This document shows positions 1-38,129 of a stretch of DNA of 38,129 bases, piece by piece (within the stretch, counting starts at the first letter, position 1; each line of letters starts with the position of its first letter). Both the position numbers and the translations under genes were made by a program. The DNA is from Microcaldota archaeon (GTDB lineage: Archaea; Micrarchaeota; Micrarchaeia; Micrarchaeales; CABMGC01). The stretch spans positions 1 through 38,129 of the forward strand of contig JAKATZ010000031.1 in assembly GCA_021827925.1 (NCBI GenBank), given 5' to 3'. The notes below the pieces were generated by a model. It did no database searches and was not told where the DNA came from. It worked only from the letters and a program-made list of their open reading frames with translations.

Positions 1-104
1 CACCGCGCCTCAGGCGGATAGCAGGCCCACTGAACATTCTGCCTGTTCTGCCACGTTTTGTCAAAGGCTCTTGATGCGAATGGCTAATGCCGTTCACGGA
101 AGTA
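1..104. other. No gene recognised
   Basis: These 104 bases lie downstream of the tRNA-Ser 3' end and reach the window edge. I see no coding frame, T-run terminator or RNA gene that I can support. They may hold the end of a feature outside the window. Confidence 0.4.
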
Positions 105-227
105 CGCCAGGGTAGGGATTCGAACCCTAAAGCCCTTGCGGGCACCGGTTTGCCTGTTCGCATCATCTTGTATCAGCTCTTGAGCAAAACTCAAGACCGG
201 CGCATTACCGGATTCTGCCACCCTGGC
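105..227 (-). tRNA. tRNA-Ser(UGA) with a 39-nt intron
   Basis: Read on the minus strand, the acceptor strands GCCAGGG (227-221) and CCCTGGC (112-106) pair perfectly. The T arm is TAGGG-TTCGAAT-CCCTA, and a long variable arm (GCCC-GCAA-GGGC) makes it class II. The discriminator base is G (105), as in serine tRNAs rather than leucine. The anticodon stem is CCGGT/ACCGG and the spliced loop CUUGAGA gives anticodon UGA. The mature length would be 84 nt. The intron (151-189) follows position 37, the canonical archaeal site. Splice-site bulges AGT and CAA flank a four-pair helix (CTTG with CAGG), and an outer helix TTTGC/GCGAA completes a bulge-helix-bulge motif for the splicing endonuclease. No CCA is encoded. 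A weak TATA-like ATTAAT lies near 250-258. Confidence 0.93.
151..189 (-). other. tRNA intron (bulge-helix-bulge)
   Basis: This is the intron of the tRNA-Ser gene. The predicted cuts are after the second base of each three-base bulge: AG^T at 191-189 and CA^A at 152-150. Removing it restores a seven-base anticodon loop. It contains no open reading frame. Confidence 0.85.
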
Positions 228-282
228 ATAAGAACAAGTTCGTCTTCCTATTAATGCCCCTGTAATTATTATAGACCTTCCC

Positions 283-294
283 ATATTAAATATT
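283..294 (+). promoter_or_regulatory. TATA box of the DUF373 gene
   Basis: The AT-rich element atattaaatatt is centred at 288. At the usual archaeal spacing of about 26 bases this puts the transcript start at about 314, on the ATG at 313. This supports a leaderless message and ATG 313 over the upstream GTG at 304. Confidence 0.6.
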
Positions 295-312
295 CCTTGC
301 TGTGTGCATCTT

Positions 313-1566
313 ATGGCCGTAAGCAAACTTCGCACTAAACCTGATGAGGAACGGCTGATAGTACTAGCAATAGACATAGACAACGATCTTTACCGCAAGA
401 CTAAGATAAGCGGACCCTTGATGGGGAGGGTCCAGAACCTGAACGGGGCCACTCAGCTTGCGCTCGCCGATCCGGAAGACACTGATGCAAATGCTATGTT
501 CGAGGCAGTGAAGGTATACGATGAAATGAAGGAGAATGGATACGATGTCAATGTAGCTACGATCACCGGCTCCGAGAATGAGGGCTATACTGCTGACAGG
601 GAGGTTGCAAGGCAGCTGGAGCTTGTCATGAAGGAATACGCTCCTGATGCGTGCATATTCATAACCGACGGCGAGAGCGACAGGAGGGTATTGCCGATAA
701 TAGAGTCAAGGCTCAAGATAAACAGCACAAGGATAGTCACTGTAAAGCAGGCGGAAGGACTGGAGAACACGTACTTCACCGTGATAGAGAAGCTCAAGGA
801 GCCGCATTATGCAAGGATAATATTCGGCATACCTGCTATGCTCTTCCTTCTTTTCTCCGTAAGCTACCTCATAGGCGCAGGATGGGAACCGCCTGTTGCC
901 CTGATAGGCCTATACCTCATGCTGAAAGGCTTCGGGCTTGAGGATGCTCTCATAGAGTCCTCAAGGGGCTTCGGGTTCAGCATAGACCGCATAAGCTTCG
1001 TATTCTATATGAGCTCCATGGTCTTCCTTCTCATAAGCGTATTCATAAGCCTGTCCGATTTCAACCTTCGCACCGCAGGGATCGGCGCCGGGCATGTCCT
1101 CGCATTCGCGTACGCGATAGAGGGATTCATGCTGCTTCTGCCCATAGTCCTGCTTCTCTACCTGATAGGCCGGATACTCGATGTACGCAGCACGAGGTAC
1201 ATGTTCCGTACACTGAAATACGGGACGTACATAGGCTCATCAATAATCTTCTGGGTCCTGCTTTACTCTCTTGTCGCATGGATCATAGGCCAGATATACT
1301 TCGGGCAGTTCATATACGCCGCCCTGGCTGCGATAGCCATGGGGATAACCGTATCGTACACCACCGGATTCTTCAGGAGGCGCATGCTCAGCAAAAGAAA
1401 GATAAAGGGCAAGATGGTGCTCAACGAGCTCGGCGCCCTGATAGGAAAGGCCGCTGACATAGACGTAAAGAAAGGCAGGTTCGTGATAAACACGAGCTTC
1501 GGCAATGCCGTGAACTACAGCGTTGACAGGATAATAGAGATATCCGAGAACGTCGTAATAAAGTGA
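313..1566 (+). CDS. DUF373 family membrane protein
   Basis: This is a conserved archaeal membrane protein of unknown function (DUF373, COG2237). The N-terminal soluble part of about 160 residues carries the family signature (LAIDIDNDLYRKTKISGP, residues about 17-34) and alternating beta/alpha segments ending in CIFITDGESD. The rest holds about six hydrophobic segments, starting at IIFGIPAMLFLLFSVSYLI, and ends in a soluble tail. The 417-residue length is normal for the family. ATG 313 is preferred because a TATA box at 283-294 would give a leaderless transcript; GTG 304 is the alternative. The gene stands alone, divergent from the tRNA. The family assignment is from recognised sequence; no biochemical role is known to me. 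Confidence 0.88.
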   Translation: MAVSKLRTKPDEERLIVLAIDIDNDLYRKTKISGPLMGRVQNLNGATQLALADPEDTDANAMFEAVKVYDEMKENGYDVNVATITGSENEGYTADREVARQLELVMKEYAPDACIFITDGESDRRVLPIIESRLKINSTRIVTVKQAEGLENTYFTVIEKLKEPHYARIIFGIPAMLFLLFSVSYLIGAGWEPPVALIGLYLMLKGFGLEDALIESSRGFGFSIDRISFVFYMSSMVFLLISVFISLSDFNLRTAGIGAGHVLAFAYAIEGFMLLLPIVLLLYLIGRILDVRSTRYMFRTLKYGTYIGSSIIFWVLLYSLVAWIIGQIYFGQFIYAALAAIAMGITVSYTTGFFRRRMLSKRKIKGKMVLNELGALIGKAADIDVKKGRFVINTSFGNAVNYSVDRIIEISENVVIK

Positions 1567-1587
1567 TAAGCCAACGCGCTCTCCGGA

Positions 1588-2274
1588 TCAGCTTTTCACT
1601 ACAGTGCCGGTGTGCGCCTTGTTGTCAAGCGCAAGCTTGAGCTCCCTTATATCATCATTAACGAACCTTATCTCGATACCGGAGCGCTTCGCGAGCTTGC
1701 TTGCCACAAGATCGAACACGAAGTTAGACCTTGCAATCCTGCTGTCGTATCTCGAGGCTATCTCTATGAGCTGGTCGTGGCTTATGCTCTCCAGCTTCTT
1801 TGCGCCCTCCTCCTCCGGCGGCCTGTCGTACACGTAAGAGTTCCTGCTCACATTGAACAGCAGACTGCCTCCGACAAGCTCGCATGCAAGGACCGCTACG
1901 GCATCGGTTGTCATTCCCGGGAGCAGGCCTCCTAGCACGACTATGCTGTTGTTTCCTGTAGCCATCCTCAGCTCGTTAAGGTCAGAAACAACGTTCGGGT
2001 ACACGTCCAGATCCGAGAGAAGGTCCTTCAGCATCAGCGCGTTTATCCTTGTTATCGCGATCGCTATCTCGTCAAGCACGAGGTTGTTCTTTATGAACTG
2101 CTTGGAAGACTGCACATAGAGCTTTGTGGCATACCCTCCGCCAACAGTTATGATGAACCTGTACCTATTTTTGTATTCGTTCAGTAGGCGGTAGAGCTTC
2201 CTAGCATAGGAAACGTTGACTCCTGTCTTCTTAGATATGACACTGCCTCCCAGCGAGATGCACATTGTCTTCAT
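1588..2274 (-). CDS. pyrH: UMP kinase (archaeal type)
   Basis: This amino-acid-kinase-fold enzyme would phosphorylate UMP to UDP with ATP in pyrimidine nucleotide synthesis. It shows the N-terminal glycine loop (SLGGSVIS), the second loop TVGGGYATK, the archaeal UMPK helix ITRINALML, and the UMP/ATP segment GGLLPGMTTDAVA. The usual VDGVY(T/D)xDP motif is degenerate here (SRNSYVYDRPP). Length is 228 residues, close to the family's roughly 225. ATG 2274 is chosen over in-frame TTG 2286 because the TATA box at 2304-2314 places the transcript start near 2283. It lies downstream of the carbamoyltransferase gene on the same strand, 51 bases away and with its own promoter. Carbamate kinase was considered, but the short length and PGMTTDAVA favour UMPK. 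Confidence 0.87.
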   Translation of the reverse strand: MKTMCISLGGSVISKKTGVNVSYARKLYRLLNEYKNRYRFIITVGGGYATKLYVQSSKQFIKNNLVLDEIAIAITRINALMLKDLLSDLDVYPNVVSDLNELRMATGNNSIVVLGGLLPGMTTDAVAVLACELVGGSLLFNVSRNSYVYDRPPEEEGAKKLESISHDQLIEIASRYDSRIARSNFVFDLVASKLAKRSGIEIRFVNDDIRELKLALDNKAHTGTVVKS

Positions 2275-2303
2275 CAGAAAGACCAATTATTAGGGTTAGA
2301 GAA

Positions 2304-2314
2304 TATCTATATAG
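2304..2314 (-). promoter_or_regulatory. TATA box of the UMP kinase gene
   Basis: The minus-strand sequence CTATATAGATA lies 30-40 bases upstream of ATG 2274. It sits in the short gap after the carbamoyltransferase stop side, so pyrH can be transcribed separately. Confidence 0.55.
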
Positions 2315-2325
2315 GTTCTCAATGA

Positions 2326-3213
2326 TCAGCCCAGGAAACCGAGCAGAGCCTCCTCTATCAGCATCTTGTTTCCCGCCTGTTTCCAGACAACGCTGCGCTG
2401 GCCGTCAAGAACCTCTGAAGTTATCTCCTCCCCCCTATGCGCAGGCAGGCAGTGCATCACTATGGCATCTTTCTTCGCGTAGCCCACGGCTCTCGAGTCA
2501 AGCCTGTAATGCCTGAACAGCCGCCTCCTTTTTGCCGCTTCCTTTTCCATGCCCATGCTTACGAATGTGTCTGTGTATATCACATCTGCTCCGTCAAGCC
2601 CCTTGGCTACGCTGTCGTATATCTCAACGCTTCCCTGTCTCCTTGCCATCGCCACATACTCTGCGTTAGGCCTGAAGTTTTTCGGCCCCACAAGCCTGAT
2701 ATCCGATCCGAGCTTCGTTGCCGCGAGCATAAGCGAGTTTGCGGTGTTTGTGGCAATATCCCCTATGAATGCGATCCTGAGCCCTTCACACGTTCCCTTA
2801 ACCTCCTTCATGGTGTACATGTCCGCAAGCGCCTGCGTGGGGTGTTCGAGGTCGGTAAGCGCGTTTATAACGGGTATGTGCGAGAACGAAGCCATTTCCT
2901 CAAGGTCTACATGCCTGTAAAGCCTTGCCGCTACGAAATCCACGTAAAGGCTTAGTATCCTCGCAGTGTCTCCTGGACTCTCCCCTCGGGAGAACTGTGA
3001 GGTGCTCGCATCTATGTATATCGAATGCCCTCCCAGCCTTATCATCGCAGATTCGAAAGACACCCTTGTCCGCGTAGAGGGCTTCTGGAAAAATAGGGCA
3101 AGCGTGCCTTCCACATTCCCGATGGATGCTCCGCGCCTCGCCTTGTCTGCCAACGAGAATATTTTTCTTATATCCCCGACCGATAAATCGTTAACGCTCA
3201 AAAAGTGGCGCAT
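2326..3213 (-). CDS. argF: Ornithine carbamoyltransferase
   Basis: The enzyme transfers the carbamoyl group of carbamoyl phosphate to ornithine, giving citrulline. The phosphate loop is FQKPSTRTRVSFE (about residues 42-54). DLEHPTQALADMYT matches the carbamoyl phosphate HPxQ site. TDTFVSMG is the ornithine-binding SMG loop. HCLPAHRGEEI is the OTC form of the catalytic Cys loop and argues against aspartate carbamoyltransferase, which has HPLPR. HPTQ replaces the commoner HPCQ. Length is 295 residues, slightly short for the family. The start ATGCGCCAC follows the stop of the preceding gene by only 7 bases, so it is probably cotranscribed with the eS8 gene and the unknown gene. No other arginine gene is visible in the window. 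Confidence 0.88.
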   Translation of the reverse strand: MRHFLSVNDLSVGDIRKIFSLADKARRGASIGNVEGTLALFFQKPSTRTRVSFESAMIRLGGHSIYIDASTSQFSRGESPGDTARILSLYVDFVAARLYRHVDLEEMASFSHIPVINALTDLEHPTQALADMYTMKEVKGTCEGLRIAFIGDIATNTANSLMLAATKLGSDIRLVGPKNFRPNAEYVAMARRQGSVEIYDSVAKGLDGADVIYTDTFVSMGMEKEAAKRRRLFRHYRLDSRAVGYAKKDAIVMHCLPAHRGEEITSEVLDGQRSVVWKQAGNKMLIEEALLGFLG

Positions 3214-3220
3214 CGATCCC

Positions 3221-3619
3221 CTACCCGAATATCATGCCTAAGCCCTGCTCGCTCTCTGATATCTCAGTCTCGATCTCGGCTATTACCTTCTCCTCATCCT
3301 CCTGCGGCGCCCTCGATATACCTTCGATGCTCTTCCTGAGCTTCGCATCAGCCTTCTCGAGAAAGGCGTCGTTTGCGTTTATGTAAAGATAGACCTTACC
3401 CCTGTCAAGCCCGGCAGCTATGCCGTCCCTAAGCTGGTAATCCTGCCGCGCGAAGATGACGTTTGCCTCTTCATCGCCCTTGAGCTTTGCAATCTGTTCC
3501 TCGTTAAGGCTCTTGTCAAGATAAGGATCGTACTCGAGAATGCGCTTCAGCTCTGCCGCATGGGACGAATCGCAGATGTAAACCCTTTGAGGTACGGAAT
3601 CACCCTGCAAGCCTTGCAT
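3221..3619 (-). CDS. Conserved hypothetical protein downstream of eS8
   Basis: I do not recognise a named family. The 132-residue soluble protein has a beta/alpha N-terminal half (RVYICDSS, then YDPYLDKSLNEEQIAKLKGD), a central FARQDYQLRDG, then KVYLYINANDAFLEKA, a charged helix rich in Glu, and a short hydrophobic tail ending GLGMIFG. Its ATG overlaps the end of the eS8 gene by 20 bases and the carbamoyltransferase starts 7 bases after its stop, so it is translated from the same message. Linkage to a ribosomal protein gene suggests a housekeeping role, but that is inference only. Confidence 0.75.
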   Translation of the reverse strand: MQGLQGDSVPQRVYICDSSHAAELKRILEYDPYLDKSLNEEQIAKLKGDEEANVIFARQDYQLRDGIAAGLDRGKVYLYINANDAFLEKADAKLRKSIEGISRAPQEDEEKVIAEIETEISESEQGLGMIFG

Positions 3620-3995
3620 TTATGCTGCCTTCCCTGCCTGGCCTGTTGGTTATTACTGCTTTTCCCAGTTCTGTGTCTATCACTGCTCCCTTCGTCATGA
3701 TCTTAAGCCTTGCGAAGTTCCTGTTGTCACCGGATTCAAGTATTGTTTTTATCTTCGCCTTCCTGTATCCTTCTTTTGTGAGAAGGTTCGCGTACGCAGC
3801 GTACTTAAGCCTATTCTTCTCCAAGCCTCCCCTTCCTCTGCCCTTGTTTATGCTGTTCTCATCGCCAAGCCTGGTGCTCGAGAAGTAGCCTCCCATCTCG
3901 CTCCTCCTCTTGTCCCTAACCTTCTTCTTCACTTTTCCATTTCCTGCTAGCTTCCTGTCAGACTTTCCGTGCAGCTGGGATCCAAACTGGCTCAT
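3600..3995 (-). CDS. rps8e: 30S ribosomal protein eS8
   Basis: This is the archaeal/eukaryotic-type small-subunit protein S8e. Typical features are the basic N-terminal half (KVKKKVRDKRRSEMGGYFSS), RGRGGLEKNRLKYAAYANLL, and the conserved C-terminal block NFARLKIMTKGAVIDTELGK followed by a variant VITNRPGREGSINARL (usually VTSRPGQDGVVNAVL). Length is 131 residues, normal for archaea. The start MSQFGSQLHGKSDRK aligns with the family N-terminus; a nearby ATG at 3999 is out of frame. A TATA-like TGTATATGTAAAG (4021-4033) lies about 30 bases upstream. It appears to lead a minus-strand operon with the unknown gene and argF. Confidence 0.93.
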   Translation of the reverse strand: MSQFGSQLHGKSDRKLAGNGKVKKKVRDKRRSEMGGYFSSTRLGDENSINKGRGRGGLEKNRLKYAAYANLLTKEGYRKAKIKTILESGDNRNFARLKIMTKGAVIDTELGKAVITNRPGREGSINARLAG

Positions 3996-4021
3996 TCATA
4001 TCAACCATTAAGTAATAAGGC

Positions 4022-4060
4022 TTTACATATACATTATAATGAGAAGGAATAAAAGAATAT
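4022..4060. promoter_or_regulatory. Divergent promoters, eS8 and Cgi121
   Basis: There are two AT-rich elements. One, tttacatataca at 4022-4033, is read on the minus strand for eS8. The other, aataaaagaatat at about 4048-4060, is read on the plus strand, and its position predicts a leaderless start at ATG 4073. Confidence 0.5.
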
Positions 4061-4072
4061 CTGAGTGCAAGC

Positions 4073-4510
4073 ATGGAAGAGTTTCTTAAGCTTGGACGGC
4101 CCGCGGCCTTCCTGGTGAGCTCGGCGTCCGGGTTGGATACCCTCCTTGCAGAATCGAAAAGGCTCTCCTCGCGGAAGAGGTTCATCCTTCTTCTAAGGGA
4201 CGATGCACGTCTCACGGTGCGTCTTCTTCCTGCCCTGCTGGACGCCGGCATGAGATCGGCCGAGAACTGCATGAAGTCCGGATCCATGCAAATGGAGATC
4301 CTGCTGATGCTCTCGGGCACCACCAACATAGGGAAGGCAATACGCGACAACGGCGCCATAGGCAGCACGCGCTTCATGGTCTTTGCAAGCGATTCGCGCA
4401 CAATGGCCGAATTCCTTCGCAGGACAGCCTCGCGCATAGAGATGCGGCATCATCTCTCCTTCGATACAAAAGCAGCAGCCGAGCTCGCCGCGGCTTCCAT
4501 CTCCGAATAG
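4073..4510 (+). CDS. cgi121: KEOPS complex subunit Cgi121
   Basis: This is the probable Cgi121 subunit of KEOPS, which makes the N6-threonylcarbamoyl group on A37 of tRNAs that read ANN codons. In other archaea Cgi121 binds Bud32 and recruits the tRNA 3' end. The diagnostic stretch is the SMQMEILLMLSGTTNIGKAI block near residue 66, where family members have a helix ending in ExLLYxSGxRQIxxAI followed by a conserved Gly. Length is 145 residues, as expected. No other KEOPS gene is in the window. The tail is Ala-rich (AAAELAAASISE). Assignment rests on recognised motif pattern and length; the protein is divergent, so a profile search would settle it. Confidence 0.72.
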   Translation: MEEFLKLGRPAAFLVSSASGLDTLLAESKRLSSRKRFILLLRDDARLTVRLLPALLDAGMRSAENCMKSGSMQMEILLMLSGTTNIGKAIRDNGAIGSTRFMVFASDSRTMAEFLRRTASRIEMRHHLSFDTKAAAELAAASISE

Positions 4511-4515
4511 ACGCG

Positions 4516-5433
4516 TCATCGCATGAGCAGAAGCGTCAGTGCGTAGCTGCTTGCAAGGCCCGCGGCAACAGTGAAGAGCCATACCGATGCCATTGTGAAT
4601 GCGGGTTTCTTTAGGAGAAGCCTCGCCTTGTAACTGGCCCCGGATCCGTAAAGTCCCGCCGTGAATGTCTGCGTGTTAGATATAGGTATGCTGAGCAGCG
4701 TTGCGGCCTCCACTATGATGACAGAGACTGCCTGCGAGACGAGCGCATTTGCATATCTCAGCGGCATTATCTCCTCCCCTACCCTCTTCAGTTCTCCCCT
4801 GCTCAGCGCGAGGCTTCCTACGGCTATGGCGGCTATGATGGCCAATGGCGAGTACGCCCCCTCCGGCACAGATGCGTATACCATGCCTATGGTGTTTGCC
4901 CCGAGAGTGAACGCGGCAAGAAAGGAGAATGCAATGAGCAGCAGCCTGATCGCTTCAAGCGATTTCCATATCCTCCTTCTGTACAGCGCCTTTCTCAGCG
5001 CGCCCAGAGCGAAGAATGCCATTGCGAATGCAGCAGCCATGCCTGCTATCCAGAAGGCGGCTATCTCCAGTGCAAATCCCATGTCCGGCGCCCCGCCGAT
5101 GGCAATGCCCATGCCCACAACAGCCGAAGTGAATATTAGCGAGAGGGATTGCGGCACCCTAAGCCTATGGGCGAGTATAAAAAGCACCGCGGAGATGCCA
5201 AGCGGCACTGCGAGAAGACCGGGCGCTGAAGAAGGTATTATCTGGTGCATGCCGTAAGCGAGGAAGTTTCTCTGTGCAGCGAATCCTGCAGAGTAGCCAA
5301 GCACTGCGATGGCTATCCCTGCCTTCCTGCTTACCATCCTGCTCGATATCAGGGCGCCGCAGCATACTGGCAGATTGTTTCCAGACACCAATGCAACCAG
5401 AAGAAAGGCCAGCGCGTTTTCAAGCAACGGCAC
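4516..5433 (-). CDS. pit: PiT family inorganic phosphate transporter
   Basis: This is a cation-coupled phosphate permease of the PHO4/PiT family in the cytoplasmic membrane. Two inverted-repeat signatures are visible: VSGNNLPVCCGALISSRMVS near residues 16-35 (the GNNL variant of GANDVAN) and the second-half LGANTIGMVYA. The PiT motif SIPISNTQTFTAGLYGSGA is near residues 247-265. About nine or ten membrane spans fill the 305 residues, short for the family. The start is GTG 5433, which fits a leaderless transcript from the TATA element at 5460-5468. The likely DUF47 partner is at 7378-8013 on the same strand, separated by two plus-strand prepilin genes. Confidence 0.85.
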   Translation of the reverse strand: MPLLENALAFLLVALVSGNNLPVCCGALISSRMVSRKAGIAIAVLGYSAGFAAQRNFLAYGMHQIIPSSAPGLLAVPLGISAVLFILAHRLRVPQSLSLIFTSAVVGMGIAIGGAPDMGFALEIAAFWIAGMAAAFAMAFFALGALRKALYRRRIWKSLEAIRLLLIAFSFLAAFTLGANTIGMVYASVPEGAYSPLAIIAAIAVGSLALSRGELKRVGEEIMPLRYANALVSQAVSVIIVEAATLLSIPISNTQTFTAGLYGSGASYKARLLLKKPAFTMASVWLFTVAAGLASSYALTLLLMR

Positions 5434-5459
5434 TAAATCTAAGAGAAGATGACAGCTAA

Positions 5460-5468
5460 CTATTTAAG
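5460..5468. promoter_or_regulatory. Bidirectional TATA element ctatttaag
   Basis: This near-palindromic element reads CTATTTAAG on plus and CTTAAATAG on minus. Its centre (5464) is about 26 bases from position 5438, just before the PiT GTG on minus, and from 5490, just before ATG 5500 on plus. One element could therefore drive both genes. Confidence 0.55.
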
Positions 5469-5499
5469 CATGCTTTCCGCCATTCTTACCGGCAAGCTC

Positions 5500-6402
5500 A
5501 TGACAAAGGGATCCGCAGCCATTCGTAGGCGTGCACAGAGTGCAATGGAGTTCCTGACCACTTACGGCTGGGCGATACTCCTTATAGCTCTGGCTCTGAC
5601 AGGTATAGCCTACTACGCATCGATAAACTTCTGGCTGCTAGGTCCGCGTGCACTCCCAGGCTCGTGCTTAGTATCAAGGCCTGACGGCCCAGGAAGCCTG
5701 AACAATATAAACTTTCAGGGAGTGTGCAACGGCGATATACCCTCCCTGGTTCCTGTGTTCACCGGCAAGAACTACATAGAAACAACGCCTTACCTGTTCA
5801 ACCTCAACAACGCCCAGATCACCATCGAGGCGTGGTTCAACATGTACGGCGGCGGAGGCACTGTAAAAAAGAGCACAGGCGCAGAGTATCTAATATCAAC
5901 TCCGATACCAGGCAACGGCGCGTTCATATGGATCGATACAAATGGCTATGTTCATTTCGGATTCGATCAGAACGGCGAAGCTACTTCGGGCAACGCGATA
6001 ACTCCTGGAAAATGGTACCAGGTGGTGGTCACTTACGACGGATCCAATCTGTACATGTACCTGAATGGCCGGCAGGAGGCGTACTCTGAGGTGAACAGGA
6101 ACCTGCCTCCAATGAACTCACTATACATAGGAACATTCGGGAAGGTTGGCAGCGGGAGCATGCAGGGATACTTCAACGGCTCCATCTCAAACGTGCAGCT
6201 GTACAACGCTTCTCTTGGCTACAATGCAGTACAGCAGTCTTACAGGGAAGGAATCGGAGGGACGCCTGTAGACCTGCAGCATCTCGTGGTCTGGTATCCG
6301 CTCAACGGCAACCTCAACGATTACTCCGGTAACGGCAACAACGCAACCTCCGGATCCTTCTATTATACTAGCTCCTGGACCGGCGGGTATGCGGTTCCAT
6401 AA
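5500..6402 (+). CDS. Prepilin-signal LamG-like surface protein, copy A
   Basis: This is an exported, probably pilin-like surface protein. Basic residues (AIRRRA) precede QSAMEFLTTYGWAILLIAL, a class III signal in which an archaeal prepilin peptidase would cleave before Gln and leave the hydrophobic helix for assembly. A Cys-containing linker follows (PGSCLVSRPDGPG, then FQGVCNGDIP). A concanavalin/LamG-type beta sandwich then begins at ITIEAWFNMYGGG, with WYQVVVTYDGSNLYMYLNG and GSISNVQLYNASL. The end is a conserved WYPLNGNLNDYSGNGN motif. Length is 300 residues. ATG 5500 is chosen because of the TATA element at 5460-5468; ATG 5449 and 5470 are in frame but lie at or before that element. It is a paralogue of the next gene. 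Confidence 0.82.
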   Translation: MTKGSAAIRRRAQSAMEFLTTYGWAILLIALALTGIAYYASINFWLLGPRALPGSCLVSRPDGPGSLNNINFQGVCNGDIPSLVPVFTGKNYIETTPYLFNLNNAQITIEAWFNMYGGGGTVKKSTGAEYLISTPIPGNGAFIWIDTNGYVHFGFDQNGEATSGNAITPGKWYQVVVTYDGSNLYMYLNGRQEAYSEVNRNLPPMNSLYIGTFGKVGSGSMQGYFNGSISNVQLYNASLGYNAVQQSYREGIGGTPVDLQHLVVWYPLNGNLNDYSGNGNNATSGSFYYTSSWTGGYAVP

Positions 6403-6403
6403 A

Positions 6404-6413
6404 CTTTTTAAAG
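6404..6413 (+). promoter_or_regulatory. TATA box of LamG prepilin copy B
   Basis: The element ctttttaaag is centred at about 6408, immediately after the stop of copy A. The predicted transcript start near 6434 meets ATG 6436, implying that each copy has its own promoter. Confidence 0.6.
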
Positions 6414-6435
6414 GTTGCTGCATACTCTGATAAGC

Positions 6436-7365
6436 ATGCACCGTATCTTCATCAAGGGAAAAATGCGCCTGCAGTCGGCGATGGAGTACCTCCTGACCTA
6501 CGGCTGGGCCATACTCGTCGTATCCGTGGTATTGGGTGCGTTGTTCTCCCTCGGGGTTTTCAACCCGAACACGTTTTCACCCCGTGCGCATGCAGGATCA
6601 TGCCAGGTCTACAGGCCTTTCGGGCCAGGCACCTCTGTCGATATCAACCTGCAGGGGGTGTGCACGGACGAGCTTCCATTGTTCGTTGCGCATTTCAACG
6701 GCAACAGCGGCTACGTCAGCGTACCTTCCTCGCCATCTTTATCTCCTGCGTCGTTCGCGATAAACGCATGGATAAGGTGGGACGGCGCACGCTATTCCTC
6801 CTCATCAGCAGAGGACTGGGCAGCGATAATATCAAAAGGATACTACGACAGCGGAACCTACGCTGTGCTGCTCCACAGGGCGGCAGGAGCCACTGACACA
6901 ACGGTAAACCTGTACATCAACGATCAGTTGGCCGATTCGTGGGTAAATTCCGTCCTTGATACAAACTGGCACATGCTTACTGTAACGTATGACGGAAGCA
7001 CCGCCAGCATATATCTTGACGGAGCAAACGAATCACACTCAGGCTTCATTCTGATGCAGGCATCGCCTCCGCAGCAGGTAGCGCCAGGCCCATACCCTCT
7101 CGCGATAGGCAGCCAGGCGTACGGATCATCGTACTTCTGGGGAGGCGAGATCTCAAACGTGCAGCTGTACAACGCTACGATGGACCCTGAAACGATCAAT
7201 TCCCTATACTCCGAAGGGATAGGTGGTGTGCCAATTCTCCTGCAGAATCTCGTAGGATGGTGGCCCCTCAACGGTGACACAATGGATTATTCTGGAAATG
7301 GGAACACCGGCGCCGCATCAAACCTGCTGTACACAAGCTCCTGGACCAGCGGCTACTCTGGCTAG
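6436..7365 (+). CDS. Prepilin-signal LamG-like surface protein, copy B
   Basis: This paralogue of the preceding gene has the same layout. A short basic leader (MHRIFIKGKMRL) precedes QSAMEYLLTYGWAILVVSVV, the archaeal class III prepilin signal. Two cysteines follow in AGSCQVYRPFGPG and LQGVCTDELP. The LamG-like sandwich has FAINAWIRWDGARY, WHMLTVTYDGSTASIYLDG and GGEISNVQLYNATM, and the closing motif is WWPLNGDTMDYSGNGN with TSSWTSGY. Length is 309 residues. ATG 6436 is supported by the TATA box at 6404-6413; an upstream TTG at 6415 falls inside the promoter. LamG folds often bind glycans, so cell-surface adhesion is a reasonable inference but not shown. Confidence 0.82.
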   Translation: MHRIFIKGKMRLQSAMEYLLTYGWAILVVSVVLGALFSLGVFNPNTFSPRAHAGSCQVYRPFGPGTSVDINLQGVCTDELPLFVAHFNGNSGYVSVPSSPSLSPASFAINAWIRWDGARYSSSSAEDWAAIISKGYYDSGTYAVLLHRAAGATDTTVNLYINDQLADSWVNSVLDTNWHMLTVTYDGSTASIYLDGANESHSGFILMQASPPQQVAPGPYPLAIGSQAYGSSYFWGGEISNVQLYNATMDPETINSLYSEGIGGVPILLQNLVGWWPLNGDTMDYSGNGNTGAASNLLYTSSWTSGYSG

Positions 7366-7377
7366 CGGGGTTTACAA

Positions 7378-8013
7378 CTACGAAATTATGGAAAGCATTA
7401 TGTCCATGAGTATGTCTGATGAATCTTCGCATCCGTCAAGCACGTCGTCGGCAAGATATGCCGCATCTATCATGTGATAGAACGTCCTGAAATCCCCATT
7501 GCCTGATCTGTACGCATGGTCGAGCATCGCATCCTTAACTGCATCCCCTTCGCTCTCAAGTTCCTTTATTTTCATCCTGATCCTTTTCGCCCTGGATATT
7601 CTGTCTGCCCTGTGCATGTCGCGCAGCATGCGTATGGCCTCCTGTGCCAGGCCGTTCATCTCTGCAATGTGATCATCCAGGTAGTCTCTTGCCTTCCTCT
7701 CTCTTGGGGTGTACCTCGTTAGCTGCCTTGAAAGATTGAATATCGCATCCACAATGTCCATCTCCCTGGTGACTAATGTCATCATGTTGTCTATCAGATT
7801 CGGGGCGACAGCACCTGAAGTTATCAGGCTGTACATCCTGAACGACGTCCTGGCGGCTTCCTTCTCAAGCGCAGCGAGCTTCTCCACGCTACCCTGCTTC
7901 TTTATAACATCTCCAAGTATGCCGTTGGCCCTCAGTGATATGTGCACCAATGCCATCTCCTTCGAAAGAACGCCCTCCTCCCCTCCCCTGAGGATCCTTT
8001 CTACCAATCCCAT
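7378..8013 (-). CDS. DUF47/PhoU-like phosphate transport accessory protein
   Basis: This all-helical PhoU-like protein of the DUF47 family (COG1392) is usually encoded beside a PiT transporter and thought to regulate it. Recognisable features are the N-terminal FVERIL-like helix (GLVERILRGGEEG), the family pattern of acidic/His positions in helix repeats (ITREMDIVDAIFNLSR-like, then IKELESEGDAVKDAML) and the C-terminal DAAYLADDVLDGCEDSSDIL. Length is 211 residues, typical. The ATG at 8013 overlaps the stop codon of the ERCC4 nuclease gene by one base (TGATG), indicating translational coupling. The plausible PiT partner is 2 kb away on the same strand, beyond the LamG prepilin pair. Confidence 0.83.
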   Translation of the reverse strand: MGLVERILRGGEEGVLSKEMALVHISLRANGILGDVIKKQGSVEKLAALEKEAARTSFRMYSLITSGAVAPNLIDNMMTLVTREMDIVDAIFNLSRQLTRYTPRERKARDYLDDHIAEMNGLAQEAIRMLRDMHRADRISRAKRIRMKIKELESEGDAVKDAMLDHAYRSGNGDFRTFYHMIDAAYLADDVLDGCEDSSDILMDIMLSIIS

Positions 8014-8663
8014 CAATCCGCCCCGCCTTCAGAAAATTTCGAGTTCATTATTGAATGTATGCGCATCGCCTTCTTCCTTCCAACATTCTCGACTTCCATA
8101 AGCTCCTTCTCACCAGCCTCCGCCACTCCTCTCACCGTCCCGAAGCGCGCAATGAGTCCTTTCGCAAGAGCCGGCCCGACACCAGGCACCGATCCTAGTA
8201 TTAGCAGCTGCCACTGTTGATCCGAATGTGCCTTCTTCCTGCCTGCGATTCTTGCTTCCCTGCCCTCAATCTGCTCTCTCTCGGCGAACCTAGCTATCAT
8301 GTAAGCAGTCTCCTCCGCGTCACTGGAGGTTATGACCTGCACGTCGTACTCGAGGTATAACTTTAGTATGGCCCCTGTGATTATCCTCCTGCCGAGGCTG
8401 AACTCAGAATCATGCCCTTCTATGAGCAGTATGGGTTTCTCGAATCCCTCGCGCAGCCTTCTGGCCTGGTCAAAAAGCCTTGAGTCCATTATCGAGTTCT
8501 CAAAATCCCTCACTGTCTTCCTCTCTATCCCTATCCTGTCAGAAACTATATAATCCCCGACAGGAAGCTGTGCAAAATCAAGCGCTATCTCCCTGACGGC
8601 AAGCCCTCCGAGTATTGTCGGGTTCCTCTCCCTGTTATCTACTATTATGCTAACTTTCTCCAT
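8013..8663 (-). CDS. XPF/ERCC4-type structure-specific endonuclease
   Basis: This is a short XPF-family nuclease lacking the helicase half found in euryarchaeal Hef. It would cut branched or 3'-flap DNA in repair or fork processing. The N-terminal ERCC4 nuclease domain (about residues 1-135) contains VDNRERN, GDYIVSDRIGIERKT (the metal-binding GDxnERKx3D motif) and DSRLFDQARRL. A tandem helix-hairpin-helix domain follows (SVPGVGPALAKGLIARFG and EVENVGRKKAMRI, about 155-210) for DNA binding and dimerisation. Length is 216 residues, like crenarchaeal XPF. A TATA box on minus at 8684-8697 predicts a leaderless start at ATG 8663. It is coupled to the DUF47 gene by a one-base overlap. Confidence 0.9.
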   Translation of the reverse strand: MEKVSIIVDNRERNPTILGGLAVREIALDFAQLPVGDYIVSDRIGIERKTVRDFENSIMDSRLFDQARRLREGFEKPILLIEGHDSEFSLGRRIITGAILKLYLEYDVQVITSSDAEETAYMIARFAEREQIEGREARIAGRKKAHSDQQWQLLILGSVPGVGPALAKGLIARFGTVRGVAEAGEKELMEVENVGRKKAMRIHSIMNSKFSEGGAD

Positions 8664-8745
8664 ACGAGCATATCCTCACAGCATCAAACTTAATAACCTC
8701 ACGTAAGAGACATGGGTCTGGGCGTTGCGCACAGCGCCCTAGAAA

Positions 8746-8756
8746 AAGTAATAAAC
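8746..8756 (+). promoter_or_regulatory. TATA box of the 39-residue candidate gene
   Basis: The element aagtaataaac is centred at about 8751. The predicted transcript start is about 8777, which coincides with ATG 8776. Confidence 0.45.
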
Positions 8757-8775
8757 CTTGCATTTCGAGGACAAG

Positions 8776-8895
8776 ATGGCATACGCGCCTGCCGTACACT
8801 TCCTGAAGGCCGTCGGAGTCGGGATCACTGCCGAACGCGTGCACGACGCAGCGAAGGCGCTCGTAGTAAAGCCCTATCCCGTTCTTGCACAGTAA
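8776..8895 (+). CDS. Candidate small protein, 39 residues
   Basis: This short open frame lies in a stretch of about 300 bases (8664-8962) with no other gene. Evidence for coding: an ATG placed exactly where the TATA box at 8746-8756 predicts a leaderless start, and G or C at most third codon positions, as in neighbouring genes. The product begins MAYAPAVHFLKAVGVGITAE and continues with a charged helix and a Pro-containing end. I recognise no family; a loose resemblance to the N-terminal dimerisation helix of ribosomal P1/L12 (YAALLL...GKEITEE) is too weak to use. The rest of the gap (8896-8962) shows only a small CGCGA/TCGCG hairpin. Alternative: an untranslated RNA or chance frame. Confidence 0.4.
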   Translation: MAYAPAVHFLKAVGVGITAERVHDAAKALVVKPYPVLAQ

Positions 8896-8962
8896 GTGCT
8901 CTAGATATGCTTGGAGCGCGAGTCGAATCGCGATTACGGCGCAAGGCAGAAAAGGCGCCCAC

Positions 8963-9685
8963 CTATTTCTCCCTCCATCTGGTGAAGCTCCTCGCCATCG
9001 CGAAATAAACGAGAGCCTCCAGTGCAAGTATGCCTAGCATGTACCACGCTGTAGGCTCAAGGCCGAAAAATCCTTGCTCCAGAACAGCAGCTGGTGTTGT
9101 AGGGAACACGGCAAGGGTAGTAACAAGCCATCTCGGCAGGTAATTGAAAGGGTAGAATGTCGGAGGTAGTACTGTCATCGCGTACGAGAATATCAGTGAA
9201 TACGGTCCTATGAGCCTTGCATGTTTCATCCTGCTCGAGAGAAGGAATGCCAGGGAGGAAACCGACACGACAAGAAGTACCGAAACGATAAGCGTCATCA
9301 CCAGATTGTAAAGCGTAAGCATCCCGTAGACAGCATCAAGCGCGAAATAGAGGATTATGCTTGGGGTTACCCATGGCAATCCCGCGAATATCTCTCCAAG
9401 CATGTAATCGATCGGTCCTGTTTTTGTTGCGACAATGAAATCCTGGTACATATACTCTAATCTGAGGTATGTGAGCTCCTGTGCCGTACCTGCGCCGTCG
9501 CTGGCTATCGCCATGACAGTACCGCCCGCAAGCGCGAACGGAAGCAGCGCCCCGTGCGAAAGCACTCCAACTATGAATATAAGCGAGAGCGGAAGGGCAA
9601 GATGTGCTATAAGATAAGGGTAATTCTCCTTGACTGAGTGGACACCTGCGAACCACGCGTAACCTGCCACGTATCTAAGATTCAA
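8963..9685 (-). CDS. ABC-2 type transporter permease
   Basis: This integral membrane protein has about six hydrophobic spans across 240 residues, the layout of an ABC-2 exporter permease. The N-terminus is cytoplasmic, then come spans at roughly 23-45, 47-65, 105-125, 128-153, 160-185 and 215-235. The motif TYLRLEYMYQDFIVATKTGP sits in the cytosolic loop expected to contact the ATPase. Its start overlaps the end of the ATPase gene by 11 bases, so the two form one transporter. The substrate cannot be read from the sequence; this class exports drugs, lipids or surface polymers. Confidence 0.82.
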   Translation of the reverse strand: MNLRYVAGYAWFAGVHSVKENYPYLIAHLALPLSLIFIVGVLSHGALLPFALAGGTVMAIASDGAGTAQELTYLRLEYMYQDFIVATKTGPIDYMLGEIFAGLPWVTPSIILYFALDAVYGMLTLYNLVMTLIVSVLLVVSVSSLAFLLSSRMKHARLIGPYSLIFSYAMTVLPPTFYPFNYLPRWLVTTLAVFPTTPAAVLEQGFFGLEPTAWYMLGILALEALVYFAMARSFTRWREK

Positions 9686-10514
9686 GATTTACGCCTCTCT
9701 TTATAAAAAGATCGTCGAGCATTATGGGTCTTATTATCTCTCCCTCGTTTATGAACTTCGCTGCCTTCCTCCTGTCCACATACGATACGTAAACATCGCC
9801 GACCTTATACGCCATTTTCCTTCTCTTCCTGCCTTCTACTCTCACTAGTCCATCGAATCCCTTCAGAAGCTCGTTTACGCTTCCCTTCGAAAGGATCTTG
9901 CCGCGGTCCATCATGATCACATCATCCGAGAGTGCCTGCGCCTCTTCCATGTAATGCGTGGTAAGTATGACTTGTCCCCTAAGCGCCTTTATGGCGTGCC
10001 ATATCTCTATTCGCGAGAACGGGTCGAGACCTGTCGTAGGTTCGTCAAGGAAGATAACATCCGCATCAGACGCAAGAGCGGTAGCAACAAAAACCTTTCT
10101 CTTCATCCCTCCGGAGAGTTCGGCAGTGAGCTTGTCCCTGAACTCCCAAAGGCCAACCTTTCTCAGCGCTTTCTCGGCCGCAGCCTTCGCTTCGGAGATC
10201 CCGAATCCCCGCGCCGAGAGGTACATCCTCACGAAATCGGAAGCAGAGATGTACTGTATTGGCTTGGCCTCCTGCGGAACACTGACTATGATCTTCCTTA
10301 TTTCGTCTGCATTCTTTATCAGATCATGGGAATTTATCAACGCGGTTCCCGAGCTAGGGGCAAGCTGCGTGGAGAGTATGCGCAAGAGGGTTGTCTTCCC
10401 TGCGCCGTTCTTTCCGATGATGGAAGTTATCTTCTTGTCTATCGAGAAACTCACACCGCCAAGCGCAACGGTACCATCCCCGTACCTCTTACTTATATCC
10501 TTTACCTCTATCAT
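9675..10514 (-). CDS. ABC transporter ATP-binding protein
   Basis: This is the ATPase of the exporter encoded with the following permease. Walker A is GKNGAGKTTLL (about residues 34-44), the Q loop is in VSVPQEAKP, the signature is LSGGMKRK, Walker B is DVIFLDEPTTGLD and the switch histidine is in ILTTHYMEEA. These match the DrrA/CcmA-like group that pairs with ABC-2 permeases. A C-terminal extension of about 60 residues carries VRVEGRKRRKMAYKVGDVYV. Length is 279 residues. The start MIEVKDISKRYG is standard. A TATA-like ttatata at 10524-10530 is only about 10 bases upstream, too close to serve this ATG, so read-through from the thrS unit is possible. Confidence 0.92.
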   Translation of the reverse strand: MIEVKDISKRYGDGTVALGGVSFSIDKKITSIIGKNGAGKTTLLRILSTQLAPSSGTALINSHDLIKNADEIRKIIVSVPQEAKPIQYISASDFVRMYLSARGFGISEAKAAAEKALRKVGLWEFRDKLTAELSGGMKRKVFVATALASDADVIFLDEPTTGLDPFSRIEIWHAIKALRGQVILTTHYMEEAQALSDDVIMMDRGKILSKGSVNELLKGFDGLVRVEGRKRRKMAYKVGDVYVSYVDRRKAAKFINEGEIIRPIMLDDLFIKRGVNLES

Positions 10515-10531
10515 AAATATCCCTTATATAC

Positions 10532-10545
10532 GCGGGATTTCCCGC
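10532..10545. promoter_or_regulatory. Inverted repeat upstream of the ABC exporter
   Basis: GCGGGA-TT-TCCCGC is a perfect six-base inverted repeat. It lies 18 bases upstream of the ABC ATPase ATG, directly beside the TATA-like ttatata. It could be an operator or a hairpin in the leader. A second inverted repeat, GTGCAC-CA-GTGCAC, lies at 10581-10594 in the same 100-base gap. Confidence 0.4.
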
Positions 10546-10614
10546 TCACTCTTCCGGTCCCTTTCCTAATCCGGCATCCCGTGCACCAGTGCACAGGATT
10601 CAAGCCTCTCTCGC

Positions 10615-10935
10615 CTATGCTCTGTCTATCTTCGCTGCGATGATGAAATCATTCTCCGAGAGGCCGCCTATCGCGTGAGTGTACATCATTATCCTGACCT
10701 TGTTCCAGGAGTGAAGGAAGATGTCTGGATGATGGTTTTCGCGCTTGGCTATTGCAGCAACCTTATTGACGAAACGCATTGCAGCTGCGAAGTCCTTGAA
10801 CTCGAATTCCTTCGCTATCATCTTCCCTTCCCTCTTCCAGCCCTTAACGCCCTTCAGGTATTCTGCAGTTTTTCTCACTGTGAAAGGCCTAACGCCTTCC
10901 TCGCACGGCACACATCTCTTTTTATACAGTTCCAT
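10615..10935 (-). CDS. Pterin-4a-carbinolamine dehydratase family protein
   Basis: This PCD/DCoH-family protein classically dehydrates 4a-hydroxytetrahydrobiopterin; archaeal members are often linked to molybdopterin or are of uncertain role. The active-site pattern is intact: KRENHHPDIFLHSWNKV (HHP plus Trp) followed by MMYTHAIGGLSENDFIIA, matching HHPx(n)V...TH...GLxxxD. The FEFKDFAAAMRFVNKVA helix precedes it. The N-terminus has a CVPC pair (residues 8-11). Length is 106 residues, normal. It starts 18 bases after the ThrRS stop on the same strand, so it is probably cotranscribed. No other pterin gene is in the window. Confidence 0.9.
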   Translation of the reverse strand: MELYKKRCVPCEEGVRPFTVRKTAEYLKGVKGWKREGKMIAKEFEFKDFAAAMRFVNKVAAIAKRENHHPDIFLHSWNKVRIMMYTHAIGGLSENDFIIAAKIDRA

Positions 10936-10953
10936 GTAATCCCTAATCCCATA

Positions 10954-12657
10954 TCAGTATGAAGGAAGCAGCGAACGCGAGCGTATCTCAGCACTTGCCT
11001 TTTCTATGAACTCCTCTGCCTTGACTCCGTGCTTCTGCGCACCTGACCTGCTCCTTACCGTTATCGTTCCGGCCTCCTCCTCCTTCTTTCCAAGGACCAC
11101 GGTGTAAGGCACCCTCAGCGAGATAGCCTCGCGTATCTTGTACTCAAGCGTCTTGTCCTCTATGTCAAGTGTTGCCCTTATGCCTGCCTTTTTCAGCTCT
11201 GCGTATACCTTCTCCGCATACCCGTTGGTCTGCTGCGAGATGGTAACTATCCTTGCCTGCTCCGGGGCTAGCCACGTGGGGAATTTGCCCTGGTAATGCT
11301 CTACAAGTATTGCTATGAATCTCTCAAGGCTCCCGAGTATGGCCCTGTGGACAATTACGGGCACCTGCTCCTTGCCATCCTCTCCTGTGTATGAGAGGCC
11401 GAAACGTAGGGGCATCTGATAATCAACCTGTATGGTTGCGCACTGCCAGTTCCTGCCCATCGAATCCAACACATCGAAATCTATCTTCGGCCCGTAAAAT
11501 GCGCCATCCTTCTCCCTGACCTCGTATTTTATACCGTTGCTTTCAAGCGCTTCCTTAAGGGCGTTGGTAGCAGCATCCCAGAGCTTCTCATCTCCCATGT
11601 GGTCATCTGGCATCGTGGAGAGCCTGGCAGCGAACTCCATTCCGAAGACAACATAAACCTCCTTTATCATTCTTAGCAATCCTGATATCTCTTCTCCGAG
11701 CTGCTCGTTGGTCATGAAGATGTGGCCGTCATCCTGCGTTAGTTCCATAACCCTGAAGAGGCCGGTGACAACGCCTGAGAGCTCCTTCCTGTAGAGTTTG
11801 TCGAATATGGCGGTACGGAACGGCAGCTCCCTGTAGCTCCATCTCCTTGATTTGTATACGAGTATGCTTGATGGACAGTTCATAGGTTTGAGTCCCAGTT
11901 CCCCCATGCCGGAGTCGAAATAGAACATATTCTCCCTGTAATGGTCCATGTGCCCGCTGACATGCCATAGTGCCGTATTCGCCACCACCGGGGTCCCTAT
12001 CTCCTTGTATTCGTACTCTTCCTCCTTCTCCCTAATGAATCCCATAAGCTCCTTGAATATTCTCATACCGTTAGGATGCCAGTACACCATCGCAGGTGAA
12101 ACTTCCTGAAAGCTGTACAGGTCGAGTTTTTCGCCTATAGTCCTGTGGTCATGCTCCGGAAGCCCTGACCAGCTGCTCTTCCTAACTATCGAGGTGTTCG
12201 CGCTCACGGGCTTTGCCTTCATGTACACCTTTTTTTCGTCCTCGGCTCCGTAGCTTCTCGACTGCTCTGCGAGAGGGTGCGCTTTTATCTCAATCGCGAG
12301 CTTCTTATTCCAACCGAATGGCGCCTTCACCACCTCCATCCCTTCAGGCGCTTTCTTCAGCATGTATGCGATTAGGCTCATAGCCATCTTAGGATCCTCA
12401 AGGTTCCTACTGAGATGTGCAAACGGATAAATCACAAGCCTCTTCCTTGCAAGCTTTTTCATGAACTCTTCGGTGTCTGACATTGCCTTGTCAGCCATCT
12501 CGGCTGTATCCCCCCTCTCTATGCATACTAGGAGTACGAGGGCATCTTCAACCGAAACCTCTTCCTTATCAGCGAGGTCCTCATAAACGCTAGCCTCCGG
12601 CCTGACGGGCCGGAATCTTATCTTGTCAACGTCAAACTGCAATATTCTCATATGCAT
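10954..12657 (-). CDS. thrS: Threonyl-tRNA synthetase, archaeal type
   Basis: The enzyme charges tRNA-Thr. The N-terminal domain of about 135 residues, including VIYPFAHLSRNL, is the archaeal D-aminoacyl-deacylase-like editing domain that removes mischarged serine. The class II core follows. Motif 1 lies near LDLYSFQEVSPAMVYWHP, the zinc-site cysteine is in MNCPSSILVY, motif 2 is FDKLYRKELSG with FRVMELTQDDGHIF, and motif 3 is VHRAILGSLERFIAILVEH. The anticodon-binding domain starts at FPTWLAPEQARIV. Length is 567 residues, slightly shorter than euryarchaeal enzymes. A minus-strand TATA box (TTTATTAT, about 12681-12688) predicts a leaderless start at ATG 12657; ATG 12651 is the alternative and gives the family-like MRIL. 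Confidence 0.95.
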   Translation of the reverse strand: MHMRILQFDVDKIRFRPVRPEASVYEDLADKEEVSVEDALVLLVCIERGDTAEMADKAMSDTEEFMKKLARKRLVIYPFAHLSRNLEDPKMAMSLIAYMLKKAPEGMEVVKAPFGWNKKLAIEIKAHPLAEQSRSYGAEDEKKVYMKAKPVSANTSIVRKSSWSGLPEHDHRTIGEKLDLYSFQEVSPAMVYWHPNGMRIFKELMGFIREKEEEYEYKEIGTPVVANTALWHVSGHMDHYRENMFYFDSGMGELGLKPMNCPSSILVYKSRRWSYRELPFRTAIFDKLYRKELSGVVTGLFRVMELTQDDGHIFMTNEQLGEEISGLLRMIKEVYVVFGMEFAARLSTMPDDHMGDEKLWDAATNALKEALESNGIKYEVREKDGAFYGPKIDFDVLDSMGRNWQCATIQVDYQMPLRFGLSYTGEDGKEQVPVIVHRAILGSLERFIAILVEHYQGKFPTWLAPEQARIVTISQQTNGYAEKVYAELKKAGIRATLDIEDKTLEYKIREAISLRVPYTVVLGKKEEEAGTITVRSRSGAQKHGVKAEEFIEKASAEIRSRSLLPSY

Positions 12658-12680
12658 TACCGCAAAACTACGGGCAACTG

Positions 12681-12706
12681 ATAATAAACGGAGTATAGAT
12701 TATTAT
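12681..12706. promoter_or_regulatory. Divergent promoters, thrS and HTH gene
   Basis: ataataaacg (12681-12690), read on minus, gives a TATA box 26 bases before the thrS ATG. gtatagattattatg (12692-12706), read on plus, would place a start near 12724-12730, just before ATG 12733. Confidence 0.5.
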
Positions 12707-12732
12707 GCGTGCCGTTCTGCTTCCTTAAACAG

Positions 12733-13152
12733 ATGCCGCATCGGCATACTTCTGGCATTGACGCTGAAGTTTATTACAAGCGCAGAATGACTCTTCGCAG
12801 TCCCGTTTCGCAGGGAAGGCTTAAGAACGTTCTACCGGCTTACTTTTCGGATAGTGTTAAAATGGGGGCAATTCACACAAGAACTAATGAGGGCATGGCT
12901 TTACCCTCTGGACAGGGCGTTCCTACGAAGAAAACCAACCTATCAGAACTGGGCTCGGCGCTGAAGGCTTTCAGAAGGGAAAACGGTCTGACTGCAGCAG
13001 AGGTTGTCATACGCGGCGAACACTCAGGCAGGACTACTATAACCGGAAAGGATATTGCCGACCTCGAGTCGCACGGCAGAATAGACGAAGCGCGTTCCGC
13101 AGAGGTGACCGCAGCGGTGCAGCGCATAATACGCGGTGCGCAATGCCACTGA
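12733..13152 (+). CDS. HTH-like (XRE-type) hypothetical protein
   Basis: This is a 139-residue protein whose last 80 residues resemble a Cro/CI helix-turn-helix: LGSALKAFRRENGLTAAEV, then TITGKDIADLESHGRIDEAR and a final helix ending QRIIRG. The first 50 residues are basic, low in recognisable structure and less biased in codon use. The start is uncertain. ATG 12733 fits the TATA element at 12692-12706; GTG 12709, ATG 12787 and ATG 12862 are all in frame. It lies between thrS and the ribosomal cluster and is followed by the cluster promoter. If it is a regulator its targets cannot be inferred. An open frame on the opposite strand is a shadow. Confidence 0.6.
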   Translation: MPHRHTSGIDAEVYYKRRMTLRSPVSQGRLKNVLPAYFSDSVKMGAIHTRTNEGMALPSGQGVPTKKTNLSELGSALKAFRRENGLTAAEVVIRGEHSGRTTITGKDIADLESHGRIDEARSAEVTAAVQRIIRGAQCH

Positions 13153-13233
13153 CACGAATCCCTGCATTCTCAAACTCAAGGCAAACAAACACCTGCAGAA
13201 ACGCCTCAAAAATCTGCGAAAGGGTTAAATACC

Positions 13234-13246
13234 TATAGATATAAAC
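13234..13246 (+). promoter_or_regulatory. TATA box of the ribosomal protein cluster
   Basis: tatagatataaac is centred at 13240 and predicts a transcript start at about 13266, next to ATG 13269. It is the only clear promoter seen before a run of thirteen genes spaced by at most 25 bases. Confidence 0.65.
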
Positions 13247-13268
13247 CTATTCAAAGATAAAGTAAGGC

Positions 13269-13574
13269 ATGGATTATAATAATAAGGATATAGTTTTAAA
13301 CGAGCTCATAGGCCTGAAGGCAAGGGTCCTGAAATCCCTTGACAGGAAGCAGGAGGGCATCTCCGGAACGGTAATTGACGAGACGAAGAATACAATCCTT
13401 TTAGAAACCAGGAACGGAAAGAAGTCCATAATAAAGATAACTTCCGTGTTCCGGTTCTATCACGGGGGCGATTCTTTCGTCGTCGATGGAAAGGAGATAA
13501 GCTTCAGGCCTCACGAGCGCACAGAGAAAGCTTTTAAGTTTTACAAGAGAAGAAAGAACAGCAGGCTGCAATAA
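13269..13574 (+). CDS. rnp1: Ribonuclease P protein component 1 (Rpp29/Pop4)
   Basis: This is an RNase P protein subunit that helps fold the catalytic RNA for tRNA 5' maturation. The Sm-like beta barrel is clear: ELIGLKARVLKSLDRKQEGI, then GTVIDETKNTILLETRNGKK, then VDGKEISFRPHERTEKAF. The family hallmark is ELIGL...G.V.DET.NT. Length is 101 residues, normal for archaea. It opens the cluster and starts at the ATG predicted by the TATA box. In many archaea it sits between L29 and S17 in this same cluster; here the genes usually upstream (S3, L29) are absent, so it has become the first gene. Confidence 0.93.
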   Translation: MDYNNKDIVLNELIGLKARVLKSLDRKQEGISGTVIDETKNTILLETRNGKKSIIKITSVFRFYHGGDSFVVDGKEISFRPHERTEKAFKFYKRRKNSRLQ

Positions 13575-13599
13575 ACAAGCGTTAATGTGCGTGATTTGA

Positions 13600-13884
13600 T
13601 TGGAATGCAATGATCTTAGATGCCCTGTCCACGGGAGCGTGAGCACGCGAGGCATGCAGCTATCCGGCAGGATAGTCAGCGCAAAGGCGAAGAAGACCGT
13701 TGTTGTAGAGATAGATTACACTAGATACATATACAAGTACGAGCGTTATCTGAGGAAGAGGTCAAGGATACCTGCTCATAATCCTGACTGCATCTCCGCG
13801 AAGGAAGGCAATGTAGTCAATATAGCCGAGACCAGAAGGCTGAGCAAAACCAAGTCCTTCGTGGTAACCGGAGTTGTGGGGTAG
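13600..13884 (+). CDS. rps17: 30S ribosomal protein uS17
   Basis: This is the primary 16S rRNA-binding protein S17. The archaeal N-terminal extension CNDLRCPVHGSVSTRG matches the CxDxxCPxHG motif of archaeal S17. The OB-fold core has SGRIVSAKAKKTVVVEIDY, YERYLRKRSRIPAHNP, and ends TRRLSKTKSFVVTGVV. The start must be TTG 13600, because an in-frame stop lies directly upstream and the next ATG (13654) would cut off the conserved CPxHG segment. No Shine-Dalgarno sequence is visible. Length is 94 residues. It is 25 bases after rnp1. Confidence 0.93.
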   Translation: MECNDLRCPVHGSVSTRGMQLSGRIVSAKAKKTVVVEIDYTRYIYKYERYLRKRSRIPAHNPDCISAKEGNVVNIAETRRLSKTKSFVVTGVVG

Positions 13885-13889
13885 TTTAA

Positions 13890-14294
13890 ATGAGAGGAAT
13901 ATCATCGAAGATAACAAAGACTCTTATACCTGGCACTGTGCTGACTTGCGCTGACAACAGCGGAGCTTACGTCTTCCGCATAATAAACGTGATAGGAAAG
14001 TCCGGCGGCGGAAGGCATGGCAAACTATCCTCTGCGGGAGTTGGGGATATAGTCTCCGCAAGCGTGCGAAAGGGCAGTCCTACATACCTCAAGAAGCCTG
14101 TAAAAGTCATAATAATACGGCAGAAGGCCCAGATACGCAGGGTGAACGGCATGCGCATACGCTTCGAGGACAATGCGGGCATAATGGTCAATGATGATTA
14201 CCTTCCTGTAGGCACCGAGGTAAAGGGAGCCATGGCAAGGGAGGTAGTGGAAAGATTCGTTAAGATCGCAGGAATAGCTGCAAGGATTGTCTGA
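13890..14294 (+). CDS. rpl14: 50S ribosomal protein uL14
   Basis: This large-subunit protein of the subunit interface contacts 16S rRNA and archaeal initiation factor 6. Motifs: LIPGTVLTCADNSGAYVFRI near the N-terminus, RHGKLSSAGVGDIVSASVRKG, VIIIRQKAQIRRVNGMRIRF, and FEDNAGIMVNDDYLPVGTEV. The archaeal-type tail is MAREVVERFVKIAGIA. Length is 134 residues, as expected. It starts 5 bases after the S17 stop. Confidence 0.95.
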   Translation: MRGISSKITKTLIPGTVLTCADNSGAYVFRIINVIGKSGGGRHGKLSSAGVGDIVSASVRKGSPTYLKKPVKVIIIRQKAQIRRVNGMRIRFEDNAGIMVNDDYLPVGTEVKGAMAREVVERFVKIAGIAARIV

Positions 14295-14304
14295 GCGTGT
14301 TTGA

Positions 14305-14664
14305 ATGGATAGTGCAAAGCCAAGGAAGCAGAGAAAAGGGCGTTTCAATGCCGACACTCACACGCGGCAGAAGCTTGTGCATTCACACATAGCAAAGGAG
14401 CTTAAGGCCAAGCTCAACATAAAGAAGAGGAGCATAGCTGTCAGGAAGGGAGATACCGTAAAAGTTATGGGCGGATCTAATGCTGGCAAGACCGGGAAGG
14501 TGAACAGAGTAGACCTTGGGCGCGGTTTCGTTTATATCGAGGGGATAATCAGGAAGAATTCGAAAGGCAAGGAGCTGATGATTCCTATACGGCCTTCAAA
14601 GGTATACATAACGGATCTTGATATGAGCGACAAGCTCAGGAAGGCGAAGCTCGGGCTCAGCTGA
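14305..14664 (+). CDS. rpl24: 50S ribosomal protein uL24
   Basis: This is a large-subunit assembly initiator with a KOW domain. The basic N-terminus (KPRKQRKGRFNADTHTRQKL) and HIAKELKAKLNIKKRSIAVR are archaeal/eukaryotic features. The KOW core is KGDTVKVMGGSNAGKTGKVN, followed by the C-terminal archaeal segment PIRPSKVYITDLDMSD. Length is 119 residues. ATG 14305 lies 10 bases after the L14 stop. Confidence 0.95.
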   Translation: MDSAKPRKQRKGRFNADTHTRQKLVHSHIAKELKAKLNIKKRSIAVRKGDTVKVMGGSNAGKTGKVNRVDLGRGFVYIEGIIRKNSKGKELMIPIRPSKVYITDLDMSDKLRKAKLGLS

Positions 14665-14676
14665 AAAGTGATAATA

Positions 14677-15357
14677 ATGGCAAACAAGGGAAACAATAGG
14701 CATGTCAAGAGGCTCGCTTCGGGCAATTACCTGAAGCTGCACAGGAAAGCCTCTGCGTATGTGGCAAAGCCTTCCTCTGGCAGGCACAGCGGAAGCTCAA
14801 GCATATCCTTATCCACAGTACTGATAGAAAAACTGGCACTTGCGGAGAATGCCCGTGAGGCCAGATACGCGATAAAGAACGGACTTGTAACGGTCAACGG
14901 GAAGGTAGTAAGCGAGGAAAGATATCCTGTTGGGTTCAGCGATGTAATAAGTGTTCCAGAAGGGGGGGACTCGTATCTTGTCGGAGTAGGAAAGAGGGGG
15001 GCATTCAGTATAGAGAAGCTGGAGAAGGGCATGGAAGTGCCTTTCAAGGTAATCGGAAAGTACCTGGCAAGGGGCGGAAAGCAGATGATACGCCTGCACA
15101 ACGGCAGGATACTTGCGCACTCCGGTGACGCGAAGGTCAACGATTCTATACTACTTGATGCTGGCAAGACCGGGAAGGTGATACGCATGGAAGAGGGTGC
15201 GAAGTGCTATGTGTTAAACGGCGCCCATGCTTCTGAGAGCGGCACCATAAAGGGAATTAAGCCAGGCAGCGCGCTTAGATCTCCAATAGTGGAGATTGAA
15301 GGCAGCTCGGGCTCCTTCGAAACATCGATGGAAAACATAATAGCGGTGAGCAAATGA
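14677..15357 (+). CDS. rps4e: 30S ribosomal protein eS4
   Basis: This archaeal/eukaryotic S4e has an N-terminal basic segment (HVKRLASGNYLKLHRK), an S4-like RNA-binding domain (REARYAIKNGLVTVNGKVVS), a central domain and a C-terminal KOW-like part (DAGKTGKVIRMEEGAKCYVL then GTIKGIKPGS). Length is 226 residues, typical. ATG 14677 gives MANKGNNRHVKRL, which matches the family N-terminus; GTG 14668 is in frame but would add only three residues. The stop overlaps the L5 start (ATGA). Confidence 0.94.
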   Translation: MANKGNNRHVKRLASGNYLKLHRKASAYVAKPSSGRHSGSSSISLSTVLIEKLALAENAREARYAIKNGLVTVNGKVVSEERYPVGFSDVISVPEGGDSYLVGVGKRGAFSIEKLEKGMEVPFKVIGKYLARGGKQMIRLHNGRILAHSGDAKVNDSILLDAGKTGKVIRMEEGAKCYVLNGAHASESGTIKGIKPGSALRSPIVEIEGSSGSFETSMENIIAVSK

Positions 15358-15872
15358 GCGATAAGAACCCCATGCAATCAATTCATCTCGACAAAGTGGT
15401 GGTAAACATAGGGGTGGGGCAGAACGAGAACCTGTACGATAATGCGAAGGCGCTCATAAAGAAGCTCACAAATCATGAGGCAAGACAGGCAACCTCGAAG
15501 AAGCGGGACCCTGAACTTAAGCTGAGAAAGGGACAGGTCATCGGCGCCGTCGCCACGCTGAGGAAGGAGGACGCGGAGCTCATGCTCAAAAGATCGCTTG
15601 AGGCTAACGGAAACGTTCTGTCGAAGAATGCGATAGCAAACAACTCCGTAAATCTCGGAGTCAAGGAATACATCTATTTCACAGGGGTCAAGTATGACCC
15701 TAAGATAGGCATACTGGGGCTTAATGTAAATGCTTCCTTCGCAAGGAAGGGCAAGCGCGTAGAGCTCAGGAAAAGGAAGTCGTCAAAGGTAGGGCGCAGG
15801 CACCGTGAGATACGCAGGGAAGAGATAGAAGGGTATCTGGAGAGCAGGTTCAAGGTAAGGCCTGCAGAGTAA
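15354..15872 (+). CDS. rpl5: 50S ribosomal protein uL5
   Basis: This protein binds 5S rRNA in the central protuberance and touches P-site tRNA. Motifs: [20 protein letters not shown], then [20 protein letters not shown], the extended [19 protein letters not shown], and a basic C-terminus ([19 protein letters not shown]). Length is 172 residues, archaeal size. ATG 15354 overlaps the eS4 stop by four bases (ATGA), which implies coupled translation. Confidence 0.95.
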
Positions 15873-15883
15873 AGGTATGTTTC

Positions 15884-16042
15884 ATGAAATTGGGCATAGA
15901 AGAGAAGAAGAAAGGAAGAGGCAGCAGGAAATGCCGCGTGTGCGGGACCTCGAGAGGGCTCATAAGGAGCTACGAGCTCAATGTTTGCAGACGCTGCTTC
16001 CGTGAGGTAGCGAGGGATGTAGGTTTCGAGAAGTATTCGTGA
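15884..16042 (+). CDS. rps14: 30S ribosomal protein uS14 (zinc type)
   Basis: This 52-residue S14 of the zinc-binding archaeal type is the smallest gene in the cluster. Its four cysteines form a zinc ribbon, CRVCGTSRG with [11 protein letters not shown], followed by the conserved end RDVGFEKYS. The N-terminus [16 protein letters not shown] is basic. The ATG is 11 bases after the L5 stop and the TGA is 4 bases before S8. Its position between L5 and S8 is the standard order in this cluster. Confidence 0.95.
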
Positions 16043-16046
16043 TAAA

Positions 16047-16430
16047 ATGGTTGACGTTCTTGCAGATGCGCTTAACAAGATAAAGGTGTGCGAAGCCAGG
16101 GGTAAGTATGAGTGCGACGTTGCATCAACTAAGCTCATAGCCTCGGTGCTTGACACAATGAAGAAGAACAGCTACGTTTCAGACTTCGCCGAGTTCAATG
16201 ATGGCAAGTTCAAAAAGATACGCGTAACGCTATCCAAGAAGATAAACGACATAGGGGTCATAAAGCCTAGGTACGCTGTAGGGATTGCCGACTACCAGCT
16301 GTACGAGACGAGGTACATACCAAGCAAGGACTTCGGGATACTGGTAGTCTCCACATCGAAGGGAATCATGACAAACAGGGAAGCAAAGCAGGAGCGCCTC
16401 GGAGGCAGGCTGATAGCTTACATATACTGA
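16047..16430 (+). CDS. rps8: 30S ribosomal protein uS8
   Basis: This S8 binds the central domain of 16S rRNA. Conserved parts: DVLADALNKIKVCEARGKYE at the N-terminus, KLIASVLDTMKKNSYVSDFA, and the C-terminal block DFGILVVSTSKGIMTNREA ending GGRLIAYIY. Length is 127 residues, slightly shorter than the archaeal average of about 130. It starts 4 bases after S14, and its TGA overlaps the L6 ATG by one base. Confidence 0.95.
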   Translation: MVDVLADALNKIKVCEARGKYECDVASTKLIASVLDTMKKNSYVSDFAEFNDGKFKKIRVTLSKKINDIGVIKPRYAVGIADYQLYETRYIPSKDFGILVVSTSKGIMTNREAKQERLGGRLIAYIY

Positions 16431-16963
16431 TGATGTTCATGCAGGAATTGGATCTTCCAAACGGAGTTGAGATAAAGGTCGAAGAAGGCAGTGTCACTGT
16501 CAAGGGTAGGATGGGCTCCGCAGAGAAAAAAATAAACAGCAGGCTCGTACTGCTTGAGGTAAGCCCCGGGAAACTGACGATAAAGGAGAGCGATAATAAA
16601 AAGCTGGCGAGAAAGTCCTCTCTTGCGGTGCAGTCCCTCTCATCAGAGCTTAAGTCTACGATACATGGAGTCACCGATGGCATCGAGCGCAGGATGTCCA
16701 TAGTGTACGCGCACTTCCCAATGACTATAGAGGTGAAGGGCGATACTGTGTACATAAAGAACATATTCGGCGAGAGAGTCCCGAGGGTCACGAAGATAGC
16801 CGGAAACACGAAAGTGGAAGTAAAAGGCCAGGAACTGCGCGTAAAGGGCGTAGACCAGTATGATGTGGGGCAGACGATGGCAAACATAAAGAAGGCATGC
16901 TTCGCGAGAGGCTACGACACCCGTGTATTCCAGGACGGCATATATCACGTCAAGGAGGATTAG
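16430..16963 (+). CDS. rpl6: 50S ribosomal protein uL6
   Basis: This L6 lies near the factor-binding region of the large subunit. It has two related beta/alpha domains, seen as LPNGVEIKVEEGSVTVKGRM (first) and FPMTIEVKGDTVYIKNIFGE (second). The archaeal C-terminus includes VDQYDVGQTMANIKKACFAR and FQDGIYHVKED. Length is 177 residues. ATGs at 16430, 16433 and 16439 are all possible; 16430 overlaps the S8 stop by one base (TGATG), and 16439 would give MQELDLP, closest to relatives. Confidence 0.94.
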   Translation: MMFMQELDLPNGVEIKVEEGSVTVKGRMGSAEKKINSRLVLLEVSPGKLTIKESDNKKLARKSSLAVQSLSSELKSTIHGVTDGIERRMSIVYAHFPMTIEVKGDTVYIKNIFGERVPRVTKIAGNTKVEVKGQELRVKGVDQYDVGQTMANIKKACFARGYDTRVFQDGIYHVKED

Positions 16964-16964
16964 A

Positions 16965-17321
16965 ATGAAGAAAAGAGAGCACCCTAAATTCCTGGTTCCC
17001 AATTATGGCGCAAAGAAGAGGAAGAGAGTCGGCGAGAGATGGCGCAAGCAGCAAGGCATAGACAACAAGAAGAGGCTGGGCAGGAGCGGCTATGGGGCAT
17101 CACCTAACATAGGGTACGGAAATCCTGCTGAGCTGAAGCATCTGCGTCATGATGGAACAAGGGAGGTACTGGTAAGGAATGAGGCAGAGCTTCTTGGCAC
17201 GCTGTCCGCGAAGAACGTTTCGATAAGGCTCTCGCACAGTCTATCCTCAAGGAAGAAGCTCTCATTGCAGAAGCTCGCCGAGGAACGCGGCATTAAGGTA
17301 GTTAACAGGGTGAAGGTATGA
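16965..17321 (+). CDS. rpl32e: 50S ribosomal protein eL32
   Basis: This archaeal/eukaryotic L32e has the characteristic block HPKFLVPNYGAKKRKRVGER, then WRKQQGIDNKKRLGRSG, then PNIGYGNPAELKHLRHDG and EVLVRNEAELLG. Length is 118 residues. ATG 16965 follows the L6 stop by one base; the longer open frame upstream runs inside L6 and is not used. Its stop overlaps the L19e start by four bases. Confidence 0.94.
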   Translation: MKKREHPKFLVPNYGAKKRKRVGERWRKQQGIDNKKRLGRSGYGASPNIGYGNPAELKHLRHDGTREVLVRNEAELLGTLSAKNVSIRLSHSLSSRKKLSLQKLAEERGIKVVNRVKV

Positions 17322-17812
17322 CGATAAAATTCGCAAGGCGCGCTGCATCAGAGATGCTAGGCAGAGGGGAGAGTTCCATACGCGTAAATCCTGCCTCTTT
17401 GGACGATGTTAAGAAGGCAATGACGCGGGAAGACGTGAGACGCCTGATACAGAGCGGCGGCATCCTGGCCCTCAAGGAGAAACGGAACATAAGCATGAAC
17501 TCGAAGATACTCAAAGAGAGAAGGAGCAAAGGAAGGAGAAGGGGCCAGGGAAAGCGCAGGGGCACCGACAGGGCAAGACAGGGAAGCAGATGGGCAAAGA
17601 AGGCAAGATCGCAGAGAAGACTTCTGAAGAAGCTCAGGTCATCCGGAAAGATAGAAGGGTCACGTTTCAAGAAGTACTACCGCCTGGTAAAGGGCGGCGC
17701 GTTTGCGGACAAGGCCTCGCTGATGCTTCACATGAACGAGGACGGAGTGAAGGTAAGCGCAGAGGAGCTCAAGGCCATCAGCGAAGAGATAAGCAAAGAA
17801 TACAAGAGATGA
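17318..17812 (+). CDS. rpl19e: 50S ribosomal protein eL19
   Basis: This archaeal/eukaryotic L19e is a long basic helical protein. It has KFARRAASEMLGRGESSIRV, REDVRRLIQSGGILALKEK, the strongly basic SKGRRRGQGKRRGTDRARQG, then RRLLKKLRSSGKIEGSRFKK and YYRLVKGGAFADKASLMLHM. Length is 164 residues, a little longer than most archaeal copies because of the acidic C-terminal helix. It overlaps the eL32 stop by four bases. Confidence 0.95.
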   Translation: MTIKFARRAASEMLGRGESSIRVNPASLDDVKKAMTREDVRRLIQSGGILALKEKRNISMNSKILKERRSKGRRRGQGKRRGTDRARQGSRWAKKARSQRRLLKKLRSSGKIEGSRFKKYYRLVKGGAFADKASLMLHMNEDGVKVSAEELKAISEEISKEYKR

Positions 17813-17821
17813 GTGTTTAAA

Positions 17822-18397
17822 ATGGCAAAGGTAAAAAATCTTGATTTCAAAAGGCGCAGGAAATCCCTCACAAACTACAAGAAGAGGCTGGCCTATGTAA
17901 AGAGCGGTCTTGACCGCGTAGTGATAAGAAGGAGTAACCGCGGCCTTCTGGGCCAGATAGTGCGTTACTCTGAGAAGGGGGACACCATCCTTGCCATGGC
18001 AGTTTCAAACGAGCTGAAGGCATACGGCTGGCTCCCGCGCGGCAACAGGGCTACTGCATATCTGACCGGAATGCTTCTTGCAAGAAAGGCTTCAAAGAAA
18101 GGGATAGGCAGCGATGAGCTTGTGCTCGACATAGGCCTGAGCCGACCCACAAAGAACTCTGCTCCGTTCGTTTTTGCGAAAGGCTGTGTTGATGGCGGGA
18201 TGAAGCTGAAAGCGCAGCTTGAGATACAGGAATCGGTGTACAATTGCAAAGCCTCAGCCGTTTATGCAAGCAAGCTAAAGGGCGAGAGTGAAGAGAATTA
18301 CAGCCGCCAGTACTCCGATTACCTGAAGGCAAAGGCGGATCCTTCCTCGCTCGACAAACTTTTCGAGCAGGCCAAGGAGAAAATAAGCAAAGCGTGA
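17822..18397 (+). CDS. rpl18: 50S ribosomal protein uL18
   Basis: This L18 binds 5S rRNA with L5. Landmarks: FKRRRKSLTNYKKRLAYVKS at the N-terminus, RVVIRRSNRGLLGQIVRYSE, the AYLTGMLLARKASKKGI helix, LVLDIGLSRPTKNSAPFVFA, and LKAQLEIQESV, here lacking the usual 'GGLDIPHS' form. Length is 191 residues, archaeal size. ATG 17822 is preferred; a GTG at 17813 directly follows the L19e stop and would add three residues. Confidence 0.94.
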   Translation: MAKVKNLDFKRRRKSLTNYKKRLAYVKSGLDRVVIRRSNRGLLGQIVRYSEKGDTILAMAVSNELKAYGWLPRGNRATAYLTGMLLARKASKKGIGSDELVLDIGLSRPTKNSAPFVFAKGCVDGGMKLKAQLEIQESVYNCKASAVYASKLKGESEENYSRQYSDYLKAKADPSSLDKLFEQAKEKISKA

Positions 18398-18401
18398 TGT
18401 A

Positions 18402-19040
18402 TTGGAAGACGAGATTAATACTGCCGCATGGGAACCGAGGACAAAGATAGGCGCCATGGTAAAGAGCGGCGAGATAAAGAGCATAGAAGAGATATTTGCG
18501 AAAGGCAAATCGATAAAGGAAGTTGAGATAATCGACGCCCTGCTCCCCAACCTCGAGGATAAGGTACTTGAGATAATCTCCGTGCAGAGGATGACTAAGA
18601 ACAACAGGAAGCAGAAATTCAGGGTCACTGCTGTCGTAGGTGACAGGAACGGGCATGTAGGTCTGGGCTTCGGCAAGGACGTTGAGGTAAGGCCGGCAAT
18701 AGCGACAGCAATACGTGATGCCAAGAAGAACATGATCTCAGTAGTGCTAGGATGCGGCTCATGGGAATGCAGCTGCGGCACGAGGCATACCATACCTCTG
18801 ATAGAGAAATCCAAGTCCGGAAGCACAGAAGTGATACTTAAGCCGGCGCCGCGGGGCGTCGGAGTCGTCGCAGGAGCCACCATAAAATCGGTTCTCGAGC
18901 TCGCCGGAGTGCACGACATATGGACATTCGCAAGGGGAAGGACAAGGGACGTTTACAACGCCTCAAGCGCTACCTACAAGGCACTTAAGAAACTTTCCGA
19001 GATAAAGAACGCTGAGATTCTAGCCGAGGCAAAGGCATAA
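18402..19040 (+). CDS. rps5: 30S ribosomal protein uS5
   Basis: This S5 takes part in decoding accuracy and mRNA entry. It has WEPRTKIGAMVKSGEIKSIE (archaeal N-terminus), the double-stranded-RNA-binding part FRVTAVVGDRNGHVGLGFGK, CGSWECSCGTRHTIPL with cysteines typical of archaea, and VILKPAPRGVGVVAGATIKS. Length is 212 residues. The start is TTG 18402, 4 bases after the L18 stop; no ATG or GTG is available before the conserved part. It is the last gene of the cluster: L30 and L15 do not follow, and a convergent gene ends 8 bases further on. Confidence 0.95.
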   Translation: MEDEINTAAWEPRTKIGAMVKSGEIKSIEEIFAKGKSIKEVEIIDALLPNLEDKVLEIISVQRMTKNNRKQKFRVTAVVGDRNGHVGLGFGKDVEVRPAIATAIRDAKKNMISVVLGCGSWECSCGTRHTIPLIEKSKSGSTEVILKPAPRGVGVVAGATIKSVLELAGVHDIWTFARGRTRDVYNASSATYKALKKLSEIKNAEILAEAKA

Positions 19041-19048
19041 AAAGAGTT

Positions 19049-19765
19049 TTAAGCAGACCATGCCTGCTCCAGTGGAGAATCCCGTTCCCTAAGTTTCTGC
19101 ATGTAACTTCCGTAGCTGCACATCTTATTCACAGGACATTCACTGCAGCAAGGCTCCTTCCTGCAGTGCCGCTTGGCAAGCTCAACCAGCTGCGCATGAA
19201 AATCCTTGTACAGATCCACATCCTTCCGTATTTCCTGTTCTACAAGAAAGCGCAGATCGTCGTATTCTGCATTATACGGGATTCCCCACATCCTGTTCAG
19301 TATTCTCCTCGTATACGCATCTATCACGAAGATCGGTTTTCCAGCTGCGTATAATATTATCGAGTCTGCAGTCTCCTTTCCTATCCCGTTGAGCCCAAGC
19401 AGCTCCTTCCTCAGTTCCTGCGTGCCTTTCTTAAAGAATCCGTCCACTCCTCCATAACCCTGCATTGCGTATCTTGCGAAATCCATGAGCCTGGCTGCCT
19501 TCTGCCTGTAGAAACCACTGGGCCTGATAAGTCTCTCCAGTTTTCCGGCATTGATAACAGCTATGCTCTCTAGGTCTAGTAATTTCTCATACTTAAGGTT
19601 ACATATCGCCTTCTCAACGTTTTTCCAATTGGTGTTCTGCGTGAGTATGGCCCCTATTATTATCTCGTCTTTAGTCTCTCCTGGCCACCAGTTCAGGAAG
19701 CCAAACCTTCTCCTCAGTGTTTTGTACAATGCTTCAAAGCCTATGTTCCTCTCCGCCTTTGCCAT
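19049..19765 (-). CDS. Endonuclease III-like DNA glycosylase (HhH-GPD, 4Fe-4S)
   Basis: This base-excision-repair glycosylase of the EndoIII/MutY superfamily is closest in pattern to COG2231. The core has WWPGETKDEIIIGAILTQNT (about residues 22-41). The helix-hairpin-helix is LNGIGKETADSIILYAAG, with the catalytic Asp in FVIDAYTRRI. A [4Fe-4S] loop with cysteines in HCRKEPCCSECPVNKMC lies near the C-terminus. ATG 19765 (MAKAERNIG) is chosen because the TATA box at 19790-19799 predicts a start at about 19769; the longer frame to 19852 runs through that promoter. Length is 238 residues. Substrate bases cannot be told from sequence. Confidence 0.88.
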   Translation of the reverse strand: MAKAERNIGFEALYKTLRRRFGFLNWWPGETKDEIIIGAILTQNTNWKNVEKAICNLKYEKLLDLESIAVINAGKLERLIRPSGFYRQKAARLMDFARYAMQGYGGVDGFFKKGTQELRKELLGLNGIGKETADSIILYAAGKPIFVIDAYTRRILNRMWGIPYNAEYDDLRFLVEQEIRKDVDLYKDFHAQLVELAKRHCRKEPCCSECPVNKMCSYGSYMQKLRERDSPLEQAWSA

Positions 19766-19789
19766 GGTTGATATATCTCGCCCAAAATG

Positions 19790-19799
19790 CATATATATC
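19790..19799. promoter_or_regulatory. Bidirectional TATA element gcatatatat
   Basis: catatatat works on both strands. On minus it predicts the glycosylase start at about 19769 (ATG 19765). On plus it predicts about 19821, ten bases before ATG 19832 of the winged-helix gene. Confidence 0.55.
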
Positions 19800-19831
19800 T
19801 GACAAAGAAGATAATCATAACAAAAGGTCAG

Positions 19832-20169
19832 ATGGCGATGCCGGTCCAACACAAAAGGGAAGGGCAGGTGCGGTCCTCAGCCGCAGATGCACCTCCGATG
19901 AGAGTATTGCAAGGCTCATACGCGGTTCGATAACTGAGAATCAGCGCCTAATCCTGTTCGAGATAAGAAACAGTCCCTGCTTGATAACGCCTCTTCTTGT
20001 GCGCATCTCTTCACGTTTCGGGATACCATTATCCACACTGAAAAGCAGTGCAAGGGCCCTCCAAGAGGCAGGCCTTGTAGAATCCGGAAACTTCAGCACA
20101 GCCAGGCTCACTGGGGCAGGAATGCTTGTGCTCTCCATTCTATCTGTTTACGGTGATTGCTATGGATAG
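19832..20169 (+). CDS. Winged-helix protein, start one base out of frame
   Basis: The recognisable part (about 19930-20169) is a winged helix-turn-helix: ITENQRLILFEIRNSPCLIT, then SSRFGIPLSTLKSSARALQE, then a wing AGLVESGNFSTARLTGAGM and a hydrophobic end. It is probably a transcription regulator. The frame has no ATG, GTG or TTG between the promoter (19790-19799) and the domain. The well-placed ATG 19832 is one frame off and its frame stops at 19933. One extra A in the AAAA run at 19853-19856 would join ATG 19832 to the domain without a stop. So this is either a frameshifted gene, a sequence error, a slippage site, or one using a non-standard start. It overlaps the next gene by 8 bases. Confidence 0.6.
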
Positions 20170-21052
20170 GCTAAGAAGCACAGAGTCTCTATCGCTGCAA
20201 TCCGCAGCGGCCGATGACCTGCGCAGAGCCCTGAGGCGTGATATTCCAATGCAATCGGTTTCCGATGCGATACTCCGGTTCTTAAAGAACCCGCCGCAAG
20301 AATATTTGGAACTTGATGCTGCCGAGGTACTGGGCAGGGGCAGAGAGATCTCCGCTATATGGGAATTCCTTACCTTGCGCGGCATGGCCATAAAGGGATC
20401 TGATAAGATAGCGAAGCCAAGCTCCGAAAGCGTCCTCTCGCTTCTGGTCTCGAGGCGCCTCTGTGGCAGCCGCCTCACCGTGTTCATACCCTGGGGTTAT
20501 AGGTATAAGGCAGCACGCCAGGAGATACTGGCTGACGATCCCGAGGCCGAGGTGCTTTCTGAGATAAGAGAGGTGGTCGCTTGCCTTGGCAAGAACGGAT
20601 ACTCCGTACGCCTTGTCATGATGCCCGCCGATTATTATGCGATAGGTATAAACGGCGCCAACCCCGACGCAGTGTATCGTTATTATGCATCCCTATCCAG
20701 GGCAGTCATCAGTGCCGGCCTCGCCGCAGAGATAATGCCATGGTCGGAGATCAAACAGCGTGCCATGGGCTCGGAATACCGAATAGTTCCCGCCGAGATG
20801 CCTGGGGGCATGGTCTCCCGTGCAGAGAAAAGGGCGGAAATTCTATCCACCGCCGGAGACGACAGAAACGCAAAGGAACGCGGAATAGCCTATCTGTCAG
20901 AACGGCGCCTTGAGGCGGATGTGGTAATATCAAAATACGGGGATCCTCTCAAGATAAGCCTTGCCGAGAAAGGCGATGATGTCTGCGACGGAAACCTAAA
21001 GCGCGTGTATGTTATCAGGAATACAAAGCCATGGATGGGGGCGATGCGTTGA
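20162..21052 (+). CDS. Unrecognised 296-residue soluble protein
   Basis: I cannot name a family. The protein is soluble with no membrane segment. The N-terminal helices (about 1-60) lead to LTVFIPWGYRYKAARQEILA, ADDPEAEVLSEIREVVACLG, YSVRLVMMPADYYAIGING and AVYRYYASLSRAVI, an alternating beta/alpha pattern. The C-terminus ends with DPLKISLAEKGDD and VYVIRNTKPWMG. The order (PWG near Lys/Arg, an acidic helix, an AD in a strand, a final PW) loosely recalls PvcA/Dit1-like isonitrile synthases, but I would not assign that. ATG 20162 overlaps the winged-helix gene by 8 bases, and the DUF6282 gene starts 10 bases after its stop, so the three form one unit. Confidence 0.75.
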   Translation: MDRLRSTESLSLQSAAADDLRRALRRDIPMQSVSDAILRFLKNPPQEYLELDAAEVLGRGREISAIWEFLTLRGMAIKGSDKIAKPSSESVLSLLVSRRLCGSRLTVFIPWGYRYKAARQEILADDPEAEVLSEIREVVACLGKNGYSVRLVMMPADYYAIGINGANPDAVYRYYASLSRAVISAGLAAEIMPWSEIKQRAMGSEYRIVPAEMPGGMVSRAEKRAEILSTAGDDRNAKERGIAYLSERRLEADVVISKYGDPLKISLAEKGDDVCDGNLKRVYVIRNTKPWMGAMR

Positions 21053-21062
21053 CGGTGCTGTG

Positions 21063-21926
21063 ATGGATGTACGCAAATTCATTGATCTGCACGTGCACAT
21101 AGGCCCAGAGCCGATTCCGCGAAAGTTTACCCTACAATCGCTTCTAGCAGAAGAATCGGGGAAGATTGCGGGATTCGCGCTAAAGAATCATTTCTATCCG
21201 ACGCCGCCTATCGTCAGAACAGTAGAGGTACCTGATTCCGTAGATGTGATCGGATCCATAGTACTTAACAACTATGTGGGCGGACTCAACCCCGAAGCGA
21301 TAAGAGCCGCTGCCTCGCTCTCAGAAAAACCAATTATCGTATGGTTCCCAACCATCAATGCGCGAAACTTCCTGATGAAGAGCGAGTACGAGGTACGCCC
21401 GGAATGGTCCGAAGGGAGGACAATCCCGCGCCTGTCAAAAGATGTGAAATGCGTAAATGTATGCACAGGCAAAAAGCTTTCCGGAGCCGCAAAAACGGTC
21501 CTGGCTGCGATAGCCGACAATGGCTGCACACTTGCAACAGGTCACCTTTCTTGCAGCGAAACCGAGCTTCTTGTCGAAGAGGCCATTGATCTGGGGATAG
21601 AGCGCATCATACTCACGCATCCCCTCTATCCTCTGATAGATATGCCCATAGATCTCCAACGCAGGCTTACAAAGGCGAAAGGAATATACGTGGAACATTC
21701 ATACTCGATGTACCTTATCGATGGAATAAGCATCGGGAAGATCGCAGAGAGCATTATCCGGGTTGGCCCCTCGAAGTGCATACTAACTTCTGACATGGGG
21801 CAGGTTGGCAATCCTTCACCTAGCGCCGCCATGGCCGATTTTTCACGACTGCTTCTTGGGGAGGGCATCAGCCGCTCCGCAATCAGGTTGATGGGGATCA
21901 CAAACCCGCGCTTCCTGTCCGTGTGA
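21063..21926 (+). CDS. DUF6282 amidohydrolase-like metal hydrolase
   Basis: This is a TIM-barrel protein of the amidohydrolase type (DUF6282 by recognised pattern). Metal and active-site candidates are FIDLHVHIGPEPIPRK at the N-terminus, FALKNHFYPTPP (Lys and His), ATGHLSCSETE, RIILTHPLYPLI, and ILTSDMGQVGNPSP (the final Asp). VGGLNPEAIRAA and PIIVWFPTINARNF are also typical. Length is 287 residues. ATG 21063 (MDVRKFIDLHVH) is preferred over an upstream in-frame ATG at 21009 that lies inside the previous gene. The substrate is unknown. It is the last gene of the three-gene unit. Confidence 0.82.
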   Translation: MDVRKFIDLHVHIGPEPIPRKFTLQSLLAEESGKIAGFALKNHFYPTPPIVRTVEVPDSVDVIGSIVLNNYVGGLNPEAIRAAASLSEKPIIVWFPTINARNFLMKSEYEVRPEWSEGRTIPRLSKDVKCVNVCTGKKLSGAAKTVLAAIADNGCTLATGHLSCSETELLVEEAIDLGIERIILTHPLYPLIDMPIDLQRRLTKAKGIYVEHSYSMYLIDGISIGKIAESIIRVGPSKCILTSDMGQVGNPSPSAAMADFSRLLLGEGISRSAIRLMGITNPRFLSV

Positions 21927-21999
21927 TCCTTGCAGTTCTGTTTTCTGATACGCGACAGCAAGAATTATAAGCAGTCTGTAGCAATATACTCAGGTTGAT

Positions 22000-24042
22000 A
22001 TGATGCCGGAAGAAGCAAATTCTACCGTACGGGCTAAGAATCCAGTGCAATCCATGCCTACCTCCTCCGGCCCAAGATCAGCAAGCGGAGCCATTGGAAA
22101 GCCGATCATAGCGATAGCCGCTCTCGCGGTGCTAGCTGTAGTGGTTCTAGGCGCACTGTATCTCTCATCTGGCAAGGGAGCAAGCTATTCACGGGTGTAT
22201 GGTCTACTTTCGTCTGGCAAGCCTTTCACTATGTATCAGCTGATGAAAGCCGCGAATATCTCCCTAACATCACAGGCAACGAGCAGTTCTGCCGGCAACG
22301 CTTCAGAAACAATAACCGGAAGTGCAAGCGTAGAGTACAGCGGGGTCCACATAAGCCTGCCATTCTCAATCAACGGCACCGCCCTATATTACAACGGCTA
22401 CTCCGCCTCAAGGGACCGCATAAGGCTTTTTAATCAGAACCTCAAGTTCGCGGCAATAGGCACTCCTACCGCTTCATACGAATGCTATGACCTTAACATG
22501 CCTTCCGAACTGTTATCAGCTATCCTCTCAAGCACATACGGGGGTTCTACAACTCAGAGCCAGCCGACGAATTACAAATGCGTGCGCCAGCAAGGTTCAA
22601 ACACTACAGTGCTAAAGAACCTCCTCAGTAACAGCACATTCATGTTCTTATACGGCAGTGCACTCAACAGCACCGAACTCAACGCATCAACAGTAAAGCA
22701 GACCAGTTTTGGAGGCAACTCCTGCGTTTACATCAGCGGAACAGTAACATTCAACGGCACAAGGCTGGTACATGCCCTAGAATCTTTGAAGCAGGCGCAG
22801 GCAAACAGCAGCATTTCCAATCAGAGCATCAGCATAACCGGCGGAGGCCCCTATTCCCTTTGCTATTCCATCTCGAAGAATACAGCCCTGAATTTCTCGG
22901 TGAGCATGAACTTCACTGTTAACTATTCAGCTCCGCAGAGCTTATATTCACCGGCATCAAGTTCTGAGTTTGGCATAGGTTTCTCGATGTCTGGGGTATC
23001 AATCCCTGGCACGCCGCCTTCGAGCAGCAGTTTCGCTGCCCTGCCGTACCCAACTGTAAACGGCACCTGCCCTTCCGGCCTTATCCTTTATTCTACAAGC
23101 ATGGTGCCCCTGCAGTATTCCTGCCAGGATGTATCAATGAACTCGACTGGAGGCACGCGGTTCCTTCTCTCGCCTTCAGCAAACAGCTCAATCTACCAAT
23201 ACCCTTACCTTCCCGGCTCTTCGGGATCCGGAACAGCCACTCTCCTGGGATTGGCCTGTATAAACCAGGCAGACGTTATTGGCGGCAATCTGTACAATGC
23301 CTATGATGGCAACTACAATGCCTCTTATTTTGTACCGGTAAACATGACACTTGGATCAAACAGCAGCGTTACTCTTGTTGCACATTGCAATGGTCGTTCT
23401 GCAATCACACCGCAATACACGGGATATCTTTACGGGGTTTTCAAAACCGATTACACCGGAACGCCGACGAATACGGTGGAGGTTATTGGATCCTTCTCCG
23501 TACTCCCTACAATTGCCCATTCTGTGGGAAGCAACAAAAACACCGGCCCAGTGTCCCAGACAGTTTCAATATCCAACACGACCGCTCTCTATCCCACCGT
23601 CTCAAGCGTTTCAAGCTCAGGCAGCACATACGGCTTCAACGGCACTGCCTCTTCTTCAGGAAGCCTGTTCAATACCGGTTCGTTATGCATAGCTGGCCCG
23701 GGATATTACTGCACAACCCCATTATACAATACAAATGAAACAATAGCGCTGCAGTTCGGCCAGAGTTCAGGCTCGCAGTGGAACAATACCTACCTTCTTT
23801 TTGTAAATTCTTCGGAAGACAATGCGGTTGCTTACGGATTCACTCCAGGAGTTGGAATAGGCTCAGGGGCAGTGTACCTTGGCTCTCTATACTCGGGAGA
23901 AGCCGTAAATGTTTCCCTGCCAACCGGAACGAGCATTGCACCTGGATCTACGATGTACGGATACCTCTGGGCATCGTACGAAACGCCTGGCCAGACTTCC
24001 CCCAATCTTGTAGAAGCAGGAACTCTTGAAGTGCAGTCCTAA
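22000..24042 (+). CDS. Large membrane-anchored, glycosylation-rich surface protein
   Basis: This 680-residue protein has a short cytoplasmic N-terminus of about 32 residues, one membrane span (PIIAIAALAVLAVVVLGALY, about 35-54) and a very Ser/Thr/Asn-rich outer part. About 25 N-x-S/T sequons are visible outside the membrane, which suggests heavy N-glycosylation. Cysteines occur in spaced pairs (YECYDL/YKCVRQ, SCVYIS/SLCYSI, ACINQ/AHCNG, LCIAGPGYYC), fitting stacked disulfide-bonded modules. Two diverged C-terminal repeats end in GYLYGVFKTDYTGTPTNTVE and GYLWASYETPGQTSPNLVEA. No catalytic motif is seen. Tandem ATGs at 22000 and 22003 follow a TATA-like attataagc (21964-21972). It is probably an S-layer-like or other cell-envelope protein. 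Confidence 0.8.
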   Translation: MMPEEANSTVRAKNPVQSMPTSSGPRSASGAIGKPIIAIAALAVLAVVVLGALYLSSGKGASYSRVYGLLSSGKPFTMYQLMKAANISLTSQATSSSAGNASETITGSASVEYSGVHISLPFSINGTALYYNGYSASRDRIRLFNQNLKFAAIGTPTASYECYDLNMPSELLSAILSSTYGGSTTQSQPTNYKCVRQQGSNTTVLKNLLSNSTFMFLYGSALNSTELNASTVKQTSFGGNSCVYISGTVTFNGTRLVHALESLKQAQANSSISNQSISITGGGPYSLCYSISKNTALNFSVSMNFTVNYSAPQSLYSPASSSEFGIGFSMSGVSIPGTPPSSSSFAALPYPTVNGTCPSGLILYSTSMVPLQYSCQDVSMNSTGGTRFLLSPSANSSIYQYPYLPGSSGSGTATLLGLACINQADVIGGNLYNAYDGNYNASYFVPVNMTLGSNSSVTLVAHCNGRSAITPQYTGYLYGVFKTDYTGTPTNTVEVIGSFSVLPTIAHSVGSNKNTGPVSQTVSISNTTALYPTVSSVSSSGSTYGFNGTASSSGSLFNTGSLCIAGPGYYCTTPLYNTNETIALQFGQSSGSQWNNTYLLFVNSSEDNAVAYGFTPGVGIGSGAVYLGSLYSGEAVNVSLPTGTSIAPGSTMYGYLWASYETPGQTSPNLVEAGTLEVQS

Positions 24043-24180
24043 AAATAAGGAATAAGCTGCCATGCCTCGAAAATGATTAGTAATGTGCATGCTGTCCAGT
24101 ATCACTTGTAGAAGAAAACATCGGCAGACAATCCCTTTCTCACTAGGCTGAGCCGGAGTGTAGGAAAAGTATCAACGCGA

Positions 24181-24648
24181 TCATACCTTTATCTCTCCCT
24201 TGCCTATCGCGTCTATTATCTCGGTGGCCGGTTTGCCTTCGCATGTTATGTTCATGCTCTTGCATGTGCCAAGGACCTGCTTTACTCTGTCTGCCGTACT
24301 GTTGCCGTATAGTTTGCCCTCCTTCGCCTGCGCCACCTTCTTTACCTGTTCAATTGTTATATTTCCTGCAATCTCATCTTTGCTCTTTGCACCGTTAGGG
24401 ATTCCTATCTCCTTCAGTATGAGCGCACTTGTAGGGGGAGAACCAACCTCAACCGTGAACTTCTTTGTCGAAGGATTCACGGAAACCTTTACCGGTATCT
24501 TTATCCCTTCAAAGGCCTTCGTCTTCTCGTTGATCTCGTTTATTATGCCTGCTATGTTCACTCCCAACGGACCCAGCGCAGGTCCAAAAGGCGGACCGCT
24601 TGTAGCCTTCCCTCCCTCTATCAATCCATTTATTATAACGTCTGCCAT
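24181..24648 (-). CDS. rpl11: 50S ribosomal protein uL11
   Basis: L11 forms the GTPase-associated stalk base. The conserved N-terminus is LIEGGKATSGPPFGPALGPL followed by GVNIAGIINEINEKT. Then come IPVKVSVNPSTKKFTVEVG with SPPTSALILKE, and the C-terminal rRNA-binding domain ITIEQVKKVAQAKEGKLYGN ending VLGTCKSMNITCEG. Length is 155 residues. ATG 24648 follows the Spt5 stop by one base; TTG 24657 is in frame but would overlap. The common archaeal order Spt5-L11 is kept, but L1 and L10 do not follow: the next gene is a convergent surface protein 138 bases away. Confidence 0.96.
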   Translation of the reverse strand: MADVIINGLIEGGKATSGPPFGPALGPLGVNIAGIINEINEKTKAFEGIKIPVKVSVNPSTKKFTVEVGSPPTSALILKEIGIPNGAKSKDEIAGNITIEQVKKVAQAKEGKLYGNSTADRVKQVLGTCKSMNITCEGKPATEIIDAIGKGEIKV

Positions 24649-24649
24649 A

Positions 24650-25096
24650 TCAAACAACCTCCGCTTTTTCTATTATCCTCGCAATATTGGATTTAGTTGT
24701 AACTGGTATTGGAACTGCAACATCCATCAGTTCAACGGTTATTTCGTCCTTCACAGTATCCACCTTCCTTACCTTGGCCTTGTATCCTTTGAAAGGTCCG
24801 CCTATGAACTCTATTATGTCGTTAACTCCTATCTCCTGCACATTCTGCTTGACAGTCAGTATCCTGTCCAGTTCTGCTTCTTCAAGAGGCTTCGGAAGCA
24901 TGCCCTTTACATGAGGCTCGTTCATTATGAGCTCCCTGCATGCGCTCTCGCTCTCACTTTCCAGCACGAGATAACCTCTCATGCCTGTAGGAAGTATTAT
25001 CGAGTATATCGGCAGGTTTGTCTTGGAAACCTTGTTCTCAAGTATATCTGCCGTTATCTTTTCTTGGCTTGAAGTTACTCTCACTACCAGATACAT
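24650..25096 (-). CDS. spt5: Transcription elongation factor Spt5
   Basis: This is archaeal Spt5 (NusG homologue), which with Spt4 clamps RNA polymerase for processive elongation. The NGN domain begins MYLVVRVTSSQEKITADILE and contains PTGMRGYLVLESESESACRE and VKGMLPKPLEEAELDRIL. The C-terminal KOW domain has VNDIIEFIGGPFKGYKAKV and KDEITVELMDVAVPIPVT. Length is 148 residues, normal. ATG 25096 is chosen over GTG 25111 because it gives the family N-terminus and fits the TATA-like element at 25117-25126. Its partner Spt4 is encoded at 31732-31920. Confidence 0.95.
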   Translation of the reverse strand: MYLVVRVTSSQEKITADILENKVSKTNLPIYSIILPTGMRGYLVLESESESACRELIMNEPHVKGMLPKPLEEAELDRILTVKQNVQEIGVNDIIEFIGGPFKGYKAKVRKVDTVKDEITVELMDVAVPIPVTTKSNIARIIEKAEVV

Positions 25097-25116
25097 CGTC
25101 TCACATTGCACTATAC

Positions 25117-25140
25117 ATTATTTATCTCTTTATTTATAAG
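25117..25140. promoter_or_regulatory. Divergent promoters, spt5-rpl11 and trm5
   Basis: cattatttatc (about 25117-25126) is about 26 bases from both ATG 25096 on minus and ATG 25153 on plus. A second TATA-like run, tatttataag (25131-25140), could also serve spt5. Confidence 0.5.
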
Positions 25141-25152
25141 TTATCCCTTTAT

Positions 25153-26145
25153 ATGGAAGGGATCAAAGCAAACCCGCAAAATGCCGAGAAGACCCGGCTT
25201 TATCTCAAGAAGCATAAACTGCTAGCTGAGAGATATAAAGTATTTAGGAAGGATTCCTTTATATATTTTCCTATCACCTGCGCTCCCGCAGCGGCAGATG
25301 TCAAGGCTCTGCGCAGAATCGGTGCCATGGCGGTATCTGCGGAGTTTGAGCCTTCGGGTAGCGACATCCCCAAACCTCCGGACGGCCTGAGAAGCGGGAT
25401 AGACCTTCTTGGCAACATAGCGATAATAGATGCAGATCCACCTATGGCCAGGAAAGCCGCAAGCGTGATACTATCTTCCAATAAGGGAGTAACCACTGTA
25501 CTGCGAAAGGGAAGTGCGGTGAAGGGCGTATACCGCAAGAGGAAGTACATATATGTGGCAGGCAAGCGCGAGTATACTGCCAGGTACAACGAGAACGGAT
25601 GTTCATTCACTTTCGATGTAAGGAAGACTTTCTTCTCGCCCCGCCTTGCATACGAGCGGAAGAGGGTCGCAGACGCATCCAGAAACGGGGAGAACGTGGT
25701 GGTGATGTTTGCAGGGATCGGCCCGTTCGCCATAGAAATAGCGAAAAAGAATCCGGATTCGAATGTTGTCGCAATAGAACTTAACCGCGCGGCTTACGGA
25801 TTCATGCGCAAGAATGCGTCCGCGAACCGCGTAGGAAACGTGGTCCCTTTAAACGCCGATGTAAGAAAAGTGAAACGCAAATACGGTAGATTCGCTGATA
25901 GGATAGTGATGCCCTTGCCGAAGGACTCCTATGACTTTCTCGATGTTGCGGAGGCAATGGCGAAGGACGGCTGTACTATCCACTACTATGCGTTCGGAGA
26001 CAAAGGCAGTGCCTATGATGTCCATTCTGACAAGATACTTGAATTCTTCCGGAAAAAGGGACGCAATCCTAGAATGTCCTTCTGGAGAGTCGTAAGGCCT
26101 TATTCTCCAAAGATCATCGAGATCGTGATAGATTTCACCGTGTGA
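25153..26145 (+). CDS. trm5: tRNA (guanine37-N1)-methyltransferase Trm5
   Basis: This SAM-dependent enzyme makes m1G37 next to the anticodon and prevents frameshifts. The C-terminal Rossmann domain shows the Trm5 signature FFSPRLAYERKRVAD, then motif I NVVVMFAGIGPFAIEIAKK, VVAIELNRAAYGFMRKNA and the NADVRKV site; RIVMPLPKDSYDFL is the catalytic/binding loop (usually N/D-PP; here MPLPKDS). The N-terminal half contains the D2-type region (GLRSGIDLLGNIAIID). Length is 330 residues, matching the archaeal Trm5b type. ATG 25153 is supported by the TATA element about 26-32 bases upstream; the longer frame from 25018 runs through the divergent promoter. Confidence 0.92.
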   Translation: MEGIKANPQNAEKTRLYLKKHKLLAERYKVFRKDSFIYFPITCAPAAADVKALRRIGAMAVSAEFEPSGSDIPKPPDGLRSGIDLLGNIAIIDADPPMARKAASVILSSNKGVTTVLRKGSAVKGVYRKRKYIYVAGKREYTARYNENGCSFTFDVRKTFFSPRLAYERKRVADASRNGENVVVMFAGIGPFAIEIAKKNPDSNVVAIELNRAAYGFMRKNASANRVGNVVPLNADVRKVKRKYGRFADRIVMPLPKDSYDFLDVAEAMAKDGCTIHYYAFGDKGSAYDVHSDKILEFFRKKGRNPRMSFWRVVRPYSPKIIEIVIDFTV

Positions 26146-26167
26146 CAGCGGACGTCTCGCACAAAGA

Positions 26168-26176
26168 AATATAAAG
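26168..26176 (+). promoter_or_regulatory. TATA box of mosaic prepilin copy A
   Basis: aatataaag is centred at 26172 and predicts a start at about 26198, five bases before ATG 26203. Confidence 0.55.
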
Positions 26177-26202
26177 TTTAAAATCCAGCAAAAACCGATC
26201 AG

Positions 26203-27489
26203 ATGATATCGCAGTCCGCAATAGAGCTCATGTCGACCTACTCCTGGGCTCTCCTGATAACGGCGATATTCCTCGCTACAGTGACAACGATCGTGTACAC
26301 CAAAGGCTCGGTGTACAGTACGCCATCAAGCTGCTACATAAGCCCTTCATTCCCGTGCTACGAGGCTGTAACATCCGCTGCCGGTTCACTGGGGTCTGGT
26401 TCTAACATTGTGATCAAGTTCTCAAACAACCTGGGCACAACGATAAACTTCCCCGTCAATTCATTTCACGTGCTGCCGACATACGCGAATACAATCTACG
26501 ACGGCGAGTGCTTTCCATCCAACGCAATCACCGGCAGCATAGTGACATGCAATGCAATAATTCCCGGTTTCAATCCAACCCTTGGGTCACAGCTCTCGCC
26601 GAAATTCTACGTCAGCTATAAGATCTGCAATGGCAACTGCGTGCAGTTGCAACTGTTGCCTCTTTATAACACCACTGGCTATGCTACCTCATACGCATCT
26701 CCTTCCTCGATAAGCTCAACCAGTACCTCAACGATCAGCATTCCTACGACGAGCTCTACGAGTACATCTACAATAAGCACGTCAAGCACTTCCACGTCAA
26801 CTTCGACAAGCACCTCGACGTCAGCAAGCTCTACCTCTACTTCCTCATCAACAAGCACGCTCTCCACCACATCAAGCTCGACAAGCACCTCGACATCGAC
26901 TTCAACAACCACAATAACCTACACTGTATACTCGCAGACAGCCACGGTCCCTACGCTGAGCACCAATTCTGTATTCAATTATCCAGTAAGCACATCTGGA
27001 TCTTTTGTGGTGATCTCAATCTCAGAGGCAGGCGATCATATGTCAATAATCCCTCCATCCGGATGCACAACTCTACAGACAGGAGGCGGATACCAGCTTG
27101 CGTACATTGGCGTATGTCCTTCGCAGAGTTCAGGAACACAGTCTGTAGCCGTAGATACAACAAGTTCCGGCTACGGCACGGCATATCTTTCCGAATCAGC
27201 CTACATATTTCCTCCAGGATCATATTCCTATGCAAATCCGGGCACAAGCCTTGGCACCTGCACTGCGAGCACGTTGAGCATGTCCATACCGACAAGTCAG
27301 GTGTACCTCTGCAATGCAGGCAATGATGCGTCCCCTCCTTGGACTGTCAGCGGGACCATCGATGAATCAACATCCGCCGCGAGCTTTTATTATGCTGCCA
27401 ACTGGCACCAGACATCGTCTGCCACGTGCACCACAACCGCGTCCTCTCCCTGCCTGCAGATAGGCGGCGTCGGGATTACGGCGACATAG
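26203..27489 (+). CDS. Prepilin-like surface protein with Ser/Thr linker, mosaic copy A
   Basis: The N-terminus MISQSAIELMSTYSWALLI is a class III prepilin-like helix, but unlike copy B it has no Lys or Arg before the Gln. A Cys-rich globular part follows (SSCYISPSFPCYE, ANTIYDGECFPSNAITGS, IVTCNAIIPGFNP, KICNGNC). A low-complexity linker of about 75 residues, nearly all Ser and Thr, spans roughly residues 168-245. A C-terminal beta-rich domain has further cysteines (PPSGCTTLQTGGG, GVCPSQSSG, LGTCTASTL). Length is 428 residues. Its first 417 bases match the next gene almost exactly outside one short cassette. The Ser/Thr linker may be O-glycosylated. An in-frame TAA upstream rules out a longer start. 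Confidence 0.83.
   Translation: MISQSAIELMSTYSWALLITAIFLATVTTIVYTKGSVYSTPSSCYISPSFPCYEAVTSAAGSLGSGSNIVIKFSNNLGTTINFPVNSFHVLPTYANTIYDGECFPSNAITGSIVTCNAIIPGFNPTLGSQLSPKFYVSYKICNGNCVQLQLLPLYNTTGYATSYASPSSISSTSTSTISIPTTSSTSTSTISTSSTSTSTSTSTSTSASSTSTSSSTSTLSTTSSSTSTSTSTSTTTITYTVYSQTATVPTLSTNSVFNYPVSTSGSFVVISISEAGDHMSIIPPSGCTTLQTGGGYQLAYIGVCPSQSSGTQSVAVDTTSSGYGTAYLSESAYIFPPGSYSYANPGTSLGTCTASTLSMSIPTSQVYLCNAGNDASPPWTVSGTIDESTSAASFYYAANWHQTSSATCTTTASSPCLQIGGVGITAT
26211..26364 (+). repeat. Duplicated block 1 (copy A), matches 27566-27719
   Basis: This is a 154-base direct repeat with two mismatches to 27566-27719 (c/t in the codon for Leu/Phe, and one silent t/c). It encodes the prepilin helix and the first Cys-containing part. 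Confidence 0.93.
26422..26619 (+). repeat. Duplicated block 2 (copy A), matches 27768-27965
   Basis: This is a 198-base direct repeat with five mismatches to 27768-27965, one of them amino-acid changing (Val/Phe). Between blocks 1 and 2 the copies carry unrelated cassettes of 57 bases (26365-26421) and 48 bases (27720-27767). Confidence 0.93.
26704..26922 (+). repeat. Ser/Thr codon low-complexity tract
   Basis: This is a run of Ser and Thr codons (tcn, agc/agt, acn) inside mosaic prepilin copy A, built from short imperfect units such as agcacctcgac and acgtcaagc. Because synonymous codons are mixed, it is not a pure DNA microsatellite, so the protein composition appears selected. A long opposite-strand open frame across it is a shadow. 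Confidence 0.8.
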
Positions 27490-27520
27490 GTCCAAAGTCC
27501 CCTGTCCTTCCTCCAAAAAG

Positions 27521-27530
27521 CATTATATAG
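27521..27530 (+). promoter_or_regulatory. TATA box of mosaic prepilin copy B
   Basis: cattatatag is centred at about 27526, 26 bases before ATG 27552, predicting a leaderless transcript. Confidence 0.65.
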
Positions 27531-27551
27531 CTTCACAGAGTCTCATATCGC

Positions 27552-28058
27552 ATGAAAGGCCGTTCGCAGTCCGCAATAGAGTTCATGTCGACCTACTCCT
27601 GGGCTCTCCTGATAACGGCGATATTCCTCGCCACAGTGACAACGATCGTGTACACCAAAGGCTCGGTGTACAGTACGCCATCAAGCTGCTACATAAGCCC
27701 TTCATTCCCGTGCTACGAGATGCTTATACTGGTGGGGAATACCGGATCCAACGTGGTGGTGGCCTTTTCAAACAACCTGGGCACAACGATAAACTTCCCC
27801 GTCAATTCATTTCACGTGCTGCCGACATACGCGAATACAATCTACGACGGCGAGTGCTTTCCCTCCAATGCAATCACCGGCAGCATAGTGACATGCAATG
27901 CAATAATTCCCGGTTTCAATCCAACCCTCGGGTCACAGCTATCGCCGAAATTCTACTTCAGCTATGCGATATGCTCCCCGTCATGCGCAGCACAAAGTTC
28001 GTTTTCGCAATACAACACAACAGGCTTCGCAACCGCATACGCTTCTCCTGTAAAATAA
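27552..28058 (+). CDS. Prepilin-like surface protein, mosaic copy B
   Basis: This 168-residue tandem paralogue of the preceding gene has an intact class III signal: MKGRSQSAIEFMSTYSWALL with Lys and Arg before the Gln. The same Cys-containing globular part follows, but it ends soon after YASPVK where copy A continues into its Ser/Thr linker. DNA identity to copy A is about 98% over two blocks of 154 and 198 bases. Between them, copy A encodes AVTSAAGSLGSGSNIVIKF and this copy MLILVGNTGSNVVVAF. It has its own TATA box. Pilin or minor-pilin function is inferred from the signal only. Confidence 0.85.
   Translation: MKGRSQSAIEFMSTYSWALLITAIFLATVTTIVYTKGSVYSTPSSCYISPSFPCYEMLILVGNTGSNVVVAFSNNLGTTINFPVNSFHVLPTYANTIYDGECFPSNAITGSIVTCNAIIPGFNPTLGSQLSPKFYFSYAICSPSCAAQSSFSQYNTTGFATAYASPVK
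27566..27719 (+). repeat. Duplicated block 1 (copy B)
   Basis: This is the partner of 26211-26364, offset by 1355 bases, with two mismatches in 154. Confidence 0.93.
27768..27965 (+). repeat. Duplicated block 2 (copy B)
   Basis: This is the partner of 26422-26619, offset by 1346 bases, with five mismatches in 198. Confidence 0.93.
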
Positions 28059-28069
28059 ACATGTTAGGG

Positions 28070-28555
28070 TCAATCCTCCCGCCGCCTCTCATTCTTACGT
28101 CCAGCCCCTGATTTAAAGATGGATACAGCCTTTCTGAATTCTTCCGGAGATTCGAAATTCTCGTACACGCTTGCAAAACGTATGTAAGCCACCGGGTCAA
28201 GTCTGAAGAGTTCCTTTATGACCATGTCTCCTATCTCGCTGCTTCCAATCTCCTTCACTCCACGTGATCTTATCCTCATCTCTATTCTGTCAGCTATGTC
28301 ATCTATCTCCTTCATTCCTATGTTCCTTTTTTCGCAGGCCTTTGCCATCCCTCCGAGAACCTTTCCTCTATCAAAAGGCTCCCTGGTCCCGTTTCTCTTT
28401 ACAACAGTCACGTCGGCGTGGTCAACCTTCTCGTACGTGGTAAATCTCTTTTTGCATGCGGCACACTCCCTCCTTCTCCTTATGCTGCTACCCTCAAGAA
28501 CTTCCCTAGAGTCTATGACTTCAGTATTCTCATTCTTGCAGTATGGGCATCTCAT
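28070..28555 (-). CDS. nrdR: Transcriptional repressor NrdR
   Basis: This is a regulator of ribonucleotide reductase genes that senses nucleotides. The N-terminal zinc ribbon is MRCPYCKNENTEVIDSRE with RRRRECAACKKRFTTYE. The ATP-cone domain has VVKRNGTREPFDRGKVLGGM and RLDPVAYIRFASVYENF near the end. All four zinc cysteines and the RFTTYE motif are present. Length is 161 residues, standard. ATG 28555 is preferred to TTG 28558. It starts 10 bases after the RNase HII gene on the same strand, so the two are probably cotranscribed. NrdR is mainly bacterial but occurs in some archaea. No reductase gene or NrdR box is visible here. Confidence 0.95.
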   Translation of the reverse strand: MRCPYCKNENTEVIDSREVLEGSSIRRRRECAACKKRFTTYEKVDHADVTVVKRNGTREPFDRGKVLGGMAKACEKRNIGMKEIDDIADRIEMRIRSRGVKEIGSSEIGDMVIKELFRLDPVAYIRFASVYENFESPEEFRKAVSIFKSGAGRKNERRRED

Positions 28556-28565
28556 CAAAGCACCC

Positions 28566-29300
28566 TTAGCTCCTTTCCCCTATGAAATCATCTATCCTGG
28601 TCTGCCTTATCATCCTTAAGGTCTTCCAGTACTCTCTGATGTAAGGCTTGAGACTGTTGTCTGGGAGGCAGCGCCGCAGTGCGTCTATTGTGTACCTGTC
28701 AGAAGGATAGCCAGAGCCGAGCTCCATTCCCGCCTCCTCCTCTATCTCGTCCATCGCCTTCTCCCTCTCAGATTTGGCTATTATGCTTGCGCAAGATACT
28801 ACGGGATATCTCGCATCCGCCTTATGCTCTGCAATCACCTGTATTTTCTTGCCTCCTTCGGGCCTTGCCCTGCCTCTTATCCCCTTAACCGCAAGGTTTT
28901 TCTTTGAGAAGAACCCTATCCTGACACCGAATCTCTCCGAAACGACATCTGGCGAGTCGAGAAGTATCCTGGCAGGCTCTTTTTCCATGCTGTCTATCAG
29001 CTTTGCAAAATTAAGCGCCTCAAGCTCATTGATAGATATCCTGCCCTCCATTGCTTTGTTTATCTCGTTGTTGTTTATTCTGTAAATACATACTTCCTCG
29101 GCGATTGAGTATATCTCATCCTTGAGGAATTCCCTCCTCTTGTTGGTCAATAGCTTTGAGTCCCGCACGCCTATCCTTGGCAGCTTGCCTTCCTTGCCTT
29201 TGCTTATTGAAACCAGGCTTATAACGAGCGGACCTATCACCGCTCCGCGCCCTGCCTCATCACCTCCTGCTATTATTATACAAACCACCCTGCGCGCCAT
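28566..29300 (-). CDS. rnhB: Ribonuclease HII
   Basis: The enzyme removes RNA primers and misincorporated ribonucleotides from DNA. Catalytic motifs are GGDEAGRGAVIGPLVI (Asp-Glu), GVRDSKLLTNKRRE, ARILLDSPDV (Asp), and VSCASIIAKSEREKAMDEIE (the family SIxAKxxRD-like helix, with Glu). GSGYPSDRYTIDAL is also conserved. Length is 244 residues, slightly long for archaea, with an insertion around FGVRIGFFSKKN. ATG 29300 is chosen because a minus-strand TATA box (29319-29330, GATTATATATC) predicts a start at about 29299; the frame extends to 29372 but that part overlaps the promoter. Confidence 0.94.
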   Translation of the reverse strand: MARRVVCIIIAGGDEAGRGAVIGPLVISLVSISKGKEGKLPRIGVRDSKLLTNKRREFLKDEIYSIAEEVCIYRINNNEINKAMEGRISINELEALNFAKLIDSMEKEPARILLDSPDVVSERFGVRIGFFSKKNLAVKGIRGRARPEGGKKIQVIAEHKADARYPVVSCASIIAKSEREKAMDEIEEEAGMELGSGYPSDRYTIDALRRCLPDNSLKPYIREYWKTLRMIRQTRIDDFIGERS

Positions 29301-29318
29301 CCATTTTCTGGCACAAAA

Positions 29319-29343
29319 GATATATAATCTGCATATTATAAAG
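29319..29343. promoter_or_regulatory. Divergent promoters, rnhB and alaX
   Basis: agatatataatct (29319-29330) serves rnhB on minus at the standard distance. catattataaag (29332-29343) on plus predicts a transcript start near 29363, leaving a leader of about 28 bases before TTG 29391. Confidence 0.5.
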
Positions 29344-29390
29344 TTATTCATTAAATCGGGTCTGTCAGCCACCTGCTTTGGTCGAGTTCA

Positions 29391-30110
29391 TTGGTTGAAA
29401 AACTTTTCTGGAAAGATGCTTACCTGCGCGATTTCAGCGCGAAGGTTACTCTGGTTAACGGCAATTCCGTGACTCTTGACCGCACGGCATTCTACCCCAC
29501 CGGTGGCGGGCAGCCACACGACACAGGAATAATAACTGTCAAAGGGAAGGGCCATAATGTAATCGAAGTGGTGCATTCCGGAGACGAGATACTCCATATT
29601 CTTGACTCTGTAGATGGAATAGCTCCCGGAGACGAGGCTGCCGGGCATATAAACTGGGAGAGGCGGAACAGGCTGATGCGCTACCATACCGCAATACACA
29701 TGCTAAGCGCTACCGTTTCTGTCCACTATCCAGGATCGAAGTTCACCGGCGGCATGATATACGAGGACAAGGCTCACGCAGATTTTGACTGCCCTTCCCT
29801 AAACCGTGATATTGCATCCAAGATAGTGGAAGAGCTGCAGCAGAGGATCTCGGAAAGCCATCCGGTATCATCGAAGTTCATCTCCCCAGAAGAAGCTTCT
29901 CTCATGCCGGGTCTCGTAAAGACAAAGCCTGGCGAAGAACTTACGAAATCGCTGAGCGAGATACGCATAGTGGATATATCGGATGTGGACATCCAGGCTG
30001 ACGGCGGCACACACGTGGCAAATACTATCGAGCTAGGCAAGGTCAGGCTTTCAAAATTCGATAATAAAGGCGCCCACAGGAAGCGCATTGAGATAACATT
30101 GGAATACTGA
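29391..30110 (+). CDS. alaX: Alanyl-tRNA editing protein AlaX
   Basis: This free-standing editing enzyme hydrolyses Ser- or Gly-tRNA(Ala). It has the N-terminal glycine-rich FYPTGGGQPHDTG, the zinc-binding RYHTAIHMLSA (HxxxH, residues about 99-103), and the second zinc motif in DIQADGGTHVANT. These match the AlaX-M type, which has the N-terminal domain absent from AlaX-S. Length is 239 residues. The only suitable start is TTG 29391 (MVEKLFWKDAYL); no ATG lies upstream in frame before the promoter. Confidence 0.93.
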   Translation: MVEKLFWKDAYLRDFSAKVTLVNGNSVTLDRTAFYPTGGGQPHDTGIITVKGKGHNVIEVVHSGDEILHILDSVDGIAPGDEAAGHINWERRNRLMRYHTAIHMLSATVSVHYPGSKFTGGMIYEDKAHADFDCPSLNRDIASKIVEELQQRISESHPVSSKFISPEEASLMPGLVKTKPGEELTKSLSEIRIVDISDVDIQADGGTHVANTIELGKVRLSKFDNKGAHRKRIEITLEY

Positions 30111-30120
30111 GTTTACCGCC

Positions 30121-30525
30121 TTAAAGCTCCTTTGTTTTAACATCAACAGGCTTGCCCTGCATCCCGAAAATCGCCTTTTTAGTCGCTCTCAATGAGAGTG
30201 TGGCGCAGTGCATCCTTACGGGTCCAGGATCTATTCCTATGAGCTTGAGCAGCTCCTCCCTTCCCATGCTTTCTATCTCGGCAAGGCTCTTCCCTGTAAG
30301 GAAATCGGTAAGCATCTCTGCAGAGCCCATCGAGATCACGCAGCCGCTGCCCGCGAATCTCGCCCTTGAGATATGGCCTTCCTCTATCTTTAAGTAAATC
30401 GTCAGTTTGTCACCGCACGAGATGTTCTCCTCGTGCATCTTTGCATCAGCATCGCTAATCGCACCGCTGTTCTCTGGGTGCTCATAAGCGTATATCAGCG
30501 TTTCAGCATAGATATCAAGGCCCAT
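30121..30525 (-). CDS. IscU/SufU-like Fe-S cluster scaffold
   Basis: This is an assembly scaffold for iron-sulfur clusters. It shows the three ligand cysteines of the IscU family in ISCGDKLTIYL, GSGCVISMGSAEM and RMHCATLSLRATK, and the helix MLTDFLTGKSLAEIE between the second and third. The N-terminal YAYEHPENSGAI matches the HxxNPxNxG segment. Length from ATG 30525 is 134 residues. GTG 30543 is an in-frame alternative adding six residues. A minus-strand TATA-like element lies at 30587-30598. Cluster users in the window include the glycosylase at 19049-19765. No cysteine desulfurase is visible. Confidence 0.88.
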   Translation of the reverse strand: MGLDIYAETLIYAYEHPENSGAISDADAKMHEENISCGDKLTIYLKIEEGHISRARFAGSGCVISMGSAEMLTDFLTGKSLAEIESMGREELLKLIGIDPGPVRMHCATLSLRATKKAIFGMQGKPVDVKTKEL

Positions 30526-30695
30526 CGGATCACGAAGCTTCACTCTGCCGGACAGTAGAAAGCCCTGTAAAGGCTTTGGAAATTGAGATATTTATATCTG
30601 TCTTATCGCTTTCCCTCTCCTGCAAGTCCTGAAGACACGAATTACTGCTTACAGAAGATATTTTACCTTTATTGTGTATCACTATGTGTGAAGCA

Positions 30696-31064
30696 ATGCG
30701 GTACATAATACTCGATACGAGTTCTATACTATTCGCAGTCTCTAACAGAAAGGACATATTCGAGGAAGTTAGATATCAGCTGCCAGATATGCAAGCCATG
30801 ATCTCCACAGGCATACTCGCTGAGTTGAAGGGGATAGCGCGCAGCGGGAGGTCGAATGCGAAATTCGCCGCCACAGCCCTGCATCAGATAGGGCTGTACG
30901 GACCAGCAATGGAAAAAGGGTACGGCCCTGTGGATCAATGGATAGTGAAGCATGCTCTGCATGGCGACCACTATGTATGCACGAATGACGCGAAGTTAAA
31001 ATCTTTGCTTATCAAAGCGGGGATCAAATCCTTCAGTTTCTCCCGCTCCGGTAGGATAAGATAG
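30696..31064 (+). CDS. PIN-domain protein (Fcf1/COG1412-like)
   Basis: This 122-residue PIN-fold protein is likely RNA-processing. Acidic residues for metal binding appear in YIILDTSSILFAV (Asp), TGILAELKGIARSG (Glu), GPVDQWIVKHAL (Asp) and CTNDAKLKSLLIKAGIK (Asp). The spacing matches the archaeal Fcf1-like PIN group rather than a VapC toxin, and no antitoxin gene is adjacent. In many archaea a PIN protein of this group lies just before rpoE/rpo7, as here. ATG 30696 is selected as the family start and fits a TATA-like gatattttac at 30657-30666; ATG 30684 is in frame. Confidence 0.8.
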   Translation: MRYIILDTSSILFAVSNRKDIFEEVRYQLPDMQAMISTGILAELKGIARSGRSNAKFAATALHQIGLYGPAMEKGYGPVDQWIVKHALHGDHYVCTNDAKLKSLLIKAGIKSFSFSRSGRIR

Positions 31065-31124
31065 CATTTAATAAGGTTTTCCTACCCATATTAAGCATTT
31101 ATCCTAATCGTCAACGGTGAATAA

Positions 31125-31727
31125 TTGTACCTTATATACAGCATAAAAGATACGATAAGCATATCTCCTAATTACTTTGACAGCGACCTTTCAAAGGCCG
31201 CAGAGTCGATACTCAGGGCAAGATACGAGAGGACAATGGACAAGGAGATGGGAATAATACTTGCCGTATTCAATATCAGCGAAGTGAGCGAAGGGGTAAT
31301 ACTTCCCGGAGACCCTTCAACACATCACAGCGTAACATTCGATGTCCTTGCATTCAATCTGGAAGTTGGCGAGATAGTCGCCGGAGAAGTATCCGAACTC
31401 GTCGACTTTGGTTGTTTCGTGCGGCTAGGTCCTCTTGACGGGCTTGTGCATCTCTCGCAGATAACAAGCGATTTCATAACTTATGACAGGAAATCTGCAA
31501 TGTTCGTGCTCAGGAACAGCGGCCGCAGCCTTAAGAAAGGCGATGTCGTTTATGCAAAAGTATCAACCATAAGCATAAAGAACAACATAAAAGACACCAA
31601 GATAGCTCTCACAATGAGGCCGGAAGGGCTAGGCAAGCACGAATGGATGACAGAGCCAGCGCCTAAGCCGAGAGCTCCTGGCGGAAGGGACCACAGACGC
31701 AGCGGTCCTTCAAGAAAGAGAAGGTGA
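31125..31727 (+). CDS. rpo7: DNA-directed RNA polymerase subunit Rpo7 (E')
   Basis: Rpo7 forms the polymerase stalk with Rpo4 and binds nascent RNA. The tip domain begins YLIYSIKDTISISPNYFDSD, then RYERTMDKEMGIILAVFNIS. The S1 domain holds VGEIVAGEVSELVDFGCFVR, LGPLDGLVHLSQI and KKGDVVYAKVSTIS. A basic tail of about 25 residues (PRAPGGRDHRRSGPSRKRR) is longer than usual. The start is TTG 31125, preceded by GGTGA at 31116-31120, a Shine-Dalgarno-like match four bases upstream. The TATA-like atattaagc (31088-31096) precedes it. Spt4 follows 4 bases after its stop. Confidence 0.94.
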   Translation: MYLIYSIKDTISISPNYFDSDLSKAAESILRARYERTMDKEMGIILAVFNISEVSEGVILPGDPSTHHSVTFDVLAFNLEVGEIVAGEVSELVDFGCFVRLGPLDGLVHLSQITSDFITYDRKSAMFVLRNSGRSLKKGDVVYAKVSTISIKNNIKDTKIALTMRPEGLGKHEWMTEPAPKPRAPGGRDHRRSGPSRKRR

Positions 31728-31731
31728 ACTG

Positions 31732-31920
31732 ATGGAAAAAGCATGCAGGACCTGCAAAGTTATAATCTCGCAAGGCGATACTTGTCCCATCTGCGGGGTA
31801 TCAAATCTCACCACGAAGTGGAGCGGATATATAATCGTGCTCAACATAGAGAAATCAGAGCTTGCAAAGAAACTGGGCCTTAAGGTAAACGGCACGTACG
31901 CCCTAAGCATAAATGGCTGA
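31732..31920 (+). CDS. spt4: Transcription elongation factor Spt4 (RpoE'')
   Basis: This 62-residue zinc-ribbon protein is the partner of Spt5. It has KACRTCKVIISQGDTCPICG (four cysteines), then NLTTKWSGYIIVLNIEKSEL (the conserved WSG) and LGLKVNGTYALSI. The size is normal for archaea. AAGGTGAA, a Shine-Dalgarno-like sequence at 31722-31729, overlaps the end of rpo7 and sets ATG 31732. The order rpo7-spt4 is standard in archaea. Confidence 0.95.
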   Translation: MEKACRTCKVIISQGDTCPICGVSNLTTKWSGYIIVLNIEKSELAKKLGLKVNGTYALSING

Positions 31921-32022
31921 TGAAAAGTACCCGTCGCTTCTTGCACCGGACATGAGAAACCCGGGCTTAAAGCACTAATGTGCGCACAAAGCTCTGAAGG
32001 GCCAAGCTCTGCACATATCGCA

Positions 32023-32715
32023 TCACCCTTCCTTCTTTTCCTCATTTCTGGAATAGTCCTCTTCAAACGAAACCCTGCTTATCTTGTCCATGTATCTCAG
32101 CAGAGCAGCCGCAAATTCTGATTTGTTTATGAAGTAATCGGCATTTTTCTCGACTTTCTCCCCGAATCTTACCTTCACCATATCTCCGGATGCTCTTACC
32201 TCGTCAGCCGAGAGGGAATAGTTCTCTAGAAGGGCCTTTACCTTGGCATCATCCCCTTCTACTTTTTCCACAGCTCTTATCTCGTAGACAAGTCTTTCGC
32301 CCGCAAGCGGATGGTTTGCGTCAACGAGGACCCTGCCCGAATTGACGCTCATGACAGTTGCAATACCTCCGTCTATTTCTATCTGAAGGCCAGGCTCAGG
32401 GTTTATCTCCCTCTTCCTGAACTCGGAGAGTGGCATGACCCTGACCAGATCCTTGTTTCTCTGCCCGTACGCGTCCTCCGGAGCCAGCTCCACCTTTCTG
32501 TTCTCTCCCACTGCCATTCCCTTGATCGCATCATCGACCTTCCTGAACATGTTTCCTTTGCCAACTACTACGAGCTGCGGCGAATACACGGCCTTGCTAT
32601 CGTAAATGCCCTTCTCCTCAGCAGCCTTCTTGTCAGTGGTCCTTATCAGTTGATTATCCGAAGCCCTCCATATGCTATACTCTACTTTCACAAAGTCTCC
32701 GTCGCTAAAGCTCAT
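32023..32715 (-). CDS. FKBP-type peptidyl-prolyl isomerase (SlyD-like)
   Basis: This is a chaperone/prolyl isomerase of the archaeal long FKBP type. The FKBP part starts DGDFVKVEYSIWRASDNQLI and has VVGKGNMFRKVDDAIKGMAV with VELAPEDAYGQRN (the APExAYG hallmark). The inserted-flap domain contains GGIATVMSVNSGRVLVDANH with PLAGERLVYEIRAVEKV. A C-terminal extension of about 75 residues ends in a charged tail. Length is 230 residues. ATG 32715 (MSFSDGDFV) is chosen; a longer frame to TTG 32769 lacks support. The TATA-like CTTATAAAAGG (32776-32786) would give a 40-base leader. Confidence 0.9.
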   Translation of the reverse strand: MSFSDGDFVKVEYSIWRASDNQLIRTTDKKAAEEKGIYDSKAVYSPQLVVVGKGNMFRKVDDAIKGMAVGENRKVELAPEDAYGQRNKDLVRVMPLSEFRKREINPEPGLQIEIDGGIATVMSVNSGRVLVDANHPLAGERLVYEIRAVEKVEGDDAKVKALLENYSLSADEVRASGDMVKVRFGEKVEKNADYFINKSEFAAALLRYMDKISRVSFEEDYSRNEEKKEG

Positions 32716-32775
32716 AAAATTCACCGGACCGTATAAAAGGACGCACAGGGGCGCATAGCCCGCAGGCAAAGAAGC

Positions 32776-32816
32776 CTTTTATAAGATTCTCAATAATTAT
32801 ATATTGGTTTATAGTC
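32776..32816. promoter_or_regulatory. Divergent promoters, FKBP gene and small anchored protein
   Basis: ttttataag (32777-32785) is read on minus for the FKBP gene. attatatattgg and ggtttatagtc (about 32796-32816) are read on plus and predict starts at 32827-32837, next to ATG 32836. Confidence 0.5.
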
Positions 32817-32835
32817 TAAAAAGGTTGTGTTTCAC

Positions 32836-33444
32836 ATGGATAGAAAAAAGATCATGCAGATGCTGCTGTTGGTTTTCGTAGCTGTTATATTCCTGACTGC
32901 GTACGCCAGCTTCGATAGTTTCAACAGCCAGCAGCAACAGACCTCATCTACGACATCAGTGGTGCCAAGCACCGCATACGCATCAGGCTTCGCAAATGCC
33001 ACACTGTCTGGATACGAGAACATAACCACAGTAAGCGTGACCTGCAAGGCAGCCAGTCCGCTTACGCTCAGCCTGCAGTCAGCGCTTTCCGGCCTGGAGG
33101 CTAACAGTTCCGTCCTGAGCTACTACCAGTCTCAAGGCCAGTTCATAATCGAGAACGGGAACATGCCTGTGCCAGCATTCTATTCGTACCTGATGTCCGG
33201 TCTGAACGCAACCTCAAGAAACTGCACATCTGTACTAACGGGAATAAACGCTGTGCTTCCGCAGGTGATAAGCCTTGAAGTGGCGGGCCAGAGCTACCAG
33301 ATACCAGTGCCAGAAGCGATGCGCGCCAGGACCGTACAGCTCCCTGCACTAACAAATCTTTCTGTAAAAGTTCCGCTTAAGATATCTGCCCTGCTCACTG
33401 TCAACGGCACGCTTTACGAGTTAAACGCCACAAGCGCGGAATGA
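32836..33444 (+). CDS. Small membrane-anchored extracellular protein
   Basis: I recognise no family. The protein has a short basic N-terminus (MDRKKIM), one hydrophobic segment (QMLLLVFVAVIFLTAYASF, about residues 8-26) and an outer part of about 175 residues rich in Ser, Thr and Asn. Several N-x-S/T sequons are visible (ANATLS, ENITTV, ANSSVL, LNATSR, RNCTSV, TNLSVK, VNGTLY, LNATSA). Two cysteines (SVTCKAASP, RNCTSVLTG) could form a disulfide. It resembles the 680-residue surface protein in style but not in obvious sequence. GluRS starts 4 bases after its stop, so the two may share a transcript. Confidence 0.75.
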   Translation: MDRKKIMQMLLLVFVAVIFLTAYASFDSFNSQQQQTSSTTSVVPSTAYASGFANATLSGYENITTVSVTCKAASPLTLSLQSALSGLEANSSVLSYYQSQGQFIIENGNMPVPAFYSYLMSGLNATSRNCTSVLTGINAVLPQVISLEVAGQSYQIPVPEAMRARTVQLPALTNLSVKVPLKISALLTVNGTLYELNATSAE

Positions 33445-33448
33445 TTTA

Positions 33449-35176
33449 ATGGAGATAAGCGAAGAGATAAAATCAGAGATCAGAAGAATGGCCGTAAGAA
33501 ATGCACTTGATTACGGAAAGGCAGAGCCTGGAGTTGTGCTTAATCGTGTACTATCCCGTTTCCCAGAACTGCGCGGTGATATAAATGCCCTGTCAAAGGC
33601 GGTGTTGCCGATAGTCGATTCAATTAATTCCTTAGGAAGGCAGGAGCTTGAAACCGAGGCCGGCAGGTACAGTGCAGACTTCGCCGCCGAAAAAGCGAGA
33701 AAGCTCGAGAGAACCGCAAAGCCAAACTTTGCTTTAGACGGTGCAGTGAACGGCGCCTTTGCGACGCGCTTTCCCCCGGCTCCAAACGGGTACATGCACA
33801 TAGGCCATGCAAAAGTGGCTTTCATAGAGAGCATCTCTGCACAGGCATACTCTGGGACTATGGCCCTATATTTCGACGACACGAACCCTGAGAAAGACCG
33901 ACAGGAGTTTGTCGATGAGATAAAAAAGGGTCTGGAATGGCTAGGCATAAGCTTCGATTCCGAGTATTATGCAAGCGACAACCTGCAGCTTCTCTATAGA
34001 TGCGCCGGGAAGCTCATAAGCGATGGCAATGCCTATGTCTGTTCCTGCACCGGAGAAGAGGTGAAAAAAGGAAGGATAGCGGGAAAAGGCTGCGACCATA
34101 AGGCGCAGGAAACACAGAGAAACATGGAATTATGGGACGATATGCTTGGCGGTAAATTCGAAGAGAACGGCGCTATACTGCGCCTTAATTCGGATATGAA
34201 CGCAGATAACACTACCTTGCGCGACCCCACGCTGTTCCGGATCAAAAAGACAACCCATTACCGACAGGGTGATAAGTACTCCGTATGGCCTACTTATGAC
34301 ATCAACACGCCAGTGATAGATTCAACAAAGGGGATAACCGATGTAATACGCAGCAAGGAGTTTGAGCTCAGGGATGAGCTGTACTTTCGTGTGCTCAATC
34401 TGCTTGGAATGCGCAAACCGCGCATACATAGTGTGGCAAGGCTTGAGATAAAGGGAAACATTACCTCGAAGAGGAGGCTGAACGAACTCATAGCACGCAA
34501 GCTCATATGGGGCTACGACGATCCAAGGCTGGTAACGATCGCAGGTCTGAGGCGCAGAGGCATACTCCCAGAAGCGATCAAAAACCTGGTGCTCAAGTTT
34601 GGGCTGAGCAAGGCCGAACGCGAGACCGACATGGGAGAACTTCTGGCTGAGAACCGCAGGCTCATCGATGGCACCGCCAAGCGGCTCTTTTTCATAGCGA
34701 ATCCCGTAAGGATCTCTGTAACTGGCATACCCACGGACAAACTGACGGCCCGTATGAGACTGCACCCAAAAAACGAGTTAGGCTTCAGGGAGTACAGTCT
34801 GAGCGGAACGTTCTTGATAAGCGCACCGGAAGCGGGAAGCATCTCTGAGGGAGACATCGTGCAGCTTAAGACTCTGTTCAATATAACCATAGATTCAAAG
34901 GGCGAATCCGGGATAGAGGCACATTACGCATCCGGCGGCTCTCCCGGCCCTGTGAAATTGGCATGGATTGATGCTGAAAACTCAAGGCAGGCGCACCTCT
35001 ACACCATCGGCGATCTTCTCGAGGGAGAAGAGTTCAATGCCGAGAGCATGATCCAAACAGATGGGTTTATAGAAGCATATGTAGATTACCTTAATCGTGG
35101 CGATGTAGTACAGTTTGAAAAAGTTGGGTTTTTCAAACTAGATGATAAAACGGGGATGAGATTCATCTCCATGTGA
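33449..35176 (+). CDS. gltX: Glutamyl-tRNA synthetase, archaeal type
   Basis: The enzyme charges tRNA-Glu; in archaea it may also make Glu-tRNA(Gln) for GatDE. An N-terminal extension of about 100 residues (archaeal/eukaryotic) precedes the class I core. The ATP site is RFPPAPNGYMHIGHAK (HIGH motif), followed by LYFDDTNPEKDRQEFVDEI. VWPTYDINTPVIDSTKGITD and VIRSKEFELRDELY are class features, and the KMSKS-type loop is GNITSKRRLNELIA. The C-terminal beta-barrel anticodon domain follows (IDGTAKRLFFIANPVRI onward). Length is 575 residues, normal for archaea. The start directly follows the small anchored protein; no Shine-Dalgarno sequence is visible. Confidence 0.94.
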   Translation: MEISEEIKSEIRRMAVRNALDYGKAEPGVVLNRVLSRFPELRGDINALSKAVLPIVDSINSLGRQELETEAGRYSADFAAEKARKLERTAKPNFALDGAVNGAFATRFPPAPNGYMHIGHAKVAFIESISAQAYSGTMALYFDDTNPEKDRQEFVDEIKKGLEWLGISFDSEYYASDNLQLLYRCAGKLISDGNAYVCSCTGEEVKKGRIAGKGCDHKAQETQRNMELWDDMLGGKFEENGAILRLNSDMNADNTTLRDPTLFRIKKTTHYRQGDKYSVWPTYDINTPVIDSTKGITDVIRSKEFELRDELYFRVLNLLGMRKPRIHSVARLEIKGNITSKRRLNELIARKLIWGYDDPRLVTIAGLRRRGILPEAIKNLVLKFGLSKAERETDMGELLAENRRLIDGTAKRLFFIANPVRISVTGIPTDKLTARMRLHPKNELGFREYSLSGTFLISAPEAGSISEGDIVQLKTLFNITIDSKGESGIEAHYASGGSPGPVKLAWIDAENSRQAHLYTIGDLLEGEEFNAESMIQTDGFIEAYVDYLNRGDVVQFEKVGFFKLDDKTGMRFISM

Positions 35177-35185
35177 AGGGGTTAA

Positions 35186-35857
35186 ATGGGTGAGATGCTA
35201 ATACGGAAGGAGAACGTTGGTGGAAAGACGGCGCAGCTTCCAGTGGGCGGCACTTTTGAGAGCGAGATACTAAAGCGCGTCATAAAGGAGAGCTGGAGGG
35301 ATAGGCTGCCTGAAACATCAAAGCAGAAGGACGATGAGGTTGTGTTCATGCTTGATCAGCATGCCTCAAAGATGCATAAGGTTCTCGGATCATTCGATTA
35401 TGAAGTGCTATGCATGCCAAATATCATGGCGAATTCAAGGAACATGACACGGAAGGAGCTCGCTCACTATCTGGCGTTCCTTGAAGCCCTCGCGGTCGGC
35501 TACCTGTACAAGTTCGATAACGAGTTCGTGAACCTACTCCTCGCAGGTCTGACACTAAAGGCAAAAACCCTCTCCGGTCTTATGAAGCATTTCGAATCTT
35601 TCCTCACTCTGCTGGAAGGCAGGCTGAACATTTACCGTTCAAGGGCAGAGAAAGAGAGCAGGTCATTGGAAAGCATCTGCTCCGAACTCGAATCAATGGA
35701 GTCGAGCCTGCTGCGCCGTATCTTCAAGAAAGGTGACATTCGCATGCTCAGGCTCAGGACACGGAGGAAAGCCATGCGGATTAAAGTCTTCCATTCAAAG
35801 GCGGAGAACTACGCCAATATGCTCTCAGGCCTGAAAAAGATGTCCGCCTCGCGTTGA
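35186..35857 (+). CDS. Hypothetical helical protein downstream of gltX
   Basis: I do not recognise a family. The 223-residue protein is soluble and mostly helical. Residues about 30-100 contain WRDRLPETSKQKDDEVVFM and the repeat-like KMHKVLGSFDYEVLCMPNIM. The middle is hydrophobic (AHYLAFLEALAVGYLYKFD, VNLLLAGLTLKAK). The C-terminal 90 residues are a heptad-like, highly charged helix (RLNIYRSRAEKESRSLESIC, then LRRIFKKGDIRMLRLRTRRK). The basic end suggests nucleic-acid or membrane contact. It starts 9 bases after gltX and converges on the prs gene, leaving a 3-base gap. Confidence 0.7.
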   Translation: MGEMLIRKENVGGKTAQLPVGGTFESEILKRVIKESWRDRLPETSKQKDDEVVFMLDQHASKMHKVLGSFDYEVLCMPNIMANSRNMTRKELAHYLAFLEALAVGYLYKFDNEFVNLLLAGLTLKAKTLSGLMKHFESFLTLLEGRLNIYRSRAEKESRSLESICSELESMESSLLRRIFKKGDIRMLRLRTRRKAMRIKVFHSKAENYANMLSGLKKMSASR

Positions 35858-35860
35858 TTT

Positions 35861-36742
35861 TCACTTCTGCATTTCAGTAAGAGCTTCAGCCACGTCTTCT
35901 GAGATGTCTACCTGCCTGGCCTTGCCATTAGGTATGGTATTCGCCCCGTACACTTCAACGACGCCCGCCTTCCCTATCCTCTCGTAAGCTCCGTCGTCCA
36001 TAAGCAGATGCGCGGCAGCCACGATGATCCTTGAGGCTCCGTTCTTCTTTGCTATGCCCGCCGCCTGCGCAACGGTGCCGCCGGTGCTTATCATATCATC
36101 AATGATGATCACTTCCCTGCCTCTTATTTCGGTGTTCCTGAGATTCTCTGCGCTAAGCTTTCCCGTAGATTTATTCCTTTCCTTCTCCACATGATCGTAT
36201 TCGCAGTTCAGCAGAGCAGCCATTTCAACGGCCCTATCGAGCCCTCCTTCATCAGGAGAAAGCACGAAAGGATCCTTTACGCGCTTCTCAAGCTCTTTCA
36301 CAAGGCTTTTGCTAATGCTGACGATTGCGCTCTTTCCCCTGAATGGCTTTACAACTTCCTTCTTGTGAGGCTCAACAACCACCAGAGAGCGTATTCCCAC
36401 GCAGTGAAACGCTTCCATTACTGTGTTTATGCTGGTCGCATCACCCCTGGAGAAATCCCTGTTCTGCCTTGCGTAAGCAAGATAAGGCACAACCGCTGTT
36501 ATTTTCTCAATTCCGCGCCTTCGCAGCTCATCCGCTATGAAAAGAAGTTCCATGAGGTGCTTGTCCTGCGGATAATAGGTTGATTGTACTACCACCGCCT
36601 CATCGTCATCGATGTCAGGTATGTTTATATACGATTCCCCGTCAGGAAATATCCTGTGTTTCACTTCGATGTTACTGACCCCAAGAATTCCGGCAAGCCT
36701 GCCGCCAATGCCGTTTGATGCAGGACCGCTCACTATGGCCAT
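35861..36742 (-). CDS. prs: Ribose-phosphate pyrophosphokinase (PRPP synthetase)
   Basis: The enzyme makes PRPP from ribose 5-phosphate and ATP for nucleotide synthesis. It has IFPDGESYINIPD (substrate loop), VVPYLAYARQNRDFSRGDAT (flexible catalytic loop), VVVEPHKKEVVKPF, FVLSPDEGGLDRA (ribose phosphate site, with EGG where most have KGA), and the PRPP-binding VIIIDDMISTGGTVAQAAG. Length is 293 residues, close to archaeal class I/III enzymes. It begins 3 bases after the rpiB stop, so product and substrate enzymes are made from one message. Confidence 0.94.
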   Translation of the reverse strand: MAIVSGPASNGIGGRLAGILGVSNIEVKHRIFPDGESYINIPDIDDDEAVVVQSTYYPQDKHLMELLFIADELRRRGIEKITAVVPYLAYARQNRDFSRGDATSINTVMEAFHCVGIRSLVVVEPHKKEVVKPFRGKSAIVSISKSLVKELEKRVKDPFVLSPDEGGLDRAVEMAALLNCEYDHVEKERNKSTGKLSAENLRNTEIRGREVIIIDDMISTGGTVAQAAGIAKKNGASRIIVAAAHLLMDDGAYERIGKAGVVEVYGANTIPNGKARQVDISEDVAEALTEMQK

Positions 36743-36745
36743 TCT

Positions 36746-37198
36746 TCATCTCCCCCTCTCGATCTGCATAGTCTTCCTAATCCTTCTGAGATGCCTCTCC
36801 TCGCCACTGAATGGAGTGTCTAGCCATGCGTCAACGATCCGCAGTGCCTTATCCCTGCTTACAAACTTGCTTCCAAGGCACAGCACATTGGCATCTCCGT
36901 GTTCCCTGGAATTTCTTGCAGATCTAATATCCCAGCACACCGAAGCGCGTATGCCGCGTACCTTGTTCGCTGCCCTGTCCATTCCAAGCCCGGATCCGCA
37001 GATGAGGATTCCCTCCCCTTTCTTCGAAAGCACCTTTCGGCAAACCTTAACTGCATAATCTGGATAATCATCATCTTTGTCGTAAGCGCTGGGTCCGATG
37101 TCCTCGATTGTATACCCTTCGCGGGACAAATGTTTTTTTACCTCCTCCTTCAGTCCAAAACCTGCATGGTCGCTGCCGATGAATATGCGCCTTTCCAT
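36746..37198 (-). CDS. rpiB: Ribose-5-phosphate isomerase B
   Basis: The enzyme interconverts ribulose 5-phosphate and ribose 5-phosphate, feeding PRPP synthetase. It has FIGSDHAGFGLKEEVKKHL at the N-terminus, DYPDYAVKVCRKVL, GILICGSGLGMDRAANKVRG (catalytic Cys in CGSGxG) and SAREHGDAN-like RNSREHGDANVLCLGSK (His replaces the usual HN). Length is 150 residues, standard. ATG 37198 (MERRIFIGSDHAG) is set by the minus-strand TATA box at 37218-37230; the longer frame to 37273 runs through it. Confidence 0.93.
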   Translation of the reverse strand: MERRIFIGSDHAGFGLKEEVKKHLSREGYTIEDIGPSAYDKDDDYPDYAVKVCRKVLSKKGEGILICGSGLGMDRAANKVRGIRASVCWDIRSARNSREHGDANVLCLGSKFVSRDKALRIVDAWLDTPFSGEERHLRRIRKTMQIERGR

Positions 37199-37217
37199 GC
37201 TCTTAATTCTACGATGT

Positions 37218-37230
37218 CTTTTATAAATGC
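37218..37230 (-). promoter_or_regulatory. TATA box of the rpiB-prs unit
   Basis: GCATTTATAAAAG on minus is centred at 37224, 26 bases before ATG 37198, predicting a leaderless rpiB-prs transcript. Confidence 0.65.
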
Positions 37231-37291
37231 TTAGCAGTGAATTGCGTTGCCTTCGATTGCGATGCCAACCCATAATTACATGCCCGAATAC

Positions 37292-37618
37292 CTAAGCTGT
37301 AATCTTTAGTTCTGCATACCTGAGCGTGACGAATCCCAGAAGAGCAATAAGAATGCCCACCAGGACCGTTTCCGTGGATAAGAAGGGAATCCTTATCGCT
37401 ATTCCCTGCCTCGCCACGCCGCTGCCACCCGATACGAATACCTGCGCTCCGGATACGCTGCCAGTTCCTGCGAATGCATCTGCAGGATTGAACGTAGCAA
37501 CACCGTAAGCCGAATATGCCGCTATGGCTACGCCTGCCATAACCGCAGCGATGCTTGCAATCCTGATACTGTTCCACAGCCTCGCATCTTTCTCATCAGT
37601 GTTTCTAATGTCTTTCAT
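37292..37618 (-). CDS. Small membrane protein next to MacB-like permease
   Basis: I recognise no family. The 108-residue protein has a charged cytoplasmic N-terminus (MKDIRNTDEKDARLWNSIR), a first membrane span (IASIAAVMAGVAIAAYSAYG, about 20-39), a Gly/Ser-rich outer loop of about 40 residues and a second span (VLVGILIALLGFVTLRYAEL, about 85-104). It starts 21 bases after the permease stop on the same strand and is probably part of that transporter unit. Its loop composition resembles the Gly/Ser insert of the permease. Confidence 0.65.
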   Translation of the reverse strand: MKDIRNTDEKDARLWNSIRIASIAAVMAGVAIAAYSAYGVATFNPADAFAGTGSVSGAQVFVSGGSGVARQGIAIRIPFLSTETVLVGILIALLGFVTLRYAELKITA

Positions 37619-37639
37619 ATTCTCGCCACAAAGCTAATA

Positions 37640-38129
37640 TCATTCAGATCTAAGCGCCCTTATGGGATCTATCTTCGATGCCTTCCATGCCGGATAAAGG
37701 CTAGAGAGCGTGCTGACAACAACCGCTAGCAGTATCGCGATGCCTATCACCGTCGGGCTTACCGAAGGCTTGAATGAAAAACCTCCGGACGGCGCTGCCC
37801 CGAACGAGCTGCCGCCAGCGCTTCCCCTTGAGGCATAAACTCCGTTGCCTGCGCCTCCTCGCTGCACTCCTCCTCCGCCGAATGACTGTGCGCCACTTGC
37901 TCCTGTAGTTCCAGCCGTCGGTGTATGCGATCCGGAGGAAAGCAGCGCAAGAAGGGCGTACGATCCTGCAGATCCCAGCGCAGACCCAAGAATGCCTCCT
38001 ACCAAGCCTATTATGACCGCTTCGGATAGGAAAAGAAACATGACATCCTTCCGCCTAAACCCTATCGACTTAAGTATCCCTATCTCGTGCGTGCGTTCCG
38101 TAACAGAAACCATCATTATGCTCAGTATG
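37640..38129 (-). CDS. MacB/FtsX-type ABC transporter permease (partial, 5' end outside window)
   Basis: This is the C-terminal part of an ABC permease of the MacB/LolC (FtsX) type. The frame continues past the window edge: the last in-window codons read ILSIMMVSVTERTHEIGILK, followed by SIGFRRKDVMFLFLSEA, the typical coupling region. A span VIIGLVGGILGSALGSAG comes next, then a Gly/Ser-rich insert of about 60 residues (TAGTTGASGAQSFGGGGVQ and onward), then PTVIGIAILLAVVVSTLSSL and the classic end YPAWKASKIDPIRALRSE. Most FtsX permeases have a much shorter loop here. The partner ATPase is not in the window. Confidence 0.88.
   Translation of the reverse strand, partial: ILSIMMVSVTERTHEIGILKSIGFRRKDVMFLFLSEAVIIGLVGGILGSALGSAGSYALLALLSSGSHTPTAGTTGASGAQSFGGGGVQRGGAGNGVYASRGSAGGSSFGAAPSGGFSFKPSVSPTVIGIAILLAVVVSTLSSLYPAWKASKIDPIRALRSE

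Follow-up and report, generated by a model that had tools for sequence, protein, structure and literature searches.

Archaeal type IV prepilins carry a class III signal peptide, in which a short leader is cut after Gly, Ala or Ser ahead of a hydrophobic helix that often has Glu at position +5. Cultivated DPANN archaea need contact with a host and, to our knowledge, little is known about how these organisms diversify their surface fibres. Two pilin systems come closest to the locus described here. In Haloferax volcanii, the adhesion pilins PilA1 to PilA6 have an almost completely conserved N-terminal H-domain, which is needed for assembly (PMC4371748). In Neisseria, silent pilS copies donate sequence to one expressed locus, pilE, at high frequency (PMC4877100). 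Multigene families commonly undergo concerted evolution by gene conversion, a general process (PMC8223754). In a literature search largely confined to papers outside subscription journals, we met no account of pilin gene conversion in DPANN archaea, Micrarchaeota included.

The window, that is, the whole stretch of 38,129 nucleotides analysed here, belongs to a 93% complete genome of 969 kb in 33 contigs. Between trm5b and nrdR it contains two adjoining prepilin genes, both complete ORFs; the genes, their parts and their TATA-like boxes given below all lie on the forward strand. Copy A (26203-27489, 428 amino acids) comprises a core that is 82% identical to that of B, a Ser/Thr-rich linker placed from the translation with approximate limits (26707-26919) and a second, display domain (26920-27486) that belongs to no Pfam family and has relatives in four other genomes, plus one further in its own genome. 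Copy B (27552-28058, 168 amino acids) is a short prepilin consisting of the core only; the ORFs thus bear out the first-pass annotation, according to which A runs on into a linker and a second domain where B ends. Each gene has its own start and a putative TATA-like box, at 26170-26176 for A and at 27522-27529 for B. A second tandem pair of prepilin genes lies at window positions 5449-7365, with a LamG-type domain (PF13385) in each member and divergence along the whole length.

By inspection, both starts have the class III layout, with the cleavage site placed between MIS and QSAIEL in A and between MKGRS and QSAIEF in B. The leader of A (26203-26211, Met-Ile-Ser) has no charged residue ahead of the predicted site, and to judge from its sequence its processing may be weak. 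In the structure models of both proteins one long N-terminal helix, spanning residues 3-35 in B, is followed by a β-sandwich (mean pLDDT about 90). Neither A nor B matches Pfam or NCBIfam, and PF04021 (Class_IIIsignal) matches 2 of 29 family members (best E 0.0011). No solved relative was found by sequence, and the structure search of solved folds gave no match below 0.001; the Methanospirillum hungatei archaellum (5tfy) came ninth, with E 5e-3, behind channel proteins of similar helix-plus-sandwich make-up. The same genome encodes both the assembly ATPase, of T2SSE type (PF00437, three places), and one A24 prepilin peptidase (PF01478, one place). A and B are likely to be type-IV-pilus-like subunits.

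Close relatives were absent from GTDB contigs and IMG/VR when a single protein was the query; a six-sequence alignment brought up 24 GTDB loci, almost all of which bear the label Candidatus Micrarchaeota, and nothing in IMG/VR. Of the 79 genomes in the same taxonomic family, 65 carry members of the prepilin family (E<=1e-18). The shortest members consist of the core alone and the longest exceed 1,400 residues; their end domains vary, and a strongly Ser/Thr-rich stretch follows the core in 50 of the 125 collected sequences. In two members, L115 (G069) and L135 (G075), the Ser/Thr linker leads into a HINT/intein-like domain (PF07591; E 3e-6 in L115 and 2.5e-4 in L135, only the first reaching the cut-off), and from the sequence a HINT-bearing pilin with a self-cleaving end is possible.

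The cores of A and B form a mosaic. Block 1, from the N-terminal helix to CYISPSFPCYE (26209-26364 in A, 27564-27719 in B), is 99% identical between the copies, and block 2 (26422-26619 in A, 27768-27965 in B) is 97.5% identical; both are read here as converted tracts. Base by base, 26211-26364 and 27566-27719 differ at 2 of 154 positions and the block 2 segments at 5 of 198, the counts already reported by the first-pass annotation. The blocks are separated, in frame as it had also noted, by "cassettes" of 57 bases in A (26365-26421, 19 amino acids, AVTSAAGSLGSGSNIVIKF) and 48 bases in B (27720-27767, 16 amino acids, MLILVGNTGSNVVVAF), where the copies agree in 42% of nucleotides and 31% of residues; none of the other pairs compared has so low a nucleotide value. 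Past block 2 the tails of the two cores (26614-26706 in A, 27960-28052 in B) are diverged and homologous, with 58% nucleotide identity over 31 codons. Blocks and cassette differ by nucleotide with a Fisher p of 4e-24. Since synonymous codons show the same contrast, matching in 106 of 111 cases in the blocks and in 12 of 21 in the cassette and tail (p = 1.5e-5), protein constraint cannot explain the contrast, nor can amino acid selection alone produce the mosaic. Five of the seven block differences are synonymous, which indicates that the present state of the pair is not fresh; the other two are replacements, L/F early in the helix and V/F where block 2 ends.

The cassettes had been described as unrelated. 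They are indeed strongly different, yet they occupy homologous positions: the segment aligns with 27 relatives (29 sequences in the alignment), in which its length is almost always 16 residues and an NNLG-type motif comes next. The B segment has this family-standard length and that of A three residues more. Both model as strand-loop-strand with mean pLDDT about 90, with strands at 52-59 and 67-74 in A and at 54-61 and 65-73 in B, the loop of A being three residues longer and less certain. The alignment and both models rule out unrelated sequences; the two cassettes are diverged versions of one family-wide β-hairpin. Of five segments of the core, this hairpin has the lowest mean pairwise identity (0.28), whereas its column entropy is unexceptional (window rank 36 of 153), and we do not regard it as an outstanding hypervariable region.

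Taken together, hairpin and tail are 0.45 identical between A and B and up to 0.47 identical to those of other genera, while the blocks are 0.99 identical between A and B and at most 0.50 identical to those of other genera. The unconverted parts are thus no more alike within the pair than between genera, and their apparent age is roughly that of the genus split. We propose, with a probability of roughly 0.7, that A and B are old, diverged prepilin paralogues in which two gene conversion tracts halted at the hairpin. In this model, two diverged Micrarchaeota paralogues with class-III-type starts would have stood side by side, and homologous non-reciprocal recombination between them (ectopic gene conversion) would have overwritten two stretches, the first covering the N-terminal helix as far as the PC motif and the second the β-sandwich core from SNNLG to KFY. 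Conversion would have halted where the copies match poorly, in the hairpin and the tail, and there the old divergence would persist. We infer both the direction and the number of the conversion events.

The genomic surroundings bear on the age of the pair. The order L11-NusG-Trm5b-[one prepilin]-NrdR-RNase HII is kept in three other genera (L093, L094 and L098), and Trm5b adjoins a prepilin in seven more loci. Among the genomes compared, which include none of the same genus, the tandem pair is thus special to the lineage of the window, which a duplication within this lineage would explain no less well than old paralogy. After a recent tandem duplication, one copy could then have acquired its hairpin and its tail from outside, by recombination with an unsampled homologue (cassette import), a course that would agree with the hairpin transfer seen in another genome (G076, below). 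None of the seven block differences falls within about 90 bases of the hairpin (chance about 0.006); this hints weakly at a last exchange with its centre in the hairpin, it could mean that this exchange was recent, and it speaks for import and against conversion between old paralogues. However, upstream of the two genes nothing but the TATA-like box is shared, although the blocks are 98% alike, which disfavours a simple recent duplication. Import would also demand separate replacements of the leader and promoter region, of the hairpin and of the tail, leaving near-identical stretches between them, and the genome yielded no donor. We consider import unlikely; two conversion tracts between old neighbours, requiring the fewest events where import requires several, are the simplest reading.

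Conversion between paralogues recurs in related genomes. A tract test restricted to synonymous sites (p<0.01) detected within-genome pairs in seven genomes, that of the window included, versus 1 of 132 between-genome pairs, and segmentation of nucleotide identity gave a mosaic in 7 of 32 within-genome versus 2 of 63 between-genome pairs. A tract confined to block 1, the stretch up to the hairpin, was found in G007 and G079, and one confined to block 2, past the hairpin, in G075; in G076 the tract takes in the hairpin and a neighbouring stretch, so that the hairpin itself was transferred. The two-sided arrangement of near-identical flanks around a different hairpin occurs only in the genome of the window; a search for further mosaics in a second taxonomic family (f2) added few pairs, none of them two-sided. 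These tracts of within-genome identity include synonymous sites and end sharply, and the process itself is ordinary gene conversion. The first-pass annotation had doubted that drift after duplication could produce the pair and had suggested conversion of the flanks; both views are upheld by the synonymous contrast and by the separate occurrence of the component tracts in relatives.

A further explanation, that strain variants in a draft genome were joined into a false mosaic, finds some support in the 33-contig state of the assembly and in the frequency with which contigs of related genomes end inside a prepilin gene. Such ends fall within the core in G006 C4 (both ends), C17, C45 and C46, G032 C1 and C9, G031 C40, G037 C8 and G157 C3. 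The longest exact runs common to A and B, of 87 and 95 bases, are shorter than a usual 150-base read, unique sequence lies between the copies, the flanking genes keep their conserved order, and the same kind of mosaic appears in independent genomes; an artefact is therefore highly improbable. Assemblies seem to break at near-identical copies, and both copy numbers and mosaics in the family are probably undercounted. Two members at opposite ends of the 6.9-kb contig G006 C4 (L056 and L057) are 98% alike in protein, with some segments up to about 14% different in nucleotides. In L151 (G087), from about position 3590, there is a 95-residue fragment, possibly a partial copy, that nearly duplicates the CYITPELYC-hairpin region and has neither leader nor tail.

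Surface pilins of a probable ectosymbiont, encoded by mosaic genes with recurrent edges, might be expected to vary actively, with regular exchange of hairpins among loci or, on the pattern of pilE/pilS, out of silent copies. The first-pass annotation had indeed considered cassette replacement of the kind seen in antigenic or receptor variation, with donors elsewhere in the genome. In the 93% complete genome, each cassette was found only at its own locus (for B, the search used the first 30 of its 48 bases and allowed up to 3 mismatches), no silent copies were found, and the other prepilin-like matches were at most 43% identical over the matched part; donor cassettes elsewhere in the recovered part of this genome are accordingly rejected, although one may lie in the part that is missing. 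Both genes are complete, the blocks have accumulated their five synonymous differences, the column entropy of the hairpin is ordinary, and none of the between-genome pairs compared by segment combined near-identical flanks with a different hairpin. Active variation at this locus is thus very improbable.

Of the 11 tract edges, six come to within 4 residues of a hairpin border (binomial p about 8e-4, with windows chosen post hoc). A mechanical cause is likely, since the segment that varies most between copies is framed by conserved motifs and a recombination tract stops once similarity is lost; the low similarity of the hairpin may by itself set the edges. It is doubtful, though conceivable, that the hairpin between the PC and NNLG motifs of Micrarchaeota display pilins is a specificity module bounded by recombination, exchanged or spared when paralogues convert one another, through which these probable ectosymbionts would reshuffle fibre binding while the core stays assembly-competent. 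The common core suggests, by analogy with the Haloferax PilA proteins and their common H-domain (PMC4371748), that A and B could enter the same kind of filament, A bearing its extra domain on a Ser/Thr stalk. A common assembly-competent core would then be combined with a hairpin, a tail and, in A, a Ser/Thr-linked domain that differ in their contacts, probably with the host cell surface.

Many of these genomes encode the family, with its common pilin core, its frequent Ser/Thr linker and its interchangeable end domains; its paralogues recombine, and the tract edges recur. That edges return to the hairpin in one related genome after another offers a useful starting point for learning how such tiny symbionts come to vary the fibres on their surface. 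If the hairpin is a contact surface, it offers a defined segment of 16-19 residues for binding and assembly tests; if it is not, the locus is a clean example of conversion halting at a diverged segment.

With PilA1 to PilA6 of H. volcanii, here compared by their description, A and B share the condition of archaeal pilin paralogues with a conserved N-terminal part. The common part described in Haloferax is the H-domain, whereas in A and B identity also extends over most of the β-sandwich, broken by one hairpin, and the synonymous sites of A and B point to recombination rather than to constraint alone. Like pilE/pilS of Neisseria, the pair belongs to a family of type IV pilins in which some segments are conserved, others vary and genes convert one another; unlike that system, it consists of two complete genes whose converted blocks have accumulated synonymous differences, and no silent donors were found. 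As in concerted evolution (PMC8223754), paralogues of the same genome have been made alike in sharp-edged tracts. What sets the Micrarchaeota tracts apart from that general process is that their edges fall repeatedly at one β-hairpin.
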